DNA of 64,000 nucleotides from Bifidobacterium mizhiense (GTDB lineage Bacteria; Actinomycetota; Actinomycetes; Actinomycetales; Bifidobacteriaceae): the NCBI RefSeq assembly GCF_020884755.1, contig NZ_BPWE01000003.1:186001-250000 (forward strand), given 5' to 3'. A program made the translations under genes and the position numbers. Of this stretch, positions 1 to 64,000 are shown in pieces; the stretch's first letter is position 1; each line of letters begins with the position of its first letter. The notes beneath the pieces were generated by a model. It worked only from the letters and a program-made list of their open reading frames with translations. It did not search any database and was not told the origin of the DNA.

Positions 1-148
1 TGTGCTCAGGATGACCCAGCAGGTCCAGCATCATCCCCATCCTGTCCAGGTCCAGGTTGGGGCTGTCATGCTCGGTGGGACGCGCCATGATGGCCCGCTC
101 GACATCGCGAATATTCTGACCCTTGCTGTTGGGGTGTTCGAATGACAT
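1..148 (-). CDS. folC: FolC folylpolyglutamate/dihydrofolate synthase, N-terminal fragment
   Basis: Only the first 49 codons lie in the window; the gene continues past base 1. The start is the ATG at 148-146, with AGGAGG about 12 bases upstream. The fragment reads MSFEHPNSKGQ, then a stretch ending LDLDRMGMMLDLLGHPEH. The LDLDRMxxxLDLLGHPE pattern is what FolC proteins show just before their P-loop. FolC adds glutamate to folates in the cytoplasm. The call rests on this short motif alone, because the ATP-binding loop lies outside the window. It is divergent from the peptidase gene. Confidence 0.6.
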   Translation of the reverse strand, partial: MSFEHPNSKGQNIRDVERAIMARPTEHDSPNLDLDRMGMMLDLLGHPEH

Positions 149-303
149 ATTCTGCCTGCGCCTCCTGCTGGCTGTGGATGCTTCCCGCCTATTCTATGCG
201 CCACCGACCCCGATTGAGGGCCGGAACAGCCGACTGTCACATCGGCCGAACGCACTACCATGGAACCAACATAGTCAGAACCGGAATCTCAAGGAGGCTG
301 GAC

Positions 304-1905
304 GTGACCGCATCCGCACAGGAGCATCTACAAGGAGACACTGATCCCAAGAACGTGGACCTGGATGAGCAGAACATGGAAGACCGGGTGAACAACCGCA
401 CCCTGCGCCCCAACTCCCCCGCCTTCCAGAAGTTCATGACCACCGGGTGGCAGGCCCAGGAGCCGCAGATCGAGCCACTGGAGTCCAGCAAATATACTGA
501 GCGCCGCCTGCGTGAACTGGGTCAGCGTTTCCCTGGTGAACGACTGGTCATCCCTGCCGGATCCTACAAGACCCGAAACAACGACAACGACTACGCCTTC
601 CGCCCAGACACCACCTTTGCCTACTACACGGGCCTGGGCGAGGACTACGAACCCGGCGCCATTCTGGTCCTGGACCCGGTGGACCCCGACAGCCCGGAGG
701 CCGCCAAGGGGCTGACGCATACCCCCGAGCTCTTCGTCCATCCCCGGGCCGATCAGTCCACCCGCGACTACTACAGGTCCTCCCAGTACGGGGAGTACTG
801 GGTGGGTCCCCGGGCCGGGCTGCGGGAGCTGGCCATCATGACCGGCATCCCCACCAAGGACATCGCCTCCTTCCCTGATGCCATCGCCAAGGATCTGGGG
901 CCGGACCAGGGAGCGGTCAAGATGCGGGTAATCCGCACTGCCGACCAGGAGGTCTTGAATCAGGTGGAGGCCGCCCGCAAGGCCAACGGCATCGGTGGTC
1001 CGGACCGCAACGAGGAGGCCGACGACAAGCTCGAAGAGTTCACCTCCGAGGCCCGCATGATCAAGGACGACTACGAGGTGGGCGAGATGCGCAAGGCCAT
1101 CGCCGCCACCAAGGACGGATTCGACCGGATTCTGACCCACCTGCCCCAGGTGGTAGGCAAGCCCCGTTCCGAGCGGATGCTGGAGGGCGTTTTCAATGCC
1201 AACGCCCGCGAGAAGGGCAACGACGTGGGCTACGGTTCCATCATCGCCTCGGGCAAGCACGCTCCTATCCTGCACTGGATGCGCAATGACGGAACGGTCC
1301 AGAAGGGCGACCTGCTCCTGATCGACGCTGGCGTGGAGGTCAACAGCCTCTACACGGCCGACATCACCCGCACCTTCCCCGTAGGCGGCACCTTCAGCCC
1401 GCTGCAGAAGCGGATCTACCAGACCGTGCTCAAGGCCCAGCAGGCCGGATTCGAAGCAGCCAAGCCCGGCGCCACCTACTCGGACATCCACCATGCCGTC
1501 ATGCGGGTACTGGCTGAAACTTTGCACGAGTGGGGCATCCTCAAGGTCAGCGTGGAGGAGTCCCTCTCCCCCCAGGGCCAGCAGCACCGGCGCTGGCACG
1601 CCTGCGGATGCGCCCACCACCTGGGTCTGGACGTGCACGACTGCGCGGAGGCCAGGTACGAGTCCTACCAGGGCGCGCCCATCACCCCCGGGATGATCTT
1701 CACCATCGAGCCCGGACTCTACTTCAAGGAGAACGACCTGCTGGTGCCTCCGGAGTTCCGCGGCATCGGCGTGCGCGTGGAGGACGACGTGCTCATGACC
1801 GAGCAGGGACCCCAGTGGCTGTCTGCCGGCATCCCCAAGACCGTCGAAGAGGTGGAGGCCTGGATGGCGCAGCGGGCCGCACTGGCCGACCCGGACAGGG
1901 ACTGA
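304..1905 (+). CDS. pepP: Xaa-Pro aminopeptidase (peptidase M24B)
   Basis: A 533-aa cytoplasmic metallopeptidase that removes an N-terminal residue preceding proline. The GTG start at 304 is chosen because AAGGAGG sits at 290-296, six bases before it; the frame is open further upstream to 142 but that part is not protein-like. An AMP_N-type domain comes first (YAFRPDTTFAYYTG). The pita-bread catalytic domain follows, with the five metal ligands in order: Asp in LLIDAGVE, Asp in TADITRTF, His in HHLGLDVHD, Glu in TIEPGLYF and Glu in VRVEDDV. The Nudix gene begins three bases after its stop, so the two are probably co-transcribed. Confidence 0.9.
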   Translation: MTASAQEHLQGDTDPKNVDLDEQNMEDRVNNRTLRPNSPAFQKFMTTGWQAQEPQIEPLESSKYTERRLRELGQRFPGERLVIPAGSYKTRNNDNDYAFRPDTTFAYYTGLGEDYEPGAILVLDPVDPDSPEAAKGLTHTPELFVHPRADQSTRDYYRSSQYGEYWVGPRAGLRELAIMTGIPTKDIASFPDAIAKDLGPDQGAVKMRVIRTADQEVLNQVEAARKANGIGGPDRNEEADDKLEEFTSEARMIKDDYEVGEMRKAIAATKDGFDRILTHLPQVVGKPRSERMLEGVFNANAREKGNDVGYGSIIASGKHAPILHWMRNDGTVQKGDLLLIDAGVEVNSLYTADITRTFPVGGTFSPLQKRIYQTVLKAQQAGFEAAKPGATYSDIHHAVMRVLAETLHEWGILKVSVEESLSPQGQQHRRWHACGCAHHLGLDVHDCAEARYESYQGAPITPGMIFTIEPGLYFKENDLLVPPEFRGIGVRVEDDVLMTEQGPQWLSAGIPKTVEEVEAWMAQRAALADPDRD

Positions 1906-1908
1906 TGT

Positions 1909-2445
1909 ATGCCCACTCCTGACTTCGTGCTCAGACTGCGCCGGTCCATAGGCCATGACCTGCTCTGGCTGAACGGTGTGACGGCCTTCGTCAGCGATGA
2001 CCAGGGCCGCCTCCTGCTGGGCCGGCGCTCCGACACCGGCCAGTGGGCCCTGGTCTACGGGATCAACGAACCGGGCGAGGACCCGGCCGACACCGTGATC
2101 CGCGAGGTCAAGGAGGAGACCGGGGTGGATGTGATCGTCACCGACCTGGCGGCCGTCACATCCTCCCAAGAGGTGACCACCTATGCCAATGGCGACCGGA
2201 CCATGTACATGGATCATCTGTTCATCTGCCGGCCTGACCCCAACGGCAACACCGATCCCTTCGTGGGTGACGAGGAGAGCCTGTCAGTCGGCTGGTTCGA
2301 CCCCGATCAACTTCCATCCCCGCTGGCCCAGACCACTGTGGAACGCATGGCCCGAGCCCGGACCTATCTGGAGCGCCTGCAGGGCGGAGATGCCCACGCC
2401 CTCTTCAAGGCTGGCGGCAGGGAGCTGCCAGCAAATTCCCACTAG
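1909..2445 (+). CDS. Nudix hydrolase
   Basis: A 178-aa protein with a complete Nudix box. GINEPGE supplies the Gx5E part, then seven residues, then REVKEETGV (REUxEExGU). Nudix enzymes cleave nucleoside diphosphates linked to another group; the substrate cannot be read from this sequence. The N-terminal beta-strand region (LNGVTAFVSDDQGRLLLGRR) resembles MutT/ADP-ribose-pyrophosphatase-like members. It lies three bases behind pepP and is convergent with the ROK gene. Confidence 0.88.
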   Translation: MPTPDFVLRLRRSIGHDLLWLNGVTAFVSDDQGRLLLGRRSDTGQWALVYGINEPGEDPADTVIREVKEETGVDVIVTDLAAVTSSQEVTTYANGDRTMYMDHLFICRPDPNGNTDPFVGDEESLSVGWFDPDQLPSPLAQTTVERMARARTYLERLQGGDAHALFKAGGRELPANSH

Positions 2446-2491
2446 TCTCAAGTTGACCATTGGGCCCTTGTACGGTTCAGCCCTTGGCGGC

Positions 2492-3727
2492 TCAATCCTC
2501 GAAGAAATCCAGCGGATCATCGATGAAGCGACGTAGTCCTACCAGGGCTGCCCCCTTGAGGGCCGGATAGTCGGCCTGGGTGGGGATGAGCACGCGAATG
2601 TCCACGGCATCCCGGCCCAGGGTCAGCTGATTGAGCCGATCCTGCAGACGCTGGGCCAGGTTCCCCCCGAAGTGCGACCAGAATCCCCCCAGAATGACCG
2701 TATCCACGTCAACAATATTGATGGCTGAGGCGATGACCGAGATCATGGCATCGAGCCCGCGGTCGATGGCGTCTACAGCTTTGGCATCACCCTGCTGCCA
2801 GCGCTGGTAGAGCTCCTCCATGGCCTGGGGTGTGACCGCCTCGGCTCCGGTGGCGATGTCAGCCGCCTCAACCAGAGCCCTGCGCCCGGCATAGGTCTCC
2901 AGGCACCCACGGCGGCCGCAACGGCAGGTTGGGCCATTCAGATCCACCGAGGCATGCCCCAATTCACCGGCGAACCCATGGTCTCCGGTCTCGACGGCCC
3001 CGCGACGCACCACAGCCCCACCGATACCGATGTCAGTGGAAATGTAAATAAAGGAGTCGGTGGGCGAAAGTGGCCCCTCATCTCCGCCCGCAGGACGCTG
3101 AGCAGCGTAGCCGGGAATCTGAGCAAGGGCTGCCAGACGCGCCTCGTTGCCCACTCTGGGAGCTAGTCGACGGACCAAGGGAAATTCCTGCAGGTCCAGA
3201 CGTTCCCATCCCAGGTTGCGGGCCATGAGCAGGGTGGTGTCGCCGCCGACCAGGCCGGGCAGAGCCAGGCCCGAACCCACTGTGCGGTAGTGCCGACGGG
3301 ACAGCTTACGTTCGATGGGCTTGGTCAGTTTCTCCAGGTCAGCGAAGACCCGATCGGGTTCCGCCTCATGCATATCATCCTTGACCCAGGCCGAATCGAT
3401 CAGGGTCCCATCCAGATCCATGGCCAGACACCCGTAGCCATCGGTGTTGATCTGCAGGCCCAGGCCAGCCCAGCGTCCGTGTGCGATGGACAGTGGGGTA
3501 CTTGGTCGGCCATGGTTGCTCTGCGAAGTCTCAGGCTCTTCCTCGCGTACCACCCTATTCCTGAGTAGGAGTCCAGCCAGGAGCGACATAGTAGCCTTGG
3601 TCAGTCCTGTGGCCTTGGCCAGATCCGCCCTGCTGAGCGAGGTAGGCGACCGCAGAATGGTGTCGATGATGACCGAGAGGTTGTGGTTCCTCAGATCATC
3701 CTGATTGATAGAGCGCAGGGCAGTCAC
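2492..3727 (-). CDS. ROK-family transcriptional regulator (XylR/NagC type)
   Basis: A 411-aa repressor with an N-terminal winged HTH (SLSRADLAKATGLTKATMSLL) and a C-terminal ROK sugar-binding domain. The ROK zinc motif CRCGRRGCLE and the GELGH motif are present. The GTG at 3727 is preferred because GGAGGG lies nine bases upstream; an ATG at 3736 overlaps that site and a longer frame to 3799 exists. It lies beside a monosaccharide ABC transporter and near xylB, so it is likely the regulator of that set, with xylose or a related sugar as inducer. That role is inferred from position. Confidence 0.85.
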   Translation of the reverse strand: MTALRSINQDDLRNHNLSVIIDTILRSPTSLSRADLAKATGLTKATMSLLAGLLLRNRVVREEEPETSQSNHGRPSTPLSIAHGRWAGLGLQINTDGYGCLAMDLDGTLIDSAWVKDDMHEAEPDRVFADLEKLTKPIERKLSRRHYRTVGSGLALPGLVGGDTTLLMARNLGWERLDLQEFPLVRRLAPRVGNEARLAALAQIPGYAAQRPAGGDEGPLSPTDSFIYISTDIGIGGAVVRRGAVETGDHGFAGELGHASVDLNGPTCRCGRRGCLETYAGRRALVEAADIATGAEAVTPQAMEELYQRWQQGDAKAVDAIDRGLDAMISVIASAINIVDVDTVILGGFWSHFGGNLAQRLQDRLNQLTLGRDAVDIRVLIPTQADYPALKGAALVGLRRFIDDPLDFFED

Positions 3728-3894
3728 GGAAATCATCCCTCCAAATCCGGGCGGCAAAACCACCCTACATGCCAGAAACCACCTTTCAGTATCACACATG
3801 AACCCGCCAAAATCCGCAAATTCAGCTGGAGCTTCCGCCCTCGGATACGTAGGTAGAAGCTAGGAAGGAAAATTAACGACGAGCTTTAAACAAG

Positions 3895-3941
3895 GCCCCG
3901 CCCTCTGTTCTTCCAAGCAGGAAACGAACAGAGGGCGGGGC
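3895..3941. terminator. 16-bp inverted repeat, probable bidirectional terminator
   Basis: A perfect 16-bp stem (3895-3910 with 3926-3941, core GCCCCGCCCTCTGTTC) around a 15-base loop. It sits between the end of mmsB and the start of the ROK gene. There is only a weak T-rich stretch on the minus-strand exit, so the exact termination mechanism is unclear. Confidence 0.65.
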
Positions 3942-3957
3942 GCAGACAGGTCAGCAA

Positions 3958-5211
3958 TTACTTCTTGTGACGTTTGCTGATCAAATCATATGCCACGGCG
4001 ATAATCACAACCAGACCCTTGATGATCTTCACTATGGCGGCATCCGCACCCATGATCGACAGCCCTTGGTTGAGCACACCCATGATCAGTGCACCTACCA
4101 TGGCACCGGGGATGGTGCCTACGCCACCAGCCACAGCCGCACCACCAATGAAGCAGGCGGCGATGGCGTCCATTTCAAACTCCATACCGGTCTGGGCCGT
4201 AGCCGAAGCCAGTCGGGACAAAGTGATGATTGCGGCGATGGCGGCAAGCAGCCCCATGTTGAGGAATATCTTGAAATCGACCTTGCGTGTATCAATGCCC
4301 GAAAGCACGGCGGCCTTTCTATTGCCACCGACGGCATAGATATCGCGCCCTAGCACCATCCTGTTGAGAACGAACCAGTAGATGCCCACTAGCACAGCGA
4401 TAATGACCAAGACGATGGGTATACCACCCTGGGTTTGGTTTCCGGAAGAAGCCAGCAGGTAGGTTACGAACCCAATGACCAAGGTGGCCAGCACACACTT
4501 GATAATCATCCAGCTCTTCGGCTCGGCCTGCAGCCCGACCCGGATAGTATGAGACCGACGACGGACCTGCATGACGATAACCAAGAGTATGACCACTGCC
4601 CCAACGACCAAGGTCAGCCCGTCCAGACCAAACCAGAAGCCGAAGATGTTAGGCAGGAAATCCTTGGAGATGGCACGGAACTCACGGGAGCGAAGGGGAA
4701 TGGATTCACCGGCGATCACAGTTGCCAGACCACGGAAAACCAGCATTCCGCCAAGGGTCGTGACAAAGGCGGGTACGCCAACATAGGCCACCCAGAAGCC
4801 CTGCCAGATACCCACAATCAGCCCGAGCGCCAGCATGAGCACAATGGCCAGGAACCAGTTCAAACCCCAGTTCTTCATCATGAAAGCGCCCATGCCGCCA
4901 ATGAAAGCAACCACAGAGCCCACAGACAGATCGATATGAGTACCGATGATCACCATAAGCATGCCGATGGCCAGAACGAGCACATAGGCATTCTGCTGAA
5001 ATAGAGCAACGAAATTGTTGGGGAAGAGCAGACGCCCTCCGGTCAGCACTTCGAAGATGGCAATGACCACTACCAGTGCCAGATAGATTCCATATTGTCG
5101 AGCATTGCCCAGCAAGGTGGACTTAAGAGTGGCCACCTGCGGATTTCCGCTGTCATTGGACGCTTCAGCGACCGACTGCTTCATTGTTGTTTTTCCTTCC
5201 TTGACGCTCAT
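3958..5211 (-). CDS. mmsB: Multiple-monosaccharide ABC transporter permease
   Basis: A 417-aa integral membrane protein of the RbsC/XylH/GguB family with about ten hydrophobic segments, including the family motif GTHIDLSVGS and the late GGVGTIPGA segment. It forms the channel for the ChvE-type importer. The ATG at 5211 overlaps the mmsA stop by four bases (ATGA), which suggests translational coupling. A second ATG at 5184 with a good AGGAAGGA site is an alternative start. It is the last gene of the operon and is followed by a strong hairpin. Confidence 0.88.
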   Translation of the reverse strand: MSVKEGKTTMKQSVAEASNDSGNPQVATLKSTLLGNARQYGIYLALVVVIAIFEVLTGGRLLFPNNFVALFQQNAYVLVLAIGMLMVIIGTHIDLSVGSVVAFIGGMGAFMMKNWGLNWFLAIVLMLALGLIVGIWQGFWVAYVGVPAFVTTLGGMLVFRGLATVIAGESIPLRSREFRAISKDFLPNIFGFWFGLDGLTLVVGAVVILLVIVMQVRRRSHTIRVGLQAEPKSWMIIKCVLATLVIGFVTYLLASSGNQTQGGIPIVLVIIAVLVGIYWFVLNRMVLGRDIYAVGGNRKAAVLSGIDTRKVDFKIFLNMGLLAAIAAIITLSRLASATAQTGMEFEMDAIAACFIGGAAVAGGVGTIPGAMVGALIMGVLNQGLSIMGADAAIVKIIKGLVVIIAVAYDLISKRHKK

Positions 5212-6776
5212 GCGAACACCGCTTCCTGACTGCAAGGGATTTCAGACGTCATGTACCGCATCAGCTCCTCCTGATCGGTGGCATGGGCGTCCAGACATGC
5301 CGTAATGATTCCTTGACTCATCGTGTAGATTCGGTCACAGATGCCCAAGAGCTCAGGCAACTCGGATGATATGACCAGAATGGCCGAACCGGCATCGGCC
5401 AGCCGGTCGATGATCTCGTATATCTCGTATTTGGCACCCACATCGATGCCACGGGTCGGCTCGTCCAGTATGAGCACTTTGGGCTCAGTGGATACCCACT
5501 TGGAAAGCACCACCTTCTGCTGGTTGCCTCCGGACAGGCTGCTCGCCGGCATCTCTATGCTCGGGGTCTTCGTCCTGAAATCCCGCCGATACTGCTCAGC
5601 AATCTGTTTTTCACGGTCGAGATCCAAGACACCGTGGTGCGACAGGTGTCCGAGGTTAGCCATTGAGGTGTTCTCTCGTATGGAAGCGATCAGGTTGAGG
5701 CCGTACTCTTTCCTATCTTCGGTGGCGTAAGCCAGACCCGCGTCGATGGCCGAGCGCACGTCGGGCAGGGTAATTTTCTTGCCTTCCATGTATATGTCGC
5801 CGCTAGCCCCGACGCCGTACTGGTGACCGAAGATGCTCATAGCAGTTTCGGTTCTTCCGGCACCGATCAGCCCAGCCATACCCACTATTTCGCCAGCGCG
5901 GAGATTGAAGCTGACATCCTTGGCCACCAAACGGTTGGAATCCTGTGGATGGTGGACGCTCCAATGCTCAACACGGAACATCTCCTTGCCGATGTGCGAT
6001 TCGTGCTCCGGATAACGATTGGTCATCGGTCTGCCGACCATATCGCGGATCAAGGCATCCATGTCCAGGGGGTGCTCCTTATCGACCCGACAATCACTGA
6101 TGGTCTTTCCGTCCCTGATCACCTGGACGGCATCCGCTGACGCCGCTATTTCGTTGAGCTTATGGGAGATGATGATGGCTGTTATGCCACGTTCCCTACG
6201 AAGCCGGTCGATCAAATCCAGCAGGTGGAAGGAATCCTCATCGTTGAGCGCTGCTGTGGGTTCGTCCAAAATAAGCAATTGAACGTTTTTGCTGAGTGCT
6301 TTGGCGATTTCCACCAGTTGTTGCTTGCCCACACCGAGGTTGGAGACCAGGGTGTCTGGATCCTCGTCCAAACCGACCAGGGACATGACATCCTTAGCCT
6401 TTCGGCGTTGCTGATCATCCTGGATGAAGATCCCCTTGGTGATGGGATTGCCCAGAAAGATATTCTGAGCAATCGTCATGTAGGGCTCGAGTGCCAGCTC
6501 CTGGTGGATGATGACGATTCCCTCGCGCTCCGAATCTCGTATGCTAGAGAACCTGCAGGGTTTTCCCTGGTAGATGATGCTTCCTGAGTATGATCCATAC
6601 GGGTAGACTCCCGACAGAACGTTCATGAGAGTGGATTTACCAGCCCCATTTTCGCCGCAGATGGAGAAGATCTGACCCTGTTGGACCTTGATATTGACAT
6701 GGTCCAATGCCGTGACTGGACCGAAGGACTTTACAATGTCCCGCATTTCCAAAATCGTGTTTTGAGATGATGTCAT
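5208..6776 (-). CDS. mmsA: Multiple-monosaccharide ABC transporter ATP-binding protein
   Basis: A 522-aa tandem ATPase typical of pentose/hexose importers (XylG/GguA). The first domain has Walker A GENGAGKST and Walker B LLILDEPTAAL. The second has the usual degenerate loop GLIGAGRTE, signature LSGGNQQK and Walker B VLILDEPTRGID. It works at the inner face of the membrane with mmsB and the lipoprotein encoded just upstream. Confidence 0.92.
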   Translation of the reverse strand: MTSSQNTILEMRDIVKSFGPVTALDHVNIKVQQGQIFSICGENGAGKSTLMNVLSGVYPYGSYSGSIIYQGKPCRFSSIRDSEREGIVIIHQELALEPYMTIAQNIFLGNPITKGIFIQDDQQRRKAKDVMSLVGLDEDPDTLVSNLGVGKQQLVEIAKALSKNVQLLILDEPTAALNDEDSFHLLDLIDRLRRERGITAIIISHKLNEIAASADAVQVIRDGKTISDCRVDKEHPLDMDALIRDMVGRPMTNRYPEHESHIGKEMFRVEHWSVHHPQDSNRLVAKDVSFNLRAGEIVGMAGLIGAGRTETAMSIFGHQYGVGASGDIYMEGKKITLPDVRSAIDAGLAYATEDRKEYGLNLIASIRENTSMANLGHLSHHGVLDLDREKQIAEQYRRDFRTKTPSIEMPASSLSGGNQQKVVLSKWVSTEPKVLILDEPTRGIDVGAKYEIYEIIDRLADAGSAILVISSELPELLGICDRIYTMSQGIITACLDAHATDQEELMRYMTSEIPCSQEAVFA

Positions 6777-6842
6777 TGGTGCCTTCTGAATTTAAGGGCA
6801 TCCACACTCAATGAACCTCGGCGAATGCCCGATGACGTTTCG

Positions 6843-7964
6843 TCACAGTCCAGCGTTTGCCGCGGAGATATACCCGCTGTCAACTAGTTCCTTCTTGACG
6901 TTGTCCTTGTCAACGGAGACCGGCTTCAGCAGGATCGAAGGCACATCCTTGTTGTTGTTGTTGAATGTGTCGTTGGTCTTGGGCTTCTGTCCCTTGACCA
7001 GTTTCTCGATCAGGGCAGCAGTGGAATCAGCCAGTTTACGAGTATCCTTGTAGACCGTCATTGTCTGCTTACCCGCAACGATGTTGGCCACATTAGCCTT
7101 TTCAGCATCCTGACCGGTGATGATCGGATAGTAATTCCAGCCCGCCGCGTCTACAGCGTTCACAGTCCCCATGGCAATTGCATCATTGGGGGCGAGAACG
7201 GCATCAAGATGTCTTCCGCTGTTGTAATAGGAATTGATGCGGTTTTCCATCTCGCTCTGCGCGTTTTGACGATCCCAATTCTGTATGCCGATGCTCTGCC
7301 AATCCTCGAGATTCTTGGGAACTCGACCAGACGGGGACACCAATGACCCGTTTTTAAAATATGGTTCGAGGACCGACCAAGATCCTTGGAAGTAATATTT
7401 GGCGTTGTTGTCTGTTGGGGAGCCTGTCATCAGCTCAATGTTGAAGGGCCCTTTTTTGCCACTATCCAGGCCGAGCTTTTTAACTATGTATTGCCCTTGG
7501 AGTTTGCCCACCTCGGTGATGTTGAACGTCGAGTAGTAGTCACAAGCATCGGTGTTCATGATCAGTCGATCGTAGGCGATCACCGTAGCACCGTTTGATT
7601 TGGCTGCCTCCGCGGCTGGCCCTACAGCCGTGCCGTCAATGGAAGCAATCACAACGAAATTAGCTCCCTGATTAGCCATATTCTGAATCTGGGAAGCCTG
7701 CAGATCCGTCTTATTGTCAGCAAATTGCAGGAGGACCTTATAGCCCTTGCCTTCAAGCTGTTTTTTGAGGTTATCGCCGTCGAGACGCCAGCGTTCCAGC
7801 TGTTGTTCCGGCATCGAGATTCCGACGGTCACATCTGAGGGGTTTTTAGCATTTACGCCCCCCCCCCCCCCCGCAGTCGCGCCTCTTGAGCCTCCGCAGG
7901 CACCCACTGACGCGAGCATGACAATCCCGGCCAGTGCACAAACCGCTCGTTTCCAATTGTTCAT
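6843..7964 (-). CDS. chvE: Multiple-monosaccharide-binding lipoprotein
   Basis: A 373-aa substrate-binding protein, first gene of the importer operon. The ATG at 7964 follows an AAAGGA site. The signal peptide ends in the lipobox VGAC with Cys23 as lipidation residue. The mature part matches ChvE/xylose-binding proteins (VTVGISMPEQQLERW near the start; late VLAPNDAIAMG and ITGQDAE). Residues 32-36 are five glycines encoded within a run of 15 G on the coding strand; a change of one base either way would stop translation at once. Likely ligands are xylose, arabinose, glucose or galactose; the exact one cannot be told. Confidence 0.9.
   Translation of the reverse strand: MNNWKRAVCALAGIVMLASVGACGGSRGATAGGGGGVNAKNPSDVTVGISMPEQQLERWRLDGDNLKKQLEGKGYKVLLQFADNKTDLQASQIQNMANQGANFVVIASIDGTAVGPAAEAAKSNGATVIAYDRLIMNTDACDYYSTFNITEVGKLQGQYIVKKLGLDSGKKGPFNIELMTGSPTDNNAKYYFQGSWSVLEPYFKNGSLVSPSGRVPKNLEDWQSIGIQNWDRQNAQSEMENRINSYYNSGRHLDAVLAPNDAIAMGTVNAVDAAGWNYYPIITGQDAEKANVANIVAGKQTMTVYKDTRKLADSTAALIEKLVKGQKPKTNDTFNNNNKDVPSILLKPVSVDKDNVKKELVDSGYISAANAGL
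7858..7872 (-). repeat. 15-base homopolymeric G tract in chvE
   Basis: Fifteen C on the plus strand, so fifteen G on the coding strand, just after the lipobox codons of the sugar-binding lipoprotein gene. At length 15 the frame is open. At 14 the reading becomes GCG then TAA directly after the tract; at 16 it becomes CGT AAA TGC TAA. This is the form of a slipped-strand on/off switch. The exact count should be treated with care, since long homopolymers are prone to sequencing error. Confidence 0.75.
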
Positions 7965-8206
7965 GATGGTTCCTTTCTTCGTTGAAGGGTTGCCTCCGAC
8001 TTGTCCCCCTCGGCAAGCTGGATCTCTTCCGGCACACATACTAGCACAAAGTTTATTGATTTGACTATTTCAAGTAATTACGTAGGTTTTTGCCGCAGAT
8101 TATCCTAGATTTAGCAATTCGTGAAGGCACATTAGTATGATGAATTAATGATATTGATCGAGACAAGCACGTTCTCGCTGAAAGGCGATCAAGCAAGGAG
8201 GCTGAC

Positions 8207-9751
8207 ATGAATGAGATCCTGGTGGCGGGAGTGGACACTTCGACGCAGTCCTGCAAGGTGAGGGTCACCGATGCCCGGACCGGTCGGCTGGTCCGCTTCG
8301 GCAAGGCTCCTCATCCGGCAGGCACCAGCGTTGATCCCATGGCTTGGTGGAAGGCTTTTCAGGAAGCTTCCGCCCAAGCGGGTGGATTGGACGATGTTTC
8401 GGCAATCAGCGTGGGCGGCCAGCAGCATGGCATGGTGTTGCTGGACCACAAAGGGCGGGTGATCAGAGATGCTCTGCTCTGGAACGATACGCGTTCAGCT
8501 CCTGATGCCGATGATCTCATAGTTCGAATGGCTGAGGCCAATATCGGCGAGGCTGAAAGCACCGAGGCAGAGAGTAAAGGGACAACAAACAAGAACCCGG
8601 ATTCAGACCAGGATCTGGCCATGCGGGGCAAGCAAGCCTGGGTACGGGCTGTGGGTTCCTCCCCGGTAGCCTCGCTGACCATCACCAAGGTGGCCTGGGT
8701 CAGCCGGGTGGAGCCGGATAATGCCAAGGCCATCGCGGCCATATGCCTCCCCCACGACTGGCTGAGCTGGGTTATCGCCGGCCATGGTCCCGCGGCCGAC
8801 CCGGAGACTGAACCCGGACTGGAGGATCTCTTCACTGATCGCTCTGATGCCTCCGGCACCGGCTACTACGACCCCGCCGCCGACAGCTACCGGCGTGACC
8901 TGCTGGCCTTGGCCCTGCCCGACGGGATGGCCGAACAGGTCATCCTGCCCAAGGTTCTTGGCCCCCACCAGGTCGGAGCCAAGGCCGACCCCCGCATCGC
9001 CGGCAGGGATGTGCCCGGCGGCTGCATCATCGCGCCGGGCGGCGGCGACAACGCCATGACGGCCCTGGGCCTGGCCATGCAGGTGGGCGACGTCTCCATC
9101 TCCCTGGGAACCTCGGGGGTCGCTGCCGCGGTCAGCCCGGTCCCCGCCTATGACATGAGCGCCTCGGTCACCGGATTTGCCGATGCCACCGGCCACTGGC
9201 TCCCTCTGGCCTGCACCATCAACGCTTCACGCATCCTGGACGCGGGCCTGGCTGCCCTGGGGACGGATTATGACGGTCTTGCCGAATTGGCTGAGAAGTC
9301 ATCGCCGGGGGCCGAGGGCATCACCCTGATCCCCTACTTCGACGGCGAGCGCACCCCGAACCGCCCTGACGCCCATGCCAGGCTGGAGGGGCTGACCCTG
9401 GCCAACACCACGCGCACCAACCTGGCCAGAGCATTCGTGGAGGGCCTGCTCTGCTCCCAGCGTGACTGTCTGGAACTGCTGAAACGACTGGGCACCACGG
9501 TCTCCAGGATCCTTCTGGTCGGCGGGGGCGCCAAGTCCCCAGCGGTCAGAGCCTATGCCCCGGGAATCCTGGGCATGGATGTGCAGCTGCCCCGGCCGGA
9601 CGAGTACGTGGCCATCGGGGCAGCCCGCCAGGCGGCTTGGGCTCTGACTGGAGAAGAGGAGCCTCCCGCCTGGCCGGTGGACATCGAGACCACGCTGACG
9701 GGAGCCCCCTGCGAGCAGGTCTACCAGCAATACCTGCGCTGGCGGGGATGA
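8207..9751 (+). CDS. xylB: Xylulokinase (FGGY family)
   Basis: A 514-aa carbohydrate kinase that phosphorylates D-xylulose for the phosphoketolase pathway. The ATG at 8207 has GGAGG six bases upstream. FGGY features: VDTSTQSCK phosphate loop at the N-terminus, QQHGMVLLD, ALLWNDTRS substrate region, SLGTSGV, and GGGAKSPAVRAY near the C-terminus. A hydrophilic acidic insertion (about residues 108-140, AESTEAESKG and following) is longer than usual. It is divergent from the chvE operon and shares a 240-bp regulatory gap with it. It ends 20 bases before the convergent GH2 gene. Confidence 0.92.
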   Translation: MNEILVAGVDTSTQSCKVRVTDARTGRLVRFGKAPHPAGTSVDPMAWWKAFQEASAQAGGLDDVSAISVGGQQHGMVLLDHKGRVIRDALLWNDTRSAPDADDLIVRMAEANIGEAESTEAESKGTTNKNPDSDQDLAMRGKQAWVRAVGSSPVASLTITKVAWVSRVEPDNAKAIAAICLPHDWLSWVIAGHGPAADPETEPGLEDLFTDRSDASGTGYYDPAADSYRRDLLALALPDGMAEQVILPKVLGPHQVGAKADPRIAGRDVPGGCIIAPGGGDNAMTALGLAMQVGDVSISLGTSGVAAAVSPVPAYDMSASVTGFADATGHWLPLACTINASRILDAGLAALGTDYDGLAELAEKSSPGAEGITLIPYFDGERTPNRPDAHARLEGLTLANTTRTNLARAFVEGLLCSQRDCLELLKRLGTTVSRILLVGGGAKSPAVRAYAPGILGMDVQLPRPDEYVAIGAARQAAWALTGEEEPPAWPVDIETTLTGAPCEQVYQQYLRWRG

Positions 9752-9770
9752 AGGGCCCCGCCAGCCTGAG

Positions 9771-14283
<4,513 letters not shown>

Positions 14284-14522
14284 CCTCGTCGACGCCCGTA
14301 ATCCGGCTCGGTCGACTCATCAAACAAAACTACCTGCCACACGCTTTAGGCGTATATGAACATCGGCCTTTAACCTTAACTTAGACCCTCATCCGCACAA
14401 AACAGTGACTTACAACGCATACGGTTGCAGACGACCATGTTTGAGATCAAGGACCTTGTTATCGTTCACATATAGTCTCCGACGAAGGCTAAAGCCGAAT
14501 ATGGTGAGCCAGAGTGCAGCGG

Positions 14523-15815
14523 TCAGGACTTCTCTCGCAGGAGGGAGGGGTCAGATACGGCGCTGTAGGAGCTTCCGCCGACAGGCTTGACGGCGATGCA
14601 CTCGCTGATGCCCCTGTCCTGCAACCAGCTGCTATCCGCCGCGTGCAGGGAGGTGACCAGTGTCGGCCTTGCACCTTGACGGCTGAGTTCCATCCACTTG
14701 TTGAAGATGGACCCGCCGGGCGCACAGGCAGATCTGAGCAGGGGATCATCATGCTCATCCACATCCACGACAAGAGCCGTGGACCTGGGCTGAGAACCCT
14801 CCTTGCCGGAGTAGTCCTTCACCGCCTGGGCGAAAGCCTGGCCTATGGGCTTGAGGTGCTTCTCTTGGTCGAACAGACCCAACTGATGCTCAAAGGGTGG
14901 AAAATCACCGAATTGCTGGTCGACGTCATGCGAACACCACCAGGTGATGCCGAAGATATCGCTGCAATCGAGGGCATGTTCCACCGAAGACCTGCAAAAG
15001 TCAGCGGCCTGCCCTGCGTCCATCACATTGAGCGGGGCACCAACCTCCTGCAGCCAAACCCGCCGATGTGGCTGACTGGCAAAGGCCTTCGACAGTTCCA
15101 CCAGGTACTCGGCATGCCGCGTGCTCTCCTCGGCCAGGGGGCCGGACTCCTGAGCGGCGCCGTTGAAAACCCAGGAATGAATGCAGGTCATGTCTCCGAT
15201 GTTGGACGCATATCTTGGCAGAAAGGCGTGGCCGTCCTGATACCAGGTCGCATCATTTTCGGAATGCAGGAGCACACGCCCTTCCTGGGCTGCCCTCTCC
15301 TTCAAGGGAGTCAGCAGCTCCAGCAGCCAGTCTTCAGCCTCCTTGGAGGTGGCGGGCATTCGACGCGGATGGACACGATCGGTGAACTGGTTGCATTCGT
15401 TGCCAATGGTCAGACCACGGAAATGCGACAGATCCGCCAAGGCTTCATAAACCGAAGCGACCAGTCGGGCCTGCGCCTGAATAGCGTCCGGATCCGTAAA
15501 CATATTGGTTTCGTGCCATGAGACCAGCCATGAGGGCACGAAATCAAAACTGGACATGTGTCCTTGAATCACATCCGAATAGACATCCAACCCTCGCTCA
15601 TCCGCCAGGGCGGCCATGTGCCTCAGGTCGTCCAGGGCGGCACCGTTGATCCAGGTCCTGTTGGGCTGGAGCAGCGTCCACAGCGGGAAGATGCGGATAT
15701 GATCCAGCCCAATGGAAGCAATGTCGTCAAGGTCTTTGGCGACAGCATCCCAATCCGGATGCAGCCAGAAATAGAACCAGTTGTGGGAGGGGGTGTAATT
15801 GACTCCAAATTTCAT
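14523..15815 (-). CDS. Clan GH-A glycoside hydrolase, GH5_18-like (probable beta-mannosidase)
   Basis: A 430-aa cytoplasmic enzyme, no signal peptide. The ATG at 15815 has AAGGAA upstream and begins eight bases after the permease stop. The barrel starts GVNYTPSHNWFYFW. The acid/base is Glu140 in IGNECNQF and the likely nucleophile Glu257 in WLQEVGAP, the spacing expected of clan GH-A. Bifidobacterial GH5_18 enzymes cleave the Man-beta1,4-GlcNAc core of N-glycans and sit with GH38 mannosidases and an ABC importer, as here. The subfamily call rests on this context and overall look rather than on an alignment. Confidence 0.62.
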   Translation of the reverse strand: MKFGVNYTPSHNWFYFWLHPDWDAVAKDLDDIASIGLDHIRIFPLWTLLQPNRTWINGAALDDLRHMAALADERGLDVYSDVIQGHMSSFDFVPSWLVSWHETNMFTDPDAIQAQARLVASVYEALADLSHFRGLTIGNECNQFTDRVHPRRMPATSKEAEDWLLELLTPLKERAAQEGRVLLHSENDATWYQDGHAFLPRYASNIGDMTCIHSWVFNGAAQESGPLAEESTRHAEYLVELSKAFASQPHRRVWLQEVGAPLNVMDAGQAADFCRSSVEHALDCSDIFGITWWCSHDVDQQFGDFPPFEHQLGLFDQEKHLKPIGQAFAQAVKDYSGKEGSQPRSTALVVDVDEHDDPLLRSACAPGGSIFNKWMELSRQGARPTLVTSLHAADSSWLQDRGISECIAVKPVGGSSYSAVSDPSLLREKS

Positions 15816-15822
15816 GATGATG

Positions 15823-16662
15823 CTATTCCTTGATGCCACCCTGTTCCAGACCACGGAAGAAGTAGCGTTGGAAGCAGGCGAAGAAGACCAGAATCGGTAT
15901 CAGGGAGACCAGGGCCCCCGCTGCTATCAATCTGGGATCCGAAATGAACATGCCCTTGAGTCGGTTCATGCCCAGTGTGAGCGTGTAGTTTGACTCGTCG
16001 GAGATGACGATCAGGGGCCAGAGGAAATCATTCCAGGCGCCCACGAAGGCGAAGATGCCGACGACGGTCATGGTGCCTTTGACCTGAGGCACGCAAATCC
16101 GGTAGAACCGCTGCCAAAGATTGGCACCGTCCACCTCGGCCGCCTCCTCAAGCTCGTCCGGAATGCTCTTGAAGGCGTTGGTCATGAGCAGAATGTTCAC
16201 GGCGCCCACCATGCCTGGCAGGGCAACAGCCAACAGGGTGTTCTGCAGGCCGACGCTTCTGACGATCAGGAACTGGGAGATGACCACACCCTCGACGGGG
16301 ATGACCATGGTGCCCATGAAAATCGTGAAGAGCAGGTTGCGCCCGCGCCACTTGAGCCGGCCCAGAGCATATCCGGCCATGGTCGAGAAGATGACGTTGC
16401 CACCGATCGAAAGAATGGCAACGATCACCGTGTTCAGCATGTACCGGAAGACCGGAACCTGCCTGAAAACGGATAGGTAATTATCCCAGGTGGGCGTCTT
16501 CGGAATGATATAGGGCGGAACCGCATAGACGTTGTCGCCCTTGCCCTTGAAGGAGAGCGACAGCTCCCAGACGAAGGGCCCCACCAGCAGGATGAAGACC
16601 AGTATGAGTACAAGGTACTGGACGACCTTGCCGACTGTGACTTTGGAGTGACCGCTTTTCAT
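15823..16662 (-). CDS. Carbohydrate ABC transporter permease (MalG/CUT1 type)
   Basis: A 279-aa inner-membrane permease with six hydrophobic segments and the EAA loop EELEEAAEVDGANLWQRF that contacts the ATPase. It pairs with the permease upstream, whose stop it overlaps by four bases. No ATPase gene is present in the operon, so a shared MsmK-type ATPase encoded elsewhere must energise it, as is common for CUT1 systems. Confidence 0.9.
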   Translation of the reverse strand: MKSGHSKVTVGKVVQYLVLILVFILLVGPFVWELSLSFKGKGDNVYAVPPYIIPKTPTWDNYLSVFRQVPVFRYMLNTVIVAILSIGGNVIFSTMAGYALGRLKWRGRNLLFTIFMGTMVIPVEGVVISQFLIVRSVGLQNTLLAVALPGMVGAVNILLMTNAFKSIPDELEEAAEVDGANLWQRFYRICVPQVKGTMTVVGIFAFVGAWNDFLWPLIVISDESNYTLTLGMNRLKGMFISDPRLIAAGALVSLIPILVFFACFQRYFFRGLEQGGIKE

Positions 16663-17630
16663 GAGTCCTCCCCCCGCTTCTGGATGATCTGCTGCAGAAT
16701 CAGCATGGCTCCGACCACAACCAGGACAATCAGCGACAGCGCGCTGGCGTAGCCTGTTCTGGCCTGGATACCAGTGCCCTCCTTCTGGATGAGCATGGAC
16801 ATGGTGATGTCCTCGCCGCCGGGACCAGCCGTGCCGTTGGTGAGCACGTAGATCTCGTTGAACACACGGAAGGCCGCGATGGTGGACAGCATCATGATCA
16901 GCACGATGGTGGATCTCACTCCTGGAATGGTGACATAGAGGAATTGCCTTACCGGGCCGGTCCCATCCAGCGATGCTGCCTCGTACAGGGAGGCGTCAAT
17001 GTTGGCCAAGGCGGTCAGGTAGATGACCATGTAGTATCCCAGACCCAGCCAGATGGTGACGAACATGGATGTGAACAGTATCAGCCAGCGATCACTGAGG
17101 AATGGGATCGGGCTGTGGATGATGTGCAAGGACTCCAGAACCGAGTTGACCAGCCCCTTGGGATCCAGCAGGTTGGTCCAGATCATTCCCACCACCACGG
17201 CCGACATGACCACGGGAGTGTAGAAGGAGGTTCTGAAGAACCCCATGATCCTGGAGTTCCCCTTGACCAGGTTGGCCAAAATCAATGGAAGAATCACCAT
17301 AAAGGGGACCACGCAGACCACGTACAGGGTGGAATTGAGCAGCGCGGTCCAGAAATAGTCGTCATGCACGATCGCCACGAAGTTCTGGATGCCGATGAAC
17401 TTGCCCGGTCGCAGCAGCGTGGAATCGGTAAAGGCCAGCCGGCAGGTATTCAGCGCAGCAACGATGACGAATATGAATACGATGGCAAAGGCCGGGAAGA
17501 CGAACAGGTAGGGGGCGAGGGTCGTGGTCCAATGGGTCCCCTTGCCGCCTTGCCCCCCGGCTTGAGACCCGCCGGGCCGGCCGAGGGCAGAAGCCTTCGG
17601 CCGGACGGCGGAAGAGTCAACGCGGCTCAT
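16659..17630 (-). CDS. Carbohydrate ABC transporter permease (MalF/CUT1 type)
   Basis: A 323-aa partner permease with a Gly/Lys-rich cytoplasmic N-terminus (about 30 residues) and six membrane segments. The EAA loop is at LYEAASLDGTGPVRQFLYVTIP. It begins two bases after the stop of the binding-protein gene. It forms a heterodimer with the next gene to import an oligosaccharide, probably a mannose-containing one given the flanking GH38 and GH5-like genes. Confidence 0.9.
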   Translation of the reverse strand: MSRVDSSAVRPKASALGRPGGSQAGGQGGKGTHWTTTLAPYLFVFPAFAIVFIFVIVAALNTCRLAFTDSTLLRPGKFIGIQNFVAIVHDDYFWTALLNSTLYVVCVVPFMVILPLILANLVKGNSRIMGFFRTSFYTPVVMSAVVVGMIWTNLLDPKGLVNSVLESLHIIHSPIPFLSDRWLILFTSMFVTIWLGLGYYMVIYLTALANIDASLYEAASLDGTGPVRQFLYVTIPGVRSTIVLIMMLSTIAAFRVFNEIYVLTNGTAGPGGEDITMSMLIQKEGTGIQARTGYASALSLIVLVVVGAMLILQQIIQKRGEDS

Positions 17631-17632
17631 AG

Positions 17633-18934
17633 TTACTGCAGCTTCTCGTTGGCGTACTTGACGGCCTTGTCCAAGGACTCCTTAGCGGTCTGCTTGCCTT
17701 GCAGAGCCAGAGCGGCCTGCTGTTGCAGGTAGTCCTTGCCATTGGCATCGGTGAACTCGGCAGGACGGCTTGAGTAACCGGTCTTTACGGAGTTCAGAGT
17801 GACCTTCAGGGCCTTGCCTTGAACATCACTGGTGTCGATGTTGGCGTAGTAGGGATCATCAAGACCGCCCTTGCTGGAGGGGAAGGTGTTGGACTTCTTG
17901 GCGAATGCCAGCTGGTTCTTGGCATTGGTCACATATTGGACGAAGTCCAGGGCGAGCGTCTTGTTCTTGGTCTGGGCGTTGACAGCCAGCATCTCATAGG
18001 CCAGGCTGGCGGACTTGCCCTCATCGCTGATCTTGGTACCCACAGCCAGATGCTTGTAGAGGTCAGGAGAGTTCTGCTTGAAGTCCGCCGCCGAGTAGGC
18101 GCTGCCGCCCATGGCCACGATGGAGCCCTTCTGGAAGAACTCGCCCTGCTGAGACCACTGTGCGCTCAGGGCCTCCGGCGGAATTCCCTTCTTGTTGAAC
18201 AGGTCGACGAAGCGCTGCAGGTGCTTGACGGCCTTGGGGGAATTGAAGATGTACTTGGTGTGGTCCTTGTTCATAATTGGGATGCCAGCCGACGCATAGT
18301 CATCGACAGCACCACCCAGCATGGTGGACATGTAGGCTCCGCAGCCGCTCTTGACCATGGTGTCCGCCTGGGAGAAGTAGTCGTCCCAGGTCACCGGCAG
18401 CTTATTGGGATCCAGCCCGCACTTCTGCATGAGCTCGGTATTGTAATAGGTGGGTCCATCGTTGACGTACCAGGGGAATCCGTAGGCACCCTCTTCGATG
18501 TCCTTGCCCTTGAAGGTCACCGCATCCCAGGCGTTCTTGTAATAGTTGTTTTGGGCCTTGGGAGCTTCCTTGCTGATGTTCATCAGGGCCCCGGCCTTGG
18601 CCAGACCGTACATCAGGGAGGGACCGGCATCGATGATGTCGGGCAGGGAATTGGCTGCTGCGTCGGCGGACAGCTTCTGCTCATAGTTGTCCGAGGGCTG
18701 GTCGATCCACTTGATGGTGGTGCCGGGATGCGACTTCTCGTAGGCCGAAATCAGGTTTTTGAAGTACGGCGTGTACTTGTCGTTCTTCAGATTCCAGGTC
18801 TGGAAGGAGATCTCGCCCGACGGCTTGCCGTCTTTAGACCCGCCTGAACTGCTGTTGCTTCCACCGCACGCCGCCAGCGAACCCGCCATGGCAGTCGCGC
18901 AGATCAGTACTGCTACCTTCTTCAGTGCTCTCAT
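17633..18934 (-). CDS. Carbohydrate-binding lipoprotein (CUT1 family)
   Basis: A 433-aa extracellular binding protein. The ATG at 18934 follows AGAAAGGAAG; the signal peptide ends in lipobox LAAC before GGSNSSSGG. The domain (ISFQTWNLKNDKYTPYFKN and AAANSLPDIIDAG) is of the family 1 extracellular solute-binding type. It delivers the substrate to the two permeases downstream. A strong stem-loop lies in the gap before it. Confidence 0.9.
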   Translation of the reverse strand: MRALKKVAVLICATAMAGSLAACGGSNSSSGGSKDGKPSGEISFQTWNLKNDKYTPYFKNLISAYEKSHPGTTIKWIDQPSDNYEQKLSADAAANSLPDIIDAGPSLMYGLAKAGALMNISKEAPKAQNNYYKNAWDAVTFKGKDIEEGAYGFPWYVNDGPTYYNTELMQKCGLDPNKLPVTWDDYFSQADTMVKSGCGAYMSTMLGGAVDDYASAGIPIMNKDHTKYIFNSPKAVKHLQRFVDLFNKKGIPPEALSAQWSQQGEFFQKGSIVAMGGSAYSAADFKQNSPDLYKHLAVGTKISDEGKSASLAYEMLAVNAQTKNKTLALDFVQYVTNAKNQLAFAKKSNTFPSSKGGLDDPYYANIDTSDVQGKALKVTLNSVKTGYSSRPAEFTDANGKDYLQQQAALALQGKQTAKESLDKAVKYANEKLQ

Positions 18935-18978
18935 CGGAGCTTCCTTTCTGTTTTTACTACTCACTTCTTTGTGGAGCT

Positions 18979-19014
18979 TCCGGCCGGTCCAAATTGACGA
19001 ACGAACCGGCCGGA
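18979..19014 (-). terminator. GC-rich stem-loop between mannosidase and binding-protein genes
   Basis: Stem TCCGGCCGGT/ACCGGCCGGA with a 16-base loop, in the 102-base gap after the GH38 stop. No T run follows, so it may be an mRNA processing or partial termination signal that sets the ratio of binding protein to enzyme rather than a full terminator. Confidence 0.5.
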
Positions 19015-19036
19015 CAGACACCCATGGTCAGGCGAT

Positions 19037-22000
19037 TCAGCGCCTGGAGAGTCTCAAGGTGGTGAATTGGAAGGGAACCAGATCCAACAGGGCCCCATCG
19101 GCTTGTGCCCCCTGCTCGGAGCACAGGCCTGGTCGCACACCCTCGGGCACAGGACCGTCCTCCAGGGAGTTGGTCTCTTTCACGGTCGCCCCCTGCAGGA
19201 CGGACCCTGTGTGCAGCCTGGCCTTGGAGGGCGAAGAATCCGGGTTATAGACCCTGACAATCACATCACCGCTGTCGTCATCAGCCGTCTTGATCCAGTC
19301 GATGACGGTGGTGCCCTGAATATCCTCGACACCAGCCAGCGGCTCAACGGCAGGCAATCCATGATGGAAGACCGGGGCGTTGAGGGCATAGGCTGCTTGG
19401 AGGATGTCAGCCTGGGTGTCCCCAGGGACGATGGACCAGGCAAAGCTGTGCTTGCCCCTATCGGTATGCGGATCCGGAAAGACCGGAGCGGATAGCAGGG
19501 TCAATCTGACCAAGGTGCCTGCCTCTTTGCCAGCCTTCTCGTCGTAGTGGATCGGTGTGGTGTCACCGCCGTATGTCGAAGCGTTGACCACACCAACAGC
19601 AAGGTCGTCGTCGCTGATTCTGACGAATCGGTGCGTGCAGCTCTCGAACTGGGCCTCTTCAGCAGCATTGTTCTTCTGGATAGGCCTATCGATGAAGCCA
19701 TACTGGCACTCGAATTGCGCGTATCTGGCCTGAACGGCGACGGGGATGTCCACCTTGAGCAGCTGCTCGTCCTGATGCCAGTCCACATCAGCAGTGAAGT
19801 CCAGCTGCCTGCCGCCGGGAGTCAGCCCGATCGTGGTGACGATTGTGGTTTCGCCATGCCGGCGCGATACCCGAACACCGGAATCCAAGGCCTCAATGGT
19901 GACTGGGTCATCGACCGGAGAAGCGGTCAGCAGGGCATCACGCTCCAGATCCCAGGCATCCCACATATAGGGCTCGTCCTTGAAGAGCTCGTAACCGCCC
20001 ACCGAGGAGCCTTGCGGGACCAGGTCCCTACCAGAAGTCCTGTCGAGAATGGAATGAACCTCGCCATCCGAAGCGACGACGGCCCGGATAAGTCCGTTGT
20101 CCATGACGAATCCGTCGCCCTCTTGGCTGACTTGGACAGGCTTGATACCCTCGGGGCCTTCCTGGGCCTGGACTGGTCCGACGGGCTCCCAAGCCGTTTG
20201 GCCCCTGCCGTCCATGGGCACCAGCCTGGCATCAGACACCATGGGTGCTTGCGGCTGGGCGGAGGCTATAACGCGGGCAGCCTCGTCGCCGATCTGCTCC
20301 AGACGGGCGATATCCCTGCGATAGTCCTCCCTGGCCAGCCTATGGACCCAGGAGATGGCGGACCCTGGAAGAATGTCGTGGAACTGGTTGAGCAGCAACG
20401 TGCGCCAGATTTGGTCCAGCTCCTGACGGGGGTAGGTGTACGAGTCATCGACCAAGCCGGCGTAGGCGCAGAGGTATTCGACCGTGCGCAGCATGGCCTC
20501 CTCCTGCCGGCAGCCCCGCTTCATATCCTGCTGGGAGGTCAGGGTCTTGCGGTGCAGCTCCAGATAGAGCTCGCCCTTCCAGACGGGCATTTCGGAACCA
20601 GCCTCCGCGCGGATCTCTTCCTCGGACTCGCGGAAGAAGTCTGCAGGAGCCTGATACCGCACCTTGGCCGATCCCTCCACGTCATGCAGGCGCTCATAGC
20701 GTCCCAGCATCTCCCTGGTGGTGCCGCCACCGCCATCGCCATAGCCGAACAGCACCAAGGCCCTGGTCGAGATGTCCTTGTCCTGGTAGTTTTCTTCGGA
20801 GTGGTTGAGCTCGCGGGCCGTCATGCTTGAGGCATAGGTATCCATGGGAGGGAAATGCGTGAAGATGGCCGTGCCGTCAATGCCCTGCCAATCAAAGGTA
20901 TGATGCGGGAATTTGGTCGTATCATTCCAGGAAATCTTCTGCGAAAGGAAGGAAGTCATTCCTGCACGGCGGGCAATCTGCGGGAATTGGCCCGTGTAGC
21001 CGAAGCTGTCCGGCTCCCAGACCACGGTCGTATCCATCCCCAGATGCTCACGGTAATACCGTTTGCCATAGGTGAACTGACGGGTCAGCGACTCCCCTGA
21101 GGGCAGCATGCCGTCAGACTCAACCCACATCCCCCCGACGGGGATGAACCTGCCTTCTTGGATGCGCTGCTTGACGCGTGCGAAGAGATCGGGATGATCC
21201 TCCTCCAGCCATGCATACTGCTGGGGCGAGCTCATGGCATAGATGAATTGAGGATCGCGCTCCATCAGGGCGAGCATGTTCGAAACAGTCCGCGCTACCT
21301 TGCGTCGGGTCTCCCGCTTGGGCCAGAGCCAGGCGGAGTCGATATGGGAATGACCCACTGCCGCATGGTCCAGGGCACTGGGGGTCGCCGGCACCGCCAG
21401 CACACCTGCCAGGGCCTGTCGAGCCGGCCCTAATGTGCTCAGGTCACGCTCGTCATAGATATTCAGCGAACGCTGCAGCGCCTTGCCCAGACGCCAGTAC
21501 CGTGGCTGGCTCTGGTCGCATTCGCGGATCAGCTGGGCCGTGACCTCAAGATCCATGTAGTAGTTCCATGCCTCATGGTCAAAATGGCAGACGTCCATCT
21601 GCTTGAGGACGTTGGGCTCATCGGCGCGACCGGTGGTTCCCTCCCCCAGCTGCGTCTCCACGAATGCGGGGGTGCCAAGCAGGAGCGGATTGCAGGCCGC
21701 TTCCAGATAGATGGTAAAGGTTCCATCAGGGTTGATGACCGAAGTCTCGTCACGGGTCGGATTCCCGTCCAGATCGGTCCCATCGAGCGGAATCCAACGG
21801 TTGCGGGGATTGACGGCCTTGATGATCGATCCATCGCTCCTGTAGGCCTGGGCTTCAAAATGGCCACCGGGCGCATCAGGATGCCAGCCCAGATCAACCA
21901 CCAGCTCAATCGGGCCCTTGGCGGCCCAGTCGGCATCAACTCGGCCGGTCACCTCCATCCAGGTGGTCCCCCAGGTTGTGCCCCAGGTATCCCCCAGGGA

Positions 22001-22186
22001 GAGAGGCTGGAAGTCCACGCTCTTGCTCTGTAATTTTCCGAAGAACTCCGATGACGGTATCGGTTCCCCGGAAATGACGAAAGAGCGGACTTGGACCTGG
22101 CCTACAGGCCGCTCAATCTTCGGTAGCACGCGTTGACGCATGACACGGTCGCACTTGTCAAGCACGCGTTCTATCTTCAGCTGCAT
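19037..22186 (-). CDS. GH38 alpha-mannosidase
   Basis: A 1049-aa cytoplasmic enzyme that removes alpha-linked mannose. The ATG at 22186 has GAGGAGG eight bases upstream; a GTG at 22192 is too close to that site. GH38 signs: VGHSHIDSAWLWP with the His-x-Asp zinc ligands, WEPDSFGYTGQFPQ carrying the nucleophile Asp, FGYGDGGGG and the late zinc-binding stretch LNQFHDILPGS. A small in-frame repeat (TWGTTWGTTW) lies near residue 70. First gene of the mannoside cassette, with TATAAT and a palindromic operator upstream. Confidence 0.93.
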   Translation of the reverse strand: MQLKIERVLDKCDRVMRQRVLPKIERPVGQVQVRSFVISGEPIPSSEFFGKLQSKSVDFQPLSLGDTWGTTWGTTWMEVTGRVDADWAAKGPIELVVDLGWHPDAPGGHFEAQAYRSDGSIIKAVNPRNRWIPLDGTDLDGNPTRDETSVINPDGTFTIYLEAACNPLLLGTPAFVETQLGEGTTGRADEPNVLKQMDVCHFDHEAWNYYMDLEVTAQLIRECDQSQPRYWRLGKALQRSLNIYDERDLSTLGPARQALAGVLAVPATPSALDHAAVGHSHIDSAWLWPKRETRRKVARTVSNMLALMERDPQFIYAMSSPQQYAWLEEDHPDLFARVKQRIQEGRFIPVGGMWVESDGMLPSGESLTRQFTYGKRYYREHLGMDTTVVWEPDSFGYTGQFPQIARRAGMTSFLSQKISWNDTTKFPHHTFDWQGIDGTAIFTHFPPMDTYASSMTARELNHSEENYQDKDISTRALVLFGYGDGGGGTTREMLGRYERLHDVEGSAKVRYQAPADFFRESEEEIRAEAGSEMPVWKGELYLELHRKTLTSQQDMKRGCRQEEAMLRTVEYLCAYAGLVDDSYTYPRQELDQIWRTLLLNQFHDILPGSAISWVHRLAREDYRRDIARLEQIGDEAARVIASAQPQAPMVSDARLVPMDGRGQTAWEPVGPVQAQEGPEGIKPVQVSQEGDGFVMDNGLIRAVVASDGEVHSILDRTSGRDLVPQGSSVGGYELFKDEPYMWDAWDLERDALLTASPVDDPVTIEALDSGVRVSRRHGETTIVTTIGLTPGGRQLDFTADVDWHQDEQLLKVDIPVAVQARYAQFECQYGFIDRPIQKNNAAEEAQFESCTHRFVRISDDDLAVGVVNASTYGGDTTPIHYDEKAGKEAGTLVRLTLLSAPVFPDPHTDRGKHSFAWSIVPGDTQADILQAAYALNAPVFHHGLPAVEPLAGVEDIQGTTVIDWIKTADDDSGDVIVRVYNPDSSPSKARLHTGSVLQGATVKETNSLEDGPVPEGVRPGLCSEQGAQADGALLDLVPFQFTTLRLSRR

Positions 22187-22222
22187 CCTCACAACCTCCT
22201 CGTAGGTCCGCTTCGCATCTCT

Positions 22223-22247
22223 ACTAAAGCGGTTTAGTTCGATTATA
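22223..22247 (-). promoter_or_regulatory. GH38 operon promoter (-10) with LacI-type operator
   Basis: On the minus strand a TATAAT hexamer (22247-22242) is followed after three bases by the near-perfect palindrome ACTAAACCGCTTTAGT (22238-22223), where a repressor would block initiation. The CG-centred arrangement with CTAAA arms is typical of LacI-family operators. No clear -35 hexamer is seen at 17 bases. No LacI gene adjoins it; the nearest is at 13123-14283. Confidence 0.65.
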
Positions 22248-22327
22248 CTCCTCTCTGGTCCAGGCGATAGGGCTCAGATAAAATTGGCGTGTCATACCCG
22301 GCAAACATGTCTGCCTTGGTCAGCACA

Positions 22328-22348
22328 TAAAAAAGCCCCGCGGGCTTT
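22328..22348 (-). terminator. Rho-independent terminator of xylA
   Basis: Minus-strand stem AAAGCCC-GCG-GGGCTTT followed by a run of T, 37 bases past the xylA stop. A textbook intrinsic terminator. Confidence 0.85.
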
Positions 22349-22384
22349 CACTCGCGGAGCCAAACGACGATAGCCGGCTACAGC

Positions 22385-23728
22385 TCAGGCCTGTGCCAGA
22401 GCCTCGACGATGTAGTTGTTGATGGTGGCCTTGACGACCTCGAGATGGTCGGACTTGTCGGCGGCAATCAGCTCAGCCTGTGGCTTGTCAAGGCTGTACT
22501 CCTCCAAGGAGGCCAGCGTGGCCGTGCCGTCCTTTACCGTCGAACCGATGCCGGATTCGAAGGAGGAGTAGCGCTCCTGCTGCAGCTGCTCGATGTAGCC
22601 GTCCTCGTGCATCTTGGCCGCGACCAGCAGACCGGCGGCGTAGGTGTCCATGCCCACGATGTGAGTCCTGAAGAGGTCCTCAGGCAGGAAGGAGGAGCGG
22701 CGCGGCTTGGCGTCAAAGTTCAGGCCTCCGCGGGGCCCGATGCTTCCATTGGCCAGCACCTCCCACATGACGGCGGTGGCATCGTAGAGATCCGAGGGGA
22801 ACTCGTCCATGTCCCAGCCGATCAGCTTGTCGCCCTGGTTGGCATCCAGGGATCCCAGGAAGCCGGCCTCGCGGGCCACGCGGACCTCATGCTGATAGGT
22901 ATGCATGGCCAGGTTGGCGTGGTTGCCCTCGATGTTGAGCTTGAAGTTATCCTGCAGGTCATAGGTGCGCAGGAAGTTGATGGTGGTGGCCGCGTCGTAG
23001 TCGTACTGGTGGAGGGTGGGCTCCTTGGGCTTGGGCTCGATCAGGAACTGCGCGTCGAAGCCGATCTCCTTGGCATAGTCCACGCACATGTGGAAGAGGG
23101 CGGCCATATGGTCCTGCTCCTCCTTCATCCGGGTGTTCCAGAGGGATTCGTAGCCCTCGCGGCCGCCCCAGAAGACGTAGTTCTCGGCACCCAGCCGCTT
23201 GCCGATCTCCAGGCTGTGCTTGAGCTGGCCTGCCGAGTATGCATAGATGTCAGCGAAGGGCGAGGTGCCGGCGCCGGCCTCGAAACGGGGGTTGGTGAAG
23301 AGCGACGAGGTGTTCCAGAGCAGCTTGACGCCCGTGTCCTTCATGGCGGCCTCGATGCGATCGATCACCTTGTCAAGATTGGCGTCGGTCTCGCGCAGGG
23401 TGTCGCCCTCGGGAGCCAGGTCACGGTCATGGAAGCAGAAGAACTCGACCCCTAGCTTGGTGAAGAGCTCGAAGGCGTAATCCACCTTGGCCAGCGCCTG
23501 ATCCATGGGATCGGTGTAGCGGTAGTAGGGCCTCTGAGCAGTGGGATCGCCGAAGGGATCCACCAGGCCCTGGTTGAAGGTGTGCCACCAGGCCACAGCG
23601 AAGCGCAGCCAGTCCTTCATGGGCTTGCCGGCCACCACCTTGTTCTTGTCGTAGTAACGAAAGCCCAGGCCCTCCTTGACACCCTGGCGACCTACGTATT
23701 CGATCTTGTCAACGTCCCACAGACCCAT
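22385..23728 (-). CDS. xylA: Xylose isomerase
   Basis: A 447-aa enzyme converting D-xylose to D-xylulose, the step before XylB. The ATG at 23728 has AAAGGAG upstream and gives the usual [13 protein letters not shown] start. Metal and substrate residues are in [13 protein letters not shown] (catalytic His and Asp), [25 protein letters not shown] and DANQGD. Unusually, it is 13 kb away from xylB and the sugar importer. A promoter region rich in A/T lies in the 134 bases upstream. Confidence 0.95.
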
Positions 23729-23862
23729 AATGCTCCTTTGCCTAATGCATTTGCCTTTACAGCGTTCACAGGGGAGGAAACCAGTTCCTGCCTCCTGAAC
23801 AATAAGAGTAGAGGGACGGATCGATTTTGTCAATTCGTTGAATTATATAGATGACAATCACG

Positions 23863-26325
23863 TCACCTGCGGATTGGAAGGCGCAAAGCAGCCTTGCGAT
23901 GACCGTCGGAAACCTTGAGTTCAAGCTGCTTGGGTACGTCCGAGCCGTCTGAACCTACTGACCGATCCGCCTGCACCACTGCCAAGGCTTGGCCGTAATA
24001 GGTGCGCGTATGCTCGGTCAAAAACCCTTCGGGATTGTATGGGGCAGCACACCCGAAGGCCAGCAGTCGGCCACCCTCTACCTGAGCAGTCAAATCCCCT
24101 GATGCCGTGGGTTTGTCAATGCCCTGCTGGTCGGTATACCTTGCCCTCACAAAGCACAACCCTCCCGGGCGAACGGTGCTCCGATCGGCCTCCAGCTTGA
24201 CCATGGTCTGGGGAGCGGCTGACCGCAACCGACTCCGTCCAATCAACCTGCCCGAGCTGTCGTAGGCCAACGCCTCCAGCAGGCCGTGTTCATAAGGGCA
24301 GGAGAAACGGAATCGAGTACTACCCCGCCAACGCGAGCGGCCAAGGCAACGACCATTCAGCATCAGCACAACCTCATGAGCCCGGGCGTAGACCTCAACC
24401 TGGGCGGTTCTGCCCTCGCAGCCGTCCCACGACCATGAGTCAAGGGCATCTGTCATCTTCCAGGCACTGGGAGAATGCCTCTCCCCCGAATGATTGACGG
24501 GGCGGACAGCCAGATAGGGCCCGGTCTCGCCCCCTAACGCCACCCGTGTGTACAAGGCTTCGCCCAGCGGCCTGCCCGTCAGATCCAGACGGCCGGAACC
24601 AGCGGTCAGCCAGCCCAGCCCGCTGAACCGTGGAGCTTCCTGTCGATACTCCCAAGCGCCCACGCCGACTTCGCCCAGATAATCCATACCTGCCCAGACG
24701 AAGTCTCCGATCAGGCGCGGGCAACGGGAGGCCAGACGCATGAACTCGTCAGCGTCGCTGCAGAAGGTCTCCGTCCCCAGGATGAGCCGATGGGGGTATT
24801 TGCGGAGGTCCTGAAGGTATCGTTTGATTCCATAGTTGTATCCGGCCACATCCATAAGTGCGAAGGCATCACGGGTCAGGCGGTCGCAGGATGGTAGGGT
24901 GGCACCTCTCTTCATGAAGTCCGCCCCCATGATTCCGGCCATCTCATTGAAGAATCGGCTCCCTACAAATTCGTGACGTTTAATCGAAAGTGACACGCTC
25001 CTCTTTGACCCATCGTGCGCCACCTGCTTGGCCGCTTTCTTGCTCGAATACACCCCGAGCCCGATCGAACTCAGGAAGTTGAAGAAGATGTTGACCCCGC
25101 AGGTAACCGGTCGGCTCGCATCCTGACCGTGGAGGAAGTCAACCATGCGCCTGGTCAGCTCTACCCCCTTGGACTGGGCGGTTTCGCTGACCTCATTGCC
25201 GATGGAGTACATGATGACCGACGGATGGTTGAAATCCTTGGCAACCATTTCAGCCAGGTCCCTGCGCCACCATTTCGGGAGGTATTCCGCATAGTCGTGG
25301 ATGGTCTTATGGATGTACCATTGGTCGGCATATTCGTCCAGGACCAGCATACCCAGACCGTCGCAAGCTGCCAGAAGACTTTTCGAACAAGGGTTGTGGG
25401 CGCTGCGAATGGCGTTGTAGCCATTACGTTTCAGTAATTTCACCTTCCGCTCCTCGGCCTCGGGCCAGGCGCAGGCGCCAAGGATCCCGTTGTCATGGTG
25501 GACGCAGGCACCCTTGAGAATCCTGCGAACGCCGTTGATGAGCAGCCCCTGATCCCCCCAAGCCACCGTTCGTATGCCGAATGTCGCCTGAGCCTGGTCA
25601 TGGCAGCCCGATGAGGAGACGAAGAGCGCCTGGCATACATATAGCGTCGGGTTTTCCGGGCTCCATGGTTGGGCGCCAGGTAGGTCGATATCGACCTGGG
25701 CTCTGCCCTTGGAATCCACAGGGACTACAACCTCAGCCAAGGGCCCAGATTCATCCTTGTTGTTGCACATAATGCGAACCTGCGCAGTCCCGCCTGACGA
25801 TGCCCGCAAGGAGACCCGGATGGCACAGGGGTTGACCCCAAGCGTAGAGACCCTGATGCCGTCCGGGTACAGATACTGCGGGCCAGCACTCCAGAGCGTG
25901 ACGGGCCTGTAGATGCCTGCTCCGGAATACCACCGCGAATTGGGCTGCTGGGCGTTGCGGGCGACAACACGGACCACGCCCGGTTCCCCCGGTCGGATTT
26001 TCCCACTCAGGTCGACAAAGAACCCCGTGTATCCATAAGGGTGAAAGCTCAGGCGTTGGTCATCCAGCCAGACCTCGCTGTGTTGGTACACGCCCTCGAA
26101 TTCCAGAATCATCGAATCGTGCTGCCTAAGACCGTCAGCACGTACCTGCTTGCGGTATTCGTAATCGCGTCCGACGAACCATCCACTGTTAGCCTCGCTC
26201 GGAGCATCGGCCCTTCTGGGTTCTGCCAGCATGGCATCGTGAGGCAGCTCAACGGGCTTCCAGGGTTCTTCTGACTCCTGTAAATGTCGATAGCGCCAAC
26301 CCTGGTTCCAATCCGTTGCCTGCAT
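23863..26325 (-). CDS. GH2 glycoside hydrolase (beta-galactosidase/glucuronidase-like)
   Basis: An 820-aa intracellular enzyme, shorter than LacZ. It has an N-terminal jelly roll (FEGVYQHSEVWLDDQ, WYSGAGIYRPV), a TIM barrel with acid/base Glu378 in SIGNEVSET and nucleophile Glu519 in LGTETFCSD, and C-terminal immunoglobulin-like domains of the DUF4982 kind. Such proteins are usually called beta-galactosidases, but specificity in this group varies (galactoside, glucuronide, xyloside). It is divergent from the ROK–fructokinase pair and may be controlled by that ROK protein. Confidence 0.82.
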   Translation of the reverse strand: MQATDWNQGWRYRHLQESEEPWKPVELPHDAMLAEPRRADAPSEANSGWFVGRDYEYRKQVRADGLRQHDSMILEFEGVYQHSEVWLDDQRLSFHPYGYTGFFVDLSGKIRPGEPGVVRVVARNAQQPNSRWYSGAGIYRPVTLWSAGPQYLYPDGIRVSTLGVNPCAIRVSLRASSGGTAQVRIMCNNKDESGPLAEVVVPVDSKGRAQVDIDLPGAQPWSPENPTLYVCQALFVSSSGCHDQAQATFGIRTVAWGDQGLLINGVRRILKGACVHHDNGILGACAWPEAEERKVKLLKRNGYNAIRSAHNPCSKSLLAACDGLGMLVLDEYADQWYIHKTIHDYAEYLPKWWRRDLAEMVAKDFNHPSVIMYSIGNEVSETAQSKGVELTRRMVDFLHGQDASRPVTCGVNIFFNFLSSIGLGVYSSKKAAKQVAHDGSKRSVSLSIKRHEFVGSRFFNEMAGIMGADFMKRGATLPSCDRLTRDAFALMDVAGYNYGIKRYLQDLRKYPHRLILGTETFCSDADEFMRLASRCPRLIGDFVWAGMDYLGEVGVGAWEYRQEAPRFSGLGWLTAGSGRLDLTGRPLGEALYTRVALGGETGPYLAVRPVNHSGERHSPSAWKMTDALDSWSWDGCEGRTAQVEVYARAHEVVLMLNGRCLGRSRWRGSTRFRFSCPYEHGLLEALAYDSSGRLIGRSRLRSAAPQTMVKLEADRSTVRPGGLCFVRARYTDQQGIDKPTASGDLTAQVEGGRLLAFGCAAPYNPEGFLTEHTRTYYGQALAVVQADRSVGSDGSDVPKQLELKVSDGHRKAALRLPIRR

Positions 26326-26545
26326 ACAACTCCTCCGCCATCGTTTATGATCTCCAGTGCATAGCCGACCTAATCAACATCGATGGATAGAAGACCAGAC
26401 TACTCCCGCCTGGATAGTTCGACCTTGGCTACCAGCCGAAACCCTGCCCCTTGAGCAGACCAGTTCGACGGATGCAGATGGCAATCCCTAACTCGGCACC
26501 TTGAACAGTATTGGAACAGTCGGAGGGGTTTGCCAGCAGATATTA

Positions 26546-26571
26546 AACAGTGTTAATATATAAACGCTGTT
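26546..26571. promoter_or_regulatory. Candidate ROK operator pair
   Basis: Two related 9-base sites, AACAGTGTT (26546-26554) and AACGCTGTT (26563-26571), spaced 17 bases apart and flanking an AT-rich TATATAA stretch. They lie in the divergent gap between the GH2 gene and the ROK gene, so they could serve for autoregulation. Based on repeat and position only. Confidence 0.4.
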
Positions 26572-26622
26572 CATAAAGTGCGCGAGGATCGCGTGACGGA
26601 ACCACTCAAGGAGGAGGTCGAT

Positions 26623-27900
26623 ATGCGCAGCAGCACCTACGCCAGCACACCAAAGGCCCTCTCCGAGCTCAACCAGTCACGCATCGTCCAGTACCTGCAC
26701 CAGCAAGGCATCAGCTCGCGAGCCCAGATGGCCCGGGACCTTGATCTGACACCGGCAGCCGTAGGCAAGCTGGTGAACCGCCTGATGGATCTGGGCCTGA
26801 TCAGTGAGACCGGCAGCATGGACTCAGAGGGCGGCCGTCGATCCATCGGCCTGACCCTGAACGCCGACCGCTACCAGGTCATCGGAGTCAAGTTCGCCCG
26901 CAGCCTGGTCAGCATCGGACTGTTCGACATCAGCGGTCGCCTGCTGGACTCGGAGGAGCTGCCACCCGTCGACCCCGATGACATCCCTAACGCCGTAGCC
27001 GATGTCCGAACCCGGGTGGCAAGACGACTTGAGGCGAACCCCGCCATCGTGGCGGTAGGCATGGCTGTGCCGGGCCCTTATCTGCGCGAGAGCGGACGCA
27101 TCGCCCTGGTCACCAGCATGCCCGGCTGGCGCAGCGTGGACTTTATCCACGAATTCGGTCAGGCCTTCCGCGTACCCACCTTCATCGAGCAGGACGCTCG
27201 GGCCGGGGCACTGGCCCAGAGCCTGTTCGACCCCCGCGTGAGTGCATCCAGCATGGCCTACTTTCTCGTGGGCGAAGGTGTAGGGCTGGGTGTCATCGAC
27301 AGAGGCGCCCTGGTGGACGGCAGCCAGGGAGCAGCCACCGAGATCGGCCACGTCAGCATCGATCTGAATGGTCTGCCCTGCGAGTGCGGCAACCGTGGCT
27401 GCCTGGAATGCTACTGCTCGGCGGTAGCCATCCACCGACGCATGTGTCAGCCGGATATGCGGGATCACTTCCCTGGAGTCGAGGCCATGACCCACGCAAA
27501 GGCCTGCACGGGCCTGTTCGACCAGGTCCGATCCGGTCAACAGGCCGCTCAGGCTCTGGTGGATCAGATAGCCGACTACGTAGGCTATGGCTGCGTAACC
27601 ATCGTCAATGCCTACAACCCCGCCCAGATTGTCATCGGAGACATGGTGGCCGCCGCTGGTACCCGCCTGCTAAAACGGGTTCGAGACATAGTCTCCCAGC
27701 GCGCCCTGCCCGGCCTGCGCGAGCACACACAGATCCTGCTTTCCCACCTTCCAATCGATGCCACGCTGACCGGCGCTGCGGCAGTGGCGGCCAACCAATT
27801 TTTGGAGCACCCGGCCAGCATGGGCCGTACAGCTGTGAAATCAACAAGCACAAGGCGGGCGCATCACCCGTCATCAGGAAAGGAACACCATGACCAGTAA
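26623..27900 (+). CDS. ROK-family transcriptional regulator
   Basis: A 425-aa repressor with an N-terminal HTH (SRAQMARDLDLTPAAVGKLVNRL) and a ROK domain carrying ATEIGH and the zinc motif CECGNRGCLE. The ATG at 26623 is preferred for its AAGGAGGAGG site, although the frame opens earlier. Its last 11 bases overlap the fructokinase start, so the two are translated together; the effector is likely a sugar handled by that kinase or released by the divergent GH2 enzyme. Confidence 0.88.
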   Translation: MRSSTYASTPKALSELNQSRIVQYLHQQGISSRAQMARDLDLTPAAVGKLVNRLMDLGLISETGSMDSEGGRRSIGLTLNADRYQVIGVKFARSLVSIGLFDISGRLLDSEELPPVDPDDIPNAVADVRTRVARRLEANPAIVAVGMAVPGPYLRESGRIALVTSMPGWRSVDFIHEFGQAFRVPTFIEQDARAGALAQSLFDPRVSASSMAYFLVGEGVGLGVIDRGALVDGSQGAATEIGHVSIDLNGLPCECGNRGCLECYCSAVAIHRRMCQPDMRDHFPGVEAMTHAKACTGLFDQVRSGQQAAQALVDQIADYVGYGCVTIVNAYNPAQIVIGDMVAAAGTRLLKRVRDIVSQRALPGLREHTQILLSHLPIDATLTGAAAVAANQFLEHPASMGRTAVKSTSTRRAHHPSSGKEHHDQ

Positions 27901-28789
27901 ACCCATGGTCCTCAGCATCGGCGAGATCCTCTGGGATGTCCTGCCTACAGGCAAGCGGGCCGGTGGCGCACCGGTCAACTTCAGCTACCATGCAGCCAAG
28001 AACGGAGCGGAAGGCTATGCCATCAGCGCGGTCGGACGCGACGACCTTGGCCGGGAGCTTGAGGAGGCTGTTCACCAGGCCGGCGTCGATGCCGTGTTGC
28101 AGCACAACGACCACCCCACCAGCACCGTCGAGGTCCAGCTGACCGAAGGCATCCCCCAGTATGTCTTCAAACCGGATGTGGCCTGGGATCATCTGGAGTA
28201 CACGGATAACCTGGCCGGACTGGCCAGCAAGGCTGATGCCGTCTGCTATGGCACGCTGAGCATGCGCAACAGCCAGTCCCGCGAGACCTGCCTGCAAGTG
28301 CTGCGTCACACCAAGAGCCATGCCATGCGCTTCTTCGACATCAACCTGCGTGGCACCTTCTACAGCAAGGATCTGATCCAGGAACTGCTGGACATGGCCA
28401 CGGTCTTCAAGCTCAACGACGAGGAACTGGTCACCCTGCGCGACATGTTCCACGTTCCCGGAGCCACCGACGACGAGCTCTGCCGCTGGTTCATGGACCA
28501 GTGGCACCTGGACACCATCGTGCTGACCGCCGGCAGCGACTACAGCACAATCTACCTGGCAGACGGCCAGTCCTCACACCTGCCCACGCCTGAAATCACT
28601 GTGGCCGACACGGTCGGGGCTGGTGATGCCTTCTCCGGCACCTTCGCCATCAACCGCCTGCTGGGAGCCTCCCTGACCCAGGCCCACCGAGCTGCCGTCA
28701 ACACCGCCGCATTCGTCTGCACCCAGCAGGGCGCCTGGCCCGAATATCCCGAGCATATCCCCGACTACCTGAGCCAGCAGGGTAAATGA
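27890..28789 (+). CDS. Fructokinase (PfkB family)
   Basis: A 299-aa sugar kinase with the N-terminal GEILWDVLPTG and GGAPVNFSYHAAKNGA and the C-terminal PfkB signature DTVGAGDAFSGTF, where Asp is the catalytic base. It phosphorylates fructose (or a close ketose) to the 6-phosphate. The start has AAAGGA upstream. It follows the ROK gene with an overlap. Mannose released by the GH38 enzyme would need an isomerase to reach this kinase; none is in the window. Confidence 0.88.
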   Translation: MTSKPMVLSIGEILWDVLPTGKRAGGAPVNFSYHAAKNGAEGYAISAVGRDDLGRELEEAVHQAGVDAVLQHNDHPTSTVEVQLTEGIPQYVFKPDVAWDHLEYTDNLAGLASKADAVCYGTLSMRNSQSRETCLQVLRHTKSHAMRFFDINLRGTFYSKDLIQELLDMATVFKLNDEELVTLRDMFHVPGATDDELCRWFMDQWHLDTIVLTAGSDYSTIYLADGQSSHLPTPEITVADTVGAGDAFSGTFAINRLLGASLTQAHRAAVNTAAFVCTQQGAWPEYPEHIPDYLSQQGK

Positions 28790-28809
28790 TCCACCAGCTT
28801 TGAACATGA

Positions 28810-28851
28810 TTTGGTCCCGCCCGGTCGAACTGTCGACTGCACGGGACCAAA
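28810..28851. terminator. Bidirectional terminator between fructokinase and DASS genes
   Basis: Stem TTTGGTCCCG/CGGGACCAAA with an inner smaller stem (GTCGA/TCGAC). It sits between two convergent genes. Confidence 0.7.
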
Positions 28852-28891
28852 CTTATATCTGCACCAGTCCTATATCTACGGAATCCGGAAT

Positions 28892-30367
28892 TTACCAGAT
28901 ACCGATGAGGCGCCACCAGCCCAGACCCACGGTCAGGAAGATGGCCACAGTCACCAGTCCGCAAATCAGGCCGATCCGCAGGAACTCAGAGGTCTTGACG
29001 TATCCGGCACCGTAAATCAAAGCCGCCGGTCCGGAGGCGTAATGGGTCATGGCGCCGATCAGACCGCTGGCGCATCCCAGCATCAGCGCTGCAGGCATAG
29101 CAGGGACCCCGGCAGCCACTGCCACGCTGACGAAGAGCGTGTATATGGCCGCGACCTGAGCCAGCTCAGAAGCGAACATGTAGTGGATGAAGAAGTAGAA
29201 GACCGTCAGAATGACCAGGACCAGCACCCAGGGCATACCCTTGACCAGTCCGGCGATGATCTCCCCTGCCCAGGTGGTGACGCCCAAGGTGTTCAGGGGT
29301 TCCGCCATGCCTACCAGGACACCGAAGAAGATCAGTGTGGACCAGGCCGACTTGTTGGCCACCATGTCCTGCCAGGTGATGATCTTGGTGCACAGCAGCA
29401 CAGCCACGCCCAGGAAGGCAACAGTGGTGGAATTGATATGGATCACCGAGCCTGTCGCCCAGAGGACCAGCATGACCAGGAAGGTCACGGCCATGATCCA
29501 CTCGTGCATGCTCAGAGGGCCAAGTCCCTTGAGTTCATCCTTGGCGTCCTCCTGAGCCTGGGGCACGTTCCTCAGGGTGGGCGGGAAAATGCGGTAAATC
29601 AAGGCGGGAATGAGAATCAGGCAGATCAGGCCGGGCACGATGCCCGCCAGGGCCCAGGTCCCCCACCCGATGTCCACATGGAACTTCTGGGCCAGCTGTC
29701 CCACGACCGGGCCGGCAGCCATAGCCGTCAGGAACATGGCCGATGTGATGGCGTTGACATTGTTGGCCGTGATTGCCAGGTAAGCGCCGATGCGTCGCCG
29801 GGACTCATCAGTGTCCGGCTTTGAACCCTGCACATCGCTGATGGAGGTGATGATCGGGAAAAGGATGCCGCCCAGACGAGCCGTGTTTGACGGGGTGGCC
29901 GGAGCCAGGACCAGGTCGGCGGCCGAGAGCCCGTAGGCTATGCCCAGACTGGACTTGCCTAATCTGGACAGAAAGACCAGGGCGATCCTGCGGCCCAGTC
30001 CGGTGGAGACAAATCCCTGGGCAATGAAGAAGGCCGCCACAATCAACCAAATCGAGGCGCTGCCCAGTCCGTTGAAAGCCGCCTTCTTGGGATCCAGGGC
30101 CCCTGTCAGCATCCCCACGGTCATGCCGATGATGGCCACTGCTGATGTGGGCAGAGGCTGCAGAATCAGCCCTAGAATGGTGCCCACGAAGACTCCCAGC
30201 ATGTGCATGCCCTGGGGAGTCAACCCCTTGGGAGGCGGTATGAGGAAGATGACCAGCCCTACCGCCACACAGATCAGAGCCTTGACCAGTTGGCCCGTAT
30301 TGAAAGGCTGTTTGGCCCCTGTCTGGGGGTCTCCCCTGCCCTCACCCGTTCGTACTGTTTCACCCAT
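28892..30367 (-). CDS. DASS-family dicarboxylate carrier (malate/2-oxoglutarate type)
   Basis: A 491-aa membrane protein with about 12 hydrophobic segments. Family motifs are LPTSAVAIIGM, SNTARLGGILFPI and the late ATHYASGPAALIYG-like segment (seen here as MTHYASGPAALIYG). It belongs to the divalent anion:sodium or antiporter group (CitT/YflS-like). Being divergent from the malolactic enzyme gene, malate entry or malate/lactate exchange is the likely job; that is inference. The ATG at 30367 has AAGGAG five bases ahead; an ATG at 30385 is an alternative. Confidence 0.85.
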   Translation of the reverse strand: MGETVRTGEGRGDPQTGAKQPFNTGQLVKALICVAVGLVIFLIPPPKGLTPQGMHMLGVFVGTILGLILQPLPTSAVAIIGMTVGMLTGALDPKKAAFNGLGSASIWLIVAAFFIAQGFVSTGLGRRIALVFLSRLGKSSLGIAYGLSAADLVLAPATPSNTARLGGILFPIITSISDVQGSKPDTDESRRRIGAYLAITANNVNAITSAMFLTAMAAGPVVGQLAQKFHVDIGWGTWALAGIVPGLICLILIPALIYRIFPPTLRNVPQAQEDAKDELKGLGPLSMHEWIMAVTFLVMLVLWATGSVIHINSTTVAFLGVAVLLCTKIITWQDMVANKSAWSTLIFFGVLVGMAEPLNTLGVTTWAGEIIAGLVKGMPWVLVLVILTVFYFFIHYMFASELAQVAAIYTLFVSVAVAAGVPAMPAALMLGCASGLIGAMTHYASGPAALIYGAGYVKTSEFLRIGLICGLVTVAIFLTVGLGWWRLIGIW

Positions 30368-30474
30368 CATTGCTCCTTCGCTCATGATCCGGCGTATAAC
30401 TGCCCGGAAACCGCCGACCTCTTCGTCGGCATGCTCATGTGGACTTATGCTATGCGGCAGGCGGTAGGGGCGAC

Positions 30475-30586
30475 AAATAAGCGCTGCCTATATGAGGGGG
30501 CACCATAACTGCTGGCTGTCTATGACCTCCCAGACCCGCCAAGGACCGGCAATAGGCCTTTAACTGCATATAGACGATGCTTATTT
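30475..30586. promoter_or_regulatory. Inverted pair of 20-bp repeats between dicarboxylate carrier and malolactic genes
   Basis: The 20-mer at 30475-30494 (AAATAAGCGCTGCCTATATG) recurs in inverted orientation at 30567-30586 with 16 of 20 matches; only the five central bases vary. Both lie in the shared divergent gap. This fits two binding sites for one regulator, most simply the LysR protein encoded beyond the malolactic gene. Confidence 0.55.
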
Positions 30587-30669
30587 GCCGGGCCGCCAAG
30601 GGCTTTCCTAGGCTGATTGCAGAGGTCCGGCAACGCGGCCGGCCCCGATCGTGAAGGACAAGTGAGACC

Positions 30670-32292
30670 ATGACAGGATTCGATACCATCAACGATTCCT
30701 ATGCCAACCGGGGACTGGGATTCAACTATGAGCAGCGGCGCGAGCTAAAGCTGGACGGGCTGCTGCCTGCTGCCGTGCAGGATGAGGAACAACGCGAGCG
30801 CATCGTTTACCGCCGCTTCCTGGCCCAGCCCACCGATCTGGACAAACGACTCTATCTGATGAGCATCTGCCGCACCGACCGTCGGCTCTTCTACAGGAGC
30901 ATGGACAAGCACCTGACCGAGTACATGCCCATTGTCTACGCACCCACCGTGGCACAATCCATCCAACGCTACGATGAGTTCTATTCGGGCAGCGACGTGG
31001 CCTACATCTCCATCGATCACCCCGAAGGAATCGGTGACGCCCTGGACCAATACGCCGGCGACCGACCCATCGACCTGGTGGTCTGCACCGACGCGGAAGG
31101 CATTCTCGGCATCGGCGACTGGGGCGCACAGGGTGCTGAGATTCTGACGGGCAAGCTGGCGGTCTACACCGCCGCCGCCAACATCGATCCCTCGCGCGTT
31201 CTGCCGGTAATGGTGGATGTCGGCACCAACCGCCAGGCACTTCTGGACAATCCCGACTACGTGGGCAACCACTTCGCCAGGGTCAGAGGCCAGCGCTACG
31301 ACGACTTCATCGATGACTTCGTCCAGCAGGTCCTGCAGCGCTACCCGCAGGCGCTGATCCACTGGGAGGACTTCGGCAGGCCTGAGGCGGCGCCCGTCCT
31401 CAAGCGCTACCAGGACCGAATCCTGACCCTGAACGACGACATCCAGGGCACCGGCGTGACTGTCCTGGCCGCTCTGATCGCCGCCAGAAAAATTGCCGGA
31501 GCCGACCCCAAGGACACCAGGATCATGGTCTTCGGCGCAGGGACCGCCGGTGTGGGCATCGCCGACCAGATCGTGGACGACCTGATCATCCGCCAGGGCA
31601 TGGATTCAGAGACTGCACGCAGCAGGGTTCTGCTCTTCGATCGTCAGGGTCTGATCGAGCAGGATCAGGATGATCTGACCGAGGGCCAGACCCGTTATGC
31701 GCGCAAGCCGGATGAGTTCGCCTCAGTCACCGACAAGACCTCGCTGGCACAGGTCGTCGACGCCTTCCAACCCACGGTGCTCATCGGCACCTCAACCCGG
31801 TCCGGGGCCTTCAACCAGGATGTTGTTGAGGCCATGGCCAAGCATGTCGAGCGGCCGCTGATCTGCCCCATCTCCAACCCCACGGAACTGGCCGAGGCCA
31901 AGGCTGCCGACGTGATTGCCTGGACCCACGGCCGCGGCTTCGTCATCACCGGCACCCCCTCAAAGCCTGTTGACTACCAGGGGGTAACCTATTCCATCGG
32001 ACAGGGCAACAACGCACTCATGTATCCCGGCATCTGCTTCGGGGCCATCGTCGCCAAGGCACGGCTGGTCACCAAGGGGATGCTCTTGGCCGCAGCCTAC
32101 GCCATCTCCGACATGATCGACGTGGACAAGCCCGGAACCGCTGTGTTGCCGCCGGTGGCCGATCTCAAGGAGATCTCACGCCGGGTGGCCACTGCTGTGG
32201 CTGCACAGGCGGTCCAAGAGGGTCTGAACCGGGAGCCGATTGAGGATGTGGACGCCGCCGTGGCCAAGGCCCAGTGGCACTACGACGCCTGA
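30670..32292 (+). CDS. mleS: Malolactic enzyme (malic-enzyme family)
   Basis: A 540-aa cytoplasmic enzyme of exactly the usual malolactic length. It decarboxylates L-malate to L-lactate using NAD and Mn2+. Matching blocks to lactic-acid-bacterial malolactic enzymes: FYRSMDKHLTEYMPIVY, ISIDHPEG, VCTDAEGILGIGDWG, LHWEDFGR-like IHWEDFGRPEAAP, LNDDIQGTG, FGAGTAGVGIAD (NAD site, about residues 288-299), ISNPTELAEA and IGQGNNALMYPG. An ordinary NAD-malic enzyme giving pyruvate is the alternative. The neighbouring carrier and LysR gene repeat the mleP–mleA–mleR arrangement known from lactic acid bacteria. Confidence 0.8.
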   Translation: MTGFDTINDSYANRGLGFNYEQRRELKLDGLLPAAVQDEEQRERIVYRRFLAQPTDLDKRLYLMSICRTDRRLFYRSMDKHLTEYMPIVYAPTVAQSIQRYDEFYSGSDVAYISIDHPEGIGDALDQYAGDRPIDLVVCTDAEGILGIGDWGAQGAEILTGKLAVYTAAANIDPSRVLPVMVDVGTNRQALLDNPDYVGNHFARVRGQRYDDFIDDFVQQVLQRYPQALIHWEDFGRPEAAPVLKRYQDRILTLNDDIQGTGVTVLAALIAARKIAGADPKDTRIMVFGAGTAGVGIADQIVDDLIIRQGMDSETARSRVLLFDRQGLIEQDQDDLTEGQTRYARKPDEFASVTDKTSLAQVVDAFQPTVLIGTSTRSGAFNQDVVEAMAKHVERPLICPISNPTELAEAKAADVIAWTHGRGFVITGTPSKPVDYQGVTYSIGQGNNALMYPGICFGAIVAKARLVTKGMLLAAAYAISDMIDVDKPGTAVLPPVADLKEISRRVATAVAAQAVQEGLNREPIEDVDAAVAKAQWHYDA

Positions 32293-32326
32293 GCGAAACC
32301 AGCTCCCTCGCATATTGCGAGATTGA

Positions 32327-32384
32327 GATGAGGGTCCGGTCGACACGATTGATAACCGATGATCGTGGCGACCGGACCCTCATC
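32327..32384 (+). terminator. Long hairpin after the malolactic gene
   Basis: A perfect 16-bp outer stem (32327-32342 with 32369-32384) with a further 6-bp inner stem CACGAT/ATCGTG. It begins 34 bases past the malolactic stop. No T run follows. Probably ends the transcript before the LysR gene. Confidence 0.65.
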
Positions 32385-32521
32385 ATGAGTCAGGCCAGGT
32401 CAATATTCTCATGGGTCAATCTTCTTATATTCAGCCGATAATGATAGTGTAGTGGTAAGAAGTCTTTCGCCAAAGTTGACGGATAAGCAATAATCTGAGC
32501 ACCAATCAAGGGAAGCGGCTC

Positions 32522-32912
32522 ATGACCTATATGGATAATGTCCGCGACCTCGAGCTGCTTACCATGCTGGCCCGGTACGGCAGTTTCACCGATGTCGCGT
32601 TGGAGGCAAGCATCTCCCAGCCTGCGGTCTCGCAGGCCATCAGAAGACTGGAAAAGCGTCTGGGAACCAAGCTGGTCCGGAGGCAACGCTTCGGCGCAGG
32701 TGAGGGCACACAGCTCACCCAGGCTGGAAGAACAGTGGTGGATCATGTCGGCCAAGCCCTGGATCTGATCAACACCCTACCCGAGGCCTTGGCTGCGCGG
32801 ACCGGGATTCGACGGCGTACCATCGGCCTGCCGCCCATCATCTCATCCCTGCTGAGCTCCGGACAAGGGCGGCAAGAGCAGTGCGAACCAGACAAGAACA
32901 CGACCGTGGAAA
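32522..32912 (+). pseudogene. LysR-family regulator (mleR-like), 5' part, split by IS
   Basis: The N-terminal 130 codons of a LysR regulator: HTH from about residue 8 to 66 (MLARYGSFTDVALEASISQPAVSQAIRR... with RLEKRLGTKLV), then the linker helix and the first strand of the effector domain (RRTIGLPPI). The IS element begins right after 32912. Reading on into the IS gives a stop at 32947, so a 141-aa DNA-binding fragment without an effector domain could still be made. It lies next to the malolactic gene, so its original role was most likely malate-responsive control. Confidence 0.88.
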
Positions 32913-32965
32913 GGGGGTGCGGCGGGAAAGTTGGACACCTTATCTGAGGGGTTTGGTGGTGTCCT

Positions 32966-34351
32966 GTGGTGTATGAGGATTCGGTTCGTGATGGTGTGGT
33001 GGCGTTTGTGCGTTCGGGTCGTTCGGTGCGGGAGGCGTTGGAGCGGTATCCGGGTCTGTGCCGGGAGACGGTGTATCGGTGGTTGAGGCAGGAGCCGGCC
33101 AGGCGGGTGTCGGTCTCGGGTCTGGAGCGTAGGGCGTCGAGCTCGCCCGAGGTGCGACTGGCGCTGGTGCTGGAGGTGCTGGGAGGTGCCGATGTGGCCG
33201 ATGTGGCCCGTCGTAGCGGGTATGCTCGAAGGACCATATGCGGGTGGGTGCGGGCCCACCGCGAACGGAACGGGGGGACGGCCATGGATGAGCGGGGATC
33301 GGATTGCGGGCCCGGGGCGGCGCGTGATGATGGAGGTGGTGCCGATGCGTGTCGGGTCGCCGAGCTGGAGGCCCAGGTGGCGGACCTGCGCATGCAGATG
33401 GACGTGCTCCGGGAGGCGCTCGGCCTGATAAAAAAAGGCCACGGCGTCGACCTGACGGCCCTCACGAACCGTGAGAGGAGCCTGCTGGTCGACGCCTTGC
33501 AGGGGCGGTGGCAGGTGAAGGCCCTGTGCTCCCTGGTGGGTCTGGCCCGCAGCTGCTACTACTACCACCGTTCCCGTGGTCCGGCCCGACGGCTTGAGGA
33601 GGAACGGCGCGCGGTCCTGGCCGGGAAGCTGGGGGCGGTGTTCGAGGACAACCGTCGGGTCTATGGCTACCGGCGCCTGCACGACGCCATGGCCATCACG
33701 GGCACGCCCGTCTCCGAGTGCCTGACCCGGCGCCTGATGCGCGAGCACGGCATACGACCCCGCCTGGGCCGGCGACGCCGCCCCTACAGCTCCTACCGGG
33801 GCGAGATCAGCCCCGCGGTGCCCAACCTCCTGGAGCGCGACTTCCACGCCGAAAAGCCGGGTTGCAGGCTGGTGAGCGACATCACCCAGTTCTCCATACC
33901 CGCGGGCGACCTCTACCTATCCCCGGTCATCGACTGCTTCGACGGCAAGGTCCTGGCCCACACCATCGGCAAACACCCCGACGCGGCCCTGGCCAACGAC
34001 ATGCTCGACCGGCTGGCCGAACGCCTGCCCGCCGGCGCCAGGCCCGTCATCCACACCGACCGGGGCTGCCACTACCGGTGGCCCGGATGGATCGCGCGCA
34101 TGCAGGCACACGGCTGGACCAGGTCCATGAGCGCCAAGGGCTGCTCGCCCGACAACGCCGCCGCCGAGGGCTTCTTCGGCCGTCTCAAGAACGAGATGTT
34201 CCACAACCGCGACTGGGACAACGCCACCCTGGACGACCTGGCCGACGCCATCGACGACTGGATCGACTGGCACAACACCAGGCGCATCAAACGCAGCCTC
34301 GGCTCCAAAAGCCCCGACCAACACCGCAGACACCTCGGCCTGCTAGCATAG
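32966..34351 (+). CDS. IS3-family transposase, OrfA-OrfB in a single frame
   Basis: A 461-aa protein starting at GTG 32966. The N-terminal third is OrfA-like with two HTH segments (SVREALERYPGLCRETVYRWL and ADVARRSGYARRTICGW) and a leucine-zipper stretch (ELEAQVADLRMQMDVLREAL). The rest is OrfB with an rve integrase core: Asp305 in SDITQF, Asp365 in HTDRG and Glu401 in AAEGFFGRLKNE, with the classical 35 residues between the last two. Most relatives keep orfA and orfB in different frames; here they are fused. A run of seven A (33430-33436) lies at the junction. Confidence 0.95.
   Translation: MVYEDSVRDGVVAFVRSGRSVREALERYPGLCRETVYRWLRQEPARRVSVSGLERRASSSPEVRLALVLEVLGGADVADVARRSGYARRTICGWVRAHRERNGGTAMDERGSDCGPGAARDDGGGADACRVAELEAQVADLRMQMDVLREALGLIKKGHGVDLTALTNRERSLLVDALQGRWQVKALCSLVGLARSCYYYHRSRGPARRLEEERRAVLAGKLGAVFEDNRRVYGYRRLHDAMAITGTPVSECLTRRLMREHGIRPRLGRRRRPYSSYRGEISPAVPNLLERDFHAEKPGCRLVSDITQFSIPAGDLYLSPVIDCFDGKVLAHTIGKHPDAALANDMLDRLAERLPAGARPVIHTDRGCHYRWPGWIARMQAHGWTRSMSAKGCSPDNAAAEGFFGRLKNEMFHNRDWDNATLDDLADAIDDWIDWHNTRRIKRSLGSKSPDQHRRHLGLLA
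33430..33436 (+). other. A7 slippery heptamer inside the transposase gene
   Basis: Codons ATA AAA AAA place a perfect A-AAA-AAA slippery site in frame. A -1 slip here reads AGG CCA CGG and reaches TGA at 33472, giving a 169-aa OrfA-like protein. Here frameshifting would thus make the short regulator, while the normal frame makes the full transposase. Confidence 0.5.
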
Positions 34352-34396
34352 AACCCAACACAACAACGTGTCCAACTTTCCCGCCGCACCCCCAAA

Positions 34397-34950
34397 CCAT
34401 AGGATCCCAAAAGCTGCTGAGCCAGATAGAGAACCATCGCGTGGACTACGGGGCGGTGGCCAGCGTCGACGAGTCGCTGAGCGTGGATGGCGTGGAGACG
34501 ACCAAGCTGGCCTCCTTCCCCTTTGGTATGGTCTGCACCCAGTCCATGGTCGAACGATTGGGCACGGCAGGAATGACCAGCCTGCACCCCGAGGATCTGT
34601 CCATGCTTCCCGGGGACGTCCCCTTCGCCACCCTCAACCGCGATTTCGTCCATGCCCAGGCAGCGGAACGACTGATTCACCTGTCTGAGCCAGTCAGCCA
34701 CCTGATCGAGGTCTCGGACGTGGAAACACTGAAAATGGTGACCACATCCGGCCTGGTCTGCAGTCTGATCACCTCGGCCGGCGTACACCCTGGCGATGGC
34801 CTGCGCTTCATCCCCTTTGCCGGTGATGACATGCCTCGCTTCAACATCTTCCTCTTCAACGACACCAAGCGGGAGGCCTTCCACGAGGACGTGGAGGAGG
34901 TGCATGCCTTCAGTGACTACGCCACCAGTCAACTAGGCTCTGTGACTTAA
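34397..34950 (+). pseudogene. LysR-family regulator (mleR-like), 3' part
   Basis: The remainder of the effector-binding domain, from IGSQKLLSQIENHRVDYGAVAS to the stop at 34950. Removing the IS and one AAA copy (1484 bp) joins the two parts in one frame, with ...TTVE followed by TIGSQKLL, giving a 314-aa protein of normal LysR length. It has no start or ribosome site of its own. Confidence 0.88.
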
Positions 34951-35008
34951 TCAGAATTCGAGTCAATGCCCAGGGAGAAGCGGGAATATCCGCAGCGTCC
35001 ATCTGTTG

Positions 35009-35014
35009 TATACT
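35009..35014 (+). promoter_or_regulatory. Probable -10 of the tmRNA promoter
   Basis: TATACT, 50 bases upstream of the mature tmRNA 5' end. No good -35 is visible at 17 bases. Confidence 0.4.
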
Positions 35015-35063
35015 GACGAGGCTGGTCCGGAATGGCATCAGCGGAGCTTGATAATTCAAGATT

Positions 35064-35459
35064 GGGGCTGATCGGTTTCGACGGTGACCTGTTCGTCGCA
35101 GGGAAGCGTGCCGAGAACGCGGGGGTCCGCTCGTTAATGTCCTCCCGCAAACAACAAGTGCTAAATCTAACCGCACTGAGTTCGCTCTCGCTGCCTGAGC
35201 TTCGCGCCAGGATTAACCAGTGAGCAGCTGCTCCGTTCACTCCCCTTCGCCTTCGGGGGGATGCTGAGCGTCATTAAGAAGACTTGCCTGAACTGCCGCG
35301 CCACAGGACGGTTCGGGGACTTTTTCTGCGGCTATGCCCGCCACCGGTTGTCTGCGACACAGGTGGGGGCAGACAGATAGCCACAAAGGCCAGCAGACTA
35401 CGCACGTAGAAGACTGAGGGTGCGGTCACCGGACCGGGGTTCAATTCCCCGCAGCTCCA
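35064..35459 (+). ncRNA. ssrA: tmRNA
   Basis: Rescues stalled ribosomes by trans-translation with SmpB. The 5' end GGGGCTG pairs with 3' CAGCTCC (seven pairs, one G-U) to form the tRNA-like acceptor stem; a T-arm GGTTCAATTCC precedes the 3' end. The resume codon is GCT at 35160, and the tag reads AKSNRTEFALAA before TGA at 35196-35198. The 3' CCA is not encoded (the next bases are CTC). Length about 396 nt. The 3' end borders an AT-rich stretch; tmRNA ends are common integration sites. Confidence 0.96.
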
Positions 35460-35465
35460 CTCGAA

Positions 35466-35496
35466 CAAAGCATTGTTCCATATATGATTTGCTTTG
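35466..35496 (+). terminator. Possible tmRNA terminator
   Basis: Stem CAAAGCA/TGCTTTG with a 17-base loop starting six bases after tmRNA. The tail is only mildly T-rich. Confidence 0.4.
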
Positions 35497-36303
35497 GTTG
35501 CATATTGTAGATTTTCTAAAATTATCTGGGTCTTAGGATAAGTTGGTTTTGGTTAATCTTTCTTAGCATAGAAGCATTTCTTTGGTCCATACCAACACTC
35601 ATATTAAAAAACAATCGCTTCGCTAAACTAAAATATAATACCTTAAACGACAAACCGGCATTATATTTCAAATCTCTATTTTGGCATTTGTGTGTATATA
35701 TTACACGCAAATAAATCCAAGAATCTGGAATATCACTTTACAGTTGGCCAATACCTGCACACAGTTATTCGCGTTTTTGACAAGTCAATATGTTCCACTC
35801 ATCTTTTAAAACAATTCAGTTTCCTCGATAAGAGGTATACATGATACACAGGTTTAAGTCGGCCGAGCTATTTATCAGTAATCAGATTAAACAAGCATAG
35901 AGCAATTAACTACAAGTACACGGTACAAGCCACCTCAAGGTAAGATCCTACTGCTACATATGACTATAATTAATACCAAAATCTATATATCTTTGAATCT
36001 CTATTTATGGCTTTTTGCTTAGCGAACGAGGAAAGCCCGATTTGGACGTCAAAAAGCTACAAATGGATTTCAATAAGGGGATAAGTCCACTTCTGCTTGA
36101 AATGATATCGTAGTTTACAAGTCAAAATTATAAAAGGCTGCTTTTGTTCTTCAGCAGTCTACAGTCAAATATTCACAATCCAGACATCACAGCTTTTAAA
36201 TATTTATAACTTTGTTTAAGTTTACCAATACTGTCTAATGGCCTTCCGTCAATATCGCTACTAAATTAGAACAACTCAACTCATTTATAAGTTACGGAAT
36301 CCG
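35497..36303. other. AT-rich gap with no recognisable gene
   Basis: About 800 bases of clearly lower GC than the flanks. The short open frames here look non-coding. I see no integrase remnant, no tRNA and no direct repeat of the tmRNA 3' end. It may be decayed mobile DNA. Confidence 0.6.
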
Positions 36304-36849
36304 CTAATCGAGAATTATTGGCATATACTGTATACATTCATCATATTTTTGTGCAGTAAACTGCAAATGCCAAACATGATATGTAGGAGAACTTTTATCC
36401 TGTCCTTCATCAGTAAAATCAAAAGCAGAAAACAGCTTAATACTGGCTTTATTTCTTGGATCTATCTGTGTAATCACCTCTGTTCCCCGTCCCTTATACG
36501 TATATGCATCATTCTTTATCCATCGAATGGTGTTATCCAATATACGTGTGCCAACACCCTTACCTTTTACTTTGTAGTTCCTAGCTAGCCAGGATATGGA
36601 GTATATTTTTGAATCTGCTAAATATCCAAACTCCGAGAAAGCATAAATGATATCTTTTCCTGTCTCAGTGAGAATCAATCGCTCAACGGAATTTGACGAC
36701 TTTGCAGATTGAACATTAAGCTCTCGAATATATCTTTGAACATCTAGTTCCCATTCAGGCCTGTTAGTGGGTCCGCAACATATAAACTGGCGCAATGCTG
36801 TCTGGTAGGAAGAATTGCACTCACAACTAGTCAGCATTGCTACACCCAT
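36304..36849 (-). CDS. GNAT-family N-acetyltransferase
   Basis: A 181-aa protein with a GNAT fold: the acetyl-CoA loop is KVKGKGVGTRILDNTIRW and the later strand-helix is RGTEVITQIDPRNKASIKLFSAFDF. The N-terminus is Cys-rich (SCECNSSYQTALRQFICC). It starts four bases after a 50-codon ORF. Codon use is AT-rich, unlike the genome core. Could be a toxin-type acetyltransferase or a small-molecule acetyltransferase; neither can be shown. Confidence 0.75.
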   Translation of the reverse strand: MGVAMLTSCECNSSYQTALRQFICCGPTNRPEWELDVQRYIRELNVQSAKSSNSVERLILTETGKDIIYAFSEFGYLADSKIYSISWLARNYKVKGKGVGTRILDNTIRWIKNDAYTYKGRGTEVITQIDPRNKASIKLFSAFDFTDEGQDKSSPTYHVWHLQFTAQKYDECIQYMPIILD

Positions 36850-36853
36850 AGCT

Positions 36854-37006
36854 TTACCGACTCTTCCTGTTCATCGCAACAGATCGATTCAAAGCCGCAC
36901 GACTAAGAGCCATCCACTTCTCATCAACGGCATCACGAGGCTTTCCATCCTTAGGCGGAACATACGTGGGCACAGGTTTGACCACCACTTTAGTTGCTGT
37001 ACTCAT
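36854..37006 (-). CDS. Small basic protein of 50 residues, upstream partner of GNAT
   Basis: The ATG at 37006 has AGGAGAG upstream. The product starts MSTATKVVVKPVPTYVPP and ends NRSVAMNRKSR; it is rich in Lys, Arg and Pro in its first half and probably helical (DEKWMALSRAALNRSVA) in its second. The stop is four bases from the GNAT start, so the two form one transcript. The arrangement recalls small antitoxin–GNAT toxin pairs, but it does not resemble the ribbon-helix-helix antitoxins known for such toxins. Confidence 0.6.
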   Translation of the reverse strand: MSTATKVVVKPVPTYVPPKDGKPRDAVDEKWMALSRAALNRSVAMNRKSR

Positions 37007-37381
37007 ACCAGCTCTCCTAATCATTCGATGCTTTATAGCCTACCATAAGTGTTCTCAAATTGAGTAAATAAATTTATTTTCTTCCATAGAAAGAAAACCT
37101 GTGTTAATTATAGTCTTATCGACTTGTAAAATAAAATAAATAATTCAGAAACGAGTTAAATGATCTTTGATATCATGAATATCTGATTTCACATAGATTA
37201 AAAAACCAGCTTAAATGATGGTTAAAGCTTAGAGTCACAATAGGCCATTACCTAGACTTAAATTGGCTAATAAATAGAGACCAATCTTCGATGAATTATA
37301 GATGCTTAGATATTACCAGTTGCAGTTAAGTCTAATTATGACTTGAAATTATTAGGAGCTTGAATTCTCGTTGATTGTCGA
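37007..37381. other. AT-rich gap
   Basis: No gene seen. It should hold the promoter of the 50-aa/GNAT pair at its left end, and lies beyond the 3' end of the FtsX-type permease gene at its right end. Confidence 0.6.
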
Positions 37382-38821
37382 TCATTCGCCTATGGCGCCT
37401 TGCAGAATAGCTATGGGCGAGCGTCTCAATGCAGGCCGCGCCGTCAGCATGGTCGCCAGCGACCCGACGACGATGATCGGCAACCCGCAGATAAGGAAAA
37501 ACTGCCAAGGAAAAACTACGGACAGACTGTGTATAAGGGGCCAGTAGACCATAGCTGTGCTCAGTCCGACCAGTCCGGTGCCGCCTGCTGCGATGATAAT
37601 GCCTGTAGTCATCACAATAGTGCCGTCCAATATGGATATAGCAGTCAGCTGCTGCGGGTTTGCGCCTGCAATTGACAGGAGCGCCAGATCGAGGTCACGA
37701 TCCCGAGCGGCGATAGCGAACCCCGCAATCACGCCGACCAAGGCGACCAGCAACGCTGCCCAGAAACCATAGAGCAACTCCAAAGTTCCACCCGCTGTGG
37801 CACTCGGTATTCCCGGCACCTTGTTCATGGCGACGGTACTGGTGCCTCCGGCAGTCAGCAGACCGCCGACCAGAAACATGCAGGCGGTCAACGCTATGAC
37901 CGTTGAGCCGAATGTCGTGTCTTTGCTTCTGACCACAGCCTGTGAACGCGCTATCCGCCAGACGGCAGACGATGACGGCACCAGAGCAGTCCAGAGTTGA
38001 GTGACCCTGCCTATAACCGGCCCACCAGCGCGAGCCAAGGCTATCAGCAGCAAGAGAATGGCGAAAAGCGGTCCACTTCCAACGGCACTTATGACCGCCT
38101 GGACTTGCTTAGAATCCAAGGACCCAGAGCCGCTGTGCGAAAGATAGACAAAGACGGGCAACGGCAACAACAACAAGGCCAGCCCAAGAAAAAGGGATAC
38201 AAGACCACGTCCATGTCGGGGCCGGTCAATCGATTCGCTCTTCTCAGCACGGCGCACCACCCGGACAGGTGTCATCTTTCCCAAATCCCGCAATGTCCGG
38301 ATGGTCGCCAAGACGGCCGTGGCCAATCCCACTGCAAGACCGGTCAGGGCAGACCTGGGAAAACCGCGCCAGGTAAAAGCGAAATGCACCGGTATTCGCA
38401 TTCCAGCGGAATACCAATCCAGGATCCTTCCAGCCAGCGCAGGCGAAAGAGCCACGGCAACAAGGGAGGCCGGCAGAACCAAAATCATCACCTGCAAAAG
38501 CGTAAGCAGCAGGATCTGCTTAGGTGTAGCTCCCAGCAGCGAGAGAAGGGCCAGGCCCTGCCGACGTTGGCGAATTGATGCCTGCAGGGTCTGCTTGGTC
38601 ACCAGGTAGCCGAGCACAATGACCGTGAGGAAGACCAGACTCAGGGCCGAAGCCAAGCTCTTGGCAGGATCCCTGGTCTTGACCGACAGACCCTGGTAGT
38701 AGCTGTTGACGCCCATGCTCACACTCATGGCACAGAGCAGGGTTTGGGTAACCACAAGAACGATAAAGACGCCAGCCCAGATGCCACTATTGGCTTTCAG
38801 GTCACGCAAGGCCCAAGTCAT
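37382..38821 (-). CDS. FtsX-type ABC transporter permease, orphan
   Basis: A 479-aa membrane protein with a hydrophobic helix near residues 13-37, then two FtsX/MacB-like bundles (SALSLVFLTVIVLGYLV... and the C-terminal part around GVIAGFAIAARDRDLDLALLSIAGANPQQL). The motif LLSLLGATPKQ is typical of these permeases. GC content is close to that of the core genome, unlike the DNA on either side. The usual ATPase gene is missing on both sides; the bases before the ATG could encode only a short tail. Confidence 0.8.
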   Translation of the reverse strand: MTWALRDLKANSGIWAGVFIVLVVTQTLLCAMSVSMGVNSYYQGLSVKTRDPAKSLASALSLVFLTVIVLGYLVTKQTLQASIRQRRQGLALLSLLGATPKQILLLTLLQVMILVLPASLVAVALSPALAGRILDWYSAGMRIPVHFAFTWRGFPRSALTGLAVGLATAVLATIRTLRDLGKMTPVRVVRRAEKSESIDRPRHGRGLVSLFLGLALLLLPLPVFVYLSHSGSGSLDSKQVQAVISAVGSGPLFAILLLLIALARAGGPVIGRVTQLWTALVPSSSAVWRIARSQAVVRSKDTTFGSTVIALTACMFLVGGLLTAGGTSTVAMNKVPGIPSATAGGTLELLYGFWAALLVALVGVIAGFAIAARDRDLDLALLSIAGANPQQLTAISILDGTIVMTTGIIIAAGGTGLVGLSTAMVYWPLIHSLSVVFPWQFFLICGLPIIVVGSLATMLTARPALRRSPIAILQGAIGE

Positions 38822-39181
38822 GATTCATTCACCTGCCACATCCTCGTGCGTACACTCGGTTATATCCCTCTATCTATATGAATAGCCGATCGGCGCGGGA
38901 GGAAACATCCGGCAAACCCCTGAAACGACCCTGAATCAACCCTGATTCACCTCTATCATGCCAAACTTGTCGCGATCATATGCCATGTATCGTTTGGGTA
39001 TCGCCTCAATCAAACCATGACCTTTGAAGTGTGGAAATCTAACTGATGCATAATTCAAACATATTGTTTAGTTTGATTAGCATCTTTCGGCTATATCAAC
39101 AAGTACGACAGCACTTAGACAATATGTCCTTTATTTTATCTACATTTAATAAATGGTGAAATTCTATATTAGAATTCAAGT
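38822..39181. other. Gap between divergent permease and membrane-protein genes
   Basis: A 360-base divergent region, increasingly AT-rich to the right. On the minus strand a 14-codon open stretch ending EDVAGE and a stop precedes the permease ATG by three bases; it might be the relic of a lost upstream ATPase gene. No clear promoter elements identified. Confidence 0.45.
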
Positions 39182-40807
39182 ATGTCCTCTATAGTAGATA
39201 AGGTAGACGTCTCTTTAGAAGATGAGCCAGTTCTCTCTCCCATATTCCATCCAGCAGATAGCTGGCATGCTGAAAACTTGACTCATTTTTTAGCAGCCGT
39301 AGCTTACACTGTTCTGTTTTTTGGTGCAGGAATTAGCCTCAGAGTTACTGAATATTCTTCTATCAAAACTCAAGCAAGACAAAATTGGTATAAGCAATCC
39401 ACTTTCTTTCACAGTTTTGTTCTTAATAATACTTATAAAGATCCAGCCAATATGTTGTTGGCATTGTGGTCATTGATCATAGGTGTCATTCTTGTCACGG
39501 CCTTTTTGGACGTAAACACCGCTGAATCTTCAAAAACGGCGAGAACATTCACCGTATTTATCGGTTTCTTATCGTTGGCTATCGACATTGTCACAGGCTA
39601 CGTATCACCTGACATGTTGCACCAGTATGATTTTGGTCTTAGTCTGCTAATGATAATAATCAGCGTTGGCATATCAGCTTTTGCCCTAGCCTATGGCGTA
39701 AAACAAACGATTTCCGCTCGCGAGATACAAGAAAACGAAAGGCTAAGATCAGATCATTCGCATGAATATATTTTATTAGCTGAAGCATCACCAGATAAAG
39801 GACATTCGATAGTAGGCGCAATTCTTCGTTTTCTTGGTGGATTGTTATTCAAGACTGTTCTTGCATTCATAATAACAAGCTTCATAGCATTACTATTTGC
39901 TAAAATACAAAATCATTCAGTTACATATACGCTAACCCGCCTATGGTTGGCGTTTATTGCTGTTGCCTTAGAACTGATCCCCTGTATGCTCGATACCTTC
40001 TTTATGCTTGCAATAGGTGTGGGCGTTCACGTAAACAAAAAGAAGCGAATATGCTATGCACCTCGAAGTATTGGGGAATTGGCTTATCACATATTTACAG
40101 CAGCATATTCCTGGCTCTTATCAATATGGTTTTTTGCCATTGTACTAAATCCAACTACACTGCCTTTTATAGCGATTACATTTTTCATCCCGATATTAAT
40201 CGTCATTTGGTATTTGTTACCTATCTGGAATTCCCTCTTAATTCCTATTCACAAATGGTTTCTTGAAAGATTGATAAAAGACGACCAGCGTAGAATCGAA
40301 CTCATTCACTACCATATATATACAAGTGTTGCTTCAACGTACCTCAGTTCGGAATTATCAGTAGATACACATCGCGAGTATTTGCTGCATACTCTCATAA
40401 CAACAAAGAAAGAAGACGAAAACACGTTATGGCAAGAAATATGTTATCCCGATTCTCGCGACACAAACGAAGTCCCCTTACTTTCTTTATCGACTAAAGA
40501 TCTTCAGGATATTTTAGAAATTAATAAAACCCAACAGACCAACGATATCAATCCAGATAAAACAAAACGTCAACAAAACATCACATGCTTGGTAGATAAA
40601 ATCAACACAAATAATCCCGAGTTCAATTGTTGCGACCAGAATGATTGCAAAATCTATCTATCTGCAATCTTCGATGATCGCCAGTATTTATTAACACCCT
40701 TAAACTCAGAGTCTAAGAAAGATGAAAAACAACAAAAAGTCATTACTCATAATTTTTCCAACTGCAAAGGAAAATGGCAACTGATACTGACGCTGGTAAA
40801 GCGATGA
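39182..40807 (+). CDS. Multi-pass membrane protein of unknown function
   Basis: A 541-aa protein I do not recognise. About eight hydrophobic segments occupy residues 34-350, with a charged loop near 175-208, followed by a roughly 190-residue soluble C-terminal part containing Cys pairs (NCCDQNDC) and many Asn and Lys. No signal peptide, no nucleotide-binding or protease motif seen. Base composition is much more AT-rich than the core genes, which suggests acquisition from elsewhere. It stands alone, with gaps on both sides. Confidence 0.75.
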   Translation: MSSIVDKVDVSLEDEPVLSPIFHPADSWHAENLTHFLAAVAYTVLFFGAGISLRVTEYSSIKTQARQNWYKQSTFFHSFVLNNTYKDPANMLLALWSLIIGVILVTAFLDVNTAESSKTARTFTVFIGFLSLAIDIVTGYVSPDMLHQYDFGLSLLMIIISVGISAFALAYGVKQTISAREIQENERLRSDHSHEYILLAEASPDKGHSIVGAILRFLGGLLFKTVLAFIITSFIALLFAKIQNHSVTYTLTRLWLAFIAVALELIPCMLDTFFMLAIGVGVHVNKKKRICYAPRSIGELAYHIFTAAYSWLLSIWFFAIVLNPTTLPFIAITFFIPILIVIWYLLPIWNSLLIPIHKWFLERLIKDDQRRIELIHYHIYTSVASTYLSSELSVDTHREYLLHTLITTKKEDENTLWQEICYPDSRDTNEVPLLSLSTKDLQDILEINKTQQTNDINPDKTKRQQNITCLVDKINTNNPEFNCCDQNDCKIYLSAIFDDRQYLLTPLNSESKKDEKQQKVITHNFSNCKGKWQLILTLVKR

Positions 40808-41044
40808 AACCAGAACATGCGATGTACCTATGCGTGTACTGTTTACGACTTTGACCGCCAAATCACCTAGGTTGCAGCATTTTCCATTCCTCGTGGACAA
40901 GCAGCAAAGTAATCCCAAATGTGCAGGATCTTTGACGAATTGAATCAGCATTGATCATTTACGGCCTTTGTACCGCCATGAAAATATCTGACTCAACATC
41001 TTACGATCCAACCCGAACTATTCTGATACCCAGAATCTAATGCA

Positions 41045-41101
41045 GGTTCCCGGACGATGGTCAAGTACCCGGACAGCGACAAGACTTGCCGAAAGGGAAC
41101 C
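41045..41101 (+). promoter_or_regulatory. Guanidine-III riboswitch with Shine-Dalgarno-sequestering arm
   Basis: The aptamer spans about 41050-41090. It matches the guanidine-III (ykkC-III) pattern: CCGGACGA at the 5' edge, TACCCGG, then GACAAGAC. The two CCGG elements (41050-41053 and 41069-41072) can form the pseudoknot. A stem CAAGT/ACTTG extended by GG/CC closes the hairpin, with one bulged T. GGTTCCC (41045-41051) is an exact complement of GGGAACC (41095-41101), which directly abuts the exporter ATG and overlaps its ribosome site. Pseudoknot formation would compete with that pairing, a simple translational ON switch for guanidine. Confidence 0.82.
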
Positions 41102-41419
41102 ATGTCCTCGTGGATCGTACTCTTACTCGCTGGCATCTGTGAATCGGTCTGGGCCACCGCCCTGGGCAAGTCTCAGGGTTTTACCAAAATCGTCCCTGAC
41201 ATCGTTTTTATTGTGGGACTGATTCTCAGCATGGTGGGTCTGGCCTTTGCCATGCGCGGCATCCCTACCAGCACGGCCTACGCGGTCTGGGTCGGTATCG
41301 GAGCTGCCTTGACTGTCATATACGCCATGGCTACGGGCTCGGAACCTGTTTCGCTGGCTCGCATTCTGCTCATCATTAACTTGGTTGCCTGCGTGGTCGG
41401 GCTCAAGGTCGTCAATTAA
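41102..41419 (+). CDS. gdx: SMR-family guanidinium exporter (SugE/Gdx type)
   Basis: A 105-aa protein with four membrane helices, the size of SMR dimers. The start at 41102 has AAAGGG just upstream. Glu14 in LLLAGICESVWATALGKSQGF is the family's central proton and substrate carboxylate, and the GKSQGF/ TAYAVWVGIGA segments match the SugE/Gdx branch rather than EmrE-type multidrug pumps. It would expel guanidinium in exchange for protons. The guanidine-III aptamer directly ahead of the gene supports the substrate independently. Confidence 0.9.
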   Translation: MSSWIVLLLAGICESVWATALGKSQGFTKIVPDIVFIVGLILSMVGLAFAMRGIPTSTAYAVWVGIGAALTVIYAMATGSEPVSLARILLIINLVACVVGLKVVN

Positions 41420-41487
41420 AAATAATGCCCCATCAACACAGATATATCCCAACAACAAACAAAATCCAGAGGAAAGAAGTCGCCATC

Positions 41488-42006
41488 ATGACCACAACAA
41501 TACGGCAATGCACATCAGATGATGCCAGGCTGATACGTTCCTTGGGCATGACCACCTTCCGTGACACCTTCGCCGCCGACAACAGCCAAGAGAACATGGA
41601 CGACTACCTCCGGCACTCCTTCTCCCCCGAATTGGTCAAGTCGAAGCTGTCCGAACCTGAATCCGTTTTTCTGCTCGCCAGCGTGGACGGCGTACCCGCA
41701 GCCTACATGCAGCTCAACACCGGGAAGGCCCAAACAGAGCAGTTCGGCGACACATCCATGGAGATCGAGCGGCTATATGTTCTATCGGACTTCAAGCACC
41801 GCGGGTTGGGCACCCTGCTGGTCAATCAAGCCTTCAAACGTGCCAGGACTCAGAATTTGAACAAAATCTGGCTGGGCGTATGGGAACACAATGAGCCCGC
41901 CCAACGTTTCTACCAAGCCATGGGCTTCAAACGGACCGGGGAGCACACCTTCACCTTGGGCGAGGAACTACAGACCGACTGGATCATGACCGCAGCAGTC
42001 AGTTGA
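41488..42006 (+). CDS. GNAT-family N-acetyltransferase
   Basis: A 172-aa enzyme starting at 41488 with AGGAAAG upstream. The acetyl-CoA site is IERLYVLSDFKHRGLGTLLVNQAF and the C-terminal GNAT strand pair is KIWLGVWEHNEPAQRFYQAMGFKRTGEHTF, which resembles the spermidine/PaiA-like and RimI-like groups. It lies 68 bases after the exporter in the same direction and may share its guanidine-controlled transcript. The acceptor is unknown. Confidence 0.88.
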   Translation: MTTTIRQCTSDDARLIRSLGMTTFRDTFAADNSQENMDDYLRHSFSPELVKSKLSEPESVFLLASVDGVPAAYMQLNTGKAQTEQFGDTSMEIERLYVLSDFKHRGLGTLLVNQAFKRARTQNLNKIWLGVWEHNEPAQRFYQAMGFKRTGEHTFTLGEELQTDWIMTAAVS

Positions 42007-42399
42007 AGGATACGTCCGTACAACCAAGCGGAGCCGACAAATCCGGGACAATCCAAGAAAAACCATGACTGACCAGAATCCTCCTATCAGCGGTAAAGCA
42101 GGTAACTCATCATGACATCATCCATGCACGCTGATCAGGACCGTGTCGACGACCAAGCCCGTCGTATTACCTTGATGACACAGGCATATTGGGCTTCGAC
42201 CTGAAGCTAGGCATCGAAAGAGTTCAAGGGACAGCCATCGACTGGACCATTGACAGGAACCAGTCCTGCCATGACTACATTGAAGTGGGCGTCTTTCATG
42301 CCAGTCTTCAAACGGTTCTCCAGCCTGACCTTCACCAGGTGCCGGTCCAGCTTTCCCCTTCGGCACTACAACAACGTCTGAACTCTCTAGACTGGAACC
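42007..42399. other. Gap with a possible degraded ORF
   Basis: A 393-base stretch. An ATG at 42112 opens 30 codons and stops at TGA; a different frame then stays open from 42135 through 42399 with protein-like composition (LDDTGILGFDLKLGIERV, then SCHDYIEVGVFHASLQTV). A frameshift joining the two would give one protein of about 95 residues. I do not recognise it. It could equally be non-coding. Confidence 0.3.
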
Positions 42400-42900
42400 A
42401 TGAGAATCGTCATTCAACGGGTCAGCCGTGCCCGGATCGATGTGGTCGACGAACAGGGGCAGCCGGATCCTGATTTTAAACCCCAAAGCATCGGCACAGG
42501 ACTCTTGCTCCTGGTGGCCGTCCAGGACGGCGACGGCGATGCCCAAGTGGACTATGCCGTCCGCAAGCTGACCCGGATGCGCATCTTTGCCGACGAGGAT
42601 GGCCGGATGAACCGGTCGGTCCTGGACTGCGGCGGTTCCATCCTCTCCATCTCCCAGTTCACACTATATGCTGATCTGCGTCGCGGCAACCGTCCCAGCT
42701 TCATGGCTGCGGGAGAACCCCAACACGCTCAAAGAGTCTGGCAGAATCTTAACCGGGCGCTGGCTGCGACCGGAGTGCCAATTGCCGCTGGACGCTTCGG
42801 TGCCCACATGCGAGTTGATATGGTCAACGATGGACCGGTGACAATCCTGCTGGACACCGACAGGCTGATGAAGCCGGCAGCTCCTACAGCGGCTATTTGA
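42400..42900 (+). CDS. dtd: D-aminoacyl-tRNA deacylase
   Basis: A 166-aa cytoplasmic editing enzyme that frees D-amino acids from mischarged tRNA. The signature motifs SISQFTLYAD (SQFTL) and MVNDGPVTILLD (NxGPVT), which build the active site across the dimer, are present. The start MRIVIQRVSRARIDV is canonical. It overlaps the 3' end of the convergent ftsQ by eight bases. Confidence 0.95.
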   Translation: MRIVIQRVSRARIDVVDEQGQPDPDFKPQSIGTGLLLLVAVQDGDGDAQVDYAVRKLTRMRIFADEDGRMNRSVLDCGGSILSISQFTLYADLRRGNRPSFMAAGEPQHAQRVWQNLNRALAATGVPIAAGRFGAHMRVDMVNDGPVTILLDTDRLMKPAAPTAAI

Positions 42901-44170
42901 CGATGGGCCGCAGCGGCGCCGACACATCCAGCTGATGCTTGTCGCCGATCTTGGATGGATCGTTGATGATCTTGTCGACCACGGCCTGCTTGAGCTTCAG
43001 GTCGGAGCCGTCGCCCCAGATGATGACATGTTTGCCTTGGTCCAGCTCGGTGGTGATGGAGTCCTGGGTTTCCGCAGTCACCTTGGTCACCGAATGACGC
43101 ATGGCCTCGGGCATGGTTGACAGTATCCGCAGGGTCTGCCTGACCGCCTGATCCTGCTGGGCACGATTGACGGTGGACACCTGGATGACCGGCACCCCCT
43201 TCACCGGCTTGGACACAGTATTGAGCACCCTCCCTTGTCTGTCGACGGCCGTCAGTTTGTCCTGCGCATCCTTGAAGACCGCAGTGGGCTCCTGGGCATC
43301 GAAGGTCACCTGCAGACCGTGCGGAAAACTCTTGCGGACCTTGGCATCGGTCACCCCGGCCATGCCGCTGATCTCCTCCTCGACTCCATTGGTTGAAATC
43401 AGCAGCAGCGAACGATCCCCCTGATGGGCCACGATTGAAGCCACCCGATCGTTGGACACCCAGGCATTGCCGCCGCTGACACTGATCTTGTCGGCCTGCA
43501 GGCGGAAGACCGGCGAGAGAAAGAGCAACCATGCCAGTCCTGCTATCAGAGCCATGACCAAGAGGACGACACCTGTCCGGATCATGACCAATCTGCGGCT
43601 GACCTTCTTCTTCTCGCGCACCCGGGCCTGAAAGTCCAGAACCTTGGGCCGGACGAAAATCCCCAGCCCCTGATCCTCCTGGTCGGTGCCTATCCTGCCA
43701 GAGACGGGCCGGTCCGGCGGTATGGTCCGGGCATCGACGAATCCGCCGGCCGAACTCGCCGAACGTGTGGTCGCGGATTTGCGCACCGCAGACTTGGAGG
43801 CTGAGGCGCCACTGCCTTTTACCAGAGAGCGGGAGGATGAATAGGCGGATCTGACGCTACGTGTCCTCGATCCACCTGTATTCCTGGAACGATTCGGACG
43901 ACCATTGAAACGCTTTGATCCCTTGAGACGCTTGGATCGCTTGAGACGCCTACCCTCGCCGCCTGTTTTGTCGATCTTGGACCGGTTGGCCTGTGCTGAA
44001 ACATCGGAGGCGGTCGACCTGGCTGATCTGGCGGTCCTGCTAGTCCGCGGTTCCTCTCCTGAAGACCTGGTACGCCCAGATCGGGCTGTCCGAGCAGCTT
44101 TGGCTGCCCGGACGGCCTTGGTCCTGGAAGAAGCTCCGCCGGAGGCGCTGCGATCCTTGCCGGTCCTCAC
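42893..44170 (-). CDS. ftsQ: Cell division protein FtsQ with long basic N-terminal extension
   Basis: A 425-aa single-pass divisome protein. The GTG start at 44170 overlaps the murC stop (GTGA). The membrane helix lies near residues 197-219 (TGVVLLVMALIAGLAWLLF), followed by a POTRA domain (KISVSGGNAWVSNDRV...) and the FtsQ beta domain. About 195 cytoplasmic residues precede the helix, the first 150 almost entirely Arg, Lys, Ser, Gly and Thr. Most FtsQ proteins have much shorter tails. Last gene of the dcw run. Confidence 0.88.
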   Translation of the reverse strand: MRTGKDRSASGGASSRTKAVRAAKAARTARSGRTRSSGEEPRTSRTARSARSTASDVSAQANRSKIDKTGGEGRRLKRSKRLKGSKRFNGRPNRSRNTGGSRTRSVRSAYSSSRSLVKGSGASASKSAVRKSATTRSASSAGGFVDARTIPPDRPVSGRIGTDQEDQGLGIFVRPKVLDFQARVREKKKVSRRLVMIRTGVVLLVMALIAGLAWLLFLSPVFRLQADKISVSGGNAWVSNDRVASIVAHQGDRSLLLISTNGVEEEISGMAGVTDAKVRKSFPHGLQVTFDAQEPTAVFKDAQDKLTAVDRQGRVLNTVSKPVKGVPVIQVSTVNRAQQDQAVRQTLRILSTMPEAMRHSVTKVTAETQDSITTELDQGKHVIIWGDGSDLKLKQAVVDKIINDPSKIGDKHQLDVSAPLRPIVK

Positions 44171-45801
44171 TGCTCGTCCCGTTCAGCCAGCTTGTCGAGA
44201 ATGACCGATCCCATGGCAGTGACATCGCCGGCGCCTACGGTCAGGATCACATCCCCCGGCTCCGCCCGTTCCGCCAGAGCCAGAGCGGCCTGATGCATGT
44301 CCGGGCAGGCCCGGAAGACGGTTCCGGTCGACCTCTTCCCGGAATCCTGGGACTCCCGGTTCGATGCCTTGCGGGCGGCTGCGGGGATGGTCCCGGCATC
44401 CACGCCCGGAAAATCCCTGGCCAATTCGCGGGCGGGGAAGATGTCGGTGACGGTCACATCGTCCGCCAGGGACAGAGCAGCCGCGAACCGGTCGGCGAAG
44501 ATGGCGGTTCGCGAATACAGGTGGGGCTGGAAGAGCACCCTGATGGTCCGACCCGGATAACGCCGTCTGGCGGCGGTCAGCAGGGCGGCAATCTCCGTAG
44601 GATGATGGGCGTAATCGTCCACTACGGTGACCCCATGCTGAATTCCGCGGATCTCGAAGCGTCGAGAGGCCCCACGGAAGTCTGCGGCAGAAGCGGCGGC
44701 CGTATCGGGATTCATCCCCAGCAGGATGGCGGCGATGATTGCCGCGGCGGCATTGCGGGCGTTGTGGATGCCGGGAATCGCCAAATCCACCTGCAGTTCG
44801 AGCATCTTGCCGGCCTCCAACCCTGCCGCCTGGAGCACCTGCGCGGGGAGGGCCAGACGGCAATGCTCACGACCGCTACCGCTGCTTTCGGACTCGGACT
44901 CGATGCGGACCAGACCCAGAACCCCAGGCAGGGAGTCGGTATTCAGCTGGGGATCCGAAGCATAGACGATGATCTTGGCCTGGCAGTTCCCCTGCAACCG
45001 CCGCAACACCTCCAGGGCGCCCTGGTCGTCTCCGCAGACCACCAGAAAGCGGCGGGCATGCCGGGCATGTTCCACAAAGGCCTGGTGGAAGGCATCAGCC
45101 GTGCCGTAGTGGTCCAGATGGTCGGGCTCCACGTTGGTGATGATGGCGATGTCAGGAGTGTACTTGCCAAAGCTGCCGTCGGACTCGTCCGCCTCGGCCA
45201 CCAGTACCCGTCCGGCACCCACATGCCCTCCGTCCATGGGCCCCTGGTCACTCTGAAGGCTGCCCCCGATGGCGTAGCTGGGATCGGCCAGATCACCTTG
45301 GCCACCCTTGGTCAGCAGGTGGGCCAAGAGCGCGCTGGTGGTGGTCTTGCCATGGGCACCGGCTACGGTGACCGAAATTCTGGAGGCCATGAGCAGGGCC
45401 AGAATGTCGCTGCGATGGACCAGCCGGGCGCCTGCGTCACGAGCAGCCAGAATCTCGGGATTGTCGGGCTTGATGGCACTGGACCAGACCACTGTGCGAG
45501 CCCCGGCCACGTTGCTGGCGTCCTGACCGATGGCGACCGGGATTCCCAGCTGACGCAGACGGCGGGTCTTGTCCCCCTCGGCGCGGTCGGAGCCCGAGAC
45601 CCGCACCCCCTCCTGGCGAAGCATCTCGGCCAGCACACTCATCCCAGCCCCGCCGATGCCGATGAAGTGGGTGGGCCCCAGATCCTTGGGGTCGCGCACT
45701 CCGGCCTGGGCCAGGGCAGGCAGGCAGGGGTCCAGAACCGGCAGGGTCCGGTCGCCGCCATCCTGCCGACCGGGCACAGTATTCAATTCATGCTTGGGCA
45801 C
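44167..45801 (-). CDS. murC: UDP-N-acetylmuramate–L-alanine ligase
   Basis: A 544-aa Mur ligase adding the first residue of the peptidoglycan stem peptide. N-terminal UDP-binding fold HFIGIGGAGMSVLAEML, ATP loop VAGAHGKTTTSALLAHL, ITNVEPDHLDHYG and HNARNAAAAI, then DDYAHHPTEI in the C-terminal domain. About 40 extra residues precede the usual start. GTG start with GGAGGAG upstream. A few acidic residues (ESESESSGSG) are inserted in the middle domain. Confidence 0.95.
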   Translation of the reverse strand: MPKHELNTVPGRQDGGDRTLPVLDPCLPALAQAGVRDPKDLGPTHFIGIGGAGMSVLAEMLRQEGVRVSGSDRAEGDKTRRLRQLGIPVAIGQDASNVAGARTVVWSSAIKPDNPEILAARDAGARLVHRSDILALLMASRISVTVAGAHGKTTTSALLAHLLTKGGQGDLADPSYAIGGSLQSDQGPMDGGHVGAGRVLVAEADESDGSFGKYTPDIAIITNVEPDHLDHYGTADAFHQAFVEHARHARRFLVVCGDDQGALEVLRRLQGNCQAKIIVYASDPQLNTDSLPGVLGLVRIESESESSGSGREHCRLALPAQVLQAAGLEAGKMLELQVDLAIPGIHNARNAAAAIIAAILLGMNPDTAAASAADFRGASRRFEIRGIQHGVTVVDDYAHHPTEIAALLTAARRRYPGRTIRVLFQPHLYSRTAIFADRFAAALSLADDVTVTDIFPARELARDFPGVDAGTIPAAARKASNRESQDSGKRSTGTVFRACPDMHQAALALAERAEPGDVILTVGAGDVTAMGSVILDKLAERDEQ

Positions 45802-45876
45802 AGTAGTTGCATCTCCTCCAACAGTTCAGGACCATCCAGGACGGGGTTGCCCGTCGTCTGCCTCCATTATGCCCGA

Positions 45877-47139
45877 TTAGGCCCTCCCTGAGTCCTTGCG
45901 GGCAATGTGTTGATCGGCCATGGTCAGAATATGCTCGGCCATAATCTGAGCAGCGTCACGAATCCCGTACCCCCAGGCCCGACGGCGCATGTCAGCCAGC
46001 CTATCCTTATCAGCCATAAGAGCAGGGACGTGCTCGACCACCCATTTGGCATCCAGTGCCGCATCGTTGACCATGAGGCCTCCCCCGGCCTGAACGACTG
46101 GCTGGGCGTTGAATCGCTGTTCACCGTTGCCAATGGGCAGGGGCACATAGACGGCGGGTACACCCAGGGCGGCCAGCTCGCTGACAGAGCCGGCACCAGC
46201 CCTGCAGACCACCAGGTCGGCGCAGGCGAAGGCCAGATCGATCCGCTCCAGATATTCGGCCATATGGTAGTCTCCCTGGCCCTGGTGAGCCGGGTCCAAA
46301 TCGTTGATAGCTGCATCGCCCAGATCAGCCGCCACCTGCTCTCTGACCTGGTCGGCCTTGCCACGGCCCGTCAGATGGATGACCTGGGTTTGGTCCAATA
46401 GCTGCCGGGCCGCGCCAGCCACCGCCTTATTGAGACTGAGCGCACCCAGGGATCCCCCGGTGACCAGGAGGATAGGCCTATCGGGATCCAGACCCAGGGA
46501 CTGTGCAGACTTCCTGCGAGCGCCCATGGGATCGGTCTCCATCTGCTTGGCCAGTAGGGCGATGGCCGGTCGCAGGGGAAGACCCACGCGACGCACGGGC
46601 ACTCCGGCCCGGGCTCGGATGCCGGTATCCTCATAGGCTGTACCTACGAAATCAGCCCAGCGAGCGCCCAGTTTGTTGGCCATGCCTGCCCGGGCGTTCT
46701 GCTCGTGGACGACGATGGGCAGACCCAGGTTCCGTGCAGCCCTGTAGGCCGGCGCCGAGGCATAGCCGCCAAAGCCGACCACCAGGTCGGCCGACCGATC
46801 CTGCAGATAGCCTCGAACCCGCTGCACCTCATGCCGCCAACGCTGAGGGAAACCCAGAGCGGCCTTACTGGGACGACGAGGGAAAGGCACCTTCTCAATC
46901 AGGTCCAGGGGCAGTCCGGCGGCCGGCACCAGGTCATGCTCCAGCCCGACAGCAGTGCCGATCACGCTGACGGCAGCCTGGGGACAGCGCTCCCGAATGG
47001 CCGCAGCCACACTGAGCAGGGGGTTGACATGCCCTGCCGTCCCCCCTCCGGCCAGCACCAGATGGGGACCAGCACCTTTTCCGGCATGCTCCTGGTCGTC
47101 CCCAGGCATCCCGTTCTCAGTCCTCGTCGCTGTCGTCAT
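45877..47139 (-). CDS. murG: UDP-GlcNAc transferase MurG
   Basis: A 420-aa peripheral membrane glycosyltransferase that makes lipid II from lipid I. It shows the N-terminal glycine loop [31 protein letters not shown], the second loop [15 protein letters not shown] and the donor site [23 protein letters not shown]. About 25 residues precede the glycine loop region. It sits 40 bases after ftsW. Confidence 0.95.
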
Positions 47140-47179
47140 CCGCGAATCCGCTTCCTTTCCGCCATATCCATTCCCTATC

Positions 47180-48403
47180 TCAGGATCCGTCCGTGGCCGC
47201 CTTCACGTCCGGTTGAGTCCGAATCATCTGCAGGGCCACCCCGGCCGAAGCCAGGCAGGAGATCAGAGCGGTCCCTCCAGCCGAAACAAAGGGCAGGGGC
47301 AGACCGATGACCGGCAACAGGCCCAGAACCACGCAGATGTTGACCAGGGCTTGGCCCACCAGCCACACATCCAGGCAGATCAGCACCATGCCCGCATAAC
47401 GGTTCCTGGTGGTCAGGGCGATCCTCAGCATGCACCAGCCCATGACCACGAAGACCAGAATAAGCATGGCGGCCCCTACAAACCCCAGCTCCTCGCCGAT
47501 GACAGCGAAGATGAAGTCATTGTGCGCCTCGGGCAGGTAGTTCCACTTCTCCCTGGAGTTGCCCAGCCCGACCCCGGTCAGACCCCCCGAGGCCATGGCA
47601 TACAGTCCGTGTATGGACTGGTAGCAGACGCCCTGAATATCATCCGCCGAACACTTGCCGTAGGCGGCCATGATCCGCTGGGTCCGGTTGCTGTTGCCGT
47701 AGACCGAAAAGCCGATGACCGCGGCCATCCCCAGGATTGCCAGGCTGAGCAGCCAGCGCAGGGGGAAGCCCGAAACCAGAAAGGCCACGAAGCCGATAAT
47801 GACGATGATCATGGCCGTTCCCAGATCCTTGCCCAGCATGATCAGCAGGAAACTGACGATAAAACCGGCGGCAGGCTTGGCATAGGCCTTGGCCAGGCTC
47901 TTCAGGTCGGAATCCTTGCCAGCCTGCCGCTGGGCTTCGATCAGGGCCTGGGGCAGCCACAGACACAGGGCCAGCTTGAGCAACTCGGCCGGCTGCATGG
48001 AGATGCCCCCCACCGAGATCCATCCCTCATTGCCGTTGGCGGACCGCCCCAGCGGAGTACGCGTCAGCAACTGGATGCCCTGGCTGACAATCAGAAACCC
48101 CGTACTCCAGCTCCGGTAGCGGTCGATGCTGATCCGCACAGCCAGAAGGGCCAGCAACAGCCCCACCACGGCGTATATGCTCTGACGAATAACCTGGCTC
48201 CAGGGAGAGCTGCCCTGGGCCACCAGATCCACAGCCGAGGAGGAAAAGACCATCATCAGGCCGAAAACCGTGGTGGCGACGACCGTGGCCAAAAAGCCGT
48301 AGTAGCACCAAAGCGGGTTGAGAATGGCCCGCCAGCCCCGGTAGTCCCCCTTGCCGCCAGACCCCCGGGAGGGATCCTTGTGCGGATCAGTGTCGCGCTT
48401 CAT
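47180..48403 (-). CDS. ftsW: Peptidoglycan glycosyltransferase FtsW
   Basis: A 407-aa SEDS polymerase with about ten membrane segments. The ATG at 48403 ([10 protein letters not shown]) overlaps the end of murD by 17 bases; the longer open frame is a shadow of murD. SEDS marks: [48 protein letters not shown] and [16 protein letters not shown]. It polymerises septal glycan together with the FtsI transpeptidase encoded upstream. Confidence 0.94.
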
Positions 48404-49826
48404 GCTCGTGGACCCACTGTTCGGCCTGCTGGGCAAACTGGTCACCCCGGTCGGCATAGGAGGCGAACTGATCCATGGAGGCGCAGGCGGGGGCCAGCAG
48501 AACCACTTGGCCAGGCTGTGCATAGGAGCCAGCGGCACGGACGGCCCGGGCCATAACCTGATCGCCGGCAGCAGGGTCGATCAGAGTAACCGGCAGATCG
48601 GGCGCCTGGTCCTTGATGGCTTGAACCATAGGCTGCTGATCCTGACCGATGACCACGGCTGCAGCCAGCTTGGACCTGCGGGACCGGACCAGATCGTCAA
48701 AGCGGGCACCCTTGGCCAGCCCGCCGGCCAACCAGACCACCTGGCCGTCATGGTAGCTGGCCAGAGAAGCCTCGGCGGCATGGGCGTTGGTGGCCTTGGA
48801 GTCGTCTACAAAACGGATGGCCTGCGAACCCTGGCCCAGGGTCGCCACGGTGCTGATCCTATGGTCGCCGGGTGTGAAAGTACGCATGGCCTCTATGGCC
48901 GCGTCGACCTTGGCCCCAGCTCCTAGTGCCAAGGCCAGAGCACAGAGGGCATCAGCCAACAGATGGGGGTAGACCGTGCCGTCAGGCTCGCATAGATCCG
49001 TCAGGTCGGCAACCCGGACTAGCCGGACGCCCTCCTCAGGGTTCTGACCGGTCAATCCACTGCGGTCTATGACCCAGCCGTCCTCCACGCCCAGTTGCCC
49101 AGGCTCGGGCCGACCCAGAGTGAAGCCCACCCGTCGGCAGCCGGGAGCCGGCTGTGCCTGTCTGGCCAGATCGGAGACTCGGGAATCGTCAGCGTTATAG
49201 ACCAAGGCCTTGCGCACGCCCCGGTAGATGCGCGCCTTGTCGGCCGCATAGGCCTCGAAGCCCCCGTGCCAGTCCAGGTGGTCGTCGGCCAGATTGGTGA
49301 TGGCCGCGCACTCCAGGGCCGGCGAGAAAGTGAAGTGCAGCTGGAAGGAGCTCAGCTCCACACAGAGCATGTCATTGTCGGGGTCCAGAACGGCTGTGGA
49401 GACGGCCTTGCCGATGTTGCCCACCGCAGGGGCCGTGAACCCACTGGCCTGCATCATGGCGGCGACCATCCTGGTGGTGGAGGTCTTGCCATTGGTGCCG
49501 GTGATTCCGATCCAGGGGGCTGGCCGGCCGGTCCGGGCTGCGGGCACCCGCAGCATCCAAGCCATCTCCACCTCGCTGACCACAGGGATGCCCCGACGCT
49601 GCGCCTCAAGGATAAATGGAGTACGCGGATTGAAGACAGGCGAAGCCATGACCAGGTCCACCTGGCTCCAGTCCACCTGGTCGAAGTCATGAAGATCGGC
49701 CTGGGGGGCGCGCTGGTCCACAGTAGTCACTTCGGACGCCCGGCCTCGCAGGGCTGTGGCCACGCTCCGTCCGGAAATGCCCAGCCCGGCGACCAGTACG
49801 CGTTTCTGGCTCAAGTCCATATCCAT
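48387..49826 (-). CDS. murD: UDP-MurNAc-L-Ala–D-Glu ligase
   Basis: A 479-aa Mur ligase. The start at 49826 is the ATG with TGAGGTG upstream. N-terminal [20 protein letters not shown] loop [31 protein letters not shown] and [11 protein letters not shown] mark the three domains. Adds D-glutamate in the cytoplasm as the second stem-peptide residue. Confidence 0.95.
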
Positions 49827-49905
49827 GAACACCTCATTCCGCTAGCTCCGGCATCTGCTTGGCATGATACCGGCTGCCGAAGTCCGGTACCGTGAATGAA
49901 CGCAC

Positions 49906-51009
49906 TCAGATAGGCAACCCAGAGCGGACCACCCAGTCTGCATAGAAGCAGACCAGGGCCAGCAGGACGAAGATCAGGTCTACCATCCAGAACCGGACAA
50001 CCACCTTGGACTCCTGCCAACCCATCAGCTCGAAGTGGTGGTGGATGGGTGCCATCTTGAAGACCCGCTTGTGGGTGAGCTTGAAGTAACCCACCTGGAT
50101 GACGTCGGAGGCGGCCTCGCCCACGAAGAGCCCGCCCAGGATGACCGCCAGAAGCTCGGTGTGGGTGGCGATGGACAGGGCTGCAAAGAGTCCTCCCAGA
50201 GCCAAGGAGCCGGTGTCCCCCATGAAGATGGAGGCCGGATTGGTGTTGTACCAGAGGAAGCCGAAGCAGGCCACGGCGGCGCAGCAGGCGATGATAGCCA
50301 GGTCCAGGGGGTCGGAGACCGCGTAGGCATGGCCGGGATGGCCGCCACCCTTCAAGTGGTAGCTCTCCCAGATTGCAATGACCGTATAGCCTACGAAGGC
50401 GATCATGGAGGAACCCGAAGCCAGCCCGTCCAGGCCATCGGTCAGGTTGACCGCATTGCTCCAGGCCGTCATCAGCAGATTGACCCAGATGATGAACAGC
50501 ACCACGGACAGGACGCTGCCAGCCATTCGGAAGTCGATAATAGGGTGCTCCACGAAAGATATGCCTGCCTGAGCGCTGGGATAGCCGTTCTTGGTGGGCA
50601 GCTTCAGGGCCAGCACCGCGTATATGGTGGCCAGAATGAACTGGCCGATGAACTTGGCCCTGACCGACAGGCCCAGATTCTGCTTCTTACGCACCTTGGC
50701 AAAGTCGTCGATAAAGCCCAGGAAGCCCATGGAGAGCATGGCGAACAGAACCAGCATGGCCGACAGGGACACGGACTCCCCCCGGGACAGGTAGCGATAG
50801 AGCGCCGAGGCTGCCCAGCCCAGCAGGATGGCCAGGTTGATGACCAATCCGCCCATGGTCGGGGTGCCACGCTTGACCAGATGGGACTTGGGCCCGTCCT
50901 GACGGATGTACTGGCCGTAATGCAATCGGTGGACCAGCCGTATCAGCAGGGGGGTCCCTGCCAGCGTCACCACCAGGGCGACCAGGATTCCGATGATGAG
51001 GGCAATCAC
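49906..51009 (-). CDS. mraY: Phospho-MurNAc-pentapeptide transferase
   Basis: A 367-aa ten-helix enzyme making lipid I. I place the start at GTG 51009, eight bases after GGAG and giving VIALIIGILVALVV; the open frame extends to 51177 through non-membrane sequence. Family motifs: GPKSHLVKRGTPTMGG, FIDDFAKVRKKQN, NAVNLTDGLDGLA, FMGDTGSLALGG and APIHHHFELMGW. It sits between murF and murD. Confidence 0.95.
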   Translation of the reverse strand: MIALIIGILVALVVTLAGTPLLIRLVHRLHYGQYIRQDGPKSHLVKRGTPTMGGLVINLAILLGWAASALYRYLSRGESVSLSAMLVLFAMLSMGFLGFIDDFAKVRKKQNLGLSVRAKFIGQFILATIYAVLALKLPTKNGYPSAQAGISFVEHPIIDFRMAGSVLSVVLFIIWVNLLMTAWSNAVNLTDGLDGLASGSSMIAFVGYTVIAIWESYHLKGGGHPGHAYAVSDPLDLAIIACCAAVACFGFLWYNTNPASIFMGDTGSLALGGLFAALSIATHTELLAVILGGLFVGEAASDVIQVGYFKLTHKRVFKMAPIHHHFELMGWQESKVVVRFWMVDLIFVLLALVCFYADWVVRSGLPI

Positions 51010-51083
51010 AGTGTGTACTCCAACTCTTGAATTCTGTCCTTGAACGTTCGAACCCGCTGCGGGTATACCAGTGCACTCATGGC

Positions 51084-52610
51084 TCAGCCCTGCCAGTGGT
51101 CGGCCAGACCGGACAGGCCGGACATGTGCGAACCCTTGAGCAGGACAAGATTTTGCCGGTCCGGATGCCTGGCGCACAGGCGGCGGACCATCTGATCGGC
51201 CTGGTCAGCATCCTGGGCGAAGAGGACGCACATGGCCCCAGACTGTTCCTCGCTGGGATCAGATAAGCCACCAGCACCACGGACAAGGGCATGAACCAAC
51301 CTGTCCATCTGCTGATCCCTGCAGCCCACCGCGACCAATGCATCGACGCCCAACCGACGGCAGTAGGCGCCGATCTCCTGGTGCAGCTGCTCCCCTCGAT
51401 CGCCCAGCTCAAGCATGACCCCCAGGACGGCTATCCGATAGACCGGGCCATCGGATCCCCTCCAGGTGGCCAGGGCATCCAGACCAGCCCGCACGGAATC
51501 GGGATTGGCGTTGAAGGAATCATCAATCAGGGTGAAGGAGGCATCCGGCAACCGGACCGAAGACAAAGCCATCCGATGCGGACTTATTTGCCGCTGCCGA
51601 CCCAGCTCATCGGCGATGCGTTCTGCGTCCAAACCCAGGGCGTGGGCTACCGTGGCGGCGGCCAAAGCGTTCATGACATTGTGCCGTCCCGGAATGCCCA
51701 GACGCAGCCGCACTGGTTGCTGGCCACGCAGACGCAGCTCGAAGGCCGGCCTGTCCAGACTGTCGCTGTCCAGGTAGCGAGCCGAGCCATCCAGGTCGCG
51801 GTCCTGCCCGCCATCATCAGCGGCCATGCCAAATCGCAAAACAGATCCAGAGGCCAGATCAGCCATGGCAGCCACCCGGGAATCGTCGGCATTGAGTACG
51901 GCGGTCCCGCCCGGCACCAGGCCTTGCACGATCTCGCTCTTGGCCTGGGCGATGCGCTCCACGGAGCCGAATTCGCCCAGGTGGGCCACTCCTACCTTGA
52001 GGACCAGAGCCATGTCCGGGGGAACCATTTTGGTCAGCCGGGCGATCTCACCCACGTGGTTAGCGCCCATCTCGGCCACCAGATACCGGGTGTCAGGCCC
52101 CACTTCCAAGGCGGTCAGAGGAAGGCCGATCTCGTTGTTGAAAGACCCGACAGGGGCCACCACCGGTCCAAGAAGTGCCAGCAGAGAGGACAGCAGATCC
52201 TTGGTGGTGGTCTTGCCGACGGATCCGGTGATGCCGATCACAGTAAAGGGTTCTGCCGCTGCACGCCGACGATCCATATTGGCCCGGGCCAGCAGCCCCA
52301 GGGAAGCAACCGTATCGTCCACAAGAATCTGGGGCAGGTCAGCGCCCGGAACGAGATGATCGACCAGGGCAGCACGGCAGCCCTTGGCCCCCAGGCCGGG
52401 AACATAGTCATGGCCATCCACATGCTCGCCCTTGATGGCTACGAAGAGGCCATCGGCCCCCGCCTGCCGGGAGTCGGTCACCACCCGCATGCGCACGGAC
52501 CGCCGGTCAGGTTCACGACCAGAACCGACTTCAACCAGCCGACCGTGCACATATTCGACGACCTCATCCAGGGTCATGGGCATGGACCCGGCCCTTACAG
52601 ACTGACTCAT
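51084..52610 (-). CDS. murF: UDP-MurNAc-tripeptide–D-Ala-D-Ala ligase
   Basis: A 508-aa Mur ligase adding the D-Ala-D-Ala dipeptide. ATG at 52610 after GAGAGG; a GTG at 52616 is possible. N-terminal domain VTDSRQAGADGLFVAIKG, ATP loop GITGSVGKTTTKDLL, VAEMGANHVGEIARL and DDSFNANPDSVRAGLDAL. It is nine bases behind the MurE-like gene. Confidence 0.94.
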   Translation of the reverse strand: MSQSVRAGSMPMTLDEVVEYVHGRLVEVGSGREPDRRSVRMRVVTDSRQAGADGLFVAIKGEHVDGHDYVPGLGAKGCRAALVDHLVPGADLPQILVDDTVASLGLLARANMDRRRAAAEPFTVIGITGSVGKTTTKDLLSSLLALLGPVVAPVGSFNNEIGLPLTALEVGPDTRYLVAEMGANHVGEIARLTKMVPPDMALVLKVGVAHLGEFGSVERIAQAKSEIVQGLVPGGTAVLNADDSRVAAMADLASGSVLRFGMAADDGGQDRDLDGSARYLDSDSLDRPAFELRLRGQQPVRLRLGIPGRHNVMNALAAATVAHALGLDAERIADELGRQRQISPHRMALSSVRLPDASFTLIDDSFNANPDSVRAGLDALATWRGSDGPVYRIAVLGVMLELGDRGEQLHQEIGAYCRRLGVDALVAVGCRDQQMDRLVHALVRGAGGLSDPSEEQSGAMCVLFAQDADQADQMVRRLCARHPDRQNLVLLKGSHMSGLSGLADHWQG

Positions 52611-52619
52611 CCTCACCTC

Positions 52620-53501
52620 TCAGGACATCTCGCGGGAGACGCGCAGGGCGCTCCTGATGTTGTTGCGTTTGACGCCGGCGGCCATGGTCATGGCGATGCA
52701 CAGGGACAGATCGTCACTATTGGCATCGGCGGGCAGGGATTGGCGGGCCAGCCCATCGGATTCCTCGTTACGCTTGGCCACGATGGTATGCCCGCCCAGG
52801 TTGAACCCGTATCGACGGGCCCTGGAAATCAGCCGTACGTGCCGCATATCACGGGTGGAGCCCTCCTGGGCGCCGAGGGCCACCACATCCAGGTCCACTG
52901 CCTGCAAAGCGTCCCTGGCCAGGGTCTGGTCGTCCACGGAGATGACCACGGCGGCCGCCCCATCCTCCAGGGCGATGGACAGACTGCGCTGCACATCGAA
53001 CATGCTCAAGGGATATTCCAGGTCCAGTCGCCGGTCCAGCGAGTATGAGCCCTTGGCGCTGAGAATGCCGACAGGATTGCCCAGCACATGCAGGAAGTCA
53101 GCCAAAAGATCCACCTGATCCTGCACCTGGGAACCAACCAAAGCGAAGACAGCCAAGGCCCCGGAAGGATCACCGGCGGCATTGGCCAGCAACTGGCCCA
53201 TCTGCCAGGCATGCATGGTGCCGAAGAGTAGGGGTATGCGGGCTCGGCCCACCTCTTGACGGGCCGAGGCCGGCAACAGGGCCGCATAGGCGCCGCGAAG
53301 CTCAGCCTCCTCAATCATGCCCTGGTCCACCTGCCGGCCTGCAGGCACGTAAAGGCTGCCGGGCCGCACCGAGGGCAGGTCGTCCACCAGTGAAGTCACC
53401 GTAACTGGTTCAGCGAAATCAGGGACCAAAGTCAGTCCGTAGCGCCCCTTGAGCTGACCCAGGGTCAGTCGTCGGGAGATTGATTCACTCAGCGCACTCA
53501 T
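52620..53501 (-). CDS. MurE-like protein lacking the ATP loop and ligase domain
   Basis: A 293-aa protein in the place murE takes in standard dcw clusters. The start resembles the MurE UDP-binding domain (VTSLVDDLPSVRPGSLYVPAGRQVDQGMIEEAELRGA). Where a Mur ligase has GTNGKTT this protein has GILSAKGSYSLD, and it ends where the C-terminal ligase domain would begin. About 500 residues would be expected of a working MurE. It cannot be an active ligase; a regulatory or scaffold role is possible, or slow decay. A full murE must be elsewhere. Confidence 0.75.
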   Translation of the reverse strand: MSALSESISRRLTLGQLKGRYGLTLVPDFAEPVTVTSLVDDLPSVRPGSLYVPAGRQVDQGMIEEAELRGAYAALLPASARQEVGRARIPLLFGTMHAWQMGQLLANAAGDPSGALAVFALVGSQVQDQVDLLADFLHVLGNPVGILSAKGSYSLDRRLDLEYPLSMFDVQRSLSIALEDGAAAVVISVDDQTLARDALQAVDLDVVALGAQEGSTRDMRHVRLISRARRYGFNLGGHTIVAKRNEESDGLARQSLPADANSDDLSLCIAMTMAAGVKRNNIRSALRVSREMS

Positions 53502-53547
53502 GCTGCAATCTCTCCTTCGTCCGGGAACGCCATGATGCCTGCCGGTA

Positions 53548-55329
53548 TCACCATGTTACCGGGATAGCATCGGTTCTGGGCGGGGACGTGGGGACCTGGT
53601 ATTTCTGCATAAGGAATTCACCGATCTGGGCGAAGATGGGACCGGCGGTGATGCTGCCGAAAACGCCATCGCTGCTGTGGGGATTCTTCAGCACCACGGT
53701 GACCACAAAATGAGGGTCGTCAGCAGGCAGGATGCCCACCCAGTCGCTGATGATGCCACCCAGGCCGCCCGAGCTGTCGGCCACCTCGGCAGTGCCCGTC
53801 TTGGAGGCCACCCGATAGCCCTCCACCTTGGCCGTATTCTGGTACTTTTCAGCCACCGACTCCATGCCGTTCATAACGGTAGCCGCCACCTTTTCGTCCA
53901 CTACCCTCACCCGGTTGGCATTGACGGCACCCTGGCCGTGGATGATGGTCTGATCAGTCCGGACCCCCTTGTTGGCCAGGGTGGCGATGACGTTGGTCAG
54001 CTGGATGGCGTTGGTGGCATAGCCCTGGCCGAACAATACCGTATTGCGGGTGCGCCGATCCCAGGTCTGAGGCGAAGTCAGCAGGCCCTTGGACTCCCCC
54101 GGCAGACCTAGTGCCGAAGCCTGGCCGATGCCAAAGCGGGTCAGATAGTCGTAGCGCTTCTGGTCCGGGTAGTGTTCGCCGGCCATGACCATGCCCACGT
54201 TGGAGGAGTTCTGCAGAATGCCGGCAAGGGTCCAGTGCTCGGCTGGATGGTCGAAGGCGTCCTTGTACTGCTGGTTGTCCACGGTGATGTGGTCGGGCAC
54301 GGTGAAGCGGTCGCTCATGGAGTGCACCTGCTCCTGAAGCATGCCGGAGATCGAGATGGTCTTGCCGATGGAGCCGGGCTCGAAGGTCTCCGCCACCGCC
54401 CGCGAGGAGTTGACCTTGGCCTGGTCGCTGCCCGCCTGGTAGTCATCGGTGTCGGCCAGGGCCAGGATCTCGTTGGTGCGGGTGTCCTGGACGACAGCCA
54501 GGGCCCAGTCGGCATGAAAGCGCTGACAGCCTGACTTGAGGGCTTGACGGACGTACCACTGAACGTCTTGATCGACGGTCAGGGTGACATCCTTGCCGTT
54601 GACCGGATTGCGCTGACGGGTCACGGTTCCGGGGATCTCCTGGCCAAGCATTCCCTGCTGGTAGACCGTGTAACCGTCAGTGCCGGTCAGCTGCCGATTC
54701 TCCATCTGCTCGATCCCTGCCACGCCCTTGCCGCTGTCGTCGATGCCCCCGATCAGGGCTCCCATCAGATCCGCATGCGGATAGGTGCGCTCACTGCTCA
54801 GTTCTGCCGTGATGATCCCCTGCAGCCCCAGCTTGTCGATGGAGCGCTTGACCTCGGGAGTCACCCGCTTGGCCAGAACCACGTAGCGTCCAGGGACGCT
54901 GAGCTTGCCGCCCAGCTCCATGGCGTTCATCCCCAGGGCCGGCGCCAGGAGGCGGGCCACGCCGGCAGCACCGTCAGCGCCCACCGGATGGCCTTTGATG
55001 CTGTGACAGTCACTGCCTGTGCGCTTGGTGCAGTTGACTGGTATGAAGGATGCGGCCGCCTCGGGGTCGCCGATGATGTTGTACCGCTCCAGGCTCTGGG
55101 CAAGCACCCGGCCATTGACATCCAGGATGCGGCCACGCTGGGCCTTGATGGTGTGCGGCACAGTGCGGCCCGCCGCAGCGGCTTGCGCCATGGACCTTCC
55201 GTCGAAGAGCTGGATATAGGCCAGCTTACCCAGGGCCAAGGCGGCCACCAGGACCAGAATCAGACCCACAGACAAGGAACGTTTGCAGAAAGACAGGTGC
55301 CAGGAGCGTTTGGTTCCCTTGCCGCTCAT
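53548..55329 (-). CDS. ftsI: Septal transpeptidase FtsI (class B PBP)
   Basis: A 593-aa penicillin-binding protein with an N-terminal membrane anchor (LSVGLILVLVAALALGKLAYIQL), a dimerisation domain starting AQRGRILDVNGRVLAQS and a transpeptidase domain. Active-site elements: Ser320 in EPGSIGKT (SxxK), SSN at 375-377 and KTG from Lys510 in SKTGTAEV. It cross-links septal peptidoglycan with FtsW. It overlaps the upstream ftsL-like gene by four bases (ATGA). Confidence 0.95.
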   Translation of the reverse strand: MSGKGTKRSWHLSFCKRSLSVGLILVLVAALALGKLAYIQLFDGRSMAQAAAAGRTVPHTIKAQRGRILDVNGRVLAQSLERYNIIGDPEAAASFIPVNCTKRTGSDCHSIKGHPVGADGAAGVARLLAPALGMNAMELGGKLSVPGRYVVLAKRVTPEVKRSIDKLGLQGIITAELSSERTYPHADLMGALIGGIDDSGKGVAGIEQMENRQLTGTDGYTVYQQGMLGQEIPGTVTRQRNPVNGKDVTLTVDQDVQWYVRQALKSGCQRFHADWALAVVQDTRTNEILALADTDDYQAGSDQAKVNSSRAVAETFEPGSIGKTISISGMLQEQVHSMSDRFTVPDHITVDNQQYKDAFDHPAEHWTLAGILQNSSNVGMVMAGEHYPDQKRYDYLTRFGIGQASALGLPGESKGLLTSPQTWDRRTRNTVLFGQGYATNAIQLTNVIATLANKGVRTDQTIIHGQGAVNANRVRVVDEKVAATVMNGMESVAEKYQNTAKVEGYRVASKTGTAEVADSSGGLGGIISDWVGILPADDPHFVVTVVLKNPHSSDGVFGSITAGPIFAQIGEFLMQKYQVPTSPPRTDAIPVTW

Positions 55330-55817
55330 GGATGCCCCGCCTTGCCCTGGGCATCCTGAGGGGGCTTGTAGCCCTGCAGATCGATGGAGTTCAGGCCCTG
55401 CTGGGGTTGCATGCCCAACTGCTGGGCCTTGTCCGGCAGGGAGGCTTGGAGTTGGTCGAGCTTGTTCTGGTCATCCTGGACGTCCTGGGTCAGATTGCTG
55501 ATTTCATGCTGGACCCTGGTGGCCTCGAATGAGTCCTGTACCATCTGGGTACGCAGCATCAGGGATCCGAACATGCAGGCGGCCAAAAAGATCACGGAGG
55601 TCATGATGCGCAAGAGGGGATTGCCGCGGGTCCGCGTCCAGCCGATCAGACGCCGAGCCCCCTCAGCAAATGGACCTCGTTCGGGACGGCGGTCCTTGCC
55701 TGCCTTGCCTGTGCCCTTGATCAGGCTGAGCTCAGGCCTGGTGGGCATCTCCTGGATGCGAGGATGGCCCTTGTCCGCAGATGTCTTGGAACGGACTGAA
55801 CGTGCTGGCATGGTCAT
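55326..55817 (-). CDS. ftsL: FtsL-like divisome protein
   Basis: A 163-aa bitopic protein with a basic cytoplasmic tail (about 68 residues), one membrane helix (MTSVIFLAACMFGSLML) and an extracellular coiled-coil stretch (EISNLTQDVQDDQNKLDQLQ). Length and order match FtsL; the sequence of this family is poorly conserved, so the call leans on position between rsmH and ftsI, with four-base overlaps on both sides. Confidence 0.8.
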   Translation of the reverse strand: MTMPARSVRSKTSADKGHPRIQEMPTRPELSLIKGTGKAGKDRRPERGPFAEGARRLIGWTRTRGNPLLRIMTSVIFLAACMFGSLMLRTQMVQDSFEATRVQHEISNLTQDVQDDQNKLDQLQASLPDKAQQLGMQPQQGLNSIDLQGYKPPQDAQGKAGHP

Positions 55818-56905
55818 GACCGGCGCCTCGATTCCGAACCGTGGCCGGCATGACGATGGCGACCGGCTGAGCCCTGCCCACGGGCCTCGGCCTGAAGCCG
55901 ACGACGACGCTCCTCGGGGATGGCTCCGATCATCTCCACGGCCCGCAGGCGCACTGAAGCAGACCTGGGGTTGCGTTCCCGCTCGGCCGCATCGGCCTTG
56001 ACGGCACCATGAGTCAGGTCCGACAGGTAGGGCCTGGCCTGATCGGGCACCACCGGCATGCCCGCCGGCAGGTCCACATGCAGCCCTGGCGCCATGAAGC
56101 GCTTGACCATGCGGTCCTCCAGGGAGTGGTAGGACTCCACGACCAGACGACCTCCCTTGGCCAGCCGCAGGATGGCCTGGGGCAGGGTGCGCCTCAAACG
56201 ATCCAACTCTCCATTGACCTCGATGCGCAGGGCCTGAAAGACCCTCTTGGCCGGATTGCCTGGAGGACGGTGGCCACGCGGCACTGCCCTATCGACCAGA
56301 CGGTCCAGCTGGGCCGAGGTGGTCAGCGGTTGCTCCTTCCTGGCTTCAACGATGGCTCGTGCGATGCGTCCTGCATAACGCTCCTCCCCATACCGGGAGA
56401 AGATGTCAGCCAGCTGGGCCTGGTCGTACTCGGCCAGGACCTGCGCAGCCGTCAGCTCCTGGCTGGTGTCCATGCGCATGTCCAGCGGGGCGTCCTGACG
56501 GTAGGTGAATCCCCTGTCGCGCTGGTCGATCTGCAGAGAAGACAATCCCAAATCCATGAAGACCAGGTCCACCTGGCCTACATCCAGGGCATCCAGCTGC
56601 TGATCCAGCTGATCAAAGGGGGCGTGAACCGGCGTGAAACGGTCGGCCAGACCCTCGTCGCGCATCCGGCCAGTGGCCAGATCCAAGGCCTGGCTATCCC
56701 TGTCTATGCCAATAAGACGGGCCTCAGGGCAGGACTTGAGGAAGGCGGTGGCGTGACCAGCCAGGCCCAGCGTGCAATCCACAGCCACGGCCCCTGGGTG
56801 CTCCAAGGCGGGTCGAGCCAGTGCAAGGCAGCGTTCCAGTAGGACGGGACGGTGGACCTTGCCGCTGTCCACGGCCTCCTGGTCGAGAGGATTGCGTTCT
56901 GACAT
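55814..56905 (-). CDS. rsmH: 16S rRNA (cytosine-1402-N4) methyltransferase
   Basis: A 363-aa SAM-dependent enzyme (MraW). ATG at 56905 after GGAGG; a longer frame to 56923 has no site. Motifs: VHRPVLLERCLAL, SAM loop AVDCTLGLAGHATAFL, LIGIDRDSQAL, FMDLGLSSLQIDQRDRGFTYR and SYHSLEDRMVKRF. The C-terminus has an additional His/Arg-rich tail (GRHRHAGHGSESRRRS). Follows mraZ by 11 bases. Confidence 0.95.
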   Translation of the reverse strand: MSERNPLDQEAVDSGKVHRPVLLERCLALARPALEHPGAVAVDCTLGLAGHATAFLKSCPEARLIGIDRDSQALDLATGRMRDEGLADRFTPVHAPFDQLDQQLDALDVGQVDLVFMDLGLSSLQIDQRDRGFTYRQDAPLDMRMDTSQELTAAQVLAEYDQAQLADIFSRYGEERYAGRIARAIVEARKEQPLTTSAQLDRLVDRAVPRGHRPPGNPAKRVFQALRIEVNGELDRLRRTLPQAILRLAKGGRLVVESYHSLEDRMVKRFMAPGLHVDLPAGMPVVPDQARPYLSDLTHGAVKADAAERERNPRSASVRLRAVEMIGAIPEERRRRLQAEARGQGSAGRHRHAGHGSESRRRS

Positions 56906-56916
56906 CAGGGCCTCCA

Positions 56917-57399
56917 TCAGCAATCCACCGCCGGAAGAACGTCATCGGCAATGTCGGCATAGCCCTGCTCCTTGCTTTCCAGGTAGGCAGTCCAGGAATC
57001 CTGATCCCAGATTTCAGCACGGGTGCCCACGCCGATGACCACGACGGGGCCGGTCAGCCGTGCATAGGAGCGCAGCATGGGCGGGACCAGGATGCGACCC
57101 TGCTTGTCCGGGACCTGGTCGACGGCGCCTGACAGAAATACGCGCAGGTAGTCCCTGGCCGATTTGTCACCCATTGAAGTGTGTTGGATGCGCACGGCCA
57201 TCCGCCGAAATTCCTCGGTGGGCAGCAGGCTGACGCAGCGTTCCTGGCCACGGGCCATGACCAGACCCTGACCCAGCTGGGCGCGGAACTTGGCGGGCAA
57301 AGCCAGGCGGCCCTTGGCATCCATCTTGGGGGTGTAGGTGCCCAGAAGCATGGGCGGCAGGGAAGGCGAGGCGGCATCTGCGTCGTATGTATCGGCCAT
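56917..57399 (-). CDS. mraZ: Transcriptional regulator MraZ
   Basis: A 160-aa protein, slightly longer than usual, with the two SpoVT/AbrB-like repeats: LGTYTPKMDAKGRLALPAKFR and LSGAVDQVPDKQGRILVPPMLR. It has an extra N-terminal stretch of about 17 residues. MraZ represses the dcw operon it leads; the matching DNA repeats lie upstream. GGAGGTGG precedes the start. Confidence 0.95.
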   Translation of the reverse strand: MADTYDADAASPSLPPMLLGTYTPKMDAKGRLALPAKFRAQLGQGLVMARGQERCVSLLPTEEFRRMAVRIQHTSMGDKSARDYLRVFLSGAVDQVPDKQGRILVPPMLRSYARLTGPVVVIGVGTRAEIWDQDSWTAYLESKEQGYADIADDVLPAVDC

Positions 57400-57468
57400 G
57401 CCCCACCTCCAATGCCAGTTTGGTAACCATGGGACGGCCCCATCGGGTAGCGTCCCCTACGCAGTGCT

Positions 57469-57493
57469 CCCCACTTTACCCCACTTATCCCCA
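57469..57493 (-). promoter_or_regulatory. MraZ-binding repeats upstream of mraZ
   Basis: Three TGGGG boxes (plus-strand CCCCA at 57469-57473, 57479-57483 and 57489-57493) with an exact 10-base period, 70-94 bases upstream of mraZ. This is the TGGGN five-base spacer pattern known for MraZ operators. Confidence 0.85.
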
Positions 57494-57674
57494 TCGCTCA
57501 CCACCTTGACACCACTTCAGGCCCAAACCCAACCATTCGCCCCGCCGAAGGGTTCACCTCGGCGTTTCGCCACCCGGCAAAGAGGGCACGGCCAAGGGTC
57601 AGTTGAACAGAAAAGTAGAGGACGGGCGGTATATTGGATCATCCGATTTTGAACATTCCACAGAACGGACGCAC

Positions 57675-59909
57675 ATGTCGAGCTATTCCTCACAGCTGCA
57701 TGAAGAGCAGACGGCGGTGGACAGGGCCTACGGCCGTCTGGACGAGCTGCGGGCGCAGGCCAGGACCAGACTGGACGCGGTTCGGGCCGCCGGCTCCCAC
57801 GGTTCCCCCACCCAGCGCACCGAGCGGGATTCCTTCGCCAACATGTACGAGGACCGGCTCACCCAGCTGCGGGCCGTGGAGGACCGTCTGGTCTTCGGCC
57901 GACTGGATACTGCCCAGGGTGGTCGGCGATATATCGGACGACTGGGCCTGCTTGACAGCAACCATGAGCCCATCCTGACCGACTGGCGGGCCGAGGCCGC
58001 ACGCCCCTTCTACGAGGCCACTCCGGCAGACCACGGAGACATCGTCATGCGCAGGCACATCACCCTCAACTTCCGCCAGGTCACCGGCATCGAGGATGAG
58101 GTTCTTGACCTGTCGGCCCCAGAAGTGGACAAGGCGGCCCAGGGTGGCACCCTGGCCGGCGAGGGCGCGCTCATGGCATCCCTGTCCAGCCGCCGCACCG
58201 GGCAGATGACCGACATCGTGGCCACCATCCAGGCTGAACAGGACCGGATCATCCGCTCCCCCATGACCCGTCCGCTGGTGGTCCAGGGCGGACCGGGCAC
58301 CGGCAAGACGGCCGTAGCCCTGCACCGGGCCGCTTATCTGCTCTACACCCATAGGCGCAGACTGGAGAGTTCAGGCGTGCTGATCGTCGGGCCCAGCAAC
58401 GCCTTCCTGCACTATATCGACCAGGTCCTGCCCTCCCTGGGCGAGACTGGAGTGCTCAGCCGCACCATGGGCGACCTCATCCCCGGCATCAGCACTGAAC
58501 GCCAGGAGGACCCGCACGTGGCCCGGCTCAAGGGGGACATCCGCATGGCCGAGGCCGTAGCCAATGCCGTCGCCTCCCGGGAGCGGGTGCCTGCCTCCCT
58601 GCCCACCGTCAAGGTGGATGGGGTGGCCGTCCCTATGCTGGCGGTCGACCTGGAACAGGCCCTGGTCGATGCCCGACGCAGCCACCAGCCCCACAACAAA
58701 GCCAGGAATACCTTCGTGCGCTCGGCCCTGAACGCCATGACCGCCCGCTATGCCGAAGGCGTGGACTATCAGCCTGGAGCCGAGGAACTCGCCCGGGTCA
58801 CCTCCCTGCTGAGACTGAACGACCAGGTACGGCGGACCCTCAATCTAGCCTGGCTGCCCATGAACCCCCGCTGGCTGGTCAATGACCTCTGGTCCAGGCC
58901 GGACCGTCTGCGCCGGTTCGCCCCTTGGCTGACTCCTGAACAGATTGATCTGCTGACCCGCCAGGACGGCGCCAAACTGACCGTATCTGACATCCCCATC
59001 CTGGATGAGGCCATGGAGCTGTTGGGCCCTGACCCCCGTCAGGCGGACCGCGACCAGGCTGAAAAGGCCCGCCGCGATGAGGAACGACGGTTTGCCAGCG
59101 ACACCTTGGCCCAGAATGGCATCGGAACGGGCATCGTGACCTCGCAGATGCTGCTTGATTCCATCAACGGCCAGGACGAGAACCAAGCAGCCACTCAGGC
59201 GGCCGCCGACCGCGAATGGGTCTACGGGCACATCGTGGTCGACGAGGCCCAGGAGCTGACAGCCATGGACTGGAGGATGCTGGTTCGGCGCTGCCCCTCC
59301 CGATCCTTCACCATCGTCGGGGACGTGGCACAGACGGCCGCACTGGGTGGCACCCGATCCTGGGCCTCCACTATGGACGCGCTTTTCGGACCGGATGGAT
59401 GGGATCTGCGGCAGCTGACCATCGACTATCGCAACCCTCGTCAGGTATCCAACCTGGCCTCCTCCTTCGCAGCCTCCGAGGGCCTTGAGGTCTCGACCCT
59501 CAAGGCTGTGCGCGAGGTGGAAGGATCGGTAAGCCGCCTACGGGCAGAGGATCGGGTCAGTCTGTTGGATCAGCTGCCTGATCTGGTGAGCGGACTGGCG
59601 GAACGTCATCTGGGCAAGGACGGCACCGGACGCCTGACCATCATCGTTCCCAGCGCCCTGGAAGCCAAGGTCAGCTCAAGGCTACATATTGATAAGGCTC
59701 AGGAGCATCAGATCACGGTAACGACCACCGGCCACACCAAGGGCCTGGAGTTCGATGCCGTGGTTCTCGTGGAGCCTGGTGCCATTCAGGATGAGGCTCC
59801 TTCCAGGCTGAGCGCAGCGTCTGACCTCTATGTGGCCATGACGCGACCCACCCAAGAGCTGGTCATTGCCCAAACTTCCGGGGATCAGAAACTATTGAAT
59901 CTGGGATGA
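57675..59909 (+). CDS. helD: HelD-type RNA polymerase-associated ATPase (UvrD/Rep-like)
   Basis: A 744-aa helicase-like protein. It begins with a coiled-coil arm (QLHEEQTAVDRAYGRLDELRAQ), has Walker A QGGPGTGKTAVALHRAAYLLY typical of HelD rather than UvrD, Walker B IVVDEAQELTAMDW, IVGDVAQTA and the C-terminal motif VAMTRPTQEL. HelD frees RNA polymerase from DNA and, in some actinobacteria, lowers rifampicin sensitivity. ATG at 57675; the upstream frame lacks a ribosome site. Divergent from the dcw operon. Confidence 0.88.
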   Translation: MSSYSSQLHEEQTAVDRAYGRLDELRAQARTRLDAVRAAGSHGSPTQRTERDSFANMYEDRLTQLRAVEDRLVFGRLDTAQGGRRYIGRLGLLDSNHEPILTDWRAEAARPFYEATPADHGDIVMRRHITLNFRQVTGIEDEVLDLSAPEVDKAAQGGTLAGEGALMASLSSRRTGQMTDIVATIQAEQDRIIRSPMTRPLVVQGGPGTGKTAVALHRAAYLLYTHRRRLESSGVLIVGPSNAFLHYIDQVLPSLGETGVLSRTMGDLIPGISTERQEDPHVARLKGDIRMAEAVANAVASRERVPASLPTVKVDGVAVPMLAVDLEQALVDARRSHQPHNKARNTFVRSALNAMTARYAEGVDYQPGAEELARVTSLLRLNDQVRRTLNLAWLPMNPRWLVNDLWSRPDRLRRFAPWLTPEQIDLLTRQDGAKLTVSDIPILDEAMELLGPDPRQADRDQAEKARRDEERRFASDTLAQNGIGTGIVTSQMLLDSINGQDENQAATQAAADREWVYGHIVVDEAQELTAMDWRMLVRRCPSRSFTIVGDVAQTAALGGTRSWASTMDALFGPDGWDLRQLTIDYRNPRQVSNLASSFAASEGLEVSTLKAVREVEGSVSRLRAEDRVSLLDQLPDLVSGLAERHLGKDGTGRLTIIVPSALEAKVSSRLHIDKAQEHQITVTTTGHTKGLEFDAVVLVEPGAIQDEAPSRLSAASDLYVAMTRPTQELVIAQTSGDQKLLNLG

Positions 59910-59917
59910 AGTATCTA

Positions 59918-59944
59918 GTGCCGGGCCAGTATCAGGCCTGGCAC
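59918..59944. terminator. Hairpin after helD
   Basis: Stem GTGCCGGGCC/GGCCTGGCAC (one G-U pair) with a 7-base loop, eight bases after the helD stop and in front of the convergent nrdR. Confidence 0.6.
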
Positions 59945-60055
59945 CGCGTTCACTTCCAGTCACAGGCCAGCCCCGTCACACAATGACGGAAGCTGCTGGC
60001 CTGTTGCGGTGTGGGCCTGCTGCAGTCAGAATTGCCGGTGCCCAAATAGCCGAAT

Positions 60056-60538
60056 TCAGGACTGTGCAGTAGCAGACTGCTCTTCAGCTGACTGGTCTTC
60101 GGCGCGCAAGGTGTCGATGGCCTGCTGGAAGTCCTCCAGGTTGCTGAAGTTGCGGTAGACCGAGGCGAAACGCAGATAGGCCACCTCGTCCAACTCCCGG
60201 AGAGGCTTCAGGATAGCCCTGCCGACCTCTTCCGAATCGACCTGAGCCAGGCCACGCGAACGCAGATCCTCTTCGACCTGCTGGCCCAAGAGTTTCAGGT
60301 CGTTTTCATCAATGGGCCTACCTTGGCAGGCCTTCCTCACGCCAGCAATGACCTTGTCCCGATTGAAGGGCTCGGCATTGCCTGAGCGCTTCATAACCAG
60401 GAGGATTGAGGTCTCCACCGTGGTGAACCGACGCGAACATTGCGGACACTCGCGGCGGCGTCTGATGGCATGGCCGTCGTCGCTGATTCGCGTATCCACA
60501 ACCTTGGTATCGGGATTTTGGCAGAAAGGACAGTGCAT
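60056..60538 (-). CDS. nrdR: Transcriptional repressor NrdR
   Basis: A 160-aa repressor of ribonucleotide reductase genes. ATG at 60538 gives the family start [17 protein letters not shown]. Zinc-ribbon cysteines are in CPFC and CPQC, followed by FTTVE and an ATP-cone ([20 protein letters not shown]). Neighbours LysM protein and LexA repeat the order seen in mycobacteria and corynebacteria. Confidence 0.96.
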
Positions 60539-60696
60539 GTGCAATATCATAGCGCCAAAGAACCTCAAGACCCACGTATACCGGGCCTATCAGCGTATAA
60601 CACTGGACAAACTCCTCAAATTCAGCTAGTTACCCTTTTCCAGTCAACAAGCTATTGAAGCCCCATTGGTGATTCCCTGAACCGAAGATCGCTGCC

Positions 60697-61125
60697 TCAC
60701 TCGTCGCTGGGAATCAGAATTCGGTCCCCAACGCGCAGATTGGGTGAGAACATATTGTTGATCTCCATGATGCGGTCTACGTTTTTAGTGACGTCCTCGC
60801 CTTGCGGCGTGATTGAGGCCGCATAGGACCAGACATTATCGCCCGGACGAACTGTACGGGTGACGACCTCCTGTGGTCCTGGAGCGGAGCTGGCCGGACG
60901 AGCCAGCAATCCGACCCCAGTCAGGGCCAGGGCGCTCACTGCAAGGAAAACCGCGAATCTGCGCATGATGACGCTCGCAAAACCCTGCTCGGACAAACAT
61001 GCTGTTATAGCTCTACACAGACGAGCCTTGATGGACGAGAACACAGTACTGATACGGACCCGGCAGTCCGAAAGCAGGTTCGAAGGCGCTGACATGCGGG
61101 GACTGGCGCAGGAACGAACAACCAT
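60697..61125 (-). CDS. LysM membrane protein, probable SOS-induced division inhibitor
   Basis: A 142-aa protein. The ATG at 61125 has AGAGGTG directly upstream; an internal ATG at 60966 (MRRFAVFLAV) is an alternative. A cytoplasmic N-terminal stretch is followed by a membrane helix (FAVFLAVSALALTGVGLLA) and one LysM domain (VRPGDNVWSYAASITPQGEDVTK ending LRVGDRILIPSDE, given here in parts). Divergent from lexA with SOS boxes 14-43 bases ahead. Same set-up as YneA of Bacillus, ChiZ (Rv2719c) and DivS, which halt division after DNA damage. Confidence 0.85.
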   Translation of the reverse strand: MVVRSCASPRMSAPSNLLSDCRVRISTVFSSIKARLCRAITACLSEQGFASVIMRRFAVFLAVSALALTGVGLLARPASSAPGPQEVVTRTVRPGDNVWSYAASITPQGEDVTKNVDRIMEINNMFSPNLRVGDRILIPSDE

Positions 61126-61138
61126 GGCACACCTCTTT

Positions 61139-61220
61139 CGAACATTTGTTCTATCGAACAGATGTTCTCATTGTGGCACCGTAGTCGTCATTTGGCAAGA
61201 CCGATTCGAACATTTGTTTG
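61139..61220. promoter_or_regulatory. Three LexA-binding SOS boxes
   Basis: CGAACATTTGTTCT (61139-61152), CGAACAGATGTTCT (61155-61168) and CGAACATTTGTTTG (61207-61220), all close to the CGAAC-N4-GTTCG consensus of Gram-positive LexA. The first two sit next to the LysM gene, the third nearer lexA, so each promoter has its own site. Confidence 0.93.
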
Positions 61221-61276
61221 ATTTTTCACTTCAGGCAGGTTAAGCTGGGTTCAGTTTCCAAGGAAAGGAGCCATCA

Positions 61277-62092
61277 GTGAGCACCATCCCCTTTGCCGGG
61301 TCTGCGACCATGAGCTCCGCCAGCCAGTCCACTACCACTGACAACGCAACCTCTCAGGAAAAGGCCGAGACCTCAGCCAAAAACGAAGCGAAAGAAAACG
61401 CCGTCAGCTTCGAGAGCCAAAATCAAGGATCCAGGCCTGAGCTCACCGATCGCCAGGCCAGGGTGTTGGAAGCCATCAAGCGTCACCTGTCAGAGCGCGG
61501 ATTCGTGCCCTCCTACAGGGAGATCGGCAGAGACGCGGGACTGCGCAGTACTTCTTCTGTCAAGCACCAGCTTCAGGTCTTGCAGGATCTGGGTTACATT
61601 CGTCTGACTGCTAACAAGGGCCGTGCCATAGAACTGGTCCAGAACCATCCTGAGCCGACCGCAGGAACCGCCAGAATCGTTCCTTTCCCTGACACAAAGG
61701 CCGACGAGGCCATCATGCAGTCGCGAGATGTACCTCTGGTCGGCAGAATTGCCGCCGGCCAGCCCATTCTGGCCGAACAGCATGTGGACGATGTCATGCG
61801 TCTGCCGGAACGTTTGACCGGATCCGGCGAGCTCTTCATGCTTGAGGTCCATGGGGATTCCATGGTCGATGCCGCCATCTGCGACGGAGACTTTGTCGTC
61901 GTCCGCCGCCAGCAGGAGGCTGAGAACGGAGATATTGTTGCAGCCCTGTTGGACGATGGTGCTACGGTAAAGACCTTCCGACGCGAGGAGGGTCACGTTT
62001 GGTTGATTCCCCACAACCCGGCCTACTCCCCCATTGACGGCACCCACGCCGTCATCATGGGCAAGGTGGTCACCGTTCTGCGCAAGGTCTGA
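61277..62092 (+). CDS. lexA: SOS repressor LexA
   Basis: A 271-aa repressor, longer than the usual 200-240 because of about 53 Ser/Thr/Glu-rich residues before the winged HTH (LTDRQARVLEAIKRHL...VPSYREIGRDAGLRS). Self-cleavage site Ala160-Gly161 in IAAGQP, nucleophile Ser195 in GDSMVD and general base Lys232 in VKTFRR are all present. GTG start with GGAAAGGAG upstream. Confidence 0.96.
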   Translation: MSTIPFAGSATMSSASQSTTTDNATSQEKAETSAKNEAKENAVSFESQNQGSRPELTDRQARVLEAIKRHLSERGFVPSYREIGRDAGLRSTSSVKHQLQVLQDLGYIRLTANKGRAIELVQNHPEPTAGTARIVPFPDTKADEAIMQSRDVPLVGRIAAGQPILAEQHVDDVMRLPERLTGSGELFMLEVHGDSMVDAAICDGDFVVVRRQQEAENGDIVAALLDDGATVKTFRREEGHVWLIPHNPAYSPIDGTHAVIMGKVVTVLRKV

Positions 62093-62095
62093 GGG

Positions 62096-63025
62096 TTACA
62101 TATCCAAGTGTTCGCCGCTGCTGTTCCGGTGACCCTGCGGTTCTATCTGAAAGGTCGTGTGTTCGACCGAGACCGGGAAATGATCGCGCAGACAGCGTTG
62201 CATGCTGGTCAGAATACGTTCGTTTTCGACAGCCGTCGTGCCCTGACGCACTACCACATGTGCCGTCAGCTGCGGCAGACCAGTGGAAACGCTGTTGGCA
62301 TGCAGATCATGAACCTCAAGTACGCCAGGCACTCCCTCCAGGTGCCTCCTGACCTTGGCCATGTCGAGCTCCGGCGGGGTTTCCTCAAGAAGCACAGAGA
62401 CGCTGCTGGCCAGGAGCTTGATTGCGCGGGGAATCATCAGCAGAGCGATCAGAGCTCCCGCCACGGCATCGAACCCGGCCCAACCGGTGATCATCATGAC
62501 CGCAGCTGATATCAGAACCGCCACCGAACCCAAGGCATCGTTGACCACTTCGAGAAAGGCGGCACGCATGTTCAGGTTGTCCTTATGCCCGGAGGCCAGG
62601 ACCAGGATGGACCCTACATTGGCAGCCAGGCCCAAAATGCCGAAGAAGAGCAGCAACCCCTGCTGATGGACCTGATCCCGCCCAGGTGACCAGAGTCGCA
62701 AGACGGCCTCCACAATGGCGTAGATGCCCACAGCCAGCAGAACCAGGGCACCGCCAGCCGCCGTGATGACCTCCAGACGGGACCAGCCCCAGGTACGTCG
62801 GTTCGTGGGGCGACGCTCCATCAACACGGCAGTGACCGTGGAGGCGATCAGCACAGCCATGTCCGTCATCATGTGCCCGGCATCGACCAACAGAGCCAGG
62901 CTACGGGTGACCACGGCGCCGACAACTTCAGCCACGAAGACCGATCCCGTCAGCGCCAGGGTCATCAGCAACTGTCGACGATGGGCGGATCCGCCACCCT
63001 GGACACCACCTTCATGAGCACTCAT
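62096..63025 (-). CDS. Cation diffusion facilitator (CzcD/ZitB type)
   Basis: A 309-aa efflux protein with six membrane helices and a C-terminal cytoplasmic metal domain (VPGVLEVHDLHANSVSTGLPQLTAHVVV). Helix 2 has the metal site DAGHMMTD. In helix 5, where zinc exporters usually read HxxxD, this protein has LEVVNDALGS, with Glu in place of His. Likely exports zinc or a related divalent ion; the change may shift preference. Convergent with lexA, three bases apart. Confidence 0.88.
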   Translation of the reverse strand: MSAHEGGVQGGGSAHRRQLLMTLALTGSVFVAEVVGAVVTRSLALLVDAGHMMTDMAVLIASTVTAVLMERRPTNRRTWGWSRLEVITAAGGALVLLAVGIYAIVEAVLRLWSPGRDQVHQQGLLLFFGILGLAANVGSILVLASGHKDNLNMRAAFLEVVNDALGSVAVLISAAVMMITGWAGFDAVAGALIALLMIPRAIKLLASSVSVLLEETPPELDMAKVRRHLEGVPGVLEVHDLHANSVSTGLPQLTAHVVVRQGTTAVENERILTSMQRCLRDHFPVSVEHTTFQIEPQGHRNSSGEHLDM

Positions 63026-63096
63026 GCATACCCCGATTCATCAGTCACCAAAGTATGTCACCAGGGGTCATAAGGCAAGAGTCTTCTGAGAAATAC

Positions 63097-64000
<904 letters not shown>

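Follow-up and report, generated by a model that had tools for sequence, protein, structure and literature searches.

The window (the whole 64-kb stretch of Bifidobacterium DNA that was analyzed) carries a leader RNA directly before gdx, a gene for a guanidinium exporter, and a second gene follows on the same strand. The features of this locus are listed below.

41019-41024 (+): predicted -10 element TATTCT, placed by the TGNTANNNT consensus found upstream of the leaders
41033-41049 (+): hairpin P0, GAATCT-AATGC-AGGTTC (arms 41033-41038 and 41044-41049), with one U-G pair; the upstream stem of the Rfam model
41045-41051 (+): 5' arm of the predicted clamp, GGTTCCC, overlapping the 3' arm of P0 and the first two bases of P1
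41050-41090 (+): guanidine-III aptamer core, supported by the Rfam match, covariation, base-triple covariation, and the ligand bases given in PMC5696562
41050-41053/41069-41072 (+): pseudoknot P1, CCGG/CCGG, by sequence
41054-41060 (+): third strand, ACGATGG, by sequence
41062-41066/41084-41088 (+): P2, CAAGT/ACTTG, by sequence
41091-41096 (+): Shine-Dalgarno (SD) sequence GAAAGG, 5 nt 5' of the ATG at 41102, matched to the presumed 16S tail
41095-41101 (+): 3' arm of the predicted clamp, GGGAACC, consisting of the two Gs that end the SD and of the spacer; the ATG at 41102 follows
41102-41419 (+): gdx, SMR-family guanidinium exporter of 105 aa (PF00893, 78.5 bits)
41488-42006 (+): PaiA-like GNAT N-acetyltransferase, likely co-transcribed with gdx (NCBIfam PaiA, 187 of 250 bits, under the cut-off)

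Judged by its sequence, the gdx product is a guanidinium exporter of the Gdx type. No other PF00893 (SMR) gene was found in the 2.09-Mb genome, and the best PDB match of the product is 6wk5 (Gdx-Clo, E 2e-20). In an ungapped alignment to this entry, residues E13, W16, S42, Y59, and W62 of Gdx-Clo (PDB 6WK5/6WK8/6WK9) all recur in the window protein one residue later, as E14, W17, S43, Y60, and W63; W16 is reported to separate Gdx from Qac proteins (PMC7695847). The two proteins differ in that the window protein scores 84.4 bits against the NCBIfam SugE equivalog NF008512, under the cut-off of 126, and we consider it a divergent Gdx for this reason. A preliminary description of this DNA had placed the aptamer before a Gdx exporter gene, which agrees with the ATG at 41102 and the Gdx residues found in the sequence. 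Elsewhere in the window, two AT-rich stretches (35480-37400 and 38850-40950) have a GC content of 0.34-0.45 per 600-base step, compared to 0.53-0.65 in their surroundings. They lie behind the tmRNA gene at 35064-35460 and look acquired. A frame of 541 aa at 39182-40807 had no Pfam or NCBIfam match at E 0.001.

The aptamer was assigned to the guanidine-III class (ykkC-III, RF01763) by a covariance-model search of the window, and on this basis the assignment is certain. The whole RF01763 model matched 41030-41093 (+) with 48.9 bits (E 4e-7), well over the gathering score of 36, confirming the class proposed earlier. An Rfam scan of 38900-42900 returned no RNA family besides RF01763 at E ≤ 0.5. 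The 41-base aptamer of the preliminary description corresponds to 41050-41090 (41 nt), and the motifs said to be shared with known members were located at 41050-41057 (CCGGACGA), 41066-41072 (TACCCGG), and 41078-41085 (GACAAGAC). Its statement that the stem CAAGT/ACTTG is changed yet paired was likewise correct for 41062-41066/41084-41088, in agreement with class-wide covariation of P1 and P2. In the crystal structure of the Thermobifida fusca RNA, guanidine is held by C6, G7, and G17 (PMC5696562); mapped onto the window by sequence, all three are kept as C41055, G41056, and G41065. The window RNA is predicted to bind the ligand. As in T. fusca (PDB 5NWQ), the RNA is a 41-nt H-type pseudoknot with a four-pair P1 and the ligand bases, and an SMR exporter behind the riboswitch is an arrangement shared by the window and many members of the class. 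It differs from 5NWQ in having CAAGU/ACUUG as P2 and a U in the third strand, and its SD lies directly behind the aptamer, whereas the distance in T. fusca is 16 nt (PMC5696562). The window RNA is a clear, well-formed, otherwise ordinary member of the guanidine-III class.

RF01763 matched 18 of the 27 genus genomes, 17 of them over the cut-off, as well as 39 of 189 genomes of the family and 51 of 396 sampled genomes of the phylum; the guanidine-I riboswitch, searched in the same 27 genus genomes, was found in none. The RF01763 searches gave 97 distinct places (46 + 52, with that of the window common to both), and 86 leaders were used for comparison. Six loci were omitted whose genes are broken or lack a start (L018 and L020-L024), as were two for which the script found no start (L066 and L080) and three that were judged spurious by eye and had no Gdx match (L099, L104, and L105). 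For the pair count, 61 of the 86 leaders were selected by the analyst; the 25 left aside comprised near-duplicates, every one of the ten leaders that have CCCG in P1, and others. In this selection, standard pairs occupied 97.3% of 549 P1 and P2 cells, and in 96 cells both partners had changed. Of the five measures of covariation, four were reached by 0 of 500 shuffles, while the fifth, the number of pairs with a double change (5), was reached by 95 of 500. Sliding the partners out of register lowered pairing to 20-51%. The third strand also follows its partner: of the 24 rows with a C-G partner pair, 23 have G at position 9, and of the 31 rows with an A-U pair, 27 have U or C there. Five short-core rows (misaligned at this place) and one G-U row of the 61 were set aside.

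The 5' end of the transcript was predicted from the same leaders. The extended -10 consensus TGNTANNNT is present upstream in 61 of 86, compared to 3.0 (at most 8) in shuffles; it lies at -30 to -40 in the family, and of the ten P1-CCCG leaders, seven have it at -17 to -20 and one at -39. A consensus promoter scan requiring a -35 element found none at the window leader. The window reads AACTATTCT, with AAC in place of TGC, and the 13 other genus gdx leaders have TGCTA. Of the 14 gdx leaders of the genus, that of the window is thus the only one without the TG of the extended -10 (41016-41024), and its promoter may be weaker as a result. Use of the predicted -10 would place the mRNA start at ~41031, right at P0, so transcription probably begins close to this hairpin and the leader would be about 70 nt long rather than the roughly 60 bases first described. 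A stem of at least five pairs just 5' of the aptamer is found in 57 of 86 leaders but in only 16.5 (at most 25) in shuffles.

Between the aptamer edge and the start codon, the window leader holds a second potential pairing. As first described, GGTTCCC (41045-41051) is the exact complement of GGGAACC (41095-41101), which runs up to the ATG, and the 5' arm of this clamp shares five bases with P0. The Cs of the clamp had been said to be needed for the pseudoknot as well; this is true of C41050 and C41051, and no other clamp C lies in P1. Because these two bases belong to both P1 and the clamp, the proposed mutual exclusion of clamp and pseudoknot stands. The clamp had also been called a Shine-Dalgarno clamp. 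Of the SD GAAAGG it takes in just G41095-G41096, and the rest of its 3' arm is spacer; "start-site clamp" describes it better than "SD clamp". The sequence GGATCACCTCCTTTCT, which we take to be the 16S tail that partners GAAAGG, is present once in the genome.

The clamp of the window alone is weak evidence, with a chance of about 1 in 100. Dinucleotide shuffling of the leader gave a Watson-Crick run of 7 between the arm regions 14 times in 5000 and anywhere in the leader 274 times in 5000; base shuffling of the two arm segments gave one between them 146 times in 20000. With sampled positions of the 64-kb window as the positional null, the same geometry with a run of 7 was found at 434 of 42594. 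Since the single case is unconvincing, support for edge-to-start pairing was sought from the comparison of all 86 leaders. After L049 and L050 (distant start) were removed, the leaders were clustered into 44 representatives and the edge segment of each was paired with its own and with swapped start regions. Segment -8 to +4 scored -10.59 with its own start region and -9.22 (sd 0.37) with swapped ones, and its own pairing was reached by 0 of 5000 swaps in one run and 1 of 5000 in a second. Other sizes of the edge segment gave 0, 0, 1, 22, and 3582 of 5000. The last value is that of the four P1 bases alone, and as these give no signal, the signal sits in the bases just 5' of P1. Seven other 12-nt segments were compared; five had no signal, and -34 to -22 and +4 to +16 had a weak one (92 and 58 of 3000).

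The size of this signal varied with the subset and the null used. It was weaker when swaps were made within GC quartiles (51/5000), when the window cluster (L001) and the short-core leaders were left out (33/5000), in the family of the window alone (18/5000, 13 clusters), and outside that family (340/5000, 31 clusters). Own pairs placed in the top tenth among their swaps in only 11 of 44 cases. A partition-function model had the edge paired with a quarter or more of the 14 bases preceding the start in 14 of 44 clusters; by the same measure, the third strand/P2 5' region did so in 11 of 44 and each of two other regions in 4 of 44. A resemblance of the P0 5' arm to the SD was also considered as a mimic, had weak support (87 of 5000 swaps, 33 clusters), and was rejected.

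These numbers bear on the possibility that the clamp is due to chance, or is a by-product of a C-rich P1 edge meeting any purine-rich SD. Such an explanation would account for the ~1% of sampled window positions that match, for swapped leaders already reaching -9.2, and for a mean z against own-composition shuffles of only -0.66 over the 44 clusters, with 18 of 44 below -1. It does not account for own pairs exceeding swaps at the edge position or for the z of -2.78 of the window leader, and we regard it as rather improbable. Across the leaders, pairing of the edge with the start region is thus a genuine tendency without being a rule.

Within the genus, two predicted ways of covering the start region were seen. 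The full clamp, with all seven pairs and an energy of -14.2, is present in 7 of 14 genus gdx leaders (L001, L004, L005, L006, L008, L011, and L013), one of the seven pairs being a wobble in L008. L009 has seven clamp pairs with two wobbles (-8.6), L010 keeps five clamp pairs, and L014 falls clearly into neither mode. The leaders L003, L007, and L012 share the aptamer core and gdx with the window and differ from it in having no edge clamp; their minimum free energy (MFE) fold puts the 3' strand of P2 on the SD region, in a hairpin of -9.0 in L003 and L007 and -5.1 in L012. This hairpin can also form in L002 (-6.3) and L009 (-7.4), where the MFE likewise lacks the edge clamp. The preliminary description of the leader was right on clamp and aptamer and missed both P0 (41033-41049) and this P2-based mode of the relatives. 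In each mode the partner strand belongs to the aptamer, so the ligand would open either one. It is possible, though we offer it tentatively, that bee-gut bifidobacteria carry a strand-exchange device at the mRNA 5' end, in which the 3' arm of P0 and the edge of P1 choose between P0, the pseudoknot, and the start site, and in which the role of covering the SD region has passed within the genus between the P1 5' edge and the P2 3' strand, around a fixed aptamer.

The P2-based mode also raises the question of whether the OFF state of the window, with a true aptamer, instead forms locally, by folding of the P2 3' strand (41083-41090) onto the SD region. In the five relatives L002, L003, L007, L009, and L012, such a hairpin has an energy of -5.1 to -9.0; it beats the edge duplex in L003 and L007, and a class-wide swap test of this pairing gave 82 of 5000. 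The window value is only -2.5, compared to -14.2 for its edge duplex, and we regard a P2-based OFF state there as unlikely.

Folding of the window leader up to the ATG gave an MFE of -20.1 kcal/mol, made of the clamp and P2, whereas the fold with P0 and P2 is worth -9.0 with the pseudoknot not counted. The clamp stays in the MFE to 41128, and a different fold is the MFE from 41134 on. Locking P1 and P2 in a 104-nt model raised the openness of 41101-41103 from about 0.12 to 0.55, while that of the SD bases 41091-41094 fell (0.40-0.80, compared to 0.81-0.98 unlocked), which counts against the ON switch proposed below. Judged by nested energies, the ON fold is much less stable than the clamp, and any switching would therefore have to occur kinetically, as the RNA is transcribed. 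Transcription attenuation was considered and rejected, with no terminator-like site in 40700-42500 (1.8 expected by chance).

Taken together, we propose that the guanidine-III riboswitch is a translational ON switch for gdx, a reading to which we give a probability of roughly three in four. The start of transcription and the direction and size of the switch are predictions. Without guanidine, strand 41045-41051 would quit P0 and the loosely formed pseudoknot to pair with 41095-41101. The clamp would then enclose the P2 hairpin and mask the SD end and the spacer, together with part of the AUG when the fold is somewhat longer, turning gdx off. With guanidine, P1, P2, and the third strand would be locked by the ligand, keeping C41050 and C41051 in P1; P0 could hold 41045-41049, and the open ribosome site would allow gdx to be made and guanidinium to be exported. 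P0 and the pseudoknot strands emerge ahead of the start region, which could allow guanidine to lock the ON fold first; without guanidine, the emerging start region would displace P0 and P1.

A freeing of the SD by this route would match the published proposal for the class. Weinberg 2010 described ykkC-III before emrE and speB (PMC2864571), and Huang 2017 proposed that the ribosome site is uncovered on ligand binding, a step described in the same structure paper as less well established (PMC5696562). Passages of PMC7736828 and PMC7266159 have nothing further on it. A 2025 review states that guanidine frees the SD and stabilizes the mRNA against RNase E (PMC12186494); within the literature covered, it was the only result of a search on guanidine-III with Shine-Dalgarno and pseudoknot. 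A search on guanidine riboswitches in Bifidobacterium gave no title on this RNA. The RNase E effect, for which the review cites Richards and Belasco 2021 (PMC12186494), suggests that mRNA stability could be the main output, with a ligand-locked pseudoknot near the 5' end blocking RNase E scanning and the clamp incidental. The predicted 5' end at P0 fits this idea, which is compatible with an ON switch but does not predict the matched complementarity of 5' edge and start region; as the main effect we consider it unlikely.

A tblastn match to the GNAT behind gdx is present at 12 of 14 genus gdx riboswitch loci, and at nine of them it is a single piece of nearly full length. A guanidine-III riboswitch lies directly before a related GNAT in another genus of the family (L026), and genome G096 has the order riboswitch-GNAT-riboswitch-gdx (L025 and L075). 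As the gene adjoins gdx and is directly riboswitch-controlled in relatives, the PaiA-like GNAT probably belongs to the guanidine regulon. GNATs under guanidine-IV control have been published (PMC9788692); here the class is guanidine-III.

Other guanidine-III loci were noted in the survey. A second type in the genus (L015, L016, L017, and L019, at about 1500-2260) has a core two bases shorter, with GACGAC for GACAAGAC. It precedes a CBU_0592 membrane domain fused to ACT_7 (L015, L016, and L019 scanned, L017 by eye; the C-terminus of the L016 protein diverges). A clamp is predicted at the same place, CCTTCC/GGAAGG in L016, L017, and L019 and TTCTTCC/GGAAGGA in L015. The short core was considered as a new ligand class and rejected, since 33 of 56 GACGACG matches in named genomes have a Gdx-like frame directly behind them (tblastn). 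Reading frames are shortened at L020, L021, and L023. The extra copies L018, L022, and L024 keep aptamer and clamp, have no TGNTANNNT at the usual place, and carry ATC for the ATG of gdx; they look like decaying duplicates. At L043, L061, and L087 the RNA stands before a different membrane protein, Sm_multidrug_ex (PF06695) in L087, which those of L043 and L061 resemble by eye.

The window leader offers a compact, well-defined test case of ~70 nt for the step by which guanidine-III riboswitches act on the ribosome site. Since close relatives combine the same aptamer with a different predicted clamp, the mechanism could be compared in a nearly constant background. The locus ties guanidine export, and probably the GNAT enzyme, to a Bifidobacterium that is probably bee-associated.
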